This document shows positions 1 through 64,000 of a DNA stretch of 64,000 nt, one piece after another. Origin of the DNA: Sulfobacillus sp. (GTDB lineage Bacteria; Bacillota; Sulfobacillia; Sulfobacillales; Sulfobacillaceae); assembly GCA_027309085.1 (NCBI GenBank), contig DAIDDL010000019.1:1-64000 (forward strand), given 5' to 3'. The notes below the pieces were generated by a model. That model was not told where the DNA came from and made no database searches. It saw only the letters and a program-made list of their open reading frames with translations. How positions within the stretch are numbered: the first letter of the stretch is position 1; the number at the start of each line of letters is the position of its first letter. Both the position numbers and the translations under genes were made by a program.

Positions 1-17
1 AATGGGAGCCTTCGGGG

Positions 18-233
18 TCAGACCGATAGCGGCTTTGGCCGCCTGCATCTTGCGGGTAATGGCCCGCTGCCGCATCTCCAGACAAAGCGGGCCGTGCCAC
101 ACGCTTGCTTAAAGTATGTCACTTGCTCCGGCGTCGGGGTCAACCGGATTTTGTGGGCTAACGTCGGCATCCAGTGCCTCCTGAAGTTTTTTTCGGTAGT
201 TGCGTAACCCATACAGTCGAGCCGAAAAGACAT
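18..233 (-). pseudogene. TnpB (IS200/IS605-IS607 accessory nuclease) N-terminal fragment, frameshifted and running to window edge
   Basis: MPTLAHKIRLTPTPEQVTYFKQACGTARFVW matches the canonical TnpB N-terminus; frame is lost after FVW. Confidence 0.6.
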
Positions 234-699
234 GAGTGATGGTCCACAAGTCCTGCACGAGTTCTTCTTCGGGTGACCAATGTTCTTGATTGAGTACTAG
301 AATGTCACAAGCATGGCGCTGGCAGAACCGTGCGAACCATTCATAGCCAAAACGGGTCAGGCGATCTTGGTGGGCGATAATCAAGGTGCCCACCGTCCCG
401 GCTTCAATGGCATCCATTAAGGCCAAGAACTTCTTGCGGTTAAAATTCATCCCCCCACCGATTTCTTCCACGTACTCGGCGGGGGCTAATCCACGCGCCA
501 GACAAAATTCCTCGAGCGCCCGCCGTTGATTTTTGAGGTCGGGGCGTTCGCTTTGGCTACTCACCCGGCAATAGACGACCGTTTGCCGAGGGCCGTGGTG
601 TGCCGTTTCCTGCCGGAACTGCCTAATCTGTTCTTCAGTGTAAAAACGGCGATCTGTCATCAAGCTATATAGTAACTCCCCTACCGCCGGTATATCCAC
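109..699 (-). CDS. IS607-family serine recombinase (OrfA/TnpA), N-terminal HTH largely missing
   Basis: YCRVSSQSERPDLKNQRRALEEF catalytic motif, IIAHQDRLTRFGYEWF and C-terminal HVFSARLYGLRNYRK typical of IS607 resolvases; N-terminus begins only at TDRRFYTEEQIRQF and overlaps the nagA end. Confidence 0.8.
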   Translation of the reverse strand: MDIPAVGELLYSLMTDRRFYTEEQIRQFRQETAHHGPRQTVVYCRVSSQSERPDLKNQRRALEEFCLARGLAPAEYVEEIGGGMNFNRKKFLALMDAIEAGTVGTLIIAHQDRLTRFGYEWFARFCQRHACDILVLNQEHWSPEEELVQDLWTITHVFSARLYGLRNYRKKLQEALDADVSPQNPVDPDAGASDIL

Positions 700-1811
700 T
701 GCCCGTTCTTGATGGTGCCCCGCACCTGGTACTGCGCGTCAAGCTCCACCATGTCAGCCCATGCCCCTTCTTCGATCCGGCCCCGGCCCTCGAGCTGGAG
801 GCGCCTCGCCGGAGCTTCGGACCAACCGCCCACAATGGCCCGCAATGAAATCCCCCAGTCTAGGAGGTTGCGCAAGGACTGGTCGGGGGTGAGGATGCTC
901 CCCGCCAAGGTGCCGTCATCAAGGCGCGCGGAGGCGCCGTCCACATTCACCATCCACTGGCCCAGACGGTGGCGGCCGGGCTGACAGTCAATCGCTGAGA
1001 TGCCGTCTGTCACCAGGATGACGCGCGGAGCGGCCAGCGCAAAGACCATGCGCACGATGTCGGGGTGAATGTGGACCCCGTCCGTGATCAGTTCCACCCA
1101 CGCCTTCTCAGACGTCAGCCCGACCCCGACCAGTCCCGGCTCGCGGTGGTGAAGCGGGGCCATGGCATTGAACAGGTGGGTCACCCCGTCCGCACCGGCA
1201 GAGATCCCCGCCAAGGCTTCGTCGCGGGTCGCCCCCGAGTGTCCCATGTTGACCCTGACGCCTCCGGCAACGAGAAGCCGGACCGCCTCTAAAGCCCCCG
1301 GCTGGTTGGGCGCCACAGTCATGAGCTGCAAGGGCAGGCGGGCGTTTTGGGAGCGGGCAATAATGTGCTCGATTTCGGTCAGGACGATGGGGCGGATGGA
1401 TTCTTCCGGCTGCGCCCCTTTATACCCGGGGTCAAGATACGGCCCTTCCCAGTGCATTCCCAGACATATGCTGTCTCTGCTGACCTCGTAGGTTCGGGCC
1501 AGGTCGGCCACGGCCATCAGTTCCGGCCAGGGCGCGGTGATGGTGGTCGCCAGAAATCCCGTCACCCCGTGGCGCGCCAACGCCTGTTCGATATGGCGCC
1601 AGCTGTCCGCAGTGGCTTCCATGACGTCGTGGCCGTCCGCCCCGTGAATGTGCTCGTCAATAAATCCCGGCAGCAAAATGGGCAAACTTGTTGTCCTGGT
1701 ATCCAGCCGGGAGATCCGGGAGATCCGTCCCTGGTTATTCCACTGGACCCGCGCGGGAATCAGATTCCCGGTAGCGGCCAGATAGACTCGGGCCTCAATT
1801 TCATTGCTCAC
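681..1811 (-). CDS. nagA: N-acetylglucosamine-6-phosphate deacetylase
   Basis: PGFIDEHIHGADGHDVMEA, MHWEGPYLDPGYKGAQPEE, GHSGATRDEA, THLFNAMAPLHHREPG motifs; GTG start proposed at 1811. Confidence 0.9.
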   Translation of the reverse strand: MSNEIEARVYLAATGNLIPARVQWNNQGRISRISRLDTRTTSLPILLPGFIDEHIHGADGHDVMEATADSWRHIEQALARHGVTGFLATTITAPWPELMAVADLARTYEVSRDSICLGMHWEGPYLDPGYKGAQPEESIRPIVLTEIEHIIARSQNARLPLQLMTVAPNQPGALEAVRLLVAGGVRVNMGHSGATRDEALAGISAGADGVTHLFNAMAPLHHREPGLVGVGLTSEKAWVELITDGVHIHPDIVRMVFALAAPRVILVTDGISAIDCQPGRHRLGQWMVNVDGASARLDDGTLAGSILTPDQSLRNLLDWGISLRAIVGGWSEAPARRLQLEGRGRIEEGAWADMVELDAQYQVRGTIKNGQWIYRR

Positions 1812-2733
1812 AATTATATGGCCGCCTTTCTTGTTCCCACAGAGCTGCAAGCCGCGCAGCCCCCTGCACGGGAAGTTCTTTGACAATGCTCACAGATACA
1901 CAGCCCTCCTGGGCCAAAAGCGGTTCCAAATAGGGCAGCCAGGCTGCAGCCATCCCCCCGCTCAACCCGACCGTTAGAGGTCCCAAGCCCCTGTCTCCTG
2001 GCTGCAGAAGCTGCAGGCAGCGGACAATGCTGCGGGCTTCGGCTGCGAGCAGACCCGCACTGGCGCCGTCTCCGGCGGCCGCCTCGCGGAACACTACCGG
2101 AGCAAAGTCGGCGACGTGCCTCCACGGCATATCCGGAGCGTACAGAGTGTTCAGCAGAGCGGGCAGGTCGCGTGCCCCAAAAAATTCCAGGGCGGCCGCC
2201 CCCAGTGCGCTCGGCGCCCCGCACCCTTCCAGAGACTGCGCCGCCGCCCGCAGAGCCTGCTGTCCCAGCAGCAGCCCCGAACCGGGGTCCCCGATTTTCC
2301 AGCCGTAGCCCCCTGCCCGCAAAAGGCGTCCCTCCCACACCGAGAAAAACAGCGAGCCGGTTCCCAGTATGGCCACGGCTCCGTCCCTCCCGCCGGTATA
2401 TGCCCCCCACGGCAGCCAGTAGTCACCCACGATCCAAACTCTTGACAGCTGGCGCTGGCGAAAAAACTCCTGCCATGCCGAAAACACGGCCGGCCGGTCC
2501 GCCCCCGCCAGTCCTGCCACCCCGCTGCCGTTCGATTCTAGCTCGAGCTCCGCGAGCACCCGGTCCACTGCGGAAAAGGCGGCCTTTTGCCCGACGACCA
2601 GAATATTGGACGCCCCCGCGCTCGCGACCGGCCCCCACTCTTCCTTGGGCTTAAACGCAATGCCCCGCGTCGATGAGCCGCCCCCATCAATTCCCCACAC
2701 TTCGCAGCGCCTCCCGCTTCTTGTATTCGGCAC
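1801..2733 (-). CDS. N-acetylglucosamine kinase-like, BadF/BadG/BcrA/BcrD ATPase family
   Basis: WGIDGGGSSTRGIAF, AILGTGSLFFSVWEGR, GGYGWKIGDPGSGLLLGQQAL motifs; adjacent to nagA. Confidence 0.85.
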   Translation of the reverse strand: MPNTRSGRRCEVWGIDGGGSSTRGIAFKPKEEWGPVASAGASNILVVGQKAAFSAVDRVLAELELESNGSGVAGLAGADRPAVFSAWQEFFRQRQLSRVWIVGDYWLPWGAYTGGRDGAVAILGTGSLFFSVWEGRLLRAGGYGWKIGDPGSGLLLGQQALRAAAQSLEGCGAPSALGAAALEFFGARDLPALLNTLYAPDMPWRHVADFAPVVFREAAAGDGASAGLLAAEARSIVRCLQLLQPGDRGLGPLTVGLSGGMAAAWLPYLEPLLAQEGCVSVSIVKELPVQGAARLAALWEQERRPYNCEQ

Positions 2734-3163
2734 TGTGTGATTTTTTCCTGCACGAGAATGCTCCCCCGTCTTGAGACGCCTTCACTGCTGGCGAATTCTT
2801 GTGCACCATGGAGGGCGCTTGCCGCAAAAAGCCAGTTGAGACTGAGTCACACGCAATAACGGCCTTACCGGGGACTTTCAACCGGAAAGAGGGTGTGGGT
2901 TCGGGTGGGGAACACCTCTTCGCGGCGCTGGGGAGTGGGCGGCCTCCAGTGGGACAGCCAGCTCTGTGGCTTTAGAAGCTCCGAACCGGTAATAGGATTT
3001 AGCTCCCGCGAACCGCCAGGGCCCTTTAAATCTGGTGCCTAGCAACGCCGCCGTTCCACCGTTTTTGTCGCAGTCGGCGGTGATCAAAAAGGATCTGGCA
3101 TTTTTCCTGGAGAAAAAAACGAAGGAATTTTGTGTTTAAATGAGCTTATGGATGGCTAATGCT

Positions 3164-3538
3164 TCACCGGGAGGGAACGTCAATAGATAGCACCTCGCCC
3201 CCCTCTAAGTTTAGACTGGGAACGAAAGGATATCCCCCTGGTTCTGACCACCTTGCGACAAGAATGGGCACAGCGCCTGGCCGCGTTTCAGGCCAGCGGC
3301 TAAAGCGCCCGGGTAGAAGGGCGCCTTTATGCGGCGCCAGTACCGCACGACCACATGGCAGACTTGCTTTCACATAGTGGCCTTGCAAGATTTGGGTAAT
3401 TCGGCGAGCTTGGTCCTCGACGGGCTCGTGGAGGATCTCCCGCATAACGCTGTGCAAGCGCTGGAGCGTCCGCTTGAGCCGCGACTTCTCGGTGTTCCGC
3501 CTGACATGAACCCGTGCCGGGTCCGCGAGGGCCAGCAC
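3164..3538 (-). pseudogene. Remnant of group II intron reverse transcriptase/maturase C-terminal part
   Basis: RRNTEKSRLKRTLQRLHSVMREILHEPVEDQARRITQILQGHYVK resembles the maturase-region 'RKRL...L..i...l...rH.pv.eq...l...lrGHy.YY' block; no upstream RT domain. Confidence 0.4.
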
Positions 3539-3924
3539 CCGGACGCCGCCGAGATGGTGACGGGGTAGGCCTCAGAAGCTTGCGGTCGGAATAAGGTTGA
3601 CACTCCCCACAGACAAATCCGGGGGATTCTTGCGAGGAACCGACTTACGTCAGCTTTACTCGCCAAGGGTGCGCCAAAATCCCCCTAGCCACTCGCTCGG
3701 CATCGAGTCTGTGGTGACTTTTGTATATCCATAGGATATCGCCAGGCGCCTAGCATGTAAATAGCAAATATTCGGCTAACGGCGCGCGCCTGATATCCCT
3801 ATAGCTAAAGCAAGGGGTTTTACGGTGCGTTTGATAAGCGGCCAGATGCAGTATAATAAATCACGAGAATAGATAATGGCTTAGGCGGAATGTGGACGAT
3901 ATTCCACCCCAAGGAGGTGCATCA

Positions 3925-4473
3925 ATGGACGTGATTCGCCCTGTGTTTACCGAAGCTGATTTGGCCCAATTGCCCGACGACGGGAAACGTTATGAAATTC
4001 TGGAAGGAGATCTCGCTGTGAGTCCGTCGCCGAACCGCAAGCACCAGCGCGCAGTTTTGCGTCTAACAAATTTTCTGCAAAAACAGGAGGACGCAGGATA
4101 CGGCGAGGTTTATCCGGCTCCGTTTGATGTCGTCTTCGATGAGTACAACGTCACGGAGCCCGATGTCTTGTTTATTCGCACCGAGCGACTAACCATCGTA
4201 ACCGACGCGAATGTGCAAGGCGCGCCGGACCTTGTCGTGGAGGTGCTGTCACCCAGCACACGAACTCGCGATTTGGGCGTCAAAGTCCATCTCTACGCGC
4301 GGTTTCAGGTCCCGGAGTATTGGGTGGTCGACCCCGACGAGCTCACCCTGACGATCTATCGACTCGCGAAAGCTGGCTATCAGGTAGACGGCCCATTTCA
4401 TGGCGCTGATCAGGTCCACACGCCCCTTTTTCCCGCCACGTTGCTAACGGTCGCCCATTTGTTTCGGGACTAA
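3925..4473 (+). CDS. Uma2 family endonuclease-like protein (DUF820)
   Basis: YEILEGDLAVSPSPNRKHQ, EPDVLFI, GAPDLVVEVLSPSTRTRDLGVKVHLYARFQVPEYWVVDP; AAGGAGGTG ribosome-binding site just upstream of ATG 3925. Confidence 0.85.
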   Translation: MDVIRPVFTEADLAQLPDDGKRYEILEGDLAVSPSPNRKHQRAVLRLTNFLQKQEDAGYGEVYPAPFDVVFDEYNVTEPDVLFIRTERLTIVTDANVQGAPDLVVEVLSPSTRTRDLGVKVHLYARFQVPEYWVVDPDELTLTIYRLAKAGYQVDGPFHGADQVHTPLFPATLLTVAHLFRD

Positions 4474-4865
4474 TAAAGACGATGTGTTCTCCCACGTCCC
4501 GGCTATCCCGACTCCGTCGTGAAATAAGCCCGATTGGCCTGCTCAAGAAATGCCAGATACATCGCGGGACTCAATCTTTGGCATTCCGCACCTGCATCTC
4601 TGGCTCACAGGCCAACAATTGCAGGTCCATGACAGCGGCTCGCCGCTCGCGATGCATATCTTCTATTATCCTCATGACAGTGTTGTGGATTGTGGCACCG
4701 ATCGTCTTCCCGCGTATGGCCCGCAAGACCTGCAGCGAAACCGGGACCGCCTTGTATAATATTCCACGGCTCCGACGATGGACGCGAGAGGCCTGACAAA
4801 GCGCCGGGGAATCGCCAGGGGGTTCCCAGCTTAGTCGAAGACAACACCCCACGCAAATTGTCGCA

Positions 4866-5190
4866 CTGCTGGCTGTGACTGCATTGTGCCAGTGGGCGGA
4901 TAACTGGGTCGAACAGGGACAGTCGGTACACGTATGCGAAGCGATCACCTTGCCCCGCGGTTCCTATTATGCCTGGCGCCATCGACAGTCACGAGAAGAG
5001 ACCGCCGTCACCTCATCCCAGACGCCCTCATGAGGGCGCGTGATTCCGCGCTATAGCGTCACAGAGGATGGGTACGAAGGTGCCTGATAGGGAAATTATG
5101 GACCGGATTGTCGAAATTTTAGAAGGGGAAAATCCCGCGTATCGGGATCACAAGCTCACATGGCGCCTGCAGCGCCGGGACCAATCTTGT
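4866..5190 (+). pseudogene. DDE transposase (IS3/HTH_21-like) remnant in broken frames
   Basis: Hand translation gives ITLPRGSYYAWRHRQSREE and, in another frame, DREIMDRIVEILEGENPAYRDHKLTWRLQRRDQS. Confidence 0.4.
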
Positions 5191-5199
5191 GGGCGAGAA

Positions 5200-5777
5200 T
5201 CATGACGACGCCTCCTCCACGGCGTGTGTCACGCCATCCAATAACTTTTGGTTTTTGCGCGCTCGGCTGCCATACAGCCGGGCCGCAAACACCGTGATGA
5301 TTTCCCGCACGTCTTCGGCCAATTCCTCTTCAAACGTGGGGTCCTCCCCTTGGTTGAGAATCACCACCTCCACGTGCTTGGCTTCGCAGATGGCAAAGAC
5401 CAACTCGCCCCAAAGAGCAAGAGCCGTCCTTGTGCGTCACGACCGATCCGGTCGGCCAGGATGTCATTCAAGAGCCGTTTGAGGCCATTTTTATGGTAAT
5501 CCATCCCGGATCCCAGGTCGGCCACCACCTCAAAGGTCCACCCTTGGCGGGCACAGTACAGTTCGAGCACTTGTTTTTGACGTGCCAACTCCGCTTTCTG
5601 ATCATGACTGGACACCCGGGCATAGGCCACGGTTTTTCGCGTAACATCGGCAGCAGCCCGGAAGCGTTCGGGGCAGAGCTTCACCAAATCATAACGACGG
5701 TGGCCACCAGAAGTATGTGCCGGGCCGAGTTTTCCTTCGCGTTCCCAACGCCGTAAGGTTGTAATGGAGACCCCCAA
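5200..5777 (-). pseudogene. IS607-family serine recombinase, frameshifted
   Basis: Two ORFs (5361-5777 MGVSITTLRRWEREGKLGPAHTSGGHRRYD...VAYARVSSHDQKAELARQKQ; 5200-5403 VFAICEAKHVEVVILNQGEDPTFEEELAEDVREIITVFAARLYGSR) together make one resolvase. Confidence 0.8.
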
Positions 5778-6042
5778 GGCTTGGGCAGCTTCTCGGTGGT
5801 ATCAGCAGTTGCCACATTTCCTAATCAAATATAGACATCCGCCATGCGTCTGACCTTTGTCTCCCCCTCCGGAGAGGGGGAGAGTCCTTGAGAACGGAGA
5901 CTCTTCTCGGTGTGTGCATCGCTCCCACTGCGGTCACCCGTTTCTCAGGAGGCGAAGCTCAGAACATCCCGTACCACGCGGGCTCCCGGTCAGGCATCTC
6001 GTCATCAAGCCGGTTAGCCATCACTACCCGAGACCTCTGTGG

Positions 6043-6447
6043 TTATACGGCGCAGGCCGTCAGAGGCTTTGGTTCATCCCCGGCATTTTTACGGGGATAC
6101 GTAAATGTTTTGGTCCACTTTTTGTAGAGGTTCATCATGCCGACGAAATCCGCATCCGCGTTGTACAAAGACCGAGCCAGCACCAGTCCGTCAAGGTGGG
6201 TGATAGTCACACAGACAGGGGCCCCTTCCCCTAAGTTCTTCAGCAGGCCGGCTGCCACTGCTCCGTGAATGTAAAGCTGGTCGCCGATCCGGATGTGCAG
6301 GGTCGGGATGACCACCGGCCAGCTGTCCCTCACAGTCGCGGCGTGACAGTACCACGCCCCGTCAATAATGCTGTACAGGATATCACGTTCATGGTGGCCG
6401 CGCTCGGGATGCCGGCGGACCCGGATATTGGGGGGCGACTCGCTCAC
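6043..6447 (-). pseudogene. Pyridoxamine 5'-phosphate oxidase-like flavin-nucleotide-binding protein, 3' end replaced/truncated
   Basis: ILYSIIDGAWYCHAATVRDSWPVVIPTLHIRIGDQLYIHGAVAAGLLKNL...VCVTITHLDGLVLARS is the PPOX/NimA-like N-terminal half; unrelated tail after about position 6140; SD GGAGG before GTG 6447. Confidence 0.65.
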
Positions 6448-6559
6448 CGTGGATTCCTCCTGCCTCAATGGAATTTTTTCAAGAGCTGTATCCCAATCAT
6501 CGCAGATTCCCGGCCGCGGGCATAGACGCAGACGCCAAAAATGGCTGGGGTGCTCCGGC

Positions 6560-7852
6560 CTACAGGCCCCGGCCCTGGGCCCACTGCCCGTATTGGGCAA
6601 AGAACTCGGGGTAGCTGATCGCCACGCTCTCTTCCCCGTCAAGAGTCACCGGGCCGCGGGCCACCGCCGAGGCGACTGCCAGCATCATGGCGATGCGGTG
6701 GTCCCCTGAGGCGTTCACCCTGCCCCCGTGAAGAGGTGTGGGGCCGTAAATGACCATGCCGTCGGGCTGCTCTTCAATGTGGGCGCCGAGACTTCTCAAA
6801 CTTTCCACCGTGGCGTGAATTCGGTCGCTCTCTTTGACCCGCAGCTCTTCCGCACCCGATATGACGGTCTCGCCCTGGGCCTGGGTCGCCACCATAGCTG
6901 CCAGGGACACCTCGTCAATCATGTCCGGGATGTCCCCCCCCGCAATCACGACCCCGTGCAGGAGTCCGGGGCGGACCGTCATATCGCCTACCGGCTCTGG
7001 AACGGCGCTGGTCTCCTTAATGGTGATGCGCGCCCCCATGGCTTCCAGAACGCGGTAGAAACCTATCCGGCGGGGGCTCAGGCTGATGTTTTCTAGAGTC
7101 AGCTCAGAGCCGGCCGTAAGCGCCGCCAGCGCCGCCCAGAAAGCCGCGGAGGACGGGTCCCCCGGCACCTGCACCACGGCTGGGCGCAGGGAACTGGGCC
7201 ATACTGTGATTACACGGCGGGCGCACTCCACCCGCGCGCCCATCGCTTGCAGCATCCGTTCTGTGTGATCCCGGGTCGGGCGCGGCTCGGTAATGGCCGT
7301 TGGGCCCGACCCGCTCACGGCGGCGAGCAGCAGGGCCGACTTGACCTGGGCTGAGGCCACCGGCATGAGGTAGTCAATGCCGTGGTGCGGACCGCCGTGC
7401 ACCCGGACGGGGGCGTGGCCCGCCGTTGTCTGCACCTCCAGCCCCATGGCCCGCAGCGGTGCGGCCACCCGTTCCATCGGCCGTGATGATAAAGACGGGT
7501 CGCCTTGTAGTTCGCGGGTCTCCGGGCCCGCCGCCAGCATTCCCATGGCGAGGCGCATGGTTGTGCCGGAGTTGGCGCAGTCGATGGCGCCTGCGGGAGC
7601 TGGCCAGGCTCCTGGCCCCGGCGACTGGAGGATCCAGCGGTCACGGTCCTCCACGACCCGCACCCCCAGACTCTCCACCAGGCGGCGGCTGGCCAGGGTG
7701 TCGGCAGCCACCAGGGGCCGGATGACTGCGCTCTCGCCCTGAGCCAGAGCGGAAAACAAAATCGCGCGGTGAGTGACCGACTTGTCGCCCGGGGGGCGCA
7801 TAGACCCGACAACAGGGTTACGGCAGGGGTTCAATTCCATGGACTGCATCAT
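6560..7852 (-). CDS. aroA: 3-phosphoshikimate 1-carboxyvinyltransferase (EPSP synthase)
   Basis: PPGDKSVTHRAILFSALAQGES, DCANSGTTMRL, GDPSSAAFW, RVKESDRI, DHRIAMMLAVA motifs. Confidence 0.95.
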   Translation of the reverse strand: MMQSMELNPCRNPVVGSMRPPGDKSVTHRAILFSALAQGESAVIRPLVAADTLASRRLVESLGVRVVEDRDRWILQSPGPGAWPAPAGAIDCANSGTTMRLAMGMLAAGPETRELQGDPSLSSRPMERVAAPLRAMGLEVQTTAGHAPVRVHGGPHHGIDYLMPVASAQVKSALLLAAVSGSGPTAITEPRPTRDHTERMLQAMGARVECARRVITVWPSSLRPAVVQVPGDPSSAAFWAALAALTAGSELTLENISLSPRRIGFYRVLEAMGARITIKETSAVPEPVGDMTVRPGLLHGVVIAGGDIPDMIDEVSLAAMVATQAQGETVISGAEELRVKESDRIHATVESLRSLGAHIEEQPDGMVIYGPTPLHGGRVNASGDHRIAMMLAVASAVARGPVTLDGEESVAISYPEFFAQYGQWAQGRGL

Positions 7853-8789
7853 TCCTTTCAGGGGAGGATGGGGCGGCGCCCTGCGCCGCCAATGCGCGGC
7901 GGCGCGCGGCCGGCGCGCTGTTCAGGGCCGGGGGCCAGCCCCCTTGCTGGATCTGCCGATTCCAGGAATTGATGAGGTCCGCATAGCGCTGGAAAGTCTC
8001 CCGGACCGCATCGTGGTTGCTGTGGAGTATTTCCTGCCACAGTCCCATGTCGCTGGCCCCAATGCGGGTCGTATCCATAAATCCCGTACCCGCAACCTCA
8101 GGCCACTGGGCCAACTCAGCCGGGCTGTCCTGGGCGAGGGCAAGCACGGAGGCTGAAATCAGGTACGGGACATGGCTGACAAGGCTCATCAGCGGATCGT
8201 GAAGGTCCCAAGGGACGGTGACGGGCCTGGTGCCGAGAGTGTCCATCCACAAGCGCACCAGGTCCTCTGGCGGGCTATCCCGCCACGGGACCACCAGGCA
8301 CGGATGCCCCCGGAACAGTGCCCCGTCGCGGTAGGCAAACCCCCGCACTTCCTTCCCCGCCATAGGGTGCAGGGACAGGAGGCAGGAAGGCGGGAGCACC
8401 TGGCGGTAAAAGGGCTGCAAGGGCGTCTTGACGGAGGATACATCCACCAGCACGAGCGGGCGCCGGGCTTCCGCCACCACCTGCCTGATCCAGTCCCCCA
8501 CCACCGCCAGCGGGGAGGCCAATACGATCTGGTCCACGTGGCTGACCCATGACCTCCACGGCTCGCGGGTGCCGATGCCGGCTTCTTCGGCCATAAGGCG
8601 GACGGCGGGGTCCGGGTCCCACCCCACCACCTCAAAGCCCGCGTCGTGAAAAGCCTCCGCAATCGAGCCGCCTATCAGGCCCAGCCCAATGATGCCGATT
8701 TTCACCAAATGCCCGCGAGAAGCCCCGGGCTTCCGCCCTGGGGAGGAAAGCGGGCTTCCGCTCCTAGGCGGAAACGGGTTTTTGGTCAT
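7818..8789 (-). CDS. tyrA: Prephenate dehydrogenase; core begins at GTG 8705, in-frame ATG with good SD at 8789
   Basis: KIGIIGLGLIGGSIAEAFHDAGFEVVGWDPDP Rossmann motif, DVSSVKTP, HPMAGKEVRGF, PYLISASVLA. Confidence 0.9.
   Translation of the reverse strand: MTKNPFPPRSGSPLSSPGRKPGASRGHLVKIGIIGLGLIGGSIAEAFHDAGFEVVGWDPDPAVRLMAEEAGIGTREPWRSWVSHVDQIVLASPLAVVGDWIRQVVAEARRPLVLVDVSSVKTPLQPFYRQVLPPSCLLSLHPMAGKEVRGFAYRDGALFRGHPCLVVPWRDSPPEDLVRLWMDTLGTRPVTVPWDLHDPLMSLVSHVPYLISASVLALAQDSPAELAQWPEVAGTGFMDTTRIGASDMGLWQEILHSNHDAVRETFQRYADLINSWNRQIQQGGWPPALNSAPAARRRALAAQGAAPSSPERNDAVHGIEPLP
8723..8743 (-). repeat. Right-end subterminal hairpin of iscB element: CCCC-A-GGGC-GGAA-GCCC-GGGG
   Basis: Read directly; same layout as the left-end hairpin. 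Confidence 0.75.
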
Positions 8790-10050
8790 AGGTCCATCCT
8801 CCGTTGCGTTGTACAATGCGACAGTATTTGTACGAAATGCCCTGAACGATACGTCGTCCTTGCGCCGAGAGATCAAAAGAGCCACTGGTCCGCGCGAGAA
8901 CGCGGCCCGTGTGCGTGCCAGCGTACTTTCCTTTGGGCACCACCGCGCGTACCAGATCCCCCGTCTGAACCCCGAAGTGGACCCTCTGCCGTGACCGATG
9001 ACGGATGGGGAAGCCGTATTTGTCCGTGCCACACATTTGGCGGGTGCCCCGCCCCTTCGCAGTCCACACCTGCACGTAGGAGGGCAGGCGGGTGAAGCGA
9101 TCGGGCGTACTTTCGCCGACACAGAGCGCATCGTAATAGTGCTCTTTCGGGAAGCTGTGGTCGAGACGCTGTTTCTTGGTACGCCCGCCGGATCCGCCTT
9201 CGACAGGCAATCCCGTCGCTTTGAGCTGGGTGTAAAGCCGCCAGCGCGTGGCGTTCATCATCGCCGCATCTTTCAGCGGTTTCTTCGTCTGGGCCTGAAC
9301 CTCGGGATAGCCGAACTCTTCTGCCGTGCGATTGTTTTTCAGGAGGTTGCAGGGTTCGCACGCCAGGGCCAAGTTATTGATCCGATTCGTTCCGCCTCGA
9401 CTCTTTGGCACGGTGTGTTCAATCTGAAGCGGTACCTTCGTGCGACCGCAATAGGCACAGCACCGTCCCCATTTCTCCAGCAGGTATTCCCGCAGCTCGT
9501 AGCCTAAGAGGGTGCCTTGCTGGTATTCCACGCCTGAAATTTCCGGGTTCTCCAGTTTTTGCGTGTCAAAGCGAACATGCTCGACACTGATCATCGTGAT
9601 CGGCGCGAGTTTTCGGATCTTCGCTAAGGCATGGAGTGTCTGGCCTACGCGGGCTTCCAGCGACGGCGGCAACCACCCATCTTTCCGCTTGCGATTTTGA
9701 AATCTGGGCTTTCGATAGCGGGTCTTCCGATGCCGCCGCCCTCTGCGGAGCGCTCGCCGGGCATCCAGCTTGGCTTTGACGCCCACTTTGTGGACAATCT
9801 CCCCGAAGAAGAGGATCTTCTCGCCTTTGGCTCCTGTTAAGACGATGGCTACGCCTGTCGTCTTGCTGCCGGGGTCGAATTTGACGCGCAGCGGTTGGAA
9901 GAGGGATTCCTCCGCCGCTCGATCCTTCAGCCGGATGGTGAACGGGGCCATCTTATCAATGACGGCGCGACCCCTCTCCAGTAACTGCCGCGCCCGCTTT
10001 TCGGTGCAGGGCATCAGCGGTTTCTTGTGTCGGTCTAAGACAAAAACCAT
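8764..10050 (-). CDS. iscB: IscB RNA-guided endonuclease (PLMP, RuvC, HNH)
   Basis: KKPLMPCTEKRARQLLERGRA (PLMP), KFDPGSKTTGVAIV (RuvC-I), arginine-rich bridge-helix-like RRALRRGRRHRKTRYRKPRFQNRKR, ISVEHVRFD (RuvC-II), CAYCGRTKVPLQIEHTVPKSRGGTNRINNLALACEPCNLLKNNRTAEEFG (HNH), KEHYYDALCVG (RuvC-III); SD AAGGAGAGG before ATG 10050. Confidence 0.93.
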   Translation of the reverse strand: MVFVLDRHKKPLMPCTEKRARQLLERGRAVIDKMAPFTIRLKDRAAEESLFQPLRVKFDPGSKTTGVAIVLTGAKGEKILFFGEIVHKVGVKAKLDARRALRRGRRHRKTRYRKPRFQNRKRKDGWLPPSLEARVGQTLHALAKIRKLAPITMISVEHVRFDTQKLENPEISGVEYQQGTLLGYELREYLLEKWGRCCAYCGRTKVPLQIEHTVPKSRGGTNRINNLALACEPCNLLKNNRTAEEFGYPEVQAQTKKPLKDAAMMNATRWRLYTQLKATGLPVEGGSGGRTKKQRLDHSFPKEHYYDALCVGESTPDRFTRLPSYVQVWTAKGRGTRQMCGTDKYGFPIRHRSRQRVHFGVQTGDLVRAVVPKGKYAGTHTGRVLARTSGSFDLSAQGRRIVQGISYKYCRIVQRNGGWTYDQKPVSA

Positions 10051-10360
10051 ACGTTGGCCTCTCCTTTTGGAGCCCCGTAAGGGGCTAGTAACGTCTTCGT
10101 GAAAAAATCTCTCCTCGCCCGGGTTCCTTGAGGTCGCAACATCCCTCCGCACCGCTCGCAACACCCCAGCTGGCTTTTAACGGAGGACCACAGCGCATGG
10201 GACTGGAGAAGCATCCCAAGGTGTGCACTCAAGGAACGGAGCCGCTCGCCCCCAAGGTCCCGGCGACTAGGGCTGGTCATAGCGCCCTTGCAGGCTTTCC
10301 GGCTAAAGCCAGAGCCTGTCGGAAATGCATCCCGACAAGCCCCCGGCTTTAGCCGTGGGG
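10051..10360 (-). ncRNA. Putative IscB omega-RNA scaffold, 5' of iscB
   Basis: Long stem 10301-10310/10345-10354 (GGCTAAAGCC/GGCTTTAGCC) continuing into 10313-10322/10332-10341, plus perfect 10-bp long-range pairing 10228-10237/10123-10132 (GTTCCTTGAG/CTCAAGGAAC); correct position for an IscB omega-RNA. Confidence 0.7.
10340..10360 (-). repeat. Left-end subterminal hairpin of iscB element: CCCC-A-CGGC-TAAA-GCCG-GGGG
   Basis: Read directly. Confidence 0.75.
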
Positions 10361-10361
10361 T

Positions 10362-11375
10362 CTATGACATCGTCCGTCCAATCGCCTCGGCAATAGCTCC
10401 CAGGGATGCGACCAGCTCGCCCAGGTGGGGAAGGTTCAGGCTTTGCGGGCCATCCGACAGGGCTTCCGTGGGATTGGGGTGGGCTTCGATAATCAGTCCG
10501 TCCGCTCCGGCGGCTACTGCCGCGCGGGCCATCGGGGCCACCCAGTTCCACTGCCCGGTGGAGTGGGAGGGGTCCACCACCACGGGCAGGTGGGACAACT
10601 GCTTCACGACGGGGATTGCGCTCAGGTCCAGCGTGTTGCGGGTTTTGGTTTCATAGGTGCGGATGCCGCGCTCACACAGGACAATGTCCCGGTTGCCGTT
10701 GGCCGCAATATATTCGGCCGCCATCAGCCACTCGTCAATGGTGGCGGACAGGCCCCGCTTGAGGAGCACAGGCTTGTGCATCTGGCCCACCGCTTTGAGC
10801 AGTTCGAAGTTCTGCATGTTGCGCGCCCCGATCTGAATCATATCGGCCCACTGGGCGACGTTTTCCAGGCTGTCGCGGTCTACCGCCTCCGTAACGACCA
10901 TGAGGCCGAAGCGTTCCCGGGCCTCAGCCAGGATTTTCAAGCCGGCAACACCCATGCCCTGGAAACTGTAAGGCGATGAGCGGGGCTTGTAGGCGCCCCC
11001 GCGCAGAACCGTCAGCCCAAAATCATTCACCGCGCGCGCTGCCTGCATCACCTGGTCATGGCTCTCCACCGCACAGGGGCCAGCAATCACAATCACCCGC
11101 TTGCTGCCGAAAGCCGCCGGCCCGACGTTGACGATAGTGTCTTCCGGGTGGAAGTCGCGGCTGACCAGCTTGTAAGGCCTTCTCACCGGCACCACCTGTT
11201 CAACCGACTGCATCGATGCCAAACGAACTACCCCCTCTGTCCCCTCGCCAATGACCCCGATAATGGTGCGTTCCACTCCGCGCGAAATATGCACCTGAAA
11301 CCCTTCAGACTTCAAACGTTCCGTTACGGCATCAATATCAGCATCTGGCGCATTTTTTGTCATGACCACAATCAT
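10362..11375 (-). CDS. aroF: 3-deoxy-7-phosphoheptulonate synthase (DAHP synthase)
   Basis: [75 protein letters not shown] motifs. Confidence 0.95.
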
Positions 11376-11410
11376 GGAACATTCATCCCCTCGCAAGCGC
11401 TCATTTTCGT

Positions 11411-11690
11411 AAAAAAAATAAGGCCTCAACTGTCCCTTAGGGACGAAGGCCTTTTCTCCGCGGTACCACCCTATTGGCCGGTTGCCCGGCCACTCTGCTA
11501 GCTGCAAACACAGCTACTCCCCTTTAACGGTGGGATCCCGGATTCTCTACTCGCGCCGCAGCGCTTTCGATGCACACTCTTGGGTGTACGGTCTGGACTC
11601 GAAGTATCGGCTTACACCACCCGCCGACTCTCTGCGCCTTCGAAAATCCGACCCCTTCCCAATCATCGCTTTTTGTATTTTCCCGGATGA
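11411..11690 (-). promoter_or_regulatory. T-box riboswitch leader upstream of aroF, probable Tyr (UAC) specifier
   Basis: Minus strand AGGGTGGTACCGCGG (11458-11472), terminator AAGGCCTTCGTCCCTAAGGGACAGTTGAGGCCTTATTTTTTTT (11411-11453), Stem I CAGAGAG...GGTGTAAGCC. Confidence 0.9.
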
Positions 11691-11724
11691 TACACCGCTT
11701 TATGAACGGTGTCAAGGCCTGTTG

Positions 11725-12522
11725 CTATGGATTTAATGCCGCCCGCAGAGAGGCCACGAACTCGTATGCCGCCTGTGGGGCCTTGTCTTGGGCCTCATCC
11801 ACGATCCGGACCAAGGCGCTGCCGACGATGACGCCGTCCGCCACCCGGCCCACCTCGCGGGCATGCTCCGGCGTGGAAATTCCAAATCCTATCGCCACGG
11901 GCTGGGAGGTGAATTGCTTGATGCGCGCGACCATGGCCCCGACGCCATGGTCCACGTCCTGGCGCACCCCGGTCACCCCGGTGAGGGAGACCCCGTAGAT
12001 AAACCCTGTCACCGCCTGCAGCGAGGCAATGTGGGCATCGGTAGAGGTGGGCGCCACCAGCGGAATGAGGGACACCCCCTCTTCCTGGGTGTAAGCGAAG
12101 ACTTCTTGGCTTTCCTGCCAGGGGAGGTCGGGGATGATAATCCCCTTGACCCCGCTTTGGGCGGCCGCGTGGATGAATTCCTTCAGGCCGAAATGGTAAA
12201 CCGGATTAATGTACGTGAGATAGACCACAGGGACCGAATTGCGGGTGATCTTCTCGGTGGCGGCCAGAATATCACGGATTTTTGTCCCGCTGGCCAGGGC
12301 ATCTGTCGCTGCTTTCTGCAGCACCGGCCCGTCTGCCAGCGGGTCGGAGAAGGGAATGCCGATCTCCACAATATCCGCGCCCCCCTCATTGAGAGCAGCC
12401 ACCAGAGCCCCGAGGTCTTGCAGATGCGGGTGGCCGGCAGTCACATACGGAATCAGCGCCGCCCGGTTCTGCTGTTTGGTGCGGGCGAACACGTCTTGCA
12501 ATGTCCGATCGGTGTTGGTCAA
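11725..12522 (-). CDS. trpA: Tryptophan synthase alpha subunit
   Basis: [51 protein letters not shown] motifs. Confidence 0.96.
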
Positions 12523-13718
12523 TGGGTCCCCTCCTCATATTCCCTGACCGCGTCGACGTCTTTGTCGCCGCGCCCGGACAAGTTGATCAGCACCCGTGCG
12601 TGCTGGCTGCGGAGCCTCTCCTGTTCCTTGACCACCCAGGCCACCGCATGGGCGCTCTCCAACGCCGGGATAATCCCCTCCAGCAGCGACAGTTCATGAA
12701 ATGCGGCCAGCGCTTCCGTGTCGGTGATGGCGTGGTATTCCGCCCGCTTGGTATCATGAAAATAAGCGTGCTCGGGGCCAACCCCCGGGTAATCGAGCCC
12801 GGCCGAGATGGAGTGGGCAGGGATAATCTGGCCGTCCTCATCTTGCAGGAGGTAGCTTAAACTGCCGTGCAGAATCCCCTTCATGCCAACCGTTATCGTA
12901 GCGGCGTGCTTCCCGGTCTCGACCCCTTCCCCTCCCGCCTCAACCCCGACCAATGCCACTGGGTCGTTGCGGAAGGCATAAAAGATGCCCATCGAGTTGG
13001 AACCGCCCCCAACTGGGGCGACAATGTGGGTCGGCAGGCCTCCGGTGACGTCCTGGAACTGGCGGCGGGCCTCATTGCCAATCACCGACTGAAAGTCGCG
13101 CACCATCATGGGGTAGGGATGGGGGCCGACGACCGATCCAATGACATAAAATGTTGAGCGCACATTGGTCACCCAGTCGCGGATGGCTTCGTTGGTGGCA
13201 TCTTTCAGTGTGCGCGACCCGGAGTGGACAGGGATGACCTCAGCCCCCAAGAGCTGCATGCGGTAGACATTGAGCGCCTGCCGCTTGACGTCCTCCTCCC
13301 CCATGTAAACCTGGGCGGAGAGTCCGAAGAGGGCGGCGGCGGTCGCCGTGGCCACCCCGTGCTGACCCGCCCCGGTTTCCGCTATGATGCGGGTCTTGCC
13401 CATGCGCCGGGCCAGCAAAATCTGCCCCATGGTATTGTTGATCTTGTGGGCTCCGGTATGATTCAGGTCTTCACGTTTCAGGTAGACGTCAAATCCCACC
13501 CGGGCGCTCAAGCGGTCGGCGCGGCGCAAAGGGGTGGGCCGGCCCACGTAATCTTTGAGCAGCGCGGCCAGCTCAGCGGCAAAGGATGCATCCTGTTTCG
13601 CCTGGTCATACGCGAGGGTGAGCTCATCCAGCACCGGCATCAGCGTCTCCGGCACATAGCGCCCGCCAAAGCTCCCGAAGCGGCCCTGGCCGTCCGGCAC
13701 ATTGTTCATGACTGCCAT
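12519..13718 (-). CDS. trpB: Tryptophan synthase beta subunit
   Basis: [53 protein letters not shown] motifs. Confidence 0.97.
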
Positions 13719-14275
13719 TGTTTGGCCTCCTTGATAAATTTAGTGATCTTGGCAATATCTTTAACCCCGCCTGTCTCCACCCCGCTCGACACATCCACTC
13801 CGTCAGGGGAGAGCGCCCTCACAACCTGTCCGACATTTTCCGGGGACAGCCCGCCCGCAATCCACACCGGGCAGGAAAGATGGGGCCTGCGCCACTGCCA
13901 GGGCTTGCCTTGGCCCGGCTCCGGGCCATCGGCCAGCACAATGTCAGCCGCTTCACCGGTCCGGGTGGCAATGGCCCGGCGCCCGGCGGCGCGCACCAGG
14001 CCAATCCAGTCAAAATCCGCCGCGCCGTGGTACTGCACCGCCCAGACGTCCGCACTATCCAGCAGCCTTTGCAGGTCTTCCTGGCCCATGAGCTTCACCA
14101 CCGCCACAAACCGCACGGCAGGAAGGGCGCGGGTCATCTGCCCAGCCTGGGCCAGCGTGACGCGGCGCGGACTTTCGGCAAGCACCAGCCCAATGTAATC
14201 CGCTCCCTGGGCCACCGCCTGCTCGGCGATGCTCTGAGTGCTGACCCCGCAGATCTTGACCTCGACATCAGCCAC
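13706..14275 (-). CDS. trpF: Phosphoribosylanthranilate isomerase
   Basis: [37 protein letters not shown] motifs. Confidence 0.93.
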
Positions 14276-15035
14276 TGGCCAGTTCCTCCAGCAAATTCCC
14301 GCCGCGCATCAGGTGCTCTCCCACCAACACCCCGGAATATCCCGCCTGGCGCAATCGCTCCACGTCCTGCCGCGTCTGGATGCCGCTCTCGCTAATCTTG
14401 ACCACAGACGGGGGAATGAAGGGCGCCATCCTTTCCGAAAATTCGAGCCGGGTGTCAAAGGAGTCCAGGTCGCGGTTGTTGATGCCGACAATCTCGGGAG
14501 ATAGCGCCAGGGCACGGTCCAGTTCCCCTGGCTGGTGCACTTCCACGAGCATCCCGATGCCCGCGGCCCTTGCTGCCTGGGCGAGGTCGCGCAGCTGGCT
14601 GTCATCGACGATGCGCACAATCACGAGCACGGCATCGGCCCCGAAAGCCCGGCTTTCGAAAATCTGCACAGGGTCGATGACGAAATCCTTGCGCAGCACG
14701 GGAAGGGACACGGCAGCCTTCACCCGCTGCAAGTCAGCCAGGCTGCCTGCGAAAAAATCGGGTTCGGTCAGCACGGACACTGCGTGCGCCCCCCGCGCGG
14801 CGTAGCCTGCCGCCTGCGCGTCCGGCCGGTAGTCATCTGTCAGCCAGCCTTTCGACGGCGACTTCTGCTTGCACTCGGCGATAATGCCGACGGGCATCCC
14901 CCGGTGGGTTCTCAGAGCGTCTGCCAGCGAGACGGCCGGCGGCTGTTCCTGGGCCCGGTCAAACAGCCACCCGCTCTGCCCCTGAATCTTGCCCACACGG
15001 TCTTGCACGGATGCCAGAATCTGGTCAAGAAACAT
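14268..15035 (-). CDS. trpC: Indole-3-glycerol phosphate synthase
   Basis: IIAECKQKSPSKGWL, SVLTEPDFFAGSLADL, VLRKDFVIDPVQIFESRAFGADAVL, VGINNRDLDSF motifs. Confidence 0.95.
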   Translation of the reverse strand: MFLDQILASVQDRVGKIQGQSGWLFDRAQEQPPAVSLADALRTHRGMPVGIIAECKQKSPSKGWLTDDYRPDAQAAGYAARGAHAVSVLTEPDFFAGSLADLQRVKAAVSLPVLRKDFVIDPVQIFESRAFGADAVLVIVRIVDDSQLRDLAQAARAAGIGMLVEVHQPGELDRALALSPEIVGINNRDLDSFDTRLEFSERMAPFIPPSVVKISESGIQTRQDVERLRQAGYSGVLVGEHLMRGGNLLEELASG

Positions 15036-16083
15036 CTCCGGCCTCCTCCGCAACCGGGCTGCGCTGGATCAAAGCCTCCAGCACTGCGGCCGCTCTCCCG
15101 TCTTCGACTGAACGCCGCGCCATCTCGACGCCCTCGCGGGGATCCCCCGCCATTTCCGATGCGTACAGCGCGACCCCGGCGTTGGCTAACACCATATCCA
15201 GGTACGGGCTGGGCTCGCCCCCAAGAATTTGGCGGCAAATCACGGCATTGGCAGCCGGGTCTCCTCCGCGGAAGGCTTCCTTGGGATAGGTGGGCAGTCC
15301 GAAATCTTCGGGCATCCACGAGCCGAAGCGCAAAGACTCGCCGTCAGCCACCCCGTACTGGGTGGGTCCCGCCAAAGACACTTCGTCCAGTCCGCCAGCC
15401 CCGTGCACCACCACGGCGCGCTTCAGCCCCAGACGCGACAGCACTTCTGTGATGGGGCGCACCCATTCCCCGGCAAACACCCCCAGCAGCTGGTACTCGG
15501 GATGGGCCGGGTTGGTCAGGGGTCCCAGCAAGTTGAAAACGGTCCGCACTCCCAGTTCCTTGCGGGTCTGCGCCGCATAGCGCATCGAGCGGTGGACTTT
15601 CTGCGCAAACAAAAATCCAAATCCCACTTCATCCACCAAGGCCGCCACTTCTGAAGGGGTCTGGGAAATCTCGACCCCCAGAGCTTCCAGCAGGTCAGCG
15701 CTGCCGCTTTTGGACGTGGCCGAGCGGTTGCCGTGCTTGGCGACATGGGCGCCGGCTCCCGCCGCCACCAGCGCGGAGACGGTCGAGACATTAAAGCTGA
15801 AAGAGCGGTCGCCCCCGGTCCCGCAGGTGTCGAGCAGGGGGCGGTGGGCAATGGGAACGCTCTGGGCATGGCGCCGCATGGCCCGCGCAAATCCGGTCAG
15901 CTCATCCACACTCTCGCCGCGGACGGCCAGCGCCATCAAAATGCCCGATACCTGCACGGCAGTGGCCTGCCCCTGCATGATGGCATCCATCAGCGCGTAG
16001 GCGTCGTTCTCATCCAGCCGCCGCCCCTCACTCAGGGCTAGGAGGCTTTCTCCAATCAATTCAAGTGCTCTATCCATTGCCAT
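15025..16083 (-). CDS. trpD: Anthranilate phosphoribosyltransferase
   Basis: DTCGTGGDRSFSFNVST, KHGNRSATSKSGSADLLEALG, RTVFNLLGPLTNPA motifs. Confidence 0.96.
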   Translation of the reverse strand: MAMDRALELIGESLLALSEGRRLDENDAYALMDAIMQGQATAVQVSGILMALAVRGESVDELTGFARAMRRHAQSVPIAHRPLLDTCGTGGDRSFSFNVSTVSALVAAGAGAHVAKHGNRSATSKSGSADLLEALGVEISQTPSEVAALVDEVGFGFLFAQKVHRSMRYAAQTRKELGVRTVFNLLGPLTNPAHPEYQLLGVFAGEWVRPITEVLSRLGLKRAVVVHGAGGLDEVSLAGPTQYGVADGESLRFGSWMPEDFGLPTYPKEAFRGGDPAANAVICRQILGGEPSPYLDMVLANAGVALYASEMAGDPREGVEMARRSVEDGRAAAVLEALIQRSPVAEEAGDVS

Positions 16084-16687
16084 GATCTCCTTGGAATGTC
16101 GTGGGCTGGGCCAGGGGGGATGGTGTCCGCAAAAAGTTTTGAAGAATATCCAGGCCGGCTGGTGTCAGAATGGACTCCGGGTGAAACTGGATCCCGAACA
16201 CAGGAAACTGCCGGTGGCGGACCGCCATCACCGTGCCGTCGGCGCTCGTGGCGGCAATCTCCAGATCGGGCGCCTCCCCCACCGCCACGGCCAGAGAATG
16301 ATAGCGCCCCGCCGGAAATCCCTGCGGCAGGCCTTCGAAAATGCCTTGCCCGTTATGAAAGATGCGGTCTTCCTTGCCGTGCATCAAGCGCACCGCCGGC
16401 TCCACCCGGCCCCCATACGCATAGGCGATCCCCTGGTGCCCGAGGCACACCCCCAGGACCGGCACCGCAGCGCCAAAATGACGGATGAGGTCAATCATGA
16501 TTCCTGCGTCCTCCGGCCGTCCCGGTCCCGGTGACAGCACGATCCGCTCCGGCCCCAGCGCCTCAATCTCTTCGACCTGGATCTCATCATTGCGCGCCAC
16601 CCGCACGTCAGCGCCCAGCAGTCCGAGATATTGCACCAGGTTGTACGTAAAGGAATCGTAATTGTCCAAGACCAATATCACAGCCAC
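16070..16687 (-). CDS. trpG: Anthranilate synthase component II (glutamine amidotransferase)
   Basis: DNYDSFTYNLVQYLG, LSPGPGRPEDAG, VLGVCLGHQGIAYAYGG, FGIQFHPESILTP motifs. Confidence 0.95.
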   Translation of the reverse strand: MAVILVLDNYDSFTYNLVQYLGLLGADVRVARNDEIQVEEIEALGPERIVLSPGPGRPEDAGIMIDLIRHFGAAVPVLGVCLGHQGIAYAYGGRVEPAVRLMHGKEDRIFHNGQGIFEGLPQGFPAGRYHSLAVAVGEAPDLEIAATSADGTVMAVRHRQFPVFGIQFHPESILTPAGLDILQNFLRTPSPLAQPTTFQGDHGNG

Positions 16688-18129
16688 TCCTCCTCGCCGG
16701 CGTCGAGCACAGACAGGGCCGCGCCCGCCTTGTTCATGGATTCCTCAAACTCGCGCTCGGCCACGGAATCGGCCACAATGCCGCCTCCCGCCTGCACAGA
16801 AACCTCATCGCCGATCACGTCGAGAGTGCGGATGGTGATGCACGCATCCAGGTTGCCCCGGTGGGACAGATATCCCACCACCCCGCCATAAGCTCCCCGG
16901 CCATCCGGCTCCAGCTCCTCAATAATTTCCATGGCGCGGATCTTGGGCGCTCCTGTCAGCGTCCCGGCCGGGAAACAGGCGGCCAGCGCGTCAAGCGCGT
17001 CGTAGCCGGGCCGCAGTTGCCCCTGGACCTCAGAAACGATGTGCATCACGTGCGAGTATGTCTCACGGCCCATGAACTGGGAGACATTGACGGTGCCGTA
17101 CTCCGAGACCCGGCCGAGGTCGTTTCGCGACAGGTCCACCAGCATGACATGCTCCGCCCGCTCCTTGGGGTCGGCAATCAGGTCGTCCCACAAGCGCGCG
17201 TCCTCCGCGCTGCTGGCACCCCGCCGCCTGGTCCCGGCAATGGGCCGGTTGAAGGCTGTCCGGCCGGTCACCCGCACCAGCGCTTCGGGAGAAGACCCCG
17301 CCAGAATCCTTCGCGGCGTCTCCAGGTAAAACAGATACGGGGACGGATTCACATGGCGCAGCTTGCGGTAGAGCGAGAAGGCATCACCGGCAATCCGGGT
17401 TCTCAGGATCTGGGACAGGACCACCTGGAAAATGTCCCCAGCCACAATGTGCTCTTTGGCCTGCTCAATCATGTGGTCATAAAACGGCCGCGTCATATTC
17501 GACTGGACCGGCGTGAGCCGCCTGACCCGGGGTTCGGCCAGCATCACCGGCTGGCGCATGGCGTCGACCAGAATTTCCATGCGCGTAAACGCCTGTTCCA
17601 ACTGGTCTCGCACAGACTCCACGATCACAGCCACCTGCTGCTTGCGGTGGTCAAACGCTACGACCGCCTTGGGCCAGACCCACTCCCAGTCCGGTCCGCG
17701 CTTGCTGTGAAGCCTGGGCAGCTTCTCCAGGCGCCGGATCCAGTTGTAGCCAAAGTACCCGATGGCCCCGCCGGCAAAGGGCCATTCCACCTCATCCGGC
17801 ACCAGGATGCGCTGGCGCTCCTCTTGGCGCCGGATCAGCTCGAGCGGGTCGTCCGACACCTCGGTGCCGTCCGGGCTCACCAGAATGGCCTGGCCGTCCG
17901 CCTCGAGGAGCCGCGCCCACTCCCCAATGCCGATAAATGAGTAACGCGCCACTTTGTCGTCACCTTCCACACTCTCCAGCAGAGAATGCGCCCCAAAGGG
18001 ACGGAGCCGGAGAAACGCGGAAATGGGAGTCAGCTGGTCCACGGCAAAGTTCCTCACCACGGCAAGGTGGCTCAACTCCGGACTTTCCCATATAGCGTTG
18101 TGTCCAATGCGCTCCATCAATTGGTTCAT
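16678..18129 (-). CDS. trpE: Anthranilate synthase component I
   Basis: GDIFQVVLSQ, PSPYLFYLE, IAGTRRRG, DLSRNDLGRV, FPAGTLTGAPKIRAMEII motifs. Confidence 0.96.
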   Translation of the reverse strand: MNQLMERIGHNAIWESPELSHLAVVRNFAVDQLTPISAFLRLRPFGAHSLLESVEGDDKVARYSFIGIGEWARLLEADGQAILVSPDGTEVSDDPLELIRRQEERQRILVPDEVEWPFAGGAIGYFGYNWIRRLEKLPRLHSKRGPDWEWVWPKAVVAFDHRKQQVAVIVESVRDQLEQAFTRMEILVDAMRQPVMLAEPRVRRLTPVQSNMTRPFYDHMIEQAKEHIVAGDIFQVVLSQILRTRIAGDAFSLYRKLRHVNPSPYLFYLETPRRILAGSSPEALVRVTGRTAFNRPIAGTRRRGASSAEDARLWDDLIADPKERAEHVMLVDLSRNDLGRVSEYGTVNVSQFMGRETYSHVMHIVSEVQGQLRPGYDALDALAACFPAGTLTGAPKIRAMEIIEELEPDGRGAYGGVVGYLSHRGNLDACITIRTLDVIGDEVSVQAGGGIVADSVAEREFEESMNKAGAALSVLDAGEEEWL

Positions 18130-18141
18130 CCTTTCGGAAAT

Positions 18142-18420
18142 AAAAAAATAGCCTATCATCCCTACCAAGGGACGAAGGCTTCTTCGTGGTGCCACCCTAA
18201 TTTAGACTGCATGCAGTCTCTTTTATTCCATACAGGTATTGTCCGATATGGCTTCCTGGATAACGGGGGAAGAGTCCGACCAAGCCTACTGTGATGCGTT
18301 TCGGTTGGTTGCTCATGGGCCCATTCTCAAGCATCTGCCTTGCCGAACTTTCACCACCGCCGGCTCGCTGAAAAGGTCAGGATGCTGATACTATTCCCAG
18401 TCACAGCATTTGCAACGTGT
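18142..18420 (-). promoter_or_regulatory. T-box riboswitch leader upstream of trpE, probable Trp (UGG) specifier
   Basis: Minus strand AGGGTGGCACCACG (18185-18198), terminator GAAGCCTTCGTCCCTTGG...GGCTATTTTTTT, Stem I AGCGAG...GGTGGTG and GAGAATGGGCCC. Confidence 0.9.
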
Positions 18421-18468
18421 GTGCTTCATCCCGTATTTTAAGGATGCGGACGCTGTCTGTCAACAAGT

Positions 18469-20550
18469 TTAATGCAGCACCTGGGCAGGCATGGCATCGT
18501 CCAAAGCTTCCCGGACCCACTGCCACAGAGGCTGGTGCCCGCTTTCGGAAAACTGCGGGTCGCTCTCGATAAGGCGCCGCGCCACCTGCCGCGCCCGCTG
18601 CAGCCACTCCAGATCCTTGATCGGGTTCGCCAGCTGAAATCCGGTCACCCCGTGCTGGCGCATACCCAGAATTTCCCCAGGTCCGCGGATGCGCAAATCC
18701 TCTTCGGCGAGACGGATTCCCTCATGATACCTGACCATCGCGGACAGCCTGTCCTGCGCCTGCTCCGTTTTGGGATCCGCAATCAGAAAGCATTGTCCGG
18801 GCGCGTCACCCCGGCCCACCCGCCCCCGCAGCTGGTGCAGCTGGGCCAGTCCAAAGCGGTCGGCATCTTCGATCACCATCACCGTCGCATTGGGCACGTC
18901 CACCCCTACTTCCACAATCGTGGTGGTGACCATCACATCGATCTCCCGGGCGCGGAAGCGGGCCATGGCCTCGGTTTTCTCTTTGGAGGCCATCTTGCCG
19001 TGCAAGAGCCCTACCCGCCAGCCGGGCAGCTTCTCCATACCCTGCGCCAAATCGACCGCAGCCTTGGCGCTGCCGCTCCCCTCCTCATCGTCGTCTCCCC
19101 CCACTAAGGGGCAGACCACGTAAGCCTGCTCTCCGCGCTTCACAGCCGCCATGACCGCCGCGTAGGCGGCCTTGCGCTCTTTGTGGCTGATGTGGACGGT
19201 TTCCACGGGCTTTCTGCCCGGGGGCAGCCCAGAAATTTCCGACACCTCGAGGTCCCCGTACACCGTAAGCGCCAGGGTGCGGGGGATGGGAGTCGCTGTC
19301 ATCACCAGCATGTCCGGGTACACTCCCTTGAGCGACAGGCGGGCCCGCTGCTTCACCCCAAATCGGTGCTGCTCATCGACGACGACGACACCCAGTTTGG
19401 AAAATCCCACCCGTTCGGCAATCAGCGCCTGCGTGCCGACCACAAGCGGCACTGTCCCTTGCTGCAGCGCTTCCCGGGCATCCCCGGCCCGCCTGTCCCG
19501 GCCCGTCAGGAGAAGGCAGTTCAAATCGAGGGGCCCCAAAAACCGGTTGAGCACCTGCCACTGCTGTTCCGCCAGCAGTTCCGTGGGGGCCATGAAGGCT
19601 GCCTGGTGGCCGGCATCCACTGCCGCCAGCATTGCCAGGATAGCCACCACCGTCTTGCCGGAGCCGACGTCTCCTTGCAGCAGGCGCGCCATCGGGCGCT
19701 GGCTTTTCAGATCCCGGCGGATTTCACCCCAGGCCTTTCGCTGCCCGGGAGTCAGGGTAAACGGCAAAGACGCCACGAACGCCCTGGCCGCCGGCCCGTC
19801 CGGATTTTGCGCCAGACCCGGAATTTTGGGGTCCAGCCGGTGCATGATGAGGACCGCCAGAGCAATCCGCAGAAACTCATCGAACACCAGCCTCTTGCGG
19901 GAGGCTTCGAGCATGTCCTGGCTGGGGGGGAAATGCTGGTACAACACCGCCTGGGCCCGTCCCATCAGCCCTTCTTCTTGCTGCACGTCCGGCGGCACCG
20001 GGTCACCGACCTGGGGGGCAAACCGCGGCACAATGTCCTGCATGAGGCGCTGCATGAAAGACTGTTTCAAGGACCCCGACAGAGGATAGACCGGAACCAG
20101 TCCGAGGAGAGGCTGCTCTGTGGGCTTTAGGATCTGAAAGTCGGGGTGGGTCATGAAAAATTTCCCGCCGCGGCGTTCCGCCTTGCCGCTGAGCCATGCC
20201 TCCTGGCCCGGGACAAACTGCTTTTGCAGCCAGGCGGCGTGAAAGAACACCGCTCCCAGGGGCCAGGCGCCGTCCTCCAGTTCCACCCGCAGGAGTTGCT
20301 TGAACCGGTCGTACTGGACCCGGCGGATGACGGCTCTGACTGTGGCCGACTCCTGGTCCCGCAGCATTTCCACGGGGGTGATGACGCTGCGGTCCATGTG
20401 CCGGTGCGGCCACAGCCCCAGCAGGTCCTCAAAGGTGCGGACCCCCAGATTCTCCAGCTCCCGGGCCCGGCTGGGCCCGACCCCGGGCCATTTCGTCACC
20501 AGGTCGCTGGCCGCCCAGCTCGCGCGGGAATCTGCCCCCTTGGCGCTCAC
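18469..20550 (-). CDS. recG: ATP-dependent DNA helicase RecG
   Basis: LLQGDVGSGKTVVA, APTELLAEQQ, DEQHRFGVKQR, MTATPIPRTLALTVYGDL, LHQLRGRVGRG motifs. Confidence 0.96.
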   Translation of the reverse strand: MSAKGADSRASWAASDLVTKWPGVGPSRARELENLGVRTFEDLLGLWPHRHMDRSVITPVEMLRDQESATVRAVIRRVQYDRFKQLLRVELEDGAWPLGAVFFHAAWLQKQFVPGQEAWLSGKAERRGGKFFMTHPDFQILKPTEQPLLGLVPVYPLSGSLKQSFMQRLMQDIVPRFAPQVGDPVPPDVQQEEGLMGRAQAVLYQHFPPSQDMLEASRKRLVFDEFLRIALAVLIMHRLDPKIPGLAQNPDGPAARAFVASLPFTLTPGQRKAWGEIRRDLKSQRPMARLLQGDVGSGKTVVAILAMLAAVDAGHQAAFMAPTELLAEQQWQVLNRFLGPLDLNCLLLTGRDRRAGDAREALQQGTVPLVVGTQALIAERVGFSKLGVVVVDEQHRFGVKQRARLSLKGVYPDMLVMTATPIPRTLALTVYGDLEVSEISGLPPGRKPVETVHISHKERKAAYAAVMAAVKRGEQAYVVCPLVGGDDDEEGSGSAKAAVDLAQGMEKLPGWRVGLLHGKMASKEKTEAMARFRAREIDVMVTTTIVEVGVDVPNATVMVIEDADRFGLAQLHQLRGRVGRGDAPGQCFLIADPKTEQAQDRLSAMVRYHEGIRLAEEDLRIRGPGEILGMRQHGVTGFQLANPIKDLEWLQRARQVARRLIESDPQFSESGHQPLWQWVREALDDAMPAQVLH

Positions 20551-20918
20551 TGGATGGCTTTCCCGCCATCTTGGACCTGCTCGACCCCTTGCACTTCGAC
20601 CATAATTCGGGATGGGCGCATGGCGACAGCCTCGGCGAGCGCGTCACTGCACTTTTGCACAATTTCCCGGCCCAGAGCCGGAATGCGCTGGCCGTACGCG
20701 ACAATGACGGCCACGTCCACCACCAGGCCCGCATCCGTATCCTCAAGCATAATGCCGCGCACAGCAGGATCTTTTTTCATAATGTCCCCAAGCCCCTCGC
20801 CGAGCCGGAAGACCCCCACATCAACCACGCCGGGCACCCCTAACACCACAGACTGGACAATCGCGGCGAGAACATCATCATGCACCGCCAGGGTGCCGTA
20901 TTCCGTGCGTATCTCCAT
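20547..20918 (-). CDS. Asp23/Gls24 family envelope stress protein (YloU-like)
   Basis: [30 protein letters not shown] ... [24 protein letters not shown]. Confidence 0.85.
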
Positions 20919-20996
20919 TACCCATCCTCCTTGCAGTTCATTTCTCCCTATGTTACCATAGCAACGAATGTCATGGCATCGAGGAGGTTCCACAAT

Positions 20997-21188
20997 ATGG
21001 CGTTTCGCTGTGAGGTCTGCGGAAAGCATACCGTGCATGGGAATAATGTCAGCCATTCCCACCACAAGACCCGGCGCGTATGGAAGCCCAATATTCAACG
21101 GGTTCGCGCACGCGTCGATGGCAAGGTCAAGCATATCTATGTTTGCACCCGCTGCATGCGGTCGGGCCGCGTCGATCGCGCAATTTAA
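20997..21188 (+). CDS. rpmB: 50S ribosomal protein L28
   Basis: [59 protein letters not shown]. Confidence 0.96.
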
Positions 21189-22057
21189 TCGGCGGCCTGG
21201 ATTAACAGTTGTTCCAGTTGTTTCAGGGAGAATCGGTAGGCGCTGTGGCAATAATGGCAGACAACCTCTGCTCCTTCATCTTCAATTAACGCTTCAAGTT
21301 CAGCCCGGGGCAAACTGGATAGTATTTCCAAGCTCCGGGTTTGACTGCATTCACAGCCGTAATAAATAGGCTCCTTGGCAAACCAGTCCAGCGGGCCGCC
21401 TATGACGTCTTCCGCAAGCTGCTCAATGCTCTCCCCCCCAGCCAGGCGGTGGCTGATGCGCTCGAGCCGCCCCAGGCGCGCAATCACTGGCTCAATATAC
21501 TCCTGGCTTCCCGGCAGGGCTTGGATCACGAGGCCGCCGGCCGCGGCCACTTCCCCCCCGGTCCCCACCAGCACCCCCACTGCCACAGCGCTCGGAATTT
21601 GCTCCGACAAGGTATAGTACTGTGCGAAATCCACCCCGATCTCCCCGCTGACAAGCGCCACCTGTCCCTGGTACAGCGCCCCGCTGGGATCTTCGCGGGT
21701 GACCTTGAACACGCCTTGCGAGCCCACAGCTTGTCCCACCGCAAGTTTCCCGTCCGGGCGCAGGGGCAGGACGATCTGCGGGTGGTCGGCACGGGCCCGG
21801 ACCTTCCCCCCGCTGCGCACTTCCGCCACCACGCGTCCCAAAGGGCCGTCCCCCTCCACTTCCACAATCATCAGGGCCGGGTTCTTAAAGTCCGATGCCA
21901 AAATTGCGGCTGCGGCTGCCAGCCGCCCCATGGCGGCGGCAGCTACCGGAGCAGCCTGGTGCGCGCGCTGTATTTCCAGCGCGGTCCCAGCCATGTCCGC
22001 GGCAATGATGCGCAAAGTGCCATGGGCTGCCGTCGCCTTTCTGCGATAGTCCGTCAC
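21185..22057 (-). CDS. hslO: Redox-regulated chaperone Hsp33
   Basis: Hsp33 fold motifs plus C-terminal zinc site [42 protein letters not shown]. Confidence 0.93.
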
Positions 22058-22070
22058 AATCACCTCTCGG

Positions 22071-22157
22071 TTATTTTTTCTCTTTAGCCCAAAATCCCAA
22101 TACGACCTGCAAAATCTTGCCCACAATTCTCGGCACCTTGACCACCTGCACTTGCAT
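22071..22157 (-). CDS. spoVM: Stage V sporulation protein M (28 aa), not in the supplied ORF track
   Basis: Manual translation MQVQVVKVPRIVGKILQVVLGFWAKEKK* resembles the SpoVM amphipathic peptide (K-[LV]-P-[KR]-x-[LV]-G-x-I); neighbourhood of rpmB/rsgA/prkC/prpC as in Bacillus. Confidence 0.85.
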   Translation of the reverse strand: MQVQVVKVPRIVGKILQVVLGFWAKEKK

Positions 22158-22208
22158 GATTCCCCACCCTCTCCTTTTTTCCACTGTCCATGGCGCCTGG
22201 TCCTGTAA

Positions 22209-22433
22209 TTACCACCGTGTCAACACTCTCCACCCCAGCCACAGCAGCGCCAGTCCTAAAATGACCGGGCCGAGCGCCGCCCACACCAGCCAGAGGCCTA
22301 CCGCCAGCGGCCATATCCACAGCGGCAGTATTTTCACGATGAGGATGCCTCCTGCCGCCACCAGACCTGCTCCGCCCAGACGGCGCTTGAGCACTTGCCG
22401 GGGGCCAAAGCCGTAATGACGAAACCGCCCCAT
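22209..22433 (-). CDS. Small membrane protein
   Basis: MGRFRHYGFGPRQVLKRRLGGAGLVAAGGILIVKILPLWIWPLAVGLWLVWAALGPVILGLALLWLGWRVLTRW; about two TM segments. Confidence 0.6.
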   Translation of the reverse strand: MGRFRHYGFGPRQVLKRRLGGAGLVAAGGILIVKILPLWIWPLAVGLWLVWAALGPVILGLALLWLGWRVLTRW

Positions 22434-22647
22434 ACCCTCACCCCCTTTTACCGGTCCACTCCCTATGCTACGGAATCTGGCGGGAATGGTGCATGGCTCA
22501 TCAGGTGGCAGGGGGTTGTGGGTCCAGCCGCTTTGTTGGCCCCGTGCTATCCTATGCGCCGAGGCCTGTCTCTCAGTCATGGCCAAGCGGCTGATCAGGC
22601 CCGTCCGGCCCATGGTAAGTTTCTCCAAAAGAGAGGGGATGCTGCCT

Positions 22648-23505
22648 TCAATAGGATTTTAGCCACTGTTCGAGCATGATTTTATAGTGGTCATAGCGCC
22701 CTTGGTCAAAGCGTCCCGCAGCCAGCCCGGCCCGCACAGCGCAGTCCGGCTCATCGAGATGGCAGCAGCTGGCAAAGCGGCAGCCGGCCCCTTCCCATTC
22801 CCAAAACGCCTGCCGGATCACCGCCGTGTCCTTGACGGTCGTTTCCAGAGCTGTATATCCCGGGGTATCGGCCAGCCAGAATTGGCGCGTCCTCAAAAGG
22901 CGCACCCACCTGGTTGTCTGCTGCCCCCGCCCAATCCGGCTCAATTCCTGCACGGCAATCGCTTCATGCGGCAAGATGGCCTTGGCCAGGGACGATTTGC
23001 CCGCCCCGCTCTCTCCCACCAGCACCCAGACTCCCTCCCTGGGAGCCTGCACCAGGTCCGTCACGCCATGCTCCGTCACCACACTCACCGGCCACACCCG
23101 GTAGCCGATCTGCCGGTAAAGGGCGATGACGCGATCTTGCGACGCGTTGTCTTCAGCCAGATCCGTTTTGGTAATCACAATCTCGGCTTCCACACCCATG
23201 ATCTGGGCCAGAACCAGACGCTTGTCCAGAAGCTCCAAGCTGCCCTTGGGGTGATTCAGGCTGAACACCACAAACATCCCGCTGACATTGGCAATCGGTG
23301 GCCGCACCAACGCGCTGCGGCGGGGCAAAACGGCGGTGACAATGGCTTCCCCGGGGTCAGTCGGCGAAATTTCCACATGGTCTCCCACCAGGATGCGCCC
23401 GTGGTCCCGCTTGATCTTGCCGCGCAGATAACATAGGTAGCGCACGCCGTCTAGAGTTTCCACCGTCGGCCGGTTGGCCTCAAGCAACACCACTAATCCT
23501 TCCAA
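22648..23505 (-). CDS. rsgA: Ribosome small subunit-dependent GTPase A
   Basis: VLVGESGAGKSSLAKAI, LADTPGYTALE, C-terminal Zn motif CRFASCCHLDEPDCAV. Confidence 0.94.
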   Translation of the reverse strand: MEGLVVLLEANRPTVETLDGVRYLCYLRGKIKRDHGRILVGDHVEISPTDPGEAIVTAVLPRRSALVRPPIANVSGMFVVFSLNHPKGSLELLDKRLVLAQIMGVEAEIVITKTDLAEDNASQDRVIALYRQIGYRVWPVSVVTEHGVTDLVQAPREGVWVLVGESGAGKSSLAKAILPHEAIAVQELSRIGRGQQTTRWVRLLRTRQFWLADTPGYTALETTVKDTAVIRQAFWEWEGAGCRFASCCHLDEPDCAVRAGLAAGRFDQGRYDHYKIMLEQWLKSY

Positions 23506-23534
23506 CTCGCAAATCGCCTCCTTATGATGCCTCC

Positions 23535-25409
23535 TCAGGAGGGTGGGGTAGTGCCTGAAGGCGGGGTTGCCGGGGTCCCGTTGGCGGCAAGCGGCTGCGG
23601 CGCTTGCGCCTGGCCATTCAGAAACACGGTCAGTTGGCCCTGGCTGCCGTACCAGGTGACCGGATTCTCAACCTGCTCTCCGGGGTTGACCTGCTGGTAG
23701 AACACCTCTTCGTTTCCGGCGCTGTCGGTCACCACCATTTTAAGCACGGACTTCGGGGCAGCGCTGTTGGGGATCTGCCAGGACGCTATGCTGACATTCT
23801 TTGGCAGGTGCGCACTCTGGGGGCTCGGCCCCTGGGAGACCGTCACACCCACCTGGGATGTGCTCGACAGGCTCGCATAAGGCTCCGGGCTCTGGTCAAT
23901 AATCGTGTTGACCGGCTCGGTGCTGTAGGTGGGCGTGGGAGTGCCGACGCTGACATTCATGGCAATGAGCAGGCTTGCCGCCTGTGCCACCGACAGGCCT
24001 TCCAAATCGGGCATGGTTTCCACCGTCGCAGGCGGCCCGTCGGACACCCACAGGGTCACAGACCGACCCTGTGCGAGGTTGGCGTTGGCCTGCGGGCTCT
24101 GCCGCACCACCTGCCCTTTCGGGCTGCTGTTCTTGACGTAGCGGATGGTGGCTTTCAATTTTTCCGTTTTCAGGTCCTGCTCCGCTTGAAAAACATCCTG
24201 GCCTTGCAGGTCGGGGACGGAGACTTGCTGGGGCCCTGTCGACACCACCACCTCGACCGCCTGGCCAGCCTTGATCTGGGTGCCAGCCGCCGGGATCTCA
24301 TTGAGCACATAGTTCCGGGGCAGGTCGGGCGACGGGGCCTTGCCGGTCACGCTGACCGTGAGCCCCAGCCGGCCCAATTTAGTTTTGGCGCTAGTCAGTG
24401 ACTGGCCCTTGACATTGGGCAGCGTCACCACCGGAGTGTAGATCCAGTGGTCAAAGGCTGCGATCCCGGCTCCCGCCACCAGCACCAGGATGGCGGCCGC
24501 AATAGCCCACGGCAGCCAACGCCGTTTCTTCCGGGCCGGGGACTTCGGCGCCTCCCGGGCCGCGGGAGGGGGGAGCACGGCCGGAGCCTCCGGGTCCAAA
24601 GCGCGCTGAATGTCCTGACGCATGGCCTGTGCGGTCTGATAGCGCTCCGCCGGGTCTTTCGACAGCGCCCGGCGGACAATCTTGGCGACGGGCCCCGGAA
24701 TATCCGGCCGCAAGGTTGTCACTTCAGGGGCTTCATCCTGCAGGTGCTTGATGGCTACCCCGATAGGACTGTCTGCCTCAAAGGGCAATTTCCCCGTCAG
24801 CATCTCAAAGAGCACAATGCCCAGGGAGTACAGATCGGACTGCGGCCCGACAATTTTGCCTCTGGCCTGCTCCGGGCTCAGATATTGCACCGTGCCCAGG
24901 AGAGAGCCGGTATTGACCAGGGTTCCCGAGGTCGCGGCGTAGGCGATGCCAAAGTCCGTCACCTTCACCGTGCCGTCCTCCGCGATCAGAATATTTTGCG
25001 GCTTGATGTCACGGTGCACCACTTTTTGGGCGTGCGCCGACTCAAGTCCCTGGGCTACCTGGTCGGCAATATCCAGCGCCTCCGCAATGGGCAGCACCGG
25101 CTCCCGGTCCAGCTTGCTGCGCAGTGTCTCGCCCGCCACCAGTTCCATGACCATATAGTGGATGTCCGGGTCTTCCCGGCCCACATCGTAAATCTGCACA
25201 ATGTGGCGGTTGACCAGGGATGCCGCAGCCCGGGCCTCCTGGTCGAAGCGGTGAACCACCTCATCATCCTCTGCCCACTGGTGCTTGAGTATTTTCACCG
25301 CCACCAGCCGGTTCAGGGTGATGTCGCGGGCCCGGTAGACCAAAGACATCCCGCCATTGCCGATGCGCTCCAGCACCTCATAACGGCTCCCGAAAATTTT
25401 ACCCACCAT
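23535..25409 (-). CDS. prkC: PASTA-domain Ser/Thr protein kinase (PrkC/PknB)
   Basis: YEVLERIGNGGMSLVYRARD, VVHRDIKPQNILI, DFGIAYA, TM segment WAIAAAILVLVAGAGIAA, then repeated PASTA domains. Confidence 0.95.
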   Translation of the reverse strand: MVGKIFGSRYEVLERIGNGGMSLVYRARDITLNRLVAVKILKHQWAEDDEVVHRFDQEARAAASLVNRHIVQIYDVGREDPDIHYMVMELVAGETLRSKLDREPVLPIAEALDIADQVAQGLESAHAQKVVHRDIKPQNILIAEDGTVKVTDFGIAYAATSGTLVNTGSLLGTVQYLSPEQARGKIVGPQSDLYSLGIVLFEMLTGKLPFEADSPIGVAIKHLQDEAPEVTTLRPDIPGPVAKIVRRALSKDPAERYQTAQAMRQDIQRALDPEAPAVLPPPAAREAPKSPARKKRRWLPWAIAAAILVLVAGAGIAAFDHWIYTPVVTLPNVKGQSLTSAKTKLGRLGLTVSVTGKAPSPDLPRNYVLNEIPAAGTQIKAGQAVEVVVSTGPQQVSVPDLQGQDVFQAEQDLKTEKLKATIRYVKNSSPKGQVVRQSPQANANLAQGRSVTLWVSDGPPATVETMPDLEGLSVAQAASLLIAMNVSVGTPTPTYSTEPVNTIIDQSPEPYASLSSTSQVGVTVSQGPSPQSAHLPKNVSIASWQIPNSAAPKSVLKMVVTDSAGNEEVFYQQVNPGEQVENPVTWYGSQGQLTVFLNGQAQAPQPLAANGTPATPPSGTTPPS

Positions 25410-26136
25410 GGGATTCACCCGGACCCGCAATCTCTTCGGCCACGACCACCGTCACATTGTCGGGCCCCCCGCCCGTCAGTGCCGCCCCTATCAGGCGGTC
25501 GATCAGCTCCGTGCCGCGATAATGCATAAATGTCCTCAAAATTTCTTCATCAGGGGCGACCGACGTCAAGCCGTCGGTGCAGAGCAGCAGGCGGTCTTCC
25601 GGAGTCCAGGGCATGTCAGCGACGTCAACACGCACCTTGTCGAATGGGCCTAGAGCCCGCGTCAGCACGTGGCGCTTGGGATGTTCAGAAGCCTCCTGCG
25701 CGGTGATGGTGCCGGCCCGTTCCATTTCTCCCGCGACGGAATGGTCCATCGTGAGGCGGATAATCCGCTCCGCGGCGATGCGGTAGGCCCGCGAATCCCC
25801 CACATGGGCCAAGAGCAGACGGTCCGGGTAGAGCACGGCGGCCGTGAGGGTGGTCCCCATCCCCTCCAGTTCGGGGTCTTTCTGCCCCATCTCAAATATC
25901 GTGCGGTTGGCGAGCGACAGGGCGGAGGCGAGCCGCGAAACGTCCCGGACCTGCGTGCCCACCGCGTTGTCAATGGTGGCCAGCGCCAGGTGGCTCGCCC
26001 GGCGCCCAGCTGGGCCCCCGCCAATGCCATCGGCCACGGCCAGCAGATAGCCGCCGCTTTCGACCGGCCGGATTAAAAAGTCATCCTGATTTTCGTTCCG
26101 CACCAGCCCCTGGTCGGAACGGCCATAGGTTTTCAC
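25399..26136 (-). CDS. prpC: PP2C-family protein phosphatase
   Basis: SDQGLVRNENQDDFLI, AVADGIGGGPAGRRAS, HVGDSRAYRI, LCTDGLTS, GGPDNVTVVV. Confidence 0.94.
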   Translation of the reverse strand: MKTYGRSDQGLVRNENQDDFLIRPVESGGYLLAVADGIGGGPAGRRASHLALATIDNAVGTQVRDVSRLASALSLANRTIFEMGQKDPELEGMGTTLTAAVLYPDRLLLAHVGDSRAYRIAAERIIRLTMDHSVAGEMERAGTITAQEASEHPKRHVLTRALGPFDKVRVDVADMPWTPEDRLLLCTDGLTSVAPDEEILRTFMHYRGTELIDRLIGAALTGGGPDNVTVVVAEEIAGPGESHGG

Positions 26137-27206
26137 GGTGACAGGGCCTCCTCCTCACGCCGCCTCAACTGGCCACATGCCGCGTCGATCTCTTGACCCA
26201 GTTCTTTTCGTATCGTACAGGAAATCCCATGTTCCTGCACGATCCGCTGGAATTGTTCGACACGATTTTTTGAAGAGGGGGTGAAAGGGTGCTCCGGCAC
26301 AGGATTCCAGGGAATCAGATTGACGTGGCAGGAAAATCCCGACAACAGCCTCACCAACTGCATGGCCTGGTCATCTGTGTCGTTGACTCCTGCCAGGAGG
26401 GCGTACTCGAAAGACACCCGCCGCCCTGTCTTTTCCCCATAGACCCGGCAAGCCGCAATCAGCGCGGCAATGGGATAGGCCTTGTCAATGGGCATGAGAG
26501 AACTTCTGAGGTCATCCGTGGCCGCATGCAAAGAGACCGCCAGGGTGACCGGAATCCCCTCCTCGGCCAGCTGGTAAATCTCCGGCACCAAGCCGCTGGT
26601 GGAGAGAGTGAAGTGCCGGTAGCTGAGGTTGAGTCCCAAAGGCTCATGGGCCAGGCGCATGAATTTGACCACGTTCTCATAGTTGTCCATGGGCTCGCCA
26701 ATTCCCATCAAGTCTACACGGCTGATGACGTGGCCGCGCTCCTGGATTAAATCATTGGCCAGGCGGACCTGGTCCAGAATCTCCCCAGCAGTCAGGTTGC
26801 GCGACCGCTTGAGCAGCCCCGACGCGCAGAACGTGCAGCCCATATTGCACCCCACCTGGCTGGACACACAGACACTGTAGCCGTAGTCATGGGGCAGCAC
26901 CACGGTTTCCACCTGCTGGCCGTCAAAGAGCTTCACCAAAAGTTTGAGGGTGCCGTCCTGGCCTGTTTGCACCCGGCTCGCCGCGACCCTGTGCAGCGGG
27001 TATTTGTCCTCCACCGACAGGCGCAGGGCTTTGGGCCATACCGTTAAATCACCATAGTCCCGAATAGGGCGGCGCCACAGCCCTTCAAAAAGCTGGCGCG
27101 CCCGGTACGCCGGCACGCCCCAAGGCGCCATGAGGGCCTCGAGCTCTGCTGGCGATGACGACAGGACATCGGGCTCTTGCTTGTGTTTTACCATTTGGTC
27201 TCCCAT
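26133..27206 (-). CDS. rlmN: 23S rRNA (adenine2503-C2)-methyltransferase
   Basis: CVSSQVGCNMGCTFCASG radical SAM motif, MGIGEPMDNYENV, VSLHAATDDLR. Confidence 0.95.
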   Translation of the reverse strand: MGDQMVKHKQEPDVLSSSPAELEALMAPWGVPAYRARQLFEGLWRRPIRDYGDLTVWPKALRLSVEDKYPLHRVAASRVQTGQDGTLKLLVKLFDGQQVETVVLPHDYGYSVCVSSQVGCNMGCTFCASGLLKRSRNLTAGEILDQVRLANDLIQERGHVISRVDLMGIGEPMDNYENVVKFMRLAHEPLGLNLSYRHFTLSTSGLVPEIYQLAEEGIPVTLAVSLHAATDDLRSSLMPIDKAYPIAALIAACRVYGEKTGRRVSFEYALLAGVNDTDDQAMQLVRLLSGFSCHVNLIPWNPVPEHPFTPSSKNRVEQFQRIVQEHGISCTIRKELGQEIDAACGQLRRREEEALSP

Positions 27207-27207
27207 C

Positions 27208-28527
27208 TCACGTCCGTAAACGAGCAATAAAAAATCCGTCCATTCCCAAGTCTCCCGGGACCAGCATCAGCGCCCCATTGACCACAAAATCCTGAAAGGC
27301 CAGGTCCGGCAGATAGTCCTGAACGCTCTCGCGCTCAATTTCAGGATGATTCTTGCATACGCGGTCCACCACCAGGGTCGTCTCTTCCGGCTCCACCGAG
27401 CAGGTGCTGTACACCACCACCCCGCCTGGCTTAGCTAGGCGCACCGCAGCTTCGAGCAAGGCCACTTGGGTTCTGGCAAGCTGCGCCAAATCGCCCTCCT
27501 GCTTTTTCCACCGGGCGTCCGAGCGCCTGCGCAGCACACCTAGATTGCTGCACGGCGCATCGAGTAGCACCCGGTCAAATTGGCGCGGGTGTTTCTCAGC
27601 AAAGACACGGCTGTCTTGCGCCACCACGCGGGCGCTGGCCCCGAAGCCAAGGCGGGCGATATTTTCATCTAGAAGGGCCAGCCGGCTGGCCGCCATATCG
27701 ACCGCCGTCACCTGGGCCTGGCCCCGGGTTTTCTCCAAAATATGGCCGGTTTTGCCTCCCAGCCCGGCGGTGAGGTCCACAATCTTCTCGCCGGGCTGGG
27801 GGTCTAGCACCCAGGTGACCAGCATCCCGCTCTCATCCTGGACGGTCAGCAGCCCTTGCTGAAACGCCGGGATGTCCTCCAGCCATAAAGACCCCCTCAC
27901 CCGCACCGCTTCCGGGACGTAGCGGGACGGCTCTACTTGCGCCCCGGTCTCCTGCAGCGCCCGCAGCGCGGATTCCTGCGGCATGCGGCCCAAATTGACG
28001 CGCAGGGTCAAAGGCGGCACCTGATTGTCCACCCACAAAATGCGCCGGGTCTGCTCGGGGCCAAACCGGGCCTCCCAGCGCGACACCAGCCAGTCAGGGT
28101 GGGAAAACTCCACGCCCGGGGTCATGTTTGCAGGCTTCTGCGCGGGGGCCCGGCGCAAGATGGCGTTGACCATGCCGGTCGCCCGGGGCGCGGCTGACTT
28201 GGTTTGCTCCACCGCAGCATTCACCACCGCGTAGGCGGGCACCCGGTCCAAAAATCCTATCTGAAAGAGTGCGATGCGTAAAATATCCCGGACCTGCGGT
28301 TCGAGTTCTCCGCGCAGAAACGGCTCGAGCCACGCATCCAAGTACCGCTGATTGCGCAGCACGCCGTGAACAATCTGCGTCATGAGCGCCCTGTCCGCCG
28401 CCGACAGGGGATTTTCCGCAGTGCGCTGGGCCAGGGCATCGCCCACCCCCGCACCCTGCCGCACCCGCTCCAGCACCTTAAGCGCTTCGCTGCGCGACGG
28501 GCCCGCTCCAGTCATGCCTTCCCTCAT
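27208..28527 (-). CDS. rsmB: 16S rRNA (cytosine967-C5)-methyltransferase
   Basis: NusB-like N-terminus, DLTAGLGGKTGHI, VLLDAPCSNLGVLRRRSDARW, YSTCSVEPEE. Confidence 0.93.
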   Translation of the reverse strand: MREGMTGAGPSRSEALKVLERVRQGAGVGDALAQRTAENPLSAADRALMTQIVHGVLRNQRYLDAWLEPFLRGELEPQVRDILRIALFQIGFLDRVPAYAVVNAAVEQTKSAAPRATGMVNAILRRAPAQKPANMTPGVEFSHPDWLVSRWEARFGPEQTRRILWVDNQVPPLTLRVNLGRMPQESALRALQETGAQVEPSRYVPEAVRVRGSLWLEDIPAFQQGLLTVQDESGMLVTWVLDPQPGEKIVDLTAGLGGKTGHILEKTRGQAQVTAVDMAASRLALLDENIARLGFGASARVVAQDSRVFAEKHPRQFDRVLLDAPCSNLGVLRRRSDARWKKQEGDLAQLARTQVALLEAAVRLAKPGGVVVYSTCSVEPEETTLVVDRVCKNHPEIERESVQDYLPDLAFQDFVVNGALMLVPGDLGMDGFFIARLRT

Positions 28528-29441
28528 TCGCATACCACCTCGCCTCGCGCGTGCAGTCCCCGCATAAAATCCCCCGGGGTCATTTCCTTGCGCCCCGCCG
28601 GCTTGATCTTTTGGACTACTAGCACTCCGCGGGCCGTGCCGACCCGCCACACATTCCCGGCCAGTGTAACAGACCCCGGAGTCTGCTCCCCCTCATCGTA
28701 CGCACTGTCCGTGATTTTGATACGGATCTTGCAGCATAGGGTATAAGCTCCGGGGTCGGGACTCATGCTGTGGACCAGACGGTCAATCTCCCGAGCCGGG
28801 GCAGTCCACACAATGCGGGCATCGCCCGCATCAAATTTCCCCGCATAGGTGGCCCCCACCCCACTCTGGGGGGACAGGGCCATGCGGCCTGCCAGCATCT
28901 GGTCCAGATTCTCCAGGGCCAGCGCCCGGGCGGCCTGCGCCAGCTCTTCCGTCAAGGATCCTAAGGTCGCAGACGGTTCGATAGGCACAGCCGCCCAAGC
29001 GGCGACGGCGCCTGTGTCCACCCCCTCGTCCATCGCCATCAGAGTCACCCCCGTGCTCTGGTCCCCCGCCCGGATAGCCCAGGCAATAGGATTCGGGCCC
29101 CGCCACCGGGGCAGCAGGGAGGCATGCAGATTGAAGGCGCCGCGCGCTGGCAGCTGCAAGAGCCATGGCCTCAAAATTTTTCCAAAAGCGGCCGTGACAA
29201 TCAGGTCCGGAGCGAATTCTCCCCACGCTTCCCGGCACTGGGGCAATTTCTCCGGCCTGTCCGTATGCAGCCCGCTCGCCAAGGCAAGCTGCGCGACAGG
29301 GGACGGTGTCAATTTCAACCGCCGTCCCTGGGGAGTATCCGGTTTCGTCACCACCCGTATGACCAGGTCAGGGCGCTGCAGCAACCCTTGCAAGATAATC
29401 CGGGCATAATCCGGAGTGCCAAAAAACAGTAGACGCGCCAC
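28524..29441 (-). CDS. fmt: Methionyl-tRNA formyltransferase
   Basis: LLFFGTPDYARIIL, TKPDTPQGRRLKLTPSPV, FNLHASLLPRWRGPNPIAWAI. Confidence 0.95.
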   Translation of the reverse strand: MARLLFFGTPDYARIILQGLLQRPDLVIRVVTKPDTPQGRRLKLTPSPVAQLALASGLHTDRPEKLPQCREAWGEFAPDLIVTAAFGKILRPWLLQLPARGAFNLHASLLPRWRGPNPIAWAIRAGDQSTGVTLMAMDEGVDTGAVAAWAAVPIEPSATLGSLTEELAQAARALALENLDQMLAGRMALSPQSGVGATYAGKFDAGDARIVWTAPAREIDRLVHSMSPDPGAYTLCCKIRIKITDSAYDEGEQTPGSVTLAGNVWRVGTARGVLVVQKIKPAGRKEMTPGDFMRGLHARGEVVCE

Positions 29442-29443
29442 GC

Positions 29444-29926
29444 TTAATCCAACACCACCTCTTCATCATCCGCCCGCGCTGTGCGCGGCACCACATTGAC
29501 GGCCAGGTCCGTGAACAGCACCCCGTCCAGATGGTCAATTTCATGCTGCAGGCAGCGCGCCATCAGTCCGTCGCAGTCGACCCACACCTGGCGGCCATGG
29601 CTGTCCAGTCCCGTCACCCGGATATTCTGGGCCCGCTCCACTTCTCCCATCAGGTCCGGAATGGACAAACACCCTTCAAATCCGGTTTGGACTCCCTCCC
29701 GGTACAGAATCTCCGGGTTGACCAATTCCACAAGCCCTTCCCCGACGTCTGCCACAATCACCCGCCGCGATATCCCCACCTGCGGTGCCGCCAGTCCAAT
29801 CCCGTCTGCCTCGTACATGGTCTCCGCCATCTCGCGCAGCAGAGTCTGCACCTCTTTGTTGACACGGCGCACCGGCTTGGCTTTCTGGCGGAGCACTTCG
29901 TCTCCCACTACCCGTATATCCAACAT
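29444..29926 (-). CDS. def: Peptide deformylase
   Basis: GIGLAAPQVG, EGCLSIPD, LQHEIDHLDGVLF. Confidence 0.96.
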   Translation of the reverse strand: MLDIRVVGDEVLRQKAKPVRRVNKEVQTLLREMAETMYEADGIGLAAPQVGISRRVIVADVGEGLVELVNPEILYREGVQTGFEGCLSIPDLMGEVERAQNIRVTGLDSHGRQVWVDCDGLMARCLQHEIDHLDGVLFTDLAVNVVPRTARADDEEVVLD

Positions 29927-29961
29927 GGATCCTCACCTCATTCGTCCTCATATCTCACTCT

Positions 29962-32106
29962 TTATAGCATATAATACGGGTCAACTGTAATACGGCAGGA
30001 AAACTCGCTCTGCTCCACCAAGGCCAGCGCCTCGGCCACTTCCTGGCACTTGGGCCCTTTCACCAGCACATGGTAGCGGTAGCGCTCGCGCAGTTTGGGC
30101 AGCGGCGCCGGCACGGGACCGAGAATTTCGCACCCGGCCGCTTCCAGTCCCTTCACCATATCCGCCACCTTGCGGATATTCTGCTGCGCGGTGTTGTCAA
30201 GCGGGTCGGCCACTTCCAGCAGCCACAAGTTGGAAAATGGCGGGTATTGCAGTTCCTGGCGGAATTCTATTTCCTGGCGGTAAAACTTGTCATAATCATG
30301 GGTGGAAGCGCTCTCAATGGCAAAGTGCTCGGGGTCATACGCCTGCACCACCACCCGGCCCGGCTTGTCCCCCCGCCCCGTCCTCCCTGATGCCTGCACC
30401 ATGAGCTGGAATGTGCGCTCCGAGCGCCGGAAGTCGGGAAGGTGCAAGGCGACATCGGCCGCCACAATGCCCACCACAGACACGTTGGGAAAGTCCATGC
30501 CCTTGGCAATCATCTGGGTCCCGACCAGCACATCGGCCTTGTGCTCCACAAAATCAAAGTACAGTTTGTAATAGCTGTCCCGGGTATTGAGAGTGTCGCG
30601 GTCGGCGCGGGCGACTCTCGCGGTGGGCCAGAGTTTCCCCACCTCTTCCACCACCCGCTCCGTGCCCGCGCCAAAGTAGCGGATTTTATGGCTGTGGCAG
30701 GCAGGGCACGCAGCCGGCGGTTTCATGGTGTAAGAGCAGTAGTGGCAGACCAGAGAGTCCTCTTGCTGGTGGTATGTGAGGGTGACCGCACAGCGCGGGC
30801 ACTCAATGGCCTTGCCGCAGTCCCTGCACAGCACAAAACTGGCGTACCCGCGGCGGTTTAAAAACAAGATGACCTGCTCGTCCTGCGCCAGGGCCCGGGA
30901 GACGGCCTCTTGCAGTTCCCGGCTGAATATCGAACGGTTGCCTTCCTGCAGTTCTCTGCGCATATCCACCACGCTCACAGGAGGCAACGCCCGGGACCCC
31001 ACCCGGGACGTCAGCCGGATCCAGCCGATGACGCCCTGGCGGGCAAAAAAAGCCGTCTCCAGGGACGGTGTGGCGCTTCCCAAAATCACCTTCAGACCGG
31101 ACTGCTGCGCCAGCCACAGCGCCACGTCGCGGGTGTGGTAGCGGGGGTGCTCCTCCTGCTTGTACGTGCTCTCATGCTCCTCATCCATCACAATCAGCCC
31201 CAAGTTTTGAAAGGGCAGGAAGACCGAGGAGCGGACTCCCACCACAATGCGCAACCGGCCGGTGCGCACATCGTGCCAGGTTTTTGTCCTCTCCCCCGCA
31301 CTCAGCCCGCTGTGCCATAGCCCCACCATATTGGCGAAGCGCTCTTCAAACCGCATCACCGTCTGGGGCGTCAGCGCAATTTCCGGCACCATCACCAGTG
31401 CCTGGGCGCCCGCGCGCAGCGCGTCCTCAATGGCCTTCAAATAGACTTCGGTTTTGCCTGAGCCGGTCACACCTTCCAAGAGCCACACAGATCCCGGAGC
31501 CGACGCCACAATCAGGCTGACTGCACGCTCCTGCTCCCCAGTCAGAGTGAACGGGGAGGGATTGACGGACGCCGGGGCGGACGGCAAGGCCACCTGCGTC
31601 ACCGTCACCGCGCCCTCCCTGACAAGGCTCCGGAGAGGCTCCGCCATGTCAGGCATCTCCTGCAGAATCCTCTCTTTAAGGAGGGGACCTCTCTCTTGCA
31701 AAACATTCCACAAAGTTTGGCGCCGTGACGCGCGCTTGTTTCTGGACCCGACCGCTTCAATCAGTTCCTGGGTCGGGTCCTCATGGCCAAGGCCCCGGGG
31801 GAGCATGGCTTTGTAGGCTTGCGACGGGAAGCACAGATATTCTCGGGCCATCCACTGCCCGAGCTCCACCATCAGGGGGCTCAAAGCCGGGTAGGTGTCA
31901 CTCACTCTGTCGATGGCTTTGAGACGGCTGGGACCAGGATTCTCCACCTCTTGGACGTCCACCACAATTCCTTGGGCCCGGCCCCGGCCAAAGGGCACCT
32001 GCACCCGGCACCCTTTGGCCACCTCCATGCCGGGCGGCACGAGGTAAGTCCAGGCCCGGTCAAGGCCGCGCGCCACCCGGTCGACCACGACGTCCGCCAC
32101 CATCAT
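29962..32106 (-). CDS. priA: Primosomal protein N' (replication restart helicase)
   Basis: LLEGVTGSGKTEVYL, MDEEHESTYKQEEHPRYHTRDVA, zinc cysteines CRDCGKAIECPRCAVTLTYH, ASGRTGRGDKPG. Confidence 0.95.
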   Translation of the reverse strand: MMVADVVVDRVARGLDRAWTYLVPPGMEVAKGCRVQVPFGRGRAQGIVVDVQEVENPGPSRLKAIDRVSDTYPALSPLMVELGQWMAREYLCFPSQAYKAMLPRGLGHEDPTQELIEAVGSRNKRASRRQTLWNVLQERGPLLKERILQEMPDMAEPLRSLVREGAVTVTQVALPSAPASVNPSPFTLTGEQERAVSLIVASAPGSVWLLEGVTGSGKTEVYLKAIEDALRAGAQALVMVPEIALTPQTVMRFEERFANMVGLWHSGLSAGERTKTWHDVRTGRLRIVVGVRSSVFLPFQNLGLIVMDEEHESTYKQEEHPRYHTRDVALWLAQQSGLKVILGSATPSLETAFFARQGVIGWIRLTSRVGSRALPPVSVVDMRRELQEGNRSIFSRELQEAVSRALAQDEQVILFLNRRGYASFVLCRDCGKAIECPRCAVTLTYHQQEDSLVCHYCSYTMKPPAACPACHSHKIRYFGAGTERVVEEVGKLWPTARVARADRDTLNTRDSYYKLYFDFVEHKADVLVGTQMIAKGMDFPNVSVVGIVAADVALHLPDFRRSERTFQLMVQASGRTGRGDKPGRVVVQAYDPEHFAIESASTHDYDKFYRQEIEFRQELQYPPFSNLWLLEVADPLDNTAQQNIRKVADMVKGLEAAGCEILGPVPAPLPKLRERYRYHVLVKGPKCQEVAEALALVEQSEFSCRITVDPYYML

Positions 32107-32534
32107 GTCTGGCGCCGCATCAAGATCATCATTTCCGCCACCATATAGGCGGCTGCCGCCTCGTCTTCCGCGGTCAGGAGCACGGTCACAAGCCCGCCCG
32201 CGGCCGTGGCTTTGAGCGCTTTGCACTCCACGCGCGCATGGAGTGCGGTCCCGATCGTCACGGGCCGGAAAAACCGCACCCGGTTCATCCCATACAGGGC
32301 CAGCACTTCAGGAGCCTGGAGCGGGACCAGCCCAAAAACCAGGGACAACACCCCGAGACCGTGCAGTATCCGCTCGCCATAGACCGTCCCCTTGGCATAC
32401 AGCGCATCGGTGTGCAACGGATAGTGATCGCCGCTCCAGTCGGCAAACGTGTCCAGATCGCTGGCAGTCACCGTCCTGGCAGGGCTCAGGTAGACATCTC
32501 CAACCGCCAGCGCCTCGAATGCCTGGTCAAACAT
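32103..32534 (-). CDS. MaoC/FAS1-like hot-dog dehydratase
   Basis: VTASDLDTFADWSGDHYPLHTDALYAKGTVYGERILHGLGVLSLVFGL. Confidence 0.85.
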   Translation of the reverse strand: MFDQAFEALAVGDVYLSPARTVTASDLDTFADWSGDHYPLHTDALYAKGTVYGERILHGLGVLSLVFGLVPLQAPEVLALYGMNRVRFFRPVTIGTALHARVECKALKATAAGGLVTVLLTAEDEAAAAYMVAEMMILMRRQT

Positions 32535-33732
32535 GGGCCCGATCTCCCCTCTCCTCACGCCACTCTGCCAGCAGGTCCGCAACTTTTTCCGCCAACTGGT
32601 CCTTGCTCATGCGGGCCAGGGCGCCCTTTGTCTCGCCGGCGCGGAGTACGGCGGCAAAATACCCGCCCGCGCCAAATCCTTCGCCGTTTCCCACTTTATT
32701 CGCGACGATGGCGTGCAGGTGTTTGCGCCGGGCTTTGGCCAGGGCCGACTCGACCACATCGTGCGTCTCGGCCGCAAATCCCACCAGCAATTTCGAGCCA
32801 TGGTAGATCTGCCCCATCTCCGCCATGATATCGGGGTTGGCTTCCATCGCCCACGTCCGGCTCAGCTCGCTTTTGCGCATTTTCTTTGCGGCGGGCTCCG
32901 CCGGCCGGAAATCCGACACAGCGGCGGCTCCAATCAGCACATCTGCCCCCGGCATGGCGCTTTGCACCTCGCCCATCATCTCCCGGGCGGATTGCACGGC
33001 AGTGTACCGGACCCGCGGCCAAGCCGGCTCCGGAACCCCGGGCCCGTGAACCACATGGACCTCGGCGCCGCGGGCGCTCAGCTCCTTGGCTAGGGCGATC
33101 CCCATAGTTCCCGTCGACGGATTTGTCAGAATGCGGACGGGGTCGAAATGTTCCCAGGTCGGTCCCGCAGTAATGATCACAAAGAGCCCTCGGAGCGTCT
33201 GCGGCCGCTGTGCCCTCCACAGCGCCTCCATCAGTTCCTGGGGCTCCGCCATGCGGCCTTGGCCCAACAGTCCCGACGCCATGCGGCCCTCATTGGGGCC
33301 CACCACTTCCACGGCACGCCCTTCCACCAGGTCCGCCATCCGCCTCTTGGTCTGCGGGCTGGCCCACATTTCGGGCTCCATGGCGGGTGCCGCAATCACA
33401 GGCCCCTGATAGCCCTGGAACACCAGCGACAGCATGTCCGGGGACAGCCCCAAGGACAGGCGCGACAGCAGGTTCTGGGTCAGCGGGGCAATGATCATCA
33501 TCTCGGCCCAGCGCGCCAGGCGGACATGCGATAAAGGCCCCATGGGCTCGTCCAGTGCCGAAATCCCCACCGGGTGTCCGCTCAGAGCCCGAAAGGTGAG
33601 GGGGCCCACAAAGTCTTTGGCGCTTGGTGTCATCACGGTGTATAATTCATGGCCTTGTTGAACGAGACGACTGGCAAGATCACAGCTCTTGTAGGCGGAA
33701 ATCCCGCCGCCAACCCCTAACAGTACATGCAT
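32527..33732 (-). CDS. coaBC: Bifunctional phosphopantothenoylcysteine decarboxylase / phosphopantothenate-cysteine ligase
   Basis: LLGVGGGISAYKSCDLASRL, APAMEPEMW, ITAGPTWEHFDPVRILTNPSTGTMG, FAAETHD. Confidence 0.95.
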   Translation of the reverse strand: MHVLLGVGGGISAYKSCDLASRLVQQGHELYTVMTPSAKDFVGPLTFRALSGHPVGISALDEPMGPLSHVRLARWAEMMIIAPLTQNLLSRLSLGLSPDMLSLVFQGYQGPVIAAPAMEPEMWASPQTKRRMADLVEGRAVEVVGPNEGRMASGLLGQGRMAEPQELMEALWRAQRPQTLRGLFVIITAGPTWEHFDPVRILTNPSTGTMGIALAKELSARGAEVHVVHGPGVPEPAWPRVRYTAVQSAREMMGEVQSAMPGADVLIGAAAVSDFRPAEPAAKKMRKSELSRTWAMEANPDIMAEMGQIYHGSKLLVGFAAETHDVVESALAKARRKHLHAIVANKVGNGEGFGAGGYFAAVLRAGETKGALARMSKDQLAEKVADLLAEWREERGDRAHV

Positions 33733-33737
33733 TCCAA

Positions 33738-33950
33738 TTACTTGATGCCAATAGGCGGCACATCGACGGTGACAATGCCGCGCCGGATCTCTTCGAGGGC
33801 AATCGTGACGGGCTTGCTGGCACTCGTCTCCACCAGCGGCTGGCTTCCTTCCGTAATAGCGCGGGCCCGCCTGGCCGCAGCCACAGCCAGCGCGTACTTG
33901 CTTTCATGGCGATCGGTCAGATCCTGTACAGTCACACCTTTTTTGGTCAC
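33738..33950 (-). CDS. rpoZ: RNA polymerase omega subunit
   Basis: [28 protein letters not shown]; position between remA and coaBC. Confidence 0.85.
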
Positions 33951-34261
33951 GATGAACCCCTCTCTTCCTCAGCATCCTCATCCTCGTCTTCATCTTCTTC
34001 CAGCTCCACCGCCGACGCTTCCCGGCTGGCTAGCCGGTTGGCCACCGTTTCAGGCTGGACTGCTGACAAGATGACGTGGTCGCTGTCGGTGATAATCACA
34101 GCACGGGTGCGCCTCCCGTAAGTCGCGTCAATCAGCACCCCGCGGTCACGGGCTTCGGTGATGATGCGCTTGATCGGTGCCGAGTCTGGACTCACAATGG
34201 CCACGATCCGGTTCGCAGAAACAATATTGCCAAATCCGATGTTGACGAGTTTTATATCCAA
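33947..34261 (-). CDS. remA: RemA-like DUF370 regulator with acidic C-terminal tail
   Basis: [77 protein letters not shown]. Confidence 0.93.
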
Positions 34262-34373
34262 ACCGTGGCCCTCCCGACGTAATGTCCCAGTGCAGATATC
34301 GTTTTAAATCATATCACACATAGCCTGCCAGGGAATCACTGGACGCCCCCCTTTCTCCCAAGATATTGACAGG

Positions 34374-35393
34374 TCACGAGGGCCCCGCAAAAGCTTGCCG
34401 GGCCCACCGCGCCAGCACCGCCAAGTCCCGGTCGCTGACCACGGTAATGGCGTAAGCGCCCTGGCGCAAGGCCAAAGTGCTCCACAGTCCGTCGGTCATC
34501 CCCGTGTACCCCGGGAACCCGCTGACAGGCTCGGTGAAGCGCCAGGCTGGAGTCCCGGCCGCAGTCCCTGCCGACACGGTCACCACCACCTGGCTTATCC
34601 CCCGGCCGTAGCGCACCATCTCCTGGGAGCCTGCGCGCTCCACGGAGGTTCTCGGCAGCGGCCCAAAGCGCGCGGGAACCGCGAAGCCCTCAAGAGCCGC
34701 CGAAACTCCCTGGGCCGCCCCCGACGCGGGCTTGACGGCGGCCCCTGGATTCCCCGCCGAATAGACCACGGCCTTCGCCTCGAAGACCATCCGCCCCGCC
34801 CGGTAGAAAGCTGCGCCCATCGGCTGGCCCGTGGCCGCATGAAACCAGTAGACAATGGCGGAAAAGGGGGAGCGCACTGCCGGGCGGGCCAGTGTCACCT
34901 GGTATGCCGGCACTCCCGCCAGAGCGGTCTGCCGGACTTTGCTCTGCCAGTCCCTGGCTTCATGTACTTGGGGAATAATCCAGCTCACAGGCCCCCAAAA
35001 GCCCCGGGGCGCAGTGACAGCGGCGGCCGCGGCGGTGCTTTGGAAACCGTCTGCGGTGATAGCGCCGTGCACGCAGGCCGCGTCAGCCAGCACGGCGCCC
35101 GCGGGCGTCAGCACCTGAATCCTCCAGTCCCGGGGGGAGTGGTCATAAAAATTCACCAACCGCCTGCGGCCTTCTCCTGCGCCTAACCCAGATCTTGCAC
35201 CGGTCCCTGCAATCTGCAGCGTCTCTGAAAAATTCCCCGCCGCCGCCGCACGCCTGGCGCGGGCAAAGAGGACCTGGGCATCCTCACGCGGCAAAGATCC
35301 CCGCGCCTGAGCAAAGGGCGCCAAAAACAGCCCGCCCCCCATCACCACGGCACCTAGCATGCTGAATGCTGTCCAGGTATTGACCCGGCCCAT
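34374..35393 (-). CDS. Secreted protein, possible MucB/RseB-like or lipoprotein-sorting fold
   Basis: N-terminal signal segment FSMLGAVVMGGGLFLAPFAQA; overall layout only, weak similarity. Confidence 0.45.
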   Translation of the reverse strand: MGRVNTWTAFSMLGAVVMGGGLFLAPFAQARGSLPREDAQVLFARARRAAAAGNFSETLQIAGTGARSGLGAGEGRRRLVNFYDHSPRDWRIQVLTPAGAVLADAACVHGAITADGFQSTAAAAAVTAPRGFWGPVSWIIPQVHEARDWQSKVRQTALAGVPAYQVTLARPAVRSPFSAIVYWFHAATGQPMGAAFYRAGRMVFEAKAVVYSAGNPGAAVKPASGAAQGVSAALEGFAVPARFGPLPRTSVERAGSQEMVRYGRGISQVVVTVSAGTAAGTPAWRFTEPVSGFPGYTGMTDGLWSTLALRQGAYAITVVSDRDLAVLARWARQAFAGPS

Positions 35394-35491
35394 AAACCCA
35401 CCTCCTTTGGCTATTCTGCCCGGAACTGGAGCAGATATCCTGGGTTACGACAGCCTGTGGTATACTCAATATCCAAACAATTTAGAGGAGA

Positions 35492-36160
35492 ATGCCCGTG
35501 CTAAGCGCCATCCATACCGTTACGCAGTGGCTGAACCAGGTGGGCTACCTCGCCGTCTACCTGGTGCTGTTTGTGGAAAGTATCGGGGTACCGAGCCCGT
35601 CAGAGATTATTTTGCTATTTTCCGGCTATGAAGTGTGGCTGGGGCATTTCTCCTACCCAGTGGTCGTGCTGGTGGCGGCGGCCGGGAGCACAACCGGAGC
35701 CACGGGCGCCTATTTCATCGCCCGGCTGGGAGGCCGCCCGCTCATTCTCAAGCATTTCCGCTGGATCTTCCGCACCCCTGAGCGCCTGGCTTACTGGGAG
35801 AACTACTTTCATACCAGAGGGGACAAAGTGGTGCTCATCGGCCGCATCATTTCCGGGGTGCGCATGATTATTTCCTATCCGGCAGGCATCTTCGAAATGC
35901 CCTATCCCCGGTTTCTGCTGTTTACCGTCATCGGCTCCATTTTGTGGCCCCTGATAGCCGTCACCGCCGGCTATCTTCTAGGTCCCCATGTAGTGTCCGG
36001 GCTGGAATCCGCCAAGCGTTACGAAGCCCCGGTGGCCGCAGGCGCTGTCCTGCTGGCGGGAGCATGGTGGTGGTGGGACCGCCAGAAGAAAAAACGCCAG
36101 GTCCTCCCCTCTCCCGAGGAACCGTCTAGCGGCCATGTTCAGGAAGAGGAGAAGCCCTAG
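35492..36160 (+). CDS. DedA/SNARE-associated family membrane protein
   Basis: FVESIGVPSPSEIILLFSGY, GSTTGATGAYFIARLGGRPLI, GRIISGVRMIISYPAGIFEMPYPRFL. Confidence 0.9.
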   Translation: MPVLSAIHTVTQWLNQVGYLAVYLVLFVESIGVPSPSEIILLFSGYEVWLGHFSYPVVVLVAAAGSTTGATGAYFIARLGGRPLILKHFRWIFRTPERLAYWENYFHTRGDKVVLIGRIISGVRMIISYPAGIFEMPYPRFLLFTVIGSILWPLIAVTAGYLLGPHVVSGLESAKRYEAPVAAGAVLLAGAWWWWDRQKKKRQVLPSPEEPSSGHVQEEEKP

Positions 36161-36172
36161 CCGGGCGACTCT

Positions 36173-37030
36173 CTAACGCAATGTGAACGTCCCCTCGCAG
36201 ACTTCCTGCGCCGGACCGGTCAGGAAAACATTGCCGCTCTTGTCATCCCATGACGCCTCAAGAATTCCTCCGGGCACTGTGACTTCAACATTGCGGGAGA
36301 CCCGCCCCGTCAACACGGCGGCGACCGTGGAGGCGGCGACGCCTGTGCCGCAAGCCATGGTCAGCCCGGCTCCCCGCTCCCAGTGCCTGATGCGCAGGCG
36401 GTGGAAGTCCACGATCTCCACCGAGTGCACGTTGGTGCGCCGGGGGAACATCGGGTGGTGTTCGATTTTTGTCCCCATCTCCTCCATGACCCTCGGGTCC
36501 CACAGGGGCCCGAAAACCATCACGTGGGGGTTTCCCATGGACACGCAAGTGACAGTCACCATGCTGCCGTCCACTTCCAGGGGCTCCTCAATGCACGTCG
36601 CGCTGGCGGTGCCAATCATCCCGATCTCACTGCGGCTCAGGCGGGGGGTGCCCATATTTACCCGGATGACGCGGGCCAGCCCGCCCTCGGCCGCAATCAC
36701 CTCCGGGTACAAGAGCCCTGCCCCGGTCTCAATCGCCTGGCCTGGCTCCAACTGGCCGCGGTCGTAGAGCCATTTGGCCAGAGCGCGCAAGCCGTTGCCG
36801 CACATTTCCGACTCAGACCCATCGGCGTTGAAAATGCGCATCCGCACCGGCGCGCTCTGGGACGGCGCAATCAGAATGATGCCGTCCGACCCCACCCCGA
36901 AGTGGCGGTCGCTCATGACCACCGCGTAATGGCTCCACACGCTGTCCGGCTGCTCTGCCATCATGCGGGTGTCGATAAACAGGTAATCATTTCCCAGGCC
37001 ATGCATCTTGGTAAAGCGCAGGGGTTCCAT
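36173..37030 (-). CDS. dapF: Diaminopimelate epimerase
   Basis: FTKMHGLGNDYLFID, ADGSESEMCGNGLRALAKW, MGNPHVMVFG, ACGTGVAAS. Confidence 0.96.
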   Translation of the reverse strand: MEPLRFTKMHGLGNDYLFIDTRMMAEQPDSVWSHYAVVMSDRHFGVGSDGIILIAPSQSAPVRMRIFNADGSESEMCGNGLRALAKWLYDRGQLEPGQAIETGAGLLYPEVIAAEGGLARVIRVNMGTPRLSRSEIGMIGTASATCIEEPLEVDGSMVTVTCVSMGNPHVMVFGPLWDPRVMEEMGTKIEHHPMFPRRTNVHSVEIVDFHRLRIRHWERGAGLTMACGTGVAASTVAAVLTGRVSRNVEVTVPGGILEASWDDKSGNVFLTGPAQEVCEGTFTLR

Positions 37031-37363
37031 GCTGCTCAATTTTCCCACCGTCCTTGTTGGCGAAGTTGCCACGCGGCAAATTTTTGTCTTTCAGTATAGT
37101 CGTTATCCCTGCTGCCGCATAGCGGCCGTGGGCTTTTGGCTCCCAATTTGCACGTTGGCCGCGGCCCGGTCTGCGGAGCATGCCCGCTCGTGGGCACGCA
37201 GTTCCCACGCGCCGTCCCCGCGCGGCGCTGGACAAACAGTACCGTCCGTTACGCAAAGAGAAGCCGCGTCAGAGCGCGGCTTCTCTCTAGCCCCAACACG
37301 GCGGCCACAACCTCTTTTGCGAAATACTGGCGCCGCCTTCGGGAAGGGGGATCCGCCCGGCGC

Positions 37364-40027
37364 TCACTGGGCGGACCTGCGCACCATCTGCCGGATGGGG
37401 CGGAGAACCACATCGCGGAAGGCCGCCAGCATTTGAATGAATCCGGAAGCCAGCACCACTACCAGCCAGTCTGACCAGCTTAGCGGGTCCGTTTTAAACA
37501 GTTCGCGCAGAGACGGCACATAGATAATCGCCACAAGCATGACAATGGATGACCCCACCGCCAACACGGCCCAGATATTGGAGAACAGCCCAATCTCGAG
37601 AAAACTCCGGTCTTCGGCGCGGGCATCAAACACATGGAACAGCTGGCTGAGAATCAATGTGCCGAGCGCCATGGTCCGGGCTTCCCGCAGCCCCATTCCC
37701 CAGACACTCATAGACCAGACAAACACCAGCAGGGTGCTTACCCCAATCAATATCCCGCGAAATGCGATCTTCGTGCCCAGTCCGCGGGCGAAGATGCTTT
37801 CGTTTGGGGACCGCGGCGGGCGGTCCATCACTCCGGGGCTCGGCGGGTCCACGCCCAGGGCCATGGCCGGCAGTCCGTCGGTGACCAGATTCACAAAGAG
37901 AATCTGGATAGGCAGCAAGGGCAGCGGCATTCCGAAAAACGCCGCCAGGAACATCACCAGCACTTCGCCCACATTGCAGGACAGGAGGTAGCGGATAAAT
38001 TTTCGGATGTTGTCGTAGATGGCGCGCCCTTCCTCAATGGCGCGCACAATTGTCGCGAAATTGTCATCCGTGAGAATCATGGCCGAGGCTTCTTTGGTCA
38101 CGTCCGTGCCGGTCTTTCCCATGGCGACCCCAATATCGGCCTCTTTCAGGGCGGGGGCGTCATTCACCCCGTCTCCCGTCATCGCCACCACATCGCCTTT
38201 GGCCTTCCATGCGCGCACCACCCGCAGCTTGTGAGGGGGGGACACCCGGGCATAGACGCGGATCTGAGCGACACGGGCGGCGAGTTCCTGGTCAGTGAGG
38301 CGGTCCAGCTCGGGTCCGGTGATAATTTCGTCACCCGGCCCGAGCATGCCCATCCGCTCGCCGATCGCCCGGGCAGTCTTGGGATGGTCCCCGGTAATCA
38401 TCACGGTGCGCAGTCCAGCCTTTTTGGCCTCCCGTATCGCCTGCACCGCCTCCGGCCGCGGCGGGTCAATCATTCCCACCAGACCCAAAAGCACCAGGTC
38501 CTGCTCCCAAGCCTCTTCGGGCTCATCGCCCCGGACCGGCCTGTAGGCCACAGCCAGCACCCGCAGCGCCTCGTCCGCCATCTGGTCGTTAGCCGCCTGC
38601 GCCTGCAGGCGCAGGCGGCGGTCCATGGGCAGGACCCGCTCATTGAGCTCCATGAAGCGGCAGCGCGGCAAAATGGCGTCGGGGGCGCCTTTCACGTAGA
38701 CCGCGCGGCGGTTTCTCCGGTCCGCGGCCATCACCGCCATGCGCTGGCGCTCCGATTCAAAAGGGATTTCGCCTTGCCGGATGTATTCCTTGCCGATATC
38801 TGCGGGGCTGACCCCACAGTCTTGCGCGGCCCACAGCAAAGCCACCTCAGTGGGGTCGCCTTTGGCTTGCCCGCTGTCGTGTCCCAGGGATTCGCCCGCG
38901 GACGCGTTGTTGCACAAGACGGCTCCCGTGAGCAATTTGCGGACGGTCAGCGAGTGCCCCGCATTCTCCCCCGGCTCCACTCTCTCCTCCCCGGCCCAGA
39001 TCGCGGTCACCGTCATCTGGTTTTTGGTCAGCGTGCCGGTTTTGTCCGTGCAAATCACGGTGGTGCAGCCGAGGGTCTCTACGGCGGGGAGGCGGCGGAC
39101 AATGGCATGCGCCCGGATCATGCGCTGGACTCCCAGCGCCAGAGCAATGGTCACAATCGCCGGCAGCCCTTCGGGAATCGCCGCCACCGCCAGGCTGACC
39201 CCGGTCAGAAACATCTGGTAGAGGGGCTCGCCCCGGAACAGCCCGGTAATGACCACAACCAGCACAATGAGGAGAGAAAGGTACACCAAAATCTTGCCAA
39301 GATGTTCCAGGCGCCGCTGCAAAGGTGTCTGGTCCTCCACCGCTTCCCGCATCAGGTGGGCAATGGTCCCCATTTCCGTATGCATCCCCGTCGCCACCAC
39401 CAAAGCCTGCCCGCGGCCATGGGACACAGAGGTTCCCATGTACACCATATTGCGGCGGTCCGCCACCGGGGCTTCAGGATCCGCCACCGGCGCCAGCGTC
39501 TTTCTCACACTCTGCGACTCTCCTGTCAGCGCTGCCTCGTCGGTTTTCAAACCCCAGACGGCCAGCAGGCGGCAGTCGGCAGGTATCCTGTCCCCGGCCT
39601 CGAGCTCGACAATGTCCCCCGGCACCAATTCTTCAGCCGGGATTGTCTTGACGGCGCCGTCGCGCAGCACATGCGCTTCTGGCGCGGTCAGCTGTTTCAG
39701 GGTCTCCACAGATTTTTCCGCACGGTACTCCTGGATGAATCCCAGAGCGGCATTCATCAGCACAATGGCCAGAATCGTGACCGCATCGCCCACTTCGCCA
39801 AGGAGGAAAGACACGATAGTGGCGCCAATCAAGACCAAAACCATAAAATCCCGAAATTGGCTGAGAAATATGCTCCACCAGGGCGTTTTCCGGGCTGCCT
39901 GAATTGCATTCAAGCCAACCTCGCGCAGCCTGGTCCCGGCCTCGGACTGGCTCAGACCACGGTCAGCCGCGGACCGCAATTGCATCAGTGCTTCTTCGCC
40001 TGTTAAGGTATGCCACAGCTCGGCCAC
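37364..40027 (-). CDS. P-type (Ca2+-type) cation-transporting ATPase
   Basis: VAAIPEGLPAIVTIALALG, CTTVICTDKTGTLTKNQMTV, VAMTGDGVNDAPALKEADIGVAMG. Confidence 0.94.
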   Translation of the reverse strand: MAELWHTLTGEEALMQLRSAADRGLSQSEAGTRLREVGLNAIQAARKTPWWSIFLSQFRDFMVLVLIGATIVSFLLGEVGDAVTILAIVLMNAALGFIQEYRAEKSVETLKQLTAPEAHVLRDGAVKTIPAEELVPGDIVELEAGDRIPADCRLLAVWGLKTDEAALTGESQSVRKTLAPVADPEAPVADRRNMVYMGTSVSHGRGQALVVATGMHTEMGTIAHLMREAVEDQTPLQRRLEHLGKILVYLSLLIVLVVVITGLFRGEPLYQMFLTGVSLAVAAIPEGLPAIVTIALALGVQRMIRAHAIVRRLPAVETLGCTTVICTDKTGTLTKNQMTVTAIWAGEERVEPGENAGHSLTVRKLLTGAVLCNNASAGESLGHDSGQAKGDPTEVALLWAAQDCGVSPADIGKEYIRQGEIPFESERQRMAVMAADRRNRRAVYVKGAPDAILPRCRFMELNERVLPMDRRLRLQAQAANDQMADEALRVLAVAYRPVRGDEPEEAWEQDLVLLGLVGMIDPPRPEAVQAIREAKKAGLRTVMITGDHPKTARAIGERMGMLGPGDEIITGPELDRLTDQELAARVAQIRVYARVSPPHKLRVVRAWKAKGDVVAMTGDGVNDAPALKEADIGVAMGKTGTDVTKEASAMILTDDNFATIVRAIEEGRAIYDNIRKFIRYLLSCNVGEVLVMFLAAFFGMPLPLLPIQILFVNLVTDGLPAMALGVDPPSPGVMDRPPRSPNESIFARGLGTKIAFRGILIGVSTLLVFVWSMSVWGMGLREARTMALGTLILSQLFHVFDARAEDRSFLEIGLFSNIWAVLAVGSSIVMLVAIIYVPSLRELFKTDPLSWSDWLVVVLASGFIQMLAAFRDVVLRPIRQMVRRSAQ

Positions 40028-40138
40028 ACCTATCCCTCCTGTCCCATTCGGATAATTCCTATGTCCGCAGGGACAAGATCAGAACGCGTGCGCCAAATGG
40101 CTGGCTGTTTGGGGCCAGCAAGTATTTCAAGGGCCATC

Positions 40139-41377
40139 CTACAGGGCGATGCCCTCCGCCTGCTCGGGGCCCGCTGACTTCACCCGCTTCACCACTTGAC
40201 CTAAAGCTAGAGCCATGGCCACACTCACCGCCGCCAGCACAACAAATCCCGCCCCGAACTGCGGGGGGCGGATCACGGCCCCGAAAATGGGAGGGCCCAG
40301 GATAATCCCGATATTCTCGCCGATGATGACGATGGACATCGCGAGGGGCAGGTCACGGGGCGTGAGAGCCACCCGCCCGGGCGCGGCAAAAATCAGGGTA
40401 GGAATCACCCCGCCCAGAGCGCCGGTCAGAAAACTGGCGGCCAGCATGATGGCAAAGGGACTGTAAGCCAGCACGACCCACAGTGCAGCCAGGATCCAGG
40501 CGGGGAGGACAAACACCAGATACCAGCGTGTGCGGGGGTGGCCTAAGGCCACTCCTGAGAGAATATTGAACCCCGCGTTGACTACGCTGATCAGGGCGGC
40601 CAGCAGTCCGGCGGTGACGAGTGTCATATGAAACCGTTCCGTGAAAAAAGTAGTGACCCAGGTGTTGAAGGCGAAAAAAGAAAAAGTGAAACAGGCAAAC
40701 GCGAGACCGACCCACAACATCGGCACCAGCACCTGGCGGGAAATGCCAGGGCTCTGCGGGGCATCCCCCAAGACGCCCGGGCGCGCGGGCGGCTCCATGC
40801 GGAGCGCCGCCATAGCCAGGAAAGCCGCGAGGTCACACACGGTCAGCACCAGTTCCAGGGGCCGCACGGACAGATTCGTAACCAGGTGCGGGGCTGCGAC
40901 AAACATCACCACACTGCCCACCGGCACCCATGTCGCCCACACCCCCATCGCCTTGGCGGCATGCCGGGCCGGCACCTGCTGGGAAATCGCAGCGGGGGCG
41001 GCCACAGAAATCAGCCCGAAACCCATTCCCGAAACAAACCGGGCCGCCAGCACCGCCCCGAAGTCAGCCTGCCCGTAACCCACAATGAGGGCCAAGGCCC
41101 CCGCGGCGGACAGTCCAAGCCCGGCCATTCCCGTGGCCTTGGCCCCAAAGCGGTGAGTCAGCGAGCCTGCTGGCAAGGCTGTAATGACAGTAGCCAGCGC
41201 GAAAAGAGACATCAAAAGTCCGGCGGACGGCGCCAGTATATGCAGGTGGCGCTGAAAAATCGGAGTCAGCGGGGGAATGGAAAATTCCGTCATCGTCCCC
41301 GCCAGACCCACCATGTAGCATACCGCCACGATGATAACCACTCGGTACCTCACGGCATCCTCCCCTGAACTTGACAT
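40139..41377 (-). CDS. MFS transporter
   Basis: About 12 hydrophobic segments; SLTHRFGAKATGMAGLGLSAAG A-motif-like loop. Confidence 0.85.
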   Translation of the reverse strand: MSSSGEDAVRYRVVIIVAVCYMVGLAGTMTEFSIPPLTPIFQRHLHILAPSAGLLMSLFALATVITALPAGSLTHRFGAKATGMAGLGLSAAGALALIVGYGQADFGAVLAARFVSGMGFGLISVAAPAAISQQVPARHAAKAMGVWATWVPVGSVVMFVAAPHLVTNLSVRPLELVLTVCDLAAFLAMAALRMEPPARPGVLGDAPQSPGISRQVLVPMLWVGLAFACFTFSFFAFNTWVTTFFTERFHMTLVTAGLLAALISVVNAGFNILSGVALGHPRTRWYLVFVLPAWILAALWVVLAYSPFAIMLAASFLTGALGGVIPTLIFAAPGRVALTPRDLPLAMSIVIIGENIGIILGPPIFGAVIRPPQFGAGFVVLAAVSVAMALALGQVVKRVKSAGPEQAEGIAL

Positions 41378-41393
41378 CTGGACCAGCCCCGCG

Positions 41394-42359
41394 TCAGCCC
41401 CATGGGCGAATGACCCCCCTTTCGTGTTCCTGGCCCTGACTGATGCGGCGGTATAATTCCCTGGCGCCGCTCAGGTCGGCCACGGCCAGCTCCGGTTGGA
41501 ACAGCCCGCCGGGACGGAGTTCTTCGGTGACGCGCAAGAGAATCCGCTGGCTCTCGGCCAAACTGAACTGCAAAGAATCCACCCCGGTCAGCTGCGCCTG
41601 GCTGTGATAGAAATCGACCAGGTCAAAGGAGACCATCCGGGAGCCGGAAGATGCCAGCACTACCATCCTGCCATTTTTCCCCAGACACGCGGCGTGAGAC
41701 GCGAATGACTCCCCGCCAACCGCATCAAACACCACATCGGCGCCCCGTCCCCCCGTCACCTCCATGACTGCTCCCCGCAACTCCTGGCGGGTGGTGTCCA
41801 CAAAAGCATCCAGGGGAAGAGCCCTGAGAGCCTCCGGCCTCCGCCCCACCCCGATCACCCGGGCGTGTTGGGCCCGTGCCAGAGAAAGCGCCGCCAGACC
41901 CACAGCCCCCGTCACTCCGGCAATCACCACCGTCTCGTCAGGCTCCAGGCGGGCCTGGCCCATCAGTCCCTGCCAGGCCGTGGTATAGGGAACGCCCATC
42001 GCCGCCAGCCTGTCGTCGCTCAGACCATCTGGAGACAGCACCAGAGCTTCTTCCGGGACAGCGAGGTACTGGGCATGGGATCCCGGCCGGACAAACCCTA
42101 ACGGGGCTCCTGACCCGAATACCCGCCGCGCACGCCATAAACCGGGGCCTTCTTCCACTATGCCCGCAAAGTCCCGGCCCGGAATGCAGGGGAAAATCGT
42201 CTGGGGAAAATGTCCCTGCGCATTTTTCGTGTCGCTCACATTAATGCCTGCCGCAGCCACTTTCACTATCACTTCCCCGCTCCGGGGCCGCGGGTCCGGC
42301 ACCGCGGCCACCGTCATTCCCGACCAGGGGCCCGGTTGGGCAATCAGCAATGCTTGCAT
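41394..42359 (-). CDS. Zinc-type alcohol dehydrogenase-like / quinone oxidoreductase (MDR family)
   Basis: VAAAGINVSDTKNAQG, PGRDFAGIVEEG, VIAGVTGAVGLAALSLARA, GADVVFDAVGG. Confidence 0.88.
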   Translation of the reverse strand: MQALLIAQPGPWSGMTVAAVPDPRPRSGEVIVKVAAAGINVSDTKNAQGHFPQTIFPCIPGRDFAGIVEEGPGLWRARRVFGSGAPLGFVRPGSHAQYLAVPEEALVLSPDGLSDDRLAAMGVPYTTAWQGLMGQARLEPDETVVIAGVTGAVGLAALSLARAQHARVIGVGRRPEALRALPLDAFVDTTRQELRGAVMEVTGGRGADVVFDAVGGESFASHAACLGKNGRMVVLASSGSRMVSFDLVDFYHSQAQLTGVDSLQFSLAESQRILLRVTEELRPGGLFQPELAVADLSGARELYRRISQGQEHERGVIRPWG

Positions 42360-42542
42360 CGAGGCTCCACTCCTTTTGCTCCCTCTTGAACTTTTACAGC
42401 CCAGTATAGCAAACTGGGATTCTCCCGGTCTTGAGTCGGCGGGGCTCCCAACTTGCCGAAAGAATTCACGGGCGGCAATTGCCCCGGGGTCAAACCCGCG
42501 GGGACGGTTCGGAGCCAGCGGCAGCTCACCGAAGATGGGAAG

Positions 42543-42575
42543 AAAAAGACGGCAGCTGTGGCTGCCGTCTTTTTC
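42543..42575. terminator. Bidirectional rho-independent terminator
   Basis: AAAAAGACGGCAGCTGTGGCTGCCGTCTTTTTC. Confidence 0.85.
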
Positions 42576-42587
42576 CTGCTATGTAGG

Positions 42588-42950
42588 CTACATATTGCTC
42601 GCAATCTTGTTGCGCACAGCTGGGTCGCTGTGACTGAGAGCCTCCTGCAGCAGCTTCATGTCCCGCTCGGCCAGATTCTTGGGCAGCTCTGCGGCCGATT
42701 TCATGCGCATTGCCAAAAAGGGTTTAAGGGCCGTATCAGGCAGGTTGGCAGCCAGTTTAAGATTCGTCGAGCACAGATTGAGATACTGGCTGTCTGTCGC
42801 CTTTTCCGCCATTTTACCGATCAGGTCCTTAAAGACGGCAATTTGATCATGTTCGGGCATGGCCATCACCTGCTCAAAAACTTTGCCCATGGTAGCCTCC
42901 CGCTCCGGTGCCGCCATAGAGCCCACGGCCAGAACGTCTAATTCCTCCAT
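42588..42950 (-). CDS. Hypothetical protein (about 120 aa)
   Basis: Complete ORF between a terminator and an upstream intergenic region; no recognised family. Confidence 0.6.
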   Translation of the reverse strand: MEELDVLAVGSMAAPEREATMGKVFEQVMAMPEHDQIAVFKDLIGKMAEKATDSQYLNLCSTNLKLAANLPDTALKPFLAMRMKSAAELPKNLAERDMKLLQEALSHSDPAVRNKIASNM

Positions 42951-43161
42951 ATTTTTCCCTCCTATCGCAGTGCATCCAATCTGCTATCAGTGTACTACAA
43001 GGGCTGCCTGGCAAGGCCATGTTCACAATTTTTCGGGTATCCCTCACATCGCCCGAACTCCCTGTCAAGTCTAGCCACTTTTCCGGAAATGTATCCCTTT
43101 AACCAAGGCGTTCGGGGAGGCCATGGGGGCCTCTGGCCGGCGGGAAGGTGCGCGGGGCCAA

Positions 43162-43190
43162 GAAAAAAGCCCCTAACATGAGTTAGGGGC
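43162..43190 (-). terminator. Rho-independent terminator of citrate synthase gene
   Basis: Minus strand GCCCCTAACTCATGTTAGGGGCTTTTTTC. Confidence 0.85.
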
Positions 43191-43227
43191 GCCGGGGCCG
43201 CAAAAACCAGTACCGATCGGGCGGCTT

Positions 43228-44355
43228 TTAGCGGTCCGCCAAAGGTACAAATGTCTGGTGGCTGGGGCCGGTGTAGTCCGCCCGGGGACGGATAATCCGG
43301 TTATGCCGGTACTGTTCGAGAATATGTGCGGTCCACCCGGCAATCCGGCTGACGGCGAACACCGGGGTGAAGAGCTCGCTTTCGATGCCCATCAGGGCAT
43401 AAACCGACCCCGAATAGAAATCGACATTGGGATATAGGGATTTCTTCGCCTGAATGTGCTGGCGCACCGCTTCCAGCAAGTCGTAATAGTGCAGGTTTTG
43501 GGCTTTCTCTCCCAAATCGTGCGACAGGCGCCGCAATATCTTGGCGCGAGGGTCTTCGGTCTTGTACACGCGGTGCCCGAATCCCATAATTTTTTCATGG
43601 TTGGCCAAGGCTTTGTCGAGCCATGGGTCCACGTTCTCCACCGTGCCAATTTTATCCACCATCAGCATCACCTGTTCGTTGGCGCCTCCGTGCAGGGGCC
43701 CTTTCAGGGTGCCGATAGCTGACGTGACGGCTGAGTACAGGTCAGTCAGGGTCGCTGCTGTCACACGCGCCGCAAAGGTTGAGGCGTTGAGCTCGTGGTC
43801 CGCGTGGAGCACTAAAGCCGTGTTGAAAATGTGGGCATCCAGCTCGGGTGGACGCTCCCCTTTGAGCATATACAAGAAGTTTTCAGCGAGAGACAGATTC
43901 GCATCGGGCGCAACCGGAACCTGTCCCTGATGGTGGCGTTCGAACGCCGCGACCATCGTCGGCACCTGGGCGACCAGCCTCATGGCTTTCCGGTAGCTGG
44001 CTTCATACGAGTTGTCATGGGAATCCGGATCATAAATTCCCGCCAAGCTGACGGCGGTGCGCAACGCATCCATGGGATTAGTCCTGTCAGGCAGTGACAT
44101 CAGCAAATCAGAGACGGGCTTGGCCAAAGGCCGCATGGCCCCAAGCGTCTTGGTGAACTCATCAAGCTGCTTGCGGTTGGGCAGGTGCCCCTCCCAGAGC
44201 AGATACACCACCTCTTCAAAGCTGGTCTGCTCCGCCAGGTCCTCCACACTGTAGCCTTGGTAGACCAGGCGCCCTTCCTTGCCATCGATGAAACAGATTT
44301 CTGAGGTGCCGGCTACGACGTCTTCCAGGCCTTCTTTAAATTCCACATCAGACAT
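43228..44355 (-). CDS. citZ: Citrate synthase
   Basis: VYQGYSVEDLAE, HADHELNASTFAARV, GPLHGGANEQVM, MGFGHRVYKTEDPRA. Confidence 0.95.
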   Translation of the reverse strand: MSDVEFKEGLEDVVAGTSEICFIDGKEGRLVYQGYSVEDLAEQTSFEEVVYLLWEGHLPNRKQLDEFTKTLGAMRPLAKPVSDLLMSLPDRTNPMDALRTAVSLAGIYDPDSHDNSYEASYRKAMRLVAQVPTMVAAFERHHQGQVPVAPDANLSLAENFLYMLKGERPPELDAHIFNTALVLHADHELNASTFAARVTAATLTDLYSAVTSAIGTLKGPLHGGANEQVMLMVDKIGTVENVDPWLDKALANHEKIMGFGHRVYKTEDPRAKILRRLSHDLGEKAQNLHYYDLLEAVRQHIQAKKSLYPNVDFYSGSVYALMGIESELFTPVFAVSRIAGWTAHILEQYRHNRIIRPRADYTGPSHQTFVPLADR

Positions 44356-44511
44356 GGTTATTGGCCTCCTTTATCTTTTGTTGCTGGACCAAAAAGATTT
44401 GCAAGCTTAAAAAGATTGACCCCGACAAATAAATTGTAAGCCGGACGATCTGATCTGGCACCGGATCGTCCGCGGCCTCATCCATACTCGTAATCTTCTG
44501 TCAAAAAAATG

Positions 44512-44814
44512 TCAGGAATTCACGGGGTCGGGTTCGAACAGCCATGCTTGCTGGCCGTCGATCTGCATTCCGGTTGGGGGCAGAGACCCCCGGCGCATAT
44601 GCCTTTGCACCTGGTCCAGCACAAAGTCCTTCATCCGCGCCTCCTGGTCAGCAGCCGACAGCCCTGCGGGCGCCTTGGGCACATCGACCACCCGGGCCAC
44701 ATAGCGCTCCTTCCTGTACACGCCCTCGAACACCCGCATCTCCACAGTCCAGTGATCCTCGTGTGTCCCCACCGCCAACACTTCAATAGCCACTGCCATC
44801 GCCCCTCGCATCAT
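44512..44814 (-). CDS. Hypothetical protein
   Basis: Complete ORF; MAVAIEVLAVGTHEDHWTVEMRVFEGVYRKERYVARV. Confidence 0.5.
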   Translation of the reverse strand: MMRGAMAVAIEVLAVGTHEDHWTVEMRVFEGVYRKERYVARVVDVPKAPAGLSAADQEARMKDFVLDQVQRHMRRGSLPPTGMQIDGQQAWLFEPDPVNS

Positions 44815-44883
44815 AGTTCGCCCGCCGCGGTGTCTGCGGGAGAGAAAAAGCTCTCCACCATTCTTTCCCTGATATTTTAGCGC

Positions 44884-45468
44884 CTAGGGGCAGGGAAGAG
44901 AATCATCCAATCCCCATGCCGTCCAAAATATCCGTTCAATTTCGAGGGCGGCTTGCGCCAGGTCCAAGTCCTGGTCCTGGCGGACCCACACTCCCACTAT
45001 TTCCGCCAGCGCGCCGACCCAGCCGTGAGACCCGATCACGGCCTGCGTCCGGTCCAGCCCGCAGTCCACCAGGTCATTGACGATGAAGGCGCTGAATGCC
45101 TCCCGCACCCGCCACATCCTGTCCTCAAATAAAGGGTCCGCGCCAGCGCCCCGCACCAGCACCACCTGCGCCAATTCGTAGTCCCGGCGGAACACTTCCA
45201 CGGCCGCACCCAACGATCTTTTCAGTTTCTCGGCCGGATTATCCACCCCCGCCCGGGCCTTCATAATATATTCCATCACGTGGGTGTACAGCTGCTCCAC
45301 CAGCGCCAGAAAACAGTCCTCTTTACTCGCAAAATACAGATAAAAAGTTCCGGTGGCGCACTGGGCCTGGTCCGCAATCGCGCGGATGGTGGCCTGGTGA
45401 TATCCATAGCGGCCGAATATCGTCTGCGCCGCCTTTAATAAGTCTTCTTTCCGTCCATGTTCGTCCAC
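44884..45468 (-). CDS. TetR/AcrR family transcriptional regulator
   Basis: LLKAAQTIFGRYGYHQATIRAIADQAQCATGTFYLYFASKEDCFLALVEQL HTH. Confidence 0.92.
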   Translation of the reverse strand: MDEHGRKEDLLKAAQTIFGRYGYHQATIRAIADQAQCATGTFYLYFASKEDCFLALVEQLYTHVMEYIMKARAGVDNPAEKLKRSLGAAVEVFRRDYELAQVVLVRGAGADPLFEDRMWRVREAFSAFIVNDLVDCGLDRTQAVIGSHGWVGALAEIVGVWVRQDQDLDLAQAALEIERIFWTAWGLDDSLPCP

Positions 45469-45537
45469 GGCTCTTTTCCCTTTCCCTAGCGACTATTGCT
45501 ATAATACAAAGTAATACAAGGTAGAGGGAGTCGTCCA

Positions 45538-46062
45538 TTGCTAAGGAATCGTATCCGGCGTGTCCCTGTCACGGTGCGGGGCACCCATTATATTCATGAG
45601 TACCTGATCCTACCCGATGTATGTGCGGTAATTGCGGAGATCCCGGAGGGTGTGATTTTGGTCGAGCAGTTCCGCCCCGCTCTGGGCAGGAAAATTTTGG
45701 AACTGCCGGCAGGCCGGCTGCGCCGGGGAGAAGACCCGGTTCAGGGCGCGCGGCGGGAATTGCAGGAAGAAACGGGATACCAGGCGGGGGACATGCGGCT
45801 GCTGTCGCGGTTCTACCCTTCAGTCGGGCTGTCGCGCCACAAAGTGCATCTGTACTACACGGTCAACCCGCAGCCTGGCCCCACCAACTGGGACCCAACG
45901 GAAGAGATCGACGTCAAAATCATTCCGGTCAGCGAGGTGCCCAACTTGCTGATTGAGGGCCGCGCCGCGGACGCCAAAACGCACCTGGGCCTGGTGTACT
46001 TCCTGAATGCCCGGGGCTGGCTGCTGCAGCGCGGGCGCTGGCGCCCGGTGCAGGACGCTTAG
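45538..46062 (+). CDS. NUDIX hydrolase (ADP-ribose pyrophosphatase-like)
   Basis: ELPAGRLRRGEDPVQGARRELQEETGYQAG Nudix box. Confidence 0.92.
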   Translation: MLRNRIRRVPVTVRGTHYIHEYLILPDVCAVIAEIPEGVILVEQFRPALGRKILELPAGRLRRGEDPVQGARRELQEETGYQAGDMRLLSRFYPSVGLSRHKVHLYYTVNPQPGPTNWDPTEEIDVKIIPVSEVPNLLIEGRAADAKTHLGLVYFLNARGWLLQRGRWRPVQDA

Positions 46063-46185
46063 AGGCCTCCGGGGTAATTGGCCTCCCGGCGAGCGCATTT
46101 TTGCGATAAAATATGAAGGGTAAAGGCTTCAGGCGCTTTTACCCTGATAAACGCAGGTAACCCGTGGAGAGAGGGATGGAGCACC

Positions 46186-46434
46186 ATGACGTGCGAGCAT
46201 TGCGGCAGCATTATCAGTCCCGGCGGGGATAGTTGTCCACAGTGCGGGTTTGAGGTTCCTAAACCTGCGCCGCCCAAGAAAACAGCGAAGGTTGTGCCCT
46301 TCCGCCCGCGTAAAAAGAGCCGGCGCCCGGCTCCGGCGAAGCGGCGCCCAGCTGGCGGCACTTTTTTATGGTGGTTTATTGCGATTATCGCCGCGGCCGT
46401 AATCTTGCCGTATCTCGTGCCTATGCATCCCTGA
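46186..46434 (+). CDS. Zinc-ribbon single-TM small protein
   Basis: CEHCGSIISPGGDSCPQCGFEVP plus C-terminal TM WWFIAIIAAAVILPYLVP. Confidence 0.75.
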   Translation: MTCEHCGSIISPGGDSCPQCGFEVPKPAPPKKTAKVVPFRPRKKSRRPAPAKRRPAGGTFLWWFIAIIAAAVILPYLVPMHP

Positions 46435-46446
46435 GCAGCAGCCGTG

Positions 46447-47685
46447 TCAGCTGGCTTCGTCTGTCCACTGCTGCCCGTCATGCCCGGCAACGCGGGGAGC
46501 GCCCTTGCGGGTTGTATGAATGTGGACGGGGCCTCCCCAAAGTCTCTGAGCCACCAGCGCCAGGGCAAAGGGCAGCTGGTAAAAATCCAGTTCCCGCCCG
46601 TCATACTGGTGCTGCATGGCCAAAATCCCGGTGGCCAGCGTGTCCTGAGCCATCACCTGCATATAGGGCAGGCCTCCATGATCCACGTCCTGAATGAGCT
46701 GGGCCCGCACCTGAGCCAGATCCGCACTCGCCGGACTTTCCTGCACATCTTTTTCCCGGTACACTCCCAGCTGGCAGAGATCTGCCACATCCTGGTCCAG
46801 GGCCGTGCGGACCAGCCCCGCATCATCCAGGAAATTTCTGGCCGCAAACACCCCGGACAGCCCCTGCTGGCGGTAAATCGCCTGGTAAAGCTGGCTCCCC
46901 AGCGCGTATGGATTCAACTGCGGGGGCCGCACTTCCAGAAGGCTGGCGTTGACCGCAGCGATTTCCCAGAACTTGTCCGCGCCGCAGGCCAGCTGCCGCA
47001 TCAGCCTGGTATGCCAGAATGTGGCATACCCTTCATTCCCTATCTTCGAGACCTGCTGCGGCCAGAAATAGCGGGACTCCGCGCGCAGCATGAGCAGGAC
47101 CTCGCGCTCCCAGGGGAGAAGCCCCGGGCTGTAGCGCGCCACAAAGCCGAGAAGGTCGCCGGGGTCGGTGCCCGGCTCACCCCAGCCGCTGTCCGTCTCC
47201 CCGGGAAAATCCGCGAGCACCAGGGCGGCGTCGATCAAACTTTCCACGGCCTCTGCCCCAAATTCCGCCCGGAACTCGGCCAGTTTCCTTGCGTGCCGGG
47301 CCGTCGTCTGCAAGATGTTGCGGTCGGTGTCGGCAAACAGCCGGGAATGGGAAAAAAAGTCGACGTGGGCCAGCACGTGAGCCACGATCAGCATGGCCTG
47401 CGCCGGGCTGCTGCGGCGGTCAATAAAGGCAAAAGCGGGGCGGCTGTTGATCACCAGTTCGTAGATCCGCGACAGGCGGTAGTCATAGGCGGTTTTCAGC
47501 CGTCCGAAAGTTTTCCCAAAACTCCAGTGCGCGTAGCGGATAGGCAGACCCTGGTACGAAGCCAGGGCCTGGATGTCCTCCCCGTCCACCAGTTCAAAAT
47601 GCACATGCCCACAGTTGAGCCCCGCGAGCTCGGCCGCAGGCCACACGGTTTCCACCAGCTCATTAAGCGTGTTGGGAGTGATCAT
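46447..47685 (-). CDS. spoVR: SpoVR family protein
   Basis: Y.LSRIYELVINSRPAFAFIDRRSSPAQAMLIVAHVLAHVDFF; ATFWHTRLMRQL; HNP-like DAGLVRTALDQDV region; operon with yhbH and prkA. Confidence 0.9.
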   Translation of the reverse strand: MITPNTLNELVETVWPAAELAGLNCGHVHFELVDGEDIQALASYQGLPIRYAHWSFGKTFGRLKTAYDYRLSRIYELVINSRPAFAFIDRRSSPAQAMLIVAHVLAHVDFFSHSRLFADTDRNILQTTARHARKLAEFRAEFGAEAVESLIDAALVLADFPGETDSGWGEPGTDPGDLLGFVARYSPGLLPWEREVLLMLRAESRYFWPQQVSKIGNEGYATFWHTRLMRQLACGADKFWEIAAVNASLLEVRPPQLNPYALGSQLYQAIYRQQGLSGVFAARNFLDDAGLVRTALDQDVADLCQLGVYREKDVQESPASADLAQVRAQLIQDVDHGGLPYMQVMAQDTLATGILAMQHQYDGRELDFYQLPFALALVAQRLWGGPVHIHTTRKGAPRVAGHDGQQWTDEAS

Positions 47686-48814
47686 GTCCGTTTCCTTTCG
47701 CAGTGAAATAATATTCAAGAGCGCGGAAGATGTCTTCTTTGCGGCGGAGCAGGGTGACCCCAGTCCCTTCCGACTCCCGGAACGCCTGGTACAGAGGCGA
47801 GGGGTTGCGGTCGGTATCATGAATCTCCCCATAGCCAAACAAATTGGTCTCATGCGCCAGCACCGTCCCAATTTCCACGGCCAGCGCATTGTCCGAGGTC
47901 AGGTTGCCCCCGTCCGTGAAGTGAAACGCATAGCGGTTGAATCGGTCCTGGGGATAGCGCTCCCCCAGGATATCGAGCGCCAGACGGTAGACCGAGGACG
48001 AGACAGTGCCCCCAGACGACCCGCGCCGGAAGAAGCTCTCTTCATCCACTTCCCTGGCGCGCACATCGTGGGCTAAAAACACGATCTCCACTCGGGGATA
48101 GTTTCTCCGCAAAAATTCCACCGTCCAGAAAAAGAAACTTTTGGCCAGGTACTTTTCGAACGTGCCCATCGACCCCGAGGTGTCCATCATGGCCAGCACC
48201 ACCGCCCCGCCCTCTTCTTGCGGCTTCAGGTCATAGCGCCAGTAGCGGAAGTCCCCGGCGGCCAGAGCGGGACCCTGGCGGCCCGGCGCCAAGGCCTGGC
48301 GTTTCAGGCTCTCCCTGACCGTGGGGCGCCGGACCCAGCGGCTTTTGAGGCCATGCGGCGCCCATGACTCCGGGCGGTCCTCATAGCCATTGCCGGCCGA
48401 GTGCTTCTGCGGGTCGAGGTCCGGCAGTCCGAGACGCTCAAATACGATGTCTGCGGCCTCCTCCAGGGTGATGGCGGCATCTTCCACGTCCAGACCTGGC
48501 TCCGCTCCGCCCAAAACTCCGGCGGCAGGGGCTGAGGCACCTGCTGTCCCTTCCCCTTCCCCCCCAACCACCGCCTGTCCCACACTCTGCGCCTGCTGGC
48601 GGTCAAAACTGATGCGGAATTCCTTCAGCAGAGGCAAGGGGACATTGATGATCCGGCGGCCGTCTGAGACCGCGATATGCTCCTCGGACACCAAGTCGGC
48701 GAGGTTCGCTTTGACCGCCTCCCGGACTTTCTGATCATGCCTCCACTGGTCCGCATAGACGGAGTGAAACTGGAAGGACTCCCCCCAGCCGATGCTGTAG
48801 CTGCTATTGTTCAC
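47663..48814 (-). CDS. yhbH: Sporulation protein YhbH (DUF444, vWA-like)
   Basis: LAMMDTSGSMGTFEKYLAKSFFFWTVEFLRRNYPRVEIVFLAHDVRAREVDEESFFRRGSSGGTVSSSVYRLALDI. Confidence 0.93.
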   Translation of the reverse strand: MNNSSYSIGWGESFQFHSVYADQWRHDQKVREAVKANLADLVSEEHIAVSDGRRIINVPLPLLKEFRISFDRQQAQSVGQAVVGGEGEGTAGASAPAAGVLGGAEPGLDVEDAAITLEEAADIVFERLGLPDLDPQKHSAGNGYEDRPESWAPHGLKSRWVRRPTVRESLKRQALAPGRQGPALAAGDFRYWRYDLKPQEEGGAVVLAMMDTSGSMGTFEKYLAKSFFFWTVEFLRRNYPRVEIVFLAHDVRAREVDEESFFRRGSSGGTVSSSVYRLALDILGERYPQDRFNRYAFHFTDGGNLTSDNALAVEIGTVLAHETNLFGYGEIHDTDRNPSPLYQAFRESEGTGVTLLRRKEDIFRALEYYFTAKGNGHDHSQHA

Positions 48815-50670
48815 CGGTTCAGCAGGCCTCCCACATGGTGGATGGCCTTAGCCGCGCAGCGCGGGCAGAATTGCCCGGAGGCCACCAGCACCTCCGCCGC
48901 CTGCTCGATGCGGTCCAGGGTCTTCGGGTCAGGACTCAAAGACTGCGTGGTGATTTTGACCACATCGCGCAGGTCATCGAATAGTTTGTCTTCCAGAGCC
49001 TGCTGCAGCTTGGGGTAGTCGCGCGCCGAGAGCACCTCGTGGCGGGCCCGGGCCGACTCAATGCGGGAGTAAATTTCCGTGCGGAAGGACGCCGCCTGCA
49101 GCGCGGAAATCCCCAGGCGCTCTTCCACGGACCGGAGCAAACTGTCATCCGCTGGCTTGTGCGAAGTCGAGCGGACCACATGGTCTAGATAGTTGTGATA
49201 CAGGCGGTCCACCTCTTCTCCCCAGTCATCGGCAAAGGCTGCCAGCACAGCCTTCTCGAGATCGCGGTCATAGAGCCCTTTTGCAGTCTGGGTCCAGTCA
49301 GCGAGGTCGGCGCGCTGGGAGCGCTCCCCAAAAGGGGAGCGCTCCATGCCTGAACGCAGGGCCTCAAACACGTCCAGCGCGTCAATACACTCCCGCTCCG
49401 GGTCGGACCACAAGGCGGCCAGCCGGTTGATGACGTAGCGCGGGTCCAGCCCCGTCATGCCCTCTCCCAAGGCCCGGCCCTCATCCCGAATCGCCTGCGC
49501 CTCGGAATCCACACCCGGATCCTGGTAGAGCAGCATCTTGCTCAGCCGGTCCCGTCCGGGCTTGGGCAGGTCCTTCAAGCGCGACAGCACCGCGACTTGG
49601 GCGGCAGCCTGCAAAGCGCCCGGCCCCGCATGAATGGACGGCACCCGGTAAGGGGCCAGCAGTTTCTCGTAAATCCGCACCTCATCCTGGACGTTCAGAT
49701 TGTACGGCACCGGCACGACAAACATCCGGGACAGCAGCGCCTCATTGCGCGGATTCTGCATAAATCCGCGGAATTCGTGCTCGTTGGTGTGGCCGATAAT
49801 CACCTCATCAGCCGAAATCAGCTGGAACCGGCTGGTTTTCATGTTTCCTTCCTGGCTGAGAGAGAGCAGCTGGTACAGAAACTTTTCATCCAGCTTGAGC
49901 ATCTCCTGAAATTCCACGAGGCCGCGGTTGGCAATATTCAGTTCGCCGTCAAAGCGGAAGGCGCGCGGGTCAGATTCCGAGCCAAACTCAGAGAGACCCT
50001 GGAAATCCACCGACCCTGTCAAATCTGCGATATCCTGGCTCTTCGGGTCGGAGGGCGCGTAGGTGCCGATCCCCAAGCGCCGGTGTTCGGAGAGCACTAC
50101 CCGCTCCACGGGCACCTGCCCTATGCGGCCCTGATAGGTATGCTGCACATGCCACTGGCAGACCGGGCACAATTCGCCTTCGAGGGCGCGCCCCAGCTCC
50201 TGGGCCATTTGCGAGCGCATGCCGGGAGGGATCAGGTGCAGGGGCTCTTCATGCATCGGGCAGCCCTGAATGGCGAAGAGCGCGCCCTCGGGTGTGGCGG
50301 TGAACTCTTCCAGCCCCCGTTTCAGCAAAGTTACAATCGTGGACTTGCCCCCGCTGACCGGTCCCACCAGGACGAGAATGCGCTTTCTCACCTCAAATCC
50401 CCGCGCTGCAGGGCGCAGGTAGTCTTCGACGAGAGTGGAAACCGCTGGCCCGACCCCGAAAAGCTGGTCGGTGAAAAAGGGGTAAAGGGCCCCGCCCAGA
50501 TCTTTCTTGCCCCGGCGCATCACCATCCGCCACAGCCTCTGGTGGGCGTTGTCGGCAATCTCGGGACGGGACCGGACAAAATCGAGATACTCACTGAAGG
50601 TGCCTGACCACTCCTGGCTAGGGGGAAGTGCGCTGCGCTCTGAAAAGCTGGCGTCTTGCCCGGACAACAT
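48811..50670 (-). CDS. prkA: PrkA family serine protein kinase
   Basis: VLVGPVSGGKSTIVTLLKRGLE P-loop, CPMHEEPLHLIP, LVEFQEMLKLDEKFLYQLLSLSQEGN. Confidence 0.95.
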   Translation of the reverse strand: MLSGQDASFSERSALPPSQEWSGTFSEYLDFVRSRPEIADNAHQRLWRMVMRRGKKDLGGALYPFFTDQLFGVGPAVSTLVEDYLRPAARGFEVRKRILVLVGPVSGGKSTIVTLLKRGLEEFTATPEGALFAIQGCPMHEEPLHLIPPGMRSQMAQELGRALEGELCPVCQWHVQHTYQGRIGQVPVERVVLSEHRRLGIGTYAPSDPKSQDIADLTGSVDFQGLSEFGSESDPRAFRFDGELNIANRGLVEFQEMLKLDEKFLYQLLSLSQEGNMKTSRFQLISADEVIIGHTNEHEFRGFMQNPRNEALLSRMFVVPVPYNLNVQDEVRIYEKLLAPYRVPSIHAGPGALQAAAQVAVLSRLKDLPKPGRDRLSKMLLYQDPGVDSEAQAIRDEGRALGEGMTGLDPRYVINRLAALWSDPERECIDALDVFEALRSGMERSPFGERSQRADLADWTQTAKGLYDRDLEKAVLAAFADDWGEEVDRLYHNYLDHVVRSTSHKPADDSLLRSVEERLGISALQAASFRTEIYSRIESARARHEVLSARDYPKLQQALEDKLFDDLRDVVKITTQSLSPDPKTLDRIEQAAEVLVASGQFCPRCAAKAIHHVGGLLNR

Positions 50671-50744
50671 GGAAATCCCTCCTCACTGTATTCTCGCTTA
50701 GTTTCTCCCAAGGTCCCCCACTTTATCCGTTTGTTGGAAATTTT

Positions 50745-51698
50745 CTAGCGGAACCAGTGGTTTTTGTGGATATACACGAGCAGCACCGCCGTCACCAGGA
50801 ACATGACCGTGAGGGAATACCAGTAGCCATAATGCCAGTGCAGTTCAGGTATGAAAAAGTTCATGCCGTAGATCGAGGCAATGGTGGTGGCAGGCAGGGC
50901 CAACACCGAAATGATGGTGAGGAATTTCATCACTTTGTTGATTTCGTTCGACTGCATGCCGGAAAAGGCTTCGACCAGTCCTTCCAGCCCGTCCCGGTAG
51001 GACTCGATGTCGCTCAGCACTTCCTGGGCCTGGCTGTACAGGTCTTCAAAATAAGGGCGGTTGCGGGGGGCCACGTAACTGATGTGCTCCTTCAGCAGGG
51101 CAAATATCTTGATCTCGGGACGGACCACCTTGTACAGCCAGTACGTCTTCTTGCGCAGTGCGACGATGTCCAAGGCCAGGTTCTTGTACGGCGTTTTCAG
51201 AAGCCTGGCATGCAGCGTTTCAAATTCATCGCTGACGTGGCGGGTGGCGGTGTAAAAGTGATGGACATGATCATACAAGAGGCGGTACAGCGCAAAGTCG
51301 AGCCCCTCGCTCAGCGAGTGTTCGCGGTGCACCGACTGCCACGCCTGCTCCACCACCCCGTTGTCCCCGTCAAAATGGGTGGTGACAAGAAAATTTTTTC
51401 CCAGAAAAATTCCGACCGCACGCGTCTTCTGCGGAAAGTCGCCCTGAACCGGGTCGGAAATGACGAGCACGACGGCGTCCTCTTCAATGAGAAACCCGGA
51501 GCGCCGATCGCTCCCCTCCAGCACCCGCTCCACGGCCAGAGGATGGGCGGTGTAGAGGCGGCCCACCACCGTTTTGAGATCGGACTCCTGGCCCCCCGCC
51601 AAGTCGACCCAAATTTTTTGGGCGCCGGCAGGCCATGAGGATGATTCCCGGGTGGACCCGCCGTGCCTTTCCAGCGCCATGAACCTGGCCATTTTCAC
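50745..51698 (-). CDS. corA: CorA-type magnesium transporter
   Basis: C-terminal TM1 with YGMNF motif: LPATTIASIYGMNFFIPELHWHYGYWYSLTVMFLVTAVLLVYIHKNHWFR. Confidence 0.93.
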   Translation of the reverse strand: MKMARFMALERHGGSTRESSSWPAGAQKIWVDLAGGQESDLKTVVGRLYTAHPLAVERVLEGSDRRSGFLIEEDAVVLVISDPVQGDFPQKTRAVGIFLGKNFLVTTHFDGDNGVVEQAWQSVHREHSLSEGLDFALYRLLYDHVHHFYTATRHVSDEFETLHARLLKTPYKNLALDIVALRKKTYWLYKVVRPEIKIFALLKEHISYVAPRNRPYFEDLYSQAQEVLSDIESYRDGLEGLVEAFSGMQSNEINKVMKFLTIISVLALPATTIASIYGMNFFIPELHWHYGYWYSLTVMFLVTAVLLVYIHKNHWFR

Positions 51699-51830
51699 AC
51701 GTCCTCTCTGCGTTGGCCCCTGCCGTCAGCCTCCCCCGCCGCACCCGCATGTATGCCGAATTGGCAAATGACCCACAATAAGCTCGATGACTCGAACCAT
51801 GCCACTTGTACGATGCAAAAGGAGGGCACT

Positions 51831-52742
51831 ATGTCCAGTTCAGCCCCTATTGACTGGACCCCAATGATTGTGGGGTTCACTGCCGGCTTTCTGTCCCGCC
51901 TGATTTCCCTGAAGTCAGGGCGGACCCATTACCCGGGGTATCCCTCGGGATACATCTCCCAGCTGGCCCTAGCCGTGATTTCGGCCATGATTGGCTCCAG
52001 CATCCTCACCTCTTTGCTAAGCAAGGAATTTACCGCAGCGACCTTCCTGACCTTGGCCGCCACCCAATTCCGCGACGTGCGCAACACCGAGCGCAAGACA
52101 CTCGAACAGGAAGAGCATCTGATTTTGGTATCACGCGGGGCCGGCTATATCGAAGGCATCGCCATCACCTATGAAGCCCGCAACTATCTGTCGATGCTCG
52201 TCGCCCTCTTGGGCTCGGCCCTGACTTTGATTGGAGGGCTGGTCGTCGGCATCATTGGCAGTGTCATAGTGCTGGCGATTGCCGAAATCTTCATGTCCGG
52301 CAAGCATGTCGGCGACCTGATCGATGTGCAGCCCGCCAAAATCAGTTTTGACAAGGGCACTTTGCTGTATGCCGGGGACGTGATGATGATGGAAGTGGGG
52401 CTGCCCCATTCCCGCGAACGCTATGAAAAGGAAGGCCTGGCGGTCGTGCTCACCCCCAAAAACGAGCGGGGCCAGGCGGTGTTGTGGAATGTCTCCCAAA
52501 GACAGGCCATCACCTATGAGGCCGCCTCCGCCGTGGGTGCCCAAAAAGATATCGGCTACCCGGAGCAGAGCCCCCTGTGCCGGATGGAAATGCCTGCCGG
52601 GACGGGCAAAGCCGGGCTGTCCATTCTTCCCGTCGACCATAATATGAGCAAGCTGATCCAAGCCATCAAGAACACTCCGGTGCTGGAATCTGACAAGTGG
52701 AGCAAAATGACCAGTCCTGTCATCAACCGGAAGGAGATGTAA
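51831..52742 (+). CDS. YIEGIA family membrane protein
   Basis: Eponymous motif in SRGAGYIEGIAITYEARNYLSMLVAL; several TM segments. Confidence 0.9.
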   Translation: MSSSAPIDWTPMIVGFTAGFLSRLISLKSGRTHYPGYPSGYISQLALAVISAMIGSSILTSLLSKEFTAATFLTLAATQFRDVRNTERKTLEQEEHLILVSRGAGYIEGIAITYEARNYLSMLVALLGSALTLIGGLVVGIIGSVIVLAIAEIFMSGKHVGDLIDVQPAKISFDKGTLLYAGDVMMMEVGLPHSRERYEKEGLAVVLTPKNERGQAVLWNVSQRQAITYEAASAVGAQKDIGYPEQSPLCRMEMPAGTGKAGLSILPVDHNMSKLIQAIKNTPVLESDKWSKMTSPVINRKEM

Positions 52743-52744
52743 TT

Positions 52745-52945
52745 ATGGCTGACGCCCCAACGCCCGTCATGTTCGCGATTGTGACCACCAAGAGAGAGGC
52801 GGTCTCCGGGGGGATGGCCCCCATCTTCATCGCTGAGGATGACCAGGAGCGTGAACGGATTGCCATGTGGCTATCGCGGATCACCAACGCCATCGTGCAT
52901 GACCTGCATAACGGCACGCTCATCCTGACTGTCAACCAGTCCTAG
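52745..52945 (+). CDS. Capping-complex subunit for YIEGIA
   Basis: MADAPTPVMFAIVTTKREAVSGGMAPIFIAEDDQERERIAMWLSRITNAIVHDLHNGTLILTVNQS, immediately downstream of the YIEGIA gene. Confidence 0.8.
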   Translation: MADAPTPVMFAIVTTKREAVSGGMAPIFIAEDDQERERIAMWLSRITNAIVHDLHNGTLILTVNQS

Positions 52946-53013
52946 TGTGGCTGTCGCTCGGCATTTCTGGTACGATCAAGTGGCACGATGGTACAAGGGA
53001 GGCCGCCGAATAT

Positions 53014-53577
53014 ATGGAACTCATGGAAGGGCTGCTGACACGGCGCACGATTCACCTGTTTCGCACAGATCCGGTTCCTGACTCGGTGATAGAGAAAATG
53101 CTGGAGGCCGCGGTGCAGGCGCCGAACCACCATATGACCCAGCCCTGGCGGTTTGTCGTCCTCCAGGGTGAGAGCCTGAGCGCGCTGGCACAGGCCCGCT
53201 ACCGCGCCGCCTGGCAAAAAGCCGTGGACCAGCAGCGCGAATTTGCCGAGAGGCTGGCGTCGCGAGCCCGCCAGGACTATCTCGCCGTCAGCGCCGTCAT
53301 CGCGGTTGTGCAGCTGTTGGAGGGGAACGCCTCCCGCCAGGAGGAAGACTACGCCGCCGTCAGCTGCGCCGCCTACGCGATGATGCTCGCGGCCTGGAAT
53401 TTTGGGGTCGGCACGCACTGGGCGACCGGGGGTCTGACCCGCTCCGCGGAGGCCCGCGAACTGTGCCAGGTGACAGACCAGGAGCGCCTCACGGCGTTTA
53501 TCCGCCTGGGCTACCCCCAATCTGTGCCCCAGGTGCCCCGGGTGCCGGCCGCACAGAGAACGCTCTGGCTGAGTTGA
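53014..53577 (+). CDS. Nitroreductase family protein
   Basis: LLTRRTIHLFRTDPVPDSVIEKMLEAAVQAPNHHMTQPWRFVVLQG. Confidence 0.9.
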   Translation: MELMEGLLTRRTIHLFRTDPVPDSVIEKMLEAAVQAPNHHMTQPWRFVVLQGESLSALAQARYRAAWQKAVDQQREFAERLASRARQDYLAVSAVIAVVQLLEGNASRQEEDYAAVSCAAYAMMLAAWNFGVGTHWATGGLTRSAEARELCQVTDQERLTAFIRLGYPQSVPQVPRVPAAQRTLWLS

Positions 53578-53618
53578 CTCCGGAGCACACAGGAGCTACC
53601 GCCAGGAAAGGAGCATCC

Positions 53619-54206
53619 ATGCCTAAGAGCCCTATTTACACCCGCAACGGGGACAAGGGAGTCACCCGTCTCAGCACCGGTCAAAAAATTGAAAAACATT
53701 CTCAGCGCGTCAATGCCTACGGCACTTTATACGAACTGAACGCCTTTATCGGCCAGGCCCGGGCCCAGCTCCGCCTCGCCCGCCCCGCCGACCCCGCCCC
53801 GCCCTGGCGGGAGCTGGAGCTTTTCCTGCACGACCTGCAGCACCGGCTGTTTCTTGTCGGCGGCGATTTGTCCGCCGTGCACGCGGACCAAGAACCCGAA
53901 CAGACGTCCCAGACCCTGACCAAGCAACTGGAGTCTCTAGCCGACCTGCTGCGGGACAGCACACCGCCCTGGCGCCCTTTCACCATTCCCGAAGGCGCCA
54001 TGGCCGCCACCAGCCTCTATGTCGCCACCACCGTCTGCCGGAGGGCCGAGCGCGAAATCTGGACGCTGAACAAGATTGAGCCTGTCCCCCACGGCGTGCT
54101 GACCTATATGAACCGCCTGTCCGATGTCCTGTTTGCGGCCGGCCGCTATGTCAATGCGGCGATGGGGATCCACGAGGAGTCCACCGGGCAGCCGGACACC
54201 TACTAA
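53619..54206 (+). CDS. Cob(I)alamin adenosyltransferase, PduO type
   Basis: MPKSPIYTRNGDKGVTRLSTGQKIEKHSQRVNAYGTLYELNAFIGQAR; CRRAEREIWTL...YMNRLSDVLFAAGRYVN. Confidence 0.93.
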   Translation: MPKSPIYTRNGDKGVTRLSTGQKIEKHSQRVNAYGTLYELNAFIGQARAQLRLARPADPAPPWRELELFLHDLQHRLFLVGGDLSAVHADQEPEQTSQTLTKQLESLADLLRDSTPPWRPFTIPEGAMAATSLYVATTVCRRAEREIWTLNKIEPVPHGVLTYMNRLSDVLFAAGRYVNAAMGIHEESTGQPDTY

Positions 54207-54227
54207 ACCTACTCACGCGTCCGGTCA

Positions 54228-54270
54228 CATAACTGGAGGGGGCGGCCTAAGGCCGCTCCCTCCAGTTATG
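54228..54270. repeat. Near-perfect 43-bp inverted repeat (21-nt arms, one G:T-type mismatch)
   Basis: CATAACTGGAGGGGGCGGCCTAAGGCCGCTCCCTCCAGTTATG. Confidence 0.9.
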
Positions 54271-54393
54271 TCCTCTCACTAACCGGCCCAGACCTTCAAG
54301 TGAACGGCGCGCGTGGCCACTGGACCCGGACGGTTTCCCCCGTATGGAAAGAAAGCCAGGGGGGATACTGCTCAGTGGCAGGAGGGCGAGATC

Positions 54394-54750
54394 ATGATCA
54401 GAGCAGCATCCACCATCCAGAAAACCATCACCGCTACCGTGGTGATTACCCTGAGTCTGCTGGAGACCCCCGCGCCTTACGGGCACCAGGGCATCACCCC
54501 TTTATACCTCGCGGTGGCTGTCAGCGCGGGGCTGGCCGCAGGGCTGTTGGGCTCGGCCGCAGACCGGGCGGCCGGCTACCGCCAAGCCCTCGTTGAGCGG
54601 TTTTTGATATGGGCGGCTATCACCATGGTGGTGGTCTACCTGAGCGGGTTTCTGCTGCCCGGCCTCCACATTTCGGCCATTGCCACCGCTATCGCGGCGA
54701 TGGCGACAGCCCTTCTGGAAATCCTTTTGCCCCCCGCTTCCAGCCGCTAG
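54394..54750 (+). CDS. Hypothetical membrane protein
   Basis: Hydrophobic segments ITPLYLAVAVSAGLAAGLLG, FLIWAAITMVVVYLSGFLLPG. Confidence 0.6.
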   Translation: MIRAASTIQKTITATVVITLSLLETPAPYGHQGITPLYLAVAVSAGLAAGLLGSAADRAAGYRQALVERFLIWAAITMVVVYLSGFLLPGLHISAIATAIAAMATALLEILLPPASSR

Positions 54751-55283
54751 ACCTCGAAGAGGGGCAGCGTCCACCGGCCCCTCACCAGGCTGATCCACAG
54801 GTAGGCCAGTCCAGCCCACAAGATCCCCATCAGCCACCAGGGCGCGCTCAGTATCATCCCCGCCCCAAACAGCACGGAGTACCAGGGAATCACCCGCCCA
54901 GCCCAGAAGTGGAAGCAGTGCGTCTCCTTGGCTGCCATAATGGCGCTGCCGGCAATGGTCAGGGCCCACCCGCCGATAGACCAGAAGGGCCAGATTACCA
55001 GACCTAAAATCACCAGGCTGCGCACGACCCAGCGCCACTCCTTGAGCCAGACCAGAAAGGTCCACCCCGCCACTGCCAGTCCCAGACTGACAAAACCCTG
55101 TATCCAAAAGAGGGCAGTGCCCGAGCGGAGAAAGGCGGCCACGGCCGCCGCCGCCATCCCGGCCGCCACCGCCACCAGACTTGTGCGGTAGACCCTGTCC
55201 CGCTTGGCGGGATAAGGGGGCATCGTAATCCCCGGGGGCGGGGTCAAATGTTTAATCAGTTCCTCGCGTGATATCTTCGCCAT
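54747..55283 (-). CDS. Hypothetical multi-TM membrane protein
   Basis: Repeated hydrophobic segments; complete ORF. Confidence 0.6.
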   Translation of the reverse strand: MAKISREELIKHLTPPPGITMPPYPAKRDRVYRTSLVAVAAGMAAAAVAAFLRSGTALFWIQGFVSLGLAVAGWTFLVWLKEWRWVVRSLVILGLVIWPFWSIGGWALTIAGSAIMAAKETHCFHFWAGRVIPWYSVLFGAGMILSAPWWLMGILWAGLAYLWISLVRGRWTLPLFEV

Positions 55284-58014
55284 CGCTCCACACCTTCTTC
55301 TTCACTATGCGGCGCCCGCAGCCAGCCACCTGCGGGAGTTTGCGGATCTCCTCAATGCACTGCCACGACCCGTCCAGGCACACCCGGTCCACCTTAAGCG
55401 CCCGCCCAGCCTCATTGCCCACAATCACCGCCAAGGGTCCGGGAAAGGCCGATTGCAGAGGCTGGAGATGCCTTTGCCACCATGATACATCTTCTGTGCG
55501 CCTGGCACGCACGTAAATCGGCCCGGAGGCGACCGGCCAGGCCCATCCAAAGGACTGCACGGCATCCACCCGGGCAGCCGGGCCGGGGCCGGTGTCAAAC
55601 AGGCTCAGCTGCCCGGCCTGGGCTGGCGGGCCCGGCAGCTGGCCCAGAGCCCCCGCCGCCGCCAGAGCCTGCGCCACCCGCGAACTTGCAGCCTGGGCGA
55701 TGCGGGCGAAGGCCTCGGCCTTGGAATGGTAGGGTCCGGACTGCTCCCGGTCGCCCACGATCCGCTCCGCCATGTCCTCGCTGACTCCCCGCACGGCGGT
55801 GAGCCCAGCGGCAATTCCGCTCCTGGCCTGCTCGAAATCGGTGCCGCTAGTGGTGACGTCCGGAGGCCATAGGATGATGCCGCGGGAGACTGCGGATGCG
55901 GCTTCCAGCTCCAGGCGCTCAGTTCCCACGGTGGAGAATTCAGCCGCCCAGAATTCCAGGGGATAATGGGCTTTGAGGTATGCCATGTAGTAACTGAACA
56001 GGCCGTAGGCAGCGGCATGCGACTTGTTGAACCCGTAGTCCGCAAAAGCCATGATCCGCGTCCACAAGGTGCGCACGTCCGCCTCCTTCCACCCGTTGTC
56101 CCGGGCGCGGGAGGCAAAATCGCCGCCCATCTGGGCCAGGGTGTCGTGGTCCTTCTTGCTGATAGCCCGCCGGAACAGGTCTGCGTCGGCGAGCGAGTAT
56201 CCGGCCACCTTCTGGACCAAGGTCATCAGTTGCTCCTGGTAGACCATCACCCCGTACGTATCATGGCACACCGTTCCAAAGATATCCGCGGGCACCGCCT
56301 CCCTTTTCGCGCGGCGCGCGAGGTAGGTGCCGATGGCGTCCATGGGTCCCGGCCGGTACAGGGCCACCACATCGATGATTTCCCGCCCGCTCTGGGGCTG
56401 CATGCGCTGCAGCAGCTCGCGGACTCCGTGCCCGTCAAGCTGGAACACCGCCTCCGTCTCTCCCTGGCCCAAAAGGCGCAGGGTGGAGGGGTCCGCCAGG
56501 TCCAGAGCGCCGAACTCCTGCGGGTGGCGCCGGCGCACGCGGTCCGCGACACTTAGGGCCCGCAGGCCGAGCAAATCCAGCTTCAAGAGGCCCAGCCGCT
56601 CGACCGACACCATGTCCATCTGCGTTACCAGCTGCCCGTCCGGTCCCGCCACACAGGGGATCATATCCCCGAGCGGCACATCAGCCAGAACCACTCCCGC
56701 CGCATGCACAGAACTGTGGCGGGGCAGCCCTTCCAGGGCCAAACTCAGCCGCAGCCAGCGCCCGCTGGGGTCAATGGCGTCCATTCCCGGCCTCACCTCG
56801 TCCGCCAACTCGGCGAGCCCCTGGCCGCCGGCGGCGCGCACGGTGCCCATGAAAACATTGACGGGGTCGGGCGGGAGGCGCAGCGCCCGGGCGACCTCCC
56901 GCAGCACCGCCCGCACCCCCAGAGTTCCGTATGTGCCGATCTGCGCGACCCGGTCCGCCCCCCAGCGCTGGCGGAGGTATTCGATCAGGCGGTAACGCTT
57001 GGAGAAATCCACGTCCAAGTCGATGTCCGGCATGCTGCGGCGGTGGGGATTGAGAAATCGCTCAAAGAGGAGCCCATGCTCGAGCGGGTCAATCCCGGTA
57101 ATGCCGAGACAGCGCGCAACCAGACTGCCGGCAGCGGAACCCCGTCCCGGCCCCGTCGCGATGCCGGCTTCCCGGGCATAGCGCACCAAGTCGGCCACAA
57201 TGAGAAAATACGAGGCAAATCCCATGGACAAAATGACATCCAGCTCGTAATCCAGCCGGCTCCGGTACTGGGCCATGGGCTCCGGGTGCCAGGCCTCCAG
57301 CCCCCGGCCGGCGTCAGCCACGAGCGTGTCCCGGTCCGATTCGGCGGATCCGGTGACCACGGGCAGCCGGGGCCTGCCCTGCGGCAAGACCGCTGGAGCC
57401 GCCCGCTGAAAGAGCGAGGGCAGCAAGCTGGCGGGATAGAGCGCGAGCAGCTCGGCAGGAGCGGCTACCGCCATGGCCCCCCTCTCGGCCTGGTTCTCCC
57501 CCATCTGCACCAGCAGTTGGTAGGCCTCTTGCCCGCCGCGGTTGAACCGCACCGGGCAGGCTGGAATCCAAGCGCCGCCGTGACTGTGCTGGCCCGGCTG
57601 CAGTTCTTCCACCGTGAGGCCGAAACCAAGACCCTGGGCCCGGGTCCACAGGTCCAGGGCGGCAGACGGCAGGAACAGGAGGAGGTGGCGGCTCGCCACC
57701 TCCTCCAGAACCACAGGGCGCGGGGTCTGGGCCAGGACGCACAGCTCTTGCCACCCCTGCCCATCCATGGCGTACACAGCCACATCTAAACTGCCCGCTA
57801 CGGGCACAGTCATTCCCAGCCAGGACGCAATCCCGTGGATCGCGGCACGGCGGCTGAAGAGCTCAGCCGCCGCGAGAGACTGGTAATCGGCCAGCCCAGC
57901 CGTGTGATAGCCTGAAATCGCAAGCTCATCCAGTCCTGGCCCGATATCCCAGCTGGATCTCAGCAGGGAGTAGGCTGACCAGATGTTGAGCAGAGGGAAA
58001 GACTGCATGGCCAC
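55252..58014 (-). CDS. C-family DNA polymerase III alpha subunit-like (DnaE-type), PHP-degenerate, about 920 aa
   Basis: GPGRGSAAGSLVARCLGI, RSMPDIDLDVDFSKRYRLIEYL, YRPGPMDAIGTYLARR, YGFNKSHAAAYGLFSYYMAYLKAHYPLEFWAA. Confidence 0.92.
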   Translation of the reverse strand: MAMQSFPLLNIWSAYSLLRSSWDIGPGLDELAISGYHTAGLADYQSLAAAELFSRRAAIHGIASWLGMTVPVAGSLDVAVYAMDGQGWQELCVLAQTPRPVVLEEVASRHLLLFLPSAALDLWTRAQGLGFGLTVEELQPGQHSHGGAWIPACPVRFNRGGQEAYQLLVQMGENQAERGAMAVAAPAELLALYPASLLPSLFQRAAPAVLPQGRPRLPVVTGSAESDRDTLVADAGRGLEAWHPEPMAQYRSRLDYELDVILSMGFASYFLIVADLVRYAREAGIATGPGRGSAAGSLVARCLGITGIDPLEHGLLFERFLNPHRRSMPDIDLDVDFSKRYRLIEYLRQRWGADRVAQIGTYGTLGVRAVLREVARALRLPPDPVNVFMGTVRAAGGQGLAELADEVRPGMDAIDPSGRWLRLSLALEGLPRHSSVHAAGVVLADVPLGDMIPCVAGPDGQLVTQMDMVSVERLGLLKLDLLGLRALSVADRVRRRHPQEFGALDLADPSTLRLLGQGETEAVFQLDGHGVRELLQRMQPQSGREIIDVVALYRPGPMDAIGTYLARRAKREAVPADIFGTVCHDTYGVMVYQEQLMTLVQKVAGYSLADADLFRRAISKKDHDTLAQMGGDFASRARDNGWKEADVRTLWTRIMAFADYGFNKSHAAAYGLFSYYMAYLKAHYPLEFWAAEFSTVGTERLELEAASAVSRGIILWPPDVTTSGTDFEQARSGIAAGLTAVRGVSEDMAERIVGDREQSGPYHSKAEAFARIAQAASSRVAQALAAAGALGQLPGPPAQAGQLSLFDTGPGPAARVDAVQSFGWAWPVASGPIYVRARRTEDVSWWQRHLQPLQSAFPGPLAVIVGNEAGRALKVDRVCLDGSWQCIEEIRKLPQVAGCGRRIVKKKVWSDGEDITRGTD

Positions 58015-58025
58015 TCCCCCTGTCT

Positions 58026-59846
58026 TTAGATCCGCTGAATCTTTTCACGCTTGCGCATGGTCTTGTCGAGCGTGGCTTTGCGCAGCCGCACCGATTTCGG
58101 GGTGATTTCCACCAACTCGTCCGACTTGACGTATTCCAGCGCAATATCCAAAGACAGCGGCCGGGGAGGACTCAAGTGCACTCCTTCATCCGATGTGGAG
58201 CTGCGCATGTTGGTTACATGCTTCTTCTTGCACACGTTCAGCTCCAAATCGGTCGGCCGGCTGTTTTCCCCCACGACCATGCCGGCATAAACCGCGGTGC
58301 CGGGTCCCACAAACAAAATCCCCCGCTGCTGGGCGTTGTCCAGGGCGTAAGAAGTGGTGACGCCTGCCTCGATGGCGACTAGAGCGCCGCGGGGCGCTTC
58401 GTCGATCGGGCCGGAATAGGGCAGAAAACCCTCAAACAGGTGGTTCATAATTCCGTAACCGCGGGTCTGGTTCACATAGGCGGTGCGGAATCCCAAAAGC
58501 CCCCGCGCGGGAATCACAAATTCCAGTCGCGTCTGACTGGGACCCGCCTGCCCCATGTGGAGCATTTCCGCCTTGCGCGGGCCGAGCAGTTCCATCACCG
58601 GCCCGACGTACTCGTCGGGGACATCCAGGTACAGGTGCTCAATCGGCTCCATCAGCCCTTCCGGACCCTGGTGCATAATCACTTCGGGCTTGGAGACTTC
58701 CATCTCATAGCCTTCCCGCCGCATCTGCTCCAGCAAAATGCCCAAATGGAGCTCTCCGCGTCCAGATACGCGGAAAATTTCGGCGTCCTCGGTCTCTTCC
58801 ACCCGCAGGGCCACATTGCGCTCCTGTTCACGCATCAGCCGGTCGCGCAGATGCCGGGATGTGACAAACTGACCTTCCTGCCCTGCAAATGGACTGGTGT
58901 TAACCCCAATCAAAATCGTCAGGGTCGGCTCGTCAACCACAATGGGTGGCAGCGGGGTGGGATTGTCGGCATCGGTGATCGTCTCCCCGATGTTGACATC
59001 GGGCATGCCGCCAATCGTGACGATATCTCCGACGATGGCCGACTCCAGTTCAATCCGCTTGAGCCCGTAGCGTCCGAAAACCTTGCTCAAACGGGCCCGG
59101 CGCACCGTGCCGTCATGGTCGACAATCCCCACCGTCTGGTTGACAGCCAGCTGGCCCTGGGTAATCCGGCCGATGGCCATGCGGCCCAGGTAGTCATCGT
59201 GGTCCAGCGTTGTCACCAGCACCTGCAATGGGGCCGTCTCATCGCCGACCGGGTAGGGAATTTCACGCAAAATCGTGTCAAACAGAGGCTTCAAAGAGCC
59301 GTCCGGCAAAATTTCAGGCACGGTGGACGCCACACCCTGTTTGGCCGAGGCGTAAAGCACCGGAAACTCCAGCTGCTCATCCGTGGCTTCCAAATCGATG
59401 AACAGTTCAAGCACCTGGTCAATCACCTCATGCGGCCTGGCCCCTTCGCGGTCCAGCTTGTTCAGCACCACGATGGGTTTGATGCCAGCCTTGAGCGCTT
59501 TTTGCAACACATAGCGCGTCTGCGGCATCGGCCCTTCATTGGCATCCACAACCAATAGGGCTCCATCCACCATGCTGAGGATGCGCTCCACCTCACCGCC
59601 GAAGTCGGCGTGGCCCGGTGTATCCACGATATTGATGGTCGTGTCCTCGTACCGGATCGCTGTGGTTTTCGACAGGATAGTAATCCCGCGTTCCCTTTCC
59701 AGATCGTTGGAATCGAGAACCCTGTCTGTCATTTGGCTGGCATCGCGGAAAATTCCGCTCTGCCGCAACATCGCGTCGACCAGGGTTGTTTTCCCATGGT
59801 CCACGTGTGCAATGATGGCTATATTACGTATATCTCGACGTTCCAA
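58026..59846 (-). CDS. typA: GTP-binding protein TypA/BipA
   Basis: [82 protein letters not shown]. Confidence 0.96.
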
Positions 59847-59889
59847 CTTGCTAAGCCCTCCTGATCGAATGCTGCAAACGCCTCAATGT

Positions 59890-61257
59890 TTAGAGGCTTC
59901 CCACGATTTCACGAAATCGCCGCCCGCGTTCCTCAAAGTTTTTAAACATATCGTAGCTTGCTGAAGCCGGCGACAGCAACACCGTGTCTCCCGGCCTTGC
60001 CACGCTGTGCGCTTCCCGCACCGCGCCCTCAAACGTCGCGGCGCGAATAACTGCTATTGTACTATAACGGGCGACCGCCTGCGCGATTTTCTCCTGAGTT
60101 TGCCCCAGCGCGACCACATGATGCACCGAACTGGCGGCAATGGCCTGGCCGAGCCCGTCATAATCCAAATGTTTGTCGTACCCTCCCGCAATCAGCACCA
60201 CAGGCCCTGAGACGGCTTTTAATGCCGCCATGGTGCGGTCGGGCGCCGTGGCAATCGAGTCATTGATGTATAAAATGTTATCATGTTCGCGCACTTTTTC
60301 CAAACGGTGCGGCACCCCGTGAAATTTTTCGACGGCGGACGCGATGGCGTGCGCGCTGCCGCCAGCCATCCGCACAATCGCCACGGCTGCCAACACATTG
60401 AGCAGGTTATGCTCTCCCGGCAGCAAAATCGCCGGGACGGGCACGTTCCTGGTGACGGTCCCCTGCCCGTCCCGGAACATGATCCAGCCCCCGCTGACAA
60501 AAGCGCCGGGACCGCCGTGATCCTGAATGGAAAAATAAATAATGCGGCCCGGATATCCTTGCAGGAGGTCCGACACTGCGCGGTCTCCAAAAGGGGCGAC
60601 AATCCAGTTATCCCGGGTCTGGTAGCGGAAAATGCGCGATTTGGCCTGGGCATAGGCTTCCATGGTTCCGTGAATGTCGAGATGGTTGGGAGAGAGATTG
60701 AGCAGAGCCGCCCCCTGCGGGCTGCGGTCCACCAGTTCCAGCTGGAAGCTTGAGAGTTCCATGACCACCCAGCTGTCTTCGGTGATCTGCTCCAGGTCCG
60801 CCAGCAGAGAATGCCCGATGTTCCCTCCCACAAACACCTGGTGGCGGCCGTCCTCGTGGAGGGCCGCCCCTACCAGGGTCGTGGTGGTGGTCTTGCCTGC
60901 CGACCCGGTGATGCCGATGACGGGAGCCGGGCAGTGCTGCAAAAAGGTGTCCGTCTCGCAGGTGATGCGGGCGCCCTGGCTGCGCAAGCGCAAGATGGCG
61001 GGTACCGTCTTGACCATTCCCGGGGTCAGAAAGACGATGTCCGGATGCCCCTTGTCCGCCAGTTCGTCCAGGTAACCCGGCCCGGAATACACCGTGGGGC
61101 GGACCGGCAGGTGCATGCGGGCAATCTCCGCATCGAGCTCTGCGGCCGGCTTTTTGTCCGCCACGGCGACCTCATAGCCCGCGGACTGCAGAAAAGGGAG
61201 GAGGGGCTGGTTGTTCATTCCCAGCCCCACCACCGCCGCCACAAGTCTGTGACTCAT
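59890..61257 (-). CDS. murD: UDP-N-acetylmuramoylalanine--D-glutamate ligase
   Basis: ITGSAGKTTTTTLVGAAL, VMELSSFQLE, NLSPNHLDIHGTMEAYAQAK, NDSIATAPDRTMAAL, GGYDKHLDYDGL. Confidence 0.92.
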   Translation of the reverse strand: MSHRLVAAVVGLGMNNQPLLPFLQSAGYEVAVADKKPAAELDAEIARMHLPVRPTVYSGPGYLDELADKGHPDIVFLTPGMVKTVPAILRLRSQGARITCETDTFLQHCPAPVIGITGSAGKTTTTTLVGAALHEDGRHQVFVGGNIGHSLLADLEQITEDSWVVMELSSFQLELVDRSPQGAALLNLSPNHLDIHGTMEAYAQAKSRIFRYQTRDNWIVAPFGDRAVSDLLQGYPGRIIYFSIQDHGGPGAFVSGGWIMFRDGQGTVTRNVPVPAILLPGEHNLLNVLAAVAIVRMAGGSAHAIASAVEKFHGVPHRLEKVREHDNILYINDSIATAPDRTMAALKAVSGPVVLIAGGYDKHLDYDGLGQAIAASSVHHVVALGQTQEKIAQAVARYSTIAVIRAATFEGAVREAHSVARPGDTVLLSPASASYDMFKNFEERGRRFREIVGSL

Positions 61258-62456
61258 TCAGCCTCCTCCAACAGGCGCGCCATCCGGTCCAGCCCGGTTT
61301 CAATCCGCTCCATGGATGTCGCGTACGACATCCGGAAATAATTGGGCATCCCGAATCCGGATCCCGGCACCACCGCCACGTCGGCCAGTTCCAGCCAAGC
61401 CAGCGCCAAGTCATCCGCCCCGGCGATAGTGCGGCCCTGAATCCGGGCCCCGACCCACCGGGACATATCGACCCACACATAAAACGCGCCCTGGGGAGTG
61501 GCGGCGCTCAGCTTGGGCATGGCATTGATGCGGCCCACAACATAGCGCCGCCGCCTGTCAAATTCGCGCTGCATGGTGGTGACCGCTTCCTGAGGCCCGC
61601 TCAGCGCCTCGAGGGCCGCATACTGGGAGATTGTCGAGGGGTTGGACGTCGACTGCGACTGCAAGGAGGCCATGGCCTTGATGATATGTTTGGGGCCCGC
61701 CGCATAGCCAATGCGCCAGCCAGTCATGGCGTAGGATTTGGAGACGCCATTGATGAGGATGGTCCGGTCCCGCATTCCCTCAAACTGGGCAATGGACGCA
61801 TGCACAGCATCATCGTAAATCAGCCGGTTGTAAATTTCATCCGAAATCACCCAGAGGTCGCGGTCGAGGGCCAATCGGGCGATGTCGTGCAGTACCGTAG
61901 GCCGGATCACGGCGCCCGACGGGTTGCTGGGCGAGTTCAGGATCAGGCCCCGGGATTTCTGGGTGGCCGCGGCTGCCAGGTCATCCGCATGCAGCTCGCC
62001 TTCATGGGCGGGCGCGATCGGCACGTACTCAGGCTCTCCCTCCGCCAGCGTAATCTGCTCCGGGTAGGTCACCCAGTACGGCACAGGCAGCAGCACGCCG
62101 TCTCCCGGATTGATGAGGGCCATGGTGGCGTTGTACAGAGACTGCTTGGCGCCCACTGAGACCAGAATTTCGTCGTTGGTGTAGCGGACGCCAGTGTCCT
62201 CAAAAATCCGCTCCACAATGCTGGACTTCAGCGCTTCAATCCCGCCCACGGCGGTATAGCGCGTGTGGCCGCGATTGATCGCCTTGATGCCGGCATCCCG
62301 GATATTCTCCGGGGTATCGAAATCCGGCTCCCCTGCGCCGAAATTCACCACATCCCGCCCCTGGGCGATAAGCGCCTTGGCTTTCGCGTCAATCGCCATC
62401 GTCGGCGATGGCTTGAGCTGCGCCACGCGTTTCGATAAAGACACTGTCTGCAACAT
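61254..62456 (-). CDS. Aspartate/aromatic aminotransferase, class I PLP-dependent
   Basis: NFGAGEPDFDTPENI, LNSPSNPSGAVI, INGVSKSYAMTGWRIGYAAGPKHI. Confidence 0.95.
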   Translation of the reverse strand: MLQTVSLSKRVAQLKPSPTMAIDAKAKALIAQGRDVVNFGAGEPDFDTPENIRDAGIKAINRGHTRYTAVGGIEALKSSIVERIFEDTGVRYTNDEILVSVGAKQSLYNATMALINPGDGVLLPVPYWVTYPEQITLAEGEPEYVPIAPAHEGELHADDLAAAATQKSRGLILNSPSNPSGAVIRPTVLHDIARLALDRDLWVISDEIYNRLIYDDAVHASIAQFEGMRDRTILINGVSKSYAMTGWRIGYAAGPKHIIKAMASLQSQSTSNPSTISQYAALEALSGPQEAVTTMQREFDRRRRYVVGRINAMPKLSAATPQGAFYVWVDMSRWVGARIQGRTIAGADDLALAWLELADVAVVPGSGFGMPNYFRMSYATSMERIETGLDRMARLLEEAE

Positions 62457-62480
62457 AGCCGCCTCCTTGAAAAGTGTTCT

Positions 62481-63212
62481 CTACACCGTACGGTCAAACA
62501 AATTATCATTCCATAAATCCGAAAGCAGCTGACTGAGCTGGGTCTTTACCAGGTCAGCGATCTGCTGGCCTTTAGCGCTGGTGCCCTGCCGGCCGTCCCC
62601 GGTCGTGGCGTGTCTGAGGCTCTTGTCCGCCAGTCCCGGGCCCTTGATGCGGTAGCGCGGCCGGAACGGGTTGAATGACGCGTCCTCCATATGCACCAGT
62701 TTGGGCGCAATCGCCAGCATCACCGAGGTCTCATCCTCCCCCGCATGGCCTTGGCCCGCCGTAATCGTGAGGATCTGCTGGCTGAAGTCGAGCCACCAGT
62801 TCACCAGCACCACAGTGATCTGCTCCTGCGCGATCTCTTCCATCGCCCCTTGCAGCGCTGCCGTGTTGCCGCCGTGCCCATTGAGGAGGATGAGGTGCTT
62901 GATGCCCCAGTTGGCCACGCCTTTGCCAATTTCCTGGACGTAGCGGCGAAATGTCTCCGCAGACACCGAAAGGGTTCCTGCCCAGTCCTCAAGGTCCGGG
63001 GTATGGCCGTACGGAACGGGAGGCAGAATCAGGACCCGGTCGGCATATTCCGCTTCAATCTGCTGGGCAAAATACCATGGCGCCATATTGTCCGTCCCTA
63101 AAGGACAGTGCTGCCCGTGGGCTTCTACACTGCCGGTGGGGAGGATCGCGGTGTCAATACGCCCGATCACCCCGTCCCGGAAATGTTTCGTCGTCAAGTT
63201 GTCCCAGTACAT
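62481..63212 (-). CDS. Creatininase/formamide hydrolase family amidohydrolase
   Basis: AILPTGSVEAHGQHCPLGTDNMAPWYFAQQIE, LLNGHGGNTAALQGAMEEI, GHAGEDETSVMLAIAPKLV. Confidence 0.9.
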   Translation of the reverse strand: MYWDNLTTKHFRDGVIGRIDTAILPTGSVEAHGQHCPLGTDNMAPWYFAQQIEAEYADRVLILPPVPYGHTPDLEDWAGTLSVSAETFRRYVQEIGKGVANWGIKHLILLNGHGGNTAALQGAMEEIAQEQITVVLVNWWLDFSQQILTITAGQGHAGEDETSVMLAIAPKLVHMEDASFNPFRPRYRIKGPGLADKSLRHATTGDGRQGTSAKGQQIADLVKTQLSQLLSDLWNDNLFDRTV

Positions 63213-63221
63213 GCGCTCGCC

Positions 63222-63467
63222 TCATTCTCTAGCCGTCTTGTGTTCACTCAGGCCCCGTTCCCTCGCCATGCGGCTCACAAAGGCCCCGATCGCTCCTGTT
63301 TCTCTGGAGGACAGCCCGCCCCACCCTAGTTCTTCCACCTTGGCCGTCAACTCCAGCTGGCGGGCGGCCTCCCACTTTAGAGCCATCCGCTCTTGTACGA
63401 GCGGATCAGAATGAGACTCTTGCTTCAGTTTACCAGGTTGCTCGCCACTCTGGGATCGTTTTGGCAT
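63222..63467 (-). CDS. Alpha/beta-type small acid-soluble spore protein, divergent
   Basis: LKWEAARQLELTAKVEELGWGGLSSRETGAIGAFVSRMARER resembles clostridial-type SASP (K.EiA.eLgl..kv...GWG.Ls..E.G.iGg..sr..). Confidence 0.65.
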   Translation of the reverse strand: MPKRSQSGEQPGKLKQESHSDPLVQERMALKWEAARQLELTAKVEELGWGGLSSRETGAIGAFVSRMARERGLSEHKTARE

Positions 63468-63564
63468 GAGAAGCCCTCCTCGGATATTCCCACCGTCAGA
63501 CAGAATCTAGGTGATTTTGAAAGTTTGCCCAAGAAGACCTGCCCTTCATGCGCTGCCTCCCCCG

Positions 63565-64000
63565 TCAGAGCAATTGCGGGAGCATCCACAGCGCGGCACC
63601 GAGAAGAATTACCCCCATCACCGCCGCCTGCACCCGCTCCGGGATTTTCTGCACGTAGCGGGCCATAAGGTATCCCGAGAGCATCGACAGCGCGCCGATG
63701 GCCAGCATGGGAGTCCAGGCAATTTCCGCCCGCGCGATATAGGCTGCAGCCCCGCTGAGGGCCGAGACCGCCATAATGAGAATGGCGGTGCCCACCGCCG
63801 GGCGCAGAGGCATGCGCAGCCCGTAAATCAGCGCAAAGAGATATAAAACGCCGCCGGATGCCCCAATCAGCCCCGTAACCGTCCCCACTCCCAGTCCGAT
63901 TCCTGTCACCGCCAAAAGCCGCCATAGACCTTGGCCGGCTCTCTCCCCTGGGGCGCCGCCCCCGGGGAACTGCGGCATGAGGGGAATATTTCTGATGCCG
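63565..64000 (-). CDS. TauE/SafE (TSUP) family permease, truncated by window end
   Basis: GLGVGTVTGLIGASGGVLYLFALIYGLRMPLRPAVGTAILIMAVSALSGAAAYIA typical TSUP N/C repeat; frame open to the edge. Confidence 0.85.
   Translation of the reverse strand, partial: GIRNIPLMPQFPGGGAPGERAGQGLWRLLAVTGIGLGVGTVTGLIGASGGVLYLFALIYGLRMPLRPAVGTAILIMAVSALSGAAAYIARAEIAWTPMLAIGALSMLSGYLMARYVQKIPERVQAAVMGVILLGAALWMLPQLL

What the first reader, a model, noticed from the sequence alone, without database searches (positions are those of the whole stretch)
8764..10050. Apparently intact IscB RNA-guided nuclease (Cas9-ancestor family) in an aromatic amino-acid operon
Seen: one 428-aa ORF with a PLMP domain (KKPLMPCTEKRARQLL), RuvC-I Asp (KFDPGSKTTG), arginine-rich bridge-helix-like segment, RuvC-II Glu (ISVEHVRFD), complete HNH with zinc cysteines (CAYCGRT...QIEHTVPKSRGG...NNLALACEPCN) and RuvC-III (HYYDALCVG). 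Established: this layout defines IscB, an omega-RNA-guided nuclease encoded by IS200/IS605-superfamily elements. No frameshift or missing catalytic residue is evident, unlike the decayed elements at the left of the window, so it may be active. The host appears to be a Sulfobacillus-like acidophile, so a thermo- or acid-adapted IscB would be useful (inference).
Basis: partly seen in the sequence, partly recalled or inferred. Interest (0 to 1): 0.85.

Follow-up and report, generated by a model that had tools for sequence, protein, structure and literature searches.

The report
IscB mobile element between aroF and tyrA
This is an intact member of the known IscB family of RNA-guided DNA cutters, carried with its guide RNA in a small mobile element that inserted exactly at the start codon of a tyrosine-biosynthesis gene; comparing it with about 120 relatives shows which short DNA motif it must read and which two amino acids probably read it.

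Summary
An intact 428-aa IscB (8764-10050, minus) has all catalytic residues and is under purifying selection (dN/dS about 0.1 against a paralog in the same genome). Together they form a 1,663-bp element (8706-10368) with no transposase of its own. It sits between the DAHP synthase (aroF) and prephenate dehydrogenase (tyrA) genes, at the GTGA where aroF's stop and tyrA's start overlap in relatives with an empty site. It adds one residue to AroF and leaves tyrA's start codon intact. The predicted guide is the last ~16 nt of aroF; the predicted TAM is GTGA(A). The element is an ordinary new member of a known kind: its own genome has 13 IscB matches. Two family-wide patterns are more interesting. 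Insertions fall on start codons far more often than chance (27 of 64, against 8-11% expected). Two C-terminal residues covary with the TAM: 389 Ser/Thr/Asn with A, Arg/Lys with G at base 4; 341 Arg with A, Gly/Asn with G at base 1. Both agree with published IsrB TAMs. I found no prior report, but key papers were not readable. Cleavage was not tested.

The parts
8706..10368 (-). whole IscB/HEARO element (1,663 bp), omegaRNA-first left end at 10368, right end at 8706
   Evidence: ends found by comparing copies that diverge outside them; empty sites in relatives; length
8764..10050 (-). iscB, 428 aa (PLMP, RuvC I-III, bridge-helix-like region, HNH, C-terminal TAM-interacting-like domain)
10103..10368 (-). 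omegaRNA scaffold (Rfam HEARO RF02033, model 1-211 of 211)
   Evidence: 101.3 bits against gathering 83; 32 of 73 consensus pairs changed on both sides in at least one relative
10369..10384 (-). predicted guide, 5'-CGATTGGACGGACGAT-3' (about 16 nt, host flank = 3' end of aroF)
   Evidence: position directly 5' of the omegaRNA scaffold; the only near match in the genome is itself, followed by GTCA, not RTGA
8702..8705 (-). predicted TAM, GTGA (followed by A), in the right flank; also tyrA start codon GTG + A
   Evidence: published IsrB TAMs NTGA/NTGG (PMC9581776)
10341..10360 (-). left-end subterminal hairpin CCCCACGGC-TAAA-GCCGGGG
   Evidence: sequence; pairs 12-30
8723..8743 (-). right-end subterminal hairpin CCCCAGGGC-GGAA-GCCCGGGG
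   Evidence: sequence
7818..8705 (-). tyrA, prephenate dehydrogenase, start GTG abuts the element
   Evidence: Pfam PDH_N/PDH_C; 295 codons open from the junction
10362..11507 (-). aroF, DAHP synthase; now ends ...GRTMS with TAG supplied by the element
   Evidence: PF00793 273 bits, TIGR01361 390 bits
6560..7852 (-). aroA, EPSP synthase, next gene of the operon
   Evidence: PF00275 350 bits, TIGR01356

Best explanation
The feature is a non-autonomous IscB/HEARO element of IS200/IS605 type, lying in the sense direction of the aroF-tyrA-aroA operon. The transcript carries about 16 nt of aroF as guide, then the HEARO/omegaRNA scaffold, then the iscB message. IscB binds the omegaRNA and makes a double-strand break in DNA that has the guide sequence followed by RTGA. 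Such DNA is the empty aroF-tyrA junction, in a sister chromosome after excision or in a related incoming chromosome; repair from an occupied copy then restores or spreads the element. The inserted copy protects itself because the element separates guide from TAM (the guide is followed by GTCA, not RTGA). Movement would need a Y1 transposase acting in trans. Shown by sequence: protein, RNA, element ends, empty site, TAM-like flank, selection. Inferred from the family: RNA-guided cleavage, homing/retention, trans mobilisation.
For: Profile 423 bits against 175. Foldseek top hits are the IscB-omegaRNA complexes, 8csz E 7.9e-23, then IsrB and Cas9 (model pLDDT 78.7). Catalytic and zinc residues are invariant in 48 relatives. 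HEARO RNA lies directly upstream with covariation. dN/dS is 0.11-0.13 against the 86% paralog in the same genome. Thirteen IscB matches and 12 HEARO in the genome. Twelve relatives have the aroF-tyrA junction uninterrupted at (A/G)TGA. Close copies share sequence up to exactly the GTGA. The TAM agrees with measured NTGA/NTGG TAMs of IsrB orthologues (PMC9581776) and covaries with residues 341 and 389.
Against: No cleavage, RNA expression or transposition data exist. No transposase in cis, and none of the genome's five Y1 TnpA has recognisable HEARO ends beside it. Homing is a family model, not observed here. Fold TM-scores are modest (0.42-0.57 of the query among IscB/IsrB hits); the model is RNA-free and has low-confidence segments.
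Confidence: 0.93

Rival explanations
1. The locus is a fixed, domesticated IscB that works as an operon component or regulator of tyrA rather than as part of a mobile element.
For: It is in the sense orientation inside an essential-pathway operon, with an intact ORF and no transposase in cis. A start codon with GGAGG inside the iscB 3' end reads in frame through the right end into tyrA.
Against: Eleven other HEARO copies at unrelated sites in the same genome. The insertion is absent from all relatives whose aroF-tyrA junction was read. Element ends are shared with copies elsewhere. The in-frame start is present in only 5 of 8 close elements.
Confidence: 0.05
2. The element is a dead relic: the ORF is intact by chance but the RNA or protein no longer functions.
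For: Many decayed copies with stops or truncations in this and related genomes.
Against: All active-site residues present, full-length omegaRNA above the Rfam cut-off, dN/dS about 0.1.
Confidence: 0.08
3. On the wider pattern only: start codons are enriched at the junctions merely because insertions inside genes are lost, not because of target choice or homing into conserved gene starts.
For: Most RTGA sites lie inside genes (694 of 825 in an annotated 50 kb), where insertion would be harmful.
Against: Even among sites that do not break a gene, start codons are 15 of 131 (11%), against 27 of 64 insertions (42%), p 4e-10. That null rests on one plasmid stretch with an incomplete gene table.
Confidence: 0.4

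Closest known systems
OgeuIscB and other IscB (OMEGA) nucleases (PDB 7xht, 8csz; TbaIscB 9k30)
   Same: PLMP-RuvC-bridge-HNH-RuvC order, catalytic residues, upstream omegaRNA, fold
   Different: about 20% identity in fold alignments; 428 aa against 496 for OgeuIscB; predicted TAM RTGA against NWRRNA-type for OgeuIscB (NWRGNA in PMC13180657)
HEARO elements (RF02033) and their nucleases (PMC9755519)
   Same: the same element type: HEARO RNA in the 5' region of the nuclease ORF; few have TnpA nearby, as stated there
   Different: new copy at a new site; no functional difference established
IsrB (DtIsrB, 8dmb)
   Same: TAM NTGA; the fourth base is read by a residue (Q326) whose change to Arg admits G (PMC9581776); residue 389 here behaves analogously
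   Different: IsrB lacks HNH and only nicks; the window protein has a complete HNH. I did not align Q326 with 389 residue by residue
IscB of Ktedonobacter racemifer, Allochromatium, Halomonas/Vreelandella
   Same: about 50-56% identical to the window protein, same RNA and end structure
   Different: ATGG flank in K. racemifer with Arg at 389; ATGA in most of the others

Membership tests
IscB (OMEGA RNA-guided nuclease) | N-terminal PLMP and RuvC-I with catalytic Asp | tested here: met
   PLMP at 11-14, D59 invariant; PF14239 RRXRR
IscB (OMEGA RNA-guided nuclease) | complete HNH inserted between RuvC-II and RuvC-III | tested here: met
   E157, HNH 198-241 with C198/C201/C231/C234, H212, N235; H304/D307
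IscB (OMEGA RNA-guided nuclease) | family profile above curated cut-off | tested here: met
   NF040563 423 against 175 bits; Cas9 models far below cut-off
IscB (OMEGA RNA-guided nuclease) | omegaRNA encoded directly upstream | tested here: met
   RF02033 101 against 83 bits, full model, covariation
IscB (OMEGA RNA-guided nuclease) | fold of solved IscB complexes | tested here: met
   Foldseek top hits 8csz, 9liq, 9k30, prob 1.00, TM of query 0.47-0.57
IscB (OMEGA RNA-guided nuclease) | omegaRNA-dependent, TAM-dependent double-strand cleavage | not testable with these tools
   needs biochemistry
IS200/IS605 superfamily element | subterminal hairpins, no inverted repeats, no target duplication, fixed target motif at one end | tested here: met
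   hairpins at both ends; flanks join to the empty-site sequence without duplication; RTGA at the right flank
IS200/IS605 superfamily element | Y1 transposase TnpA in the element | tested here: not met
   none in the element; five Y1 TnpA elsewhere in the genome; so described as a non-autonomous element of this type, not as a full IS200/IS605 IS
CRISPR-Cas9 / Cas9d | Cas9-family profile above curated cut-off | tested here: not met
   Cas9d 38 against 375 bits, Csn1 18.9 against 100; only 428 aa

The most novel reading that the evidence does not exclude
HEARO/IscB elements are start-codon elements. Their TAM (RTGA or RTGG) coincides with start codons, so insertion leaves the downstream protein whole and takes its guide from the ribosome-binding region. 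The TAM is read by two residues (341 for base 1, 389 for base 4, window numbering), so the TAM of an IscB of this clade can be read from its protein sequence.
Probability: 0.65. Interest if true: 0.6.

Novelty: new member of a known kind. Interest (0 to 1): 0.45.

Why it matters
As a single locus it adds one more intact IscB, from a Sulfobacillus relative, with its guide RNA, guide and TAM all predictable, so it can be tested directly. If the wider patterns hold, they explain why these elements can sit in essential operons without harm, and they give a simple two-residue rule for predicting or retuning the motif requirement of compact genome editors.

Tried and rejected
Longer GTG start at 10164: rejected, homologs align from 10050. 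Domesticated regulator: rejected, many other copies and empty sites. TnpA linked to the element: none found. A relay start codon inside iscB that reads into tyrA (ATG at 8789-8787 with GGAGG): real in the window and 4 close elements but broken in 3 of 8, so probably a by-product of coding constraint. Off-target sites for the guide in the own genome: none with fewer than 3 mismatches apart from the locus itself. Searching solved structures with the C-terminal domain alone gave only ribosomal L19 noise. First AlphaFold run with 16 sequences was poor (pLDDT 65) and was repeated with 48. Weinberg 2009, Kapitonov 2016 and Altae-Tran 2021 are not in the library; from memory, Weinberg 2009 already reported ATGA/GTGA as HEARO integration sites, so the RTGA motif itself is not claimed as new.

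Full report
What is there. The minus strand of 8764-10050 holds one uninterrupted 428-aa ORF. It is an IscB: NCBIfam NF040563 423 bits against a cut-off of 175, Pfam RRXRR plus HNH, nearest solved sequences TbaIscB, HfmIscB and OgeuIscB. In 48 relatives the RuvC residues D59, E157, H304 and D307, the HNH residues H212 and N235 and the zinc cysteines are invariant and present here. An AlphaFold2 model from 48 sequences (pLDDT 78.7) has IscB-omegaRNA complexes as its best PDB matches, 8csz at E 7.9e-23. Against its 86%-identical paralog in the same genome dN/dS is 0.11-0.13, so the protein is kept by selection.

The RNA. Rfam finds HEARO RF02033 at 10103-10368 on the same strand, full length, 101 bits against 83. 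Ten close elements share the structure, and 32 of 73 consensus pairs have changes on both sides in at least one element. HEARO is the omegaRNA of IscB (PMC9755519).

The element and its site. Copies that differ in their surroundings share sequence from GTCATAG (left, 10368) to ...GGGCATTTG (right, 8706), followed in every copy of the nearest cluster by GTGA in the flank. Twelve relatives have aroF and tyrA joined at a four-base (A/G)TGA overlap of stop and start codon exactly where the element sits here. Hence the element is 8706-10368. aroF gains one Ser and takes its stop from the element; tyrA keeps its GTG start. The genes are DAHP synthase, prephenate dehydrogenase and EPSP synthase by profile.

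Guide and TAM. The bases 5' of the omegaRNA, CGATTGGACGGACGAT, are the 3' end of aroF. In the nearest relative (L032) 14 of these 16 match and are followed by GTGAAA. In the own genome the only near match is the flank itself, followed by GTCA, which is not a TAM.

How common. The genome has 13 IscB matches, six of them near full length, and 12 HEARO RNAs; relatives in the same family have up to 37 IscB matches. Five Y1 transposases exist in the genome, none next to HEARO ends. PMC9755519 also notes that few HEARO nucleases are near TnpA.

Start codons. For 64 distinct insertions with both ends called, 27 have the flanking RTGR as the start of a frame open for at least 100 codons with an in-frame stop upstream in the rejoined empty site. 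Random RTGR sites in the same flanks do so in 7.9% of cases, p 8e-14. In an annotated 50-kb plasmid stretch start codons are 15 of 131 RTGA sites that break no gene, p 4e-10. A ribosome-binding-like motif is present in 27 of 64 left flanks against 16% at random. Independent annotated plasmids agree: the next annotated gene starts at the junction in L174, L175, L176, L178 and L180, and within a few bases in frame in L171 and L179; it does not in L170, L172, L173, L177 and L181. Viral contigs repeat the tendency: 14 of 27 open for 100 codons against 27% expected. Caveats: junctions were called with a pattern that requires RTGR, copies from one genome are related, and the tolerated-site null comes from one stretch.

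TAM-reading residues. In 73 discovery elements with a residue aligned at column 389, all 60 RTGA elements have a residue other than Arg/Lys (Ser 31, Thr 24, Asn 4, Ile 1) and all 13 RTGG elements have Arg or Lys. One junction (L162) was re-called from GTGA to the overlapping ATGG after the pattern was seen (its gene, peptide deformylase by eye, starts there), so before that re-call there was one exception. Held-out viral and plasmid elements: the automatic calls gave 21 A-sites, none with Arg/Lys, and ten G-sites, four with Arg and six with Ser/Thr. On inspection five of those six had a better RTGA junction. With hand calls, which were not blind to the residue, the table is 31 and 3 for A-sites (other; Arg/Lys) and 1 and 11 for G-sites, p 3e-7. 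The TAM base changes about 11 times on a tree built without the C-terminal domain, so this is not one lineage. Residue 341 tracks base 1: Arg with A (44 of 55), Gly/Asn/Thr with G (17 of 18); held-out automatic of 19 and 5 of 5. DtIsrB reads the fourth TAM base with Q326, and Q326R admits G (PMC9581776); the pattern here is the same kind, though I did not align Q326 with 389. The window protein has G341 and S389, matching its GTGA flank.

Mechanism. Shown: intact protein, structured RNA, precise insertion, empty sites, TAM-like flank, purifying selection. Inferred: the operon transcript supplies guide plus omegaRNA; IscB cuts empty aroF-tyrA junctions carrying guide plus RTGA, favouring retention or spread by repair; transposase acts in trans. 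Not tested: any activity, acid or heat adaptation.

Verdict. An intact, ordinary new member of a known kind, with two family-wide patterns worth a direct test.

Noticed in passing
window 18165-18413 (minus): T-box leader RNA (RF00230, 124.9 bits), the only other Rfam hit in the window.
   Followed up: no
L001, L002, L061, L095, L100 (window 8787-8789 for L001): An ATG with GGAGG/GAGG before it inside the iscB 3' end reads in frame through the right end into the downstream start codon, so the downstream gene could be made with a ~28-aa leader; absent in L003, L063, L064.
   Followed up: partly
L004, L005, L120, L156, L162, L164, L168, L174-L176: In many elements iscB has no stop of its own; its stop is the TGA at the junction, overlapping the next gene's start (ATGA or TGATG), a classic arrangement for coupled translation.
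   Followed up: partly
L178 (Deinococcus sp. KNUC1210 plasmid): An iscB element sits between parA and parB, exactly at the parB start codon.
   Followed up: no
L182 (Polaromonas pPNAP01): Two IscB elements within 4 kb of each other, both ending at annotated start codons.
   Followed up: no
L061 / L090 (G029:C39): The only IscB copy seen with a Y1 TnpA reading frame in its flank; could be an autonomous relative.
   Followed up: no
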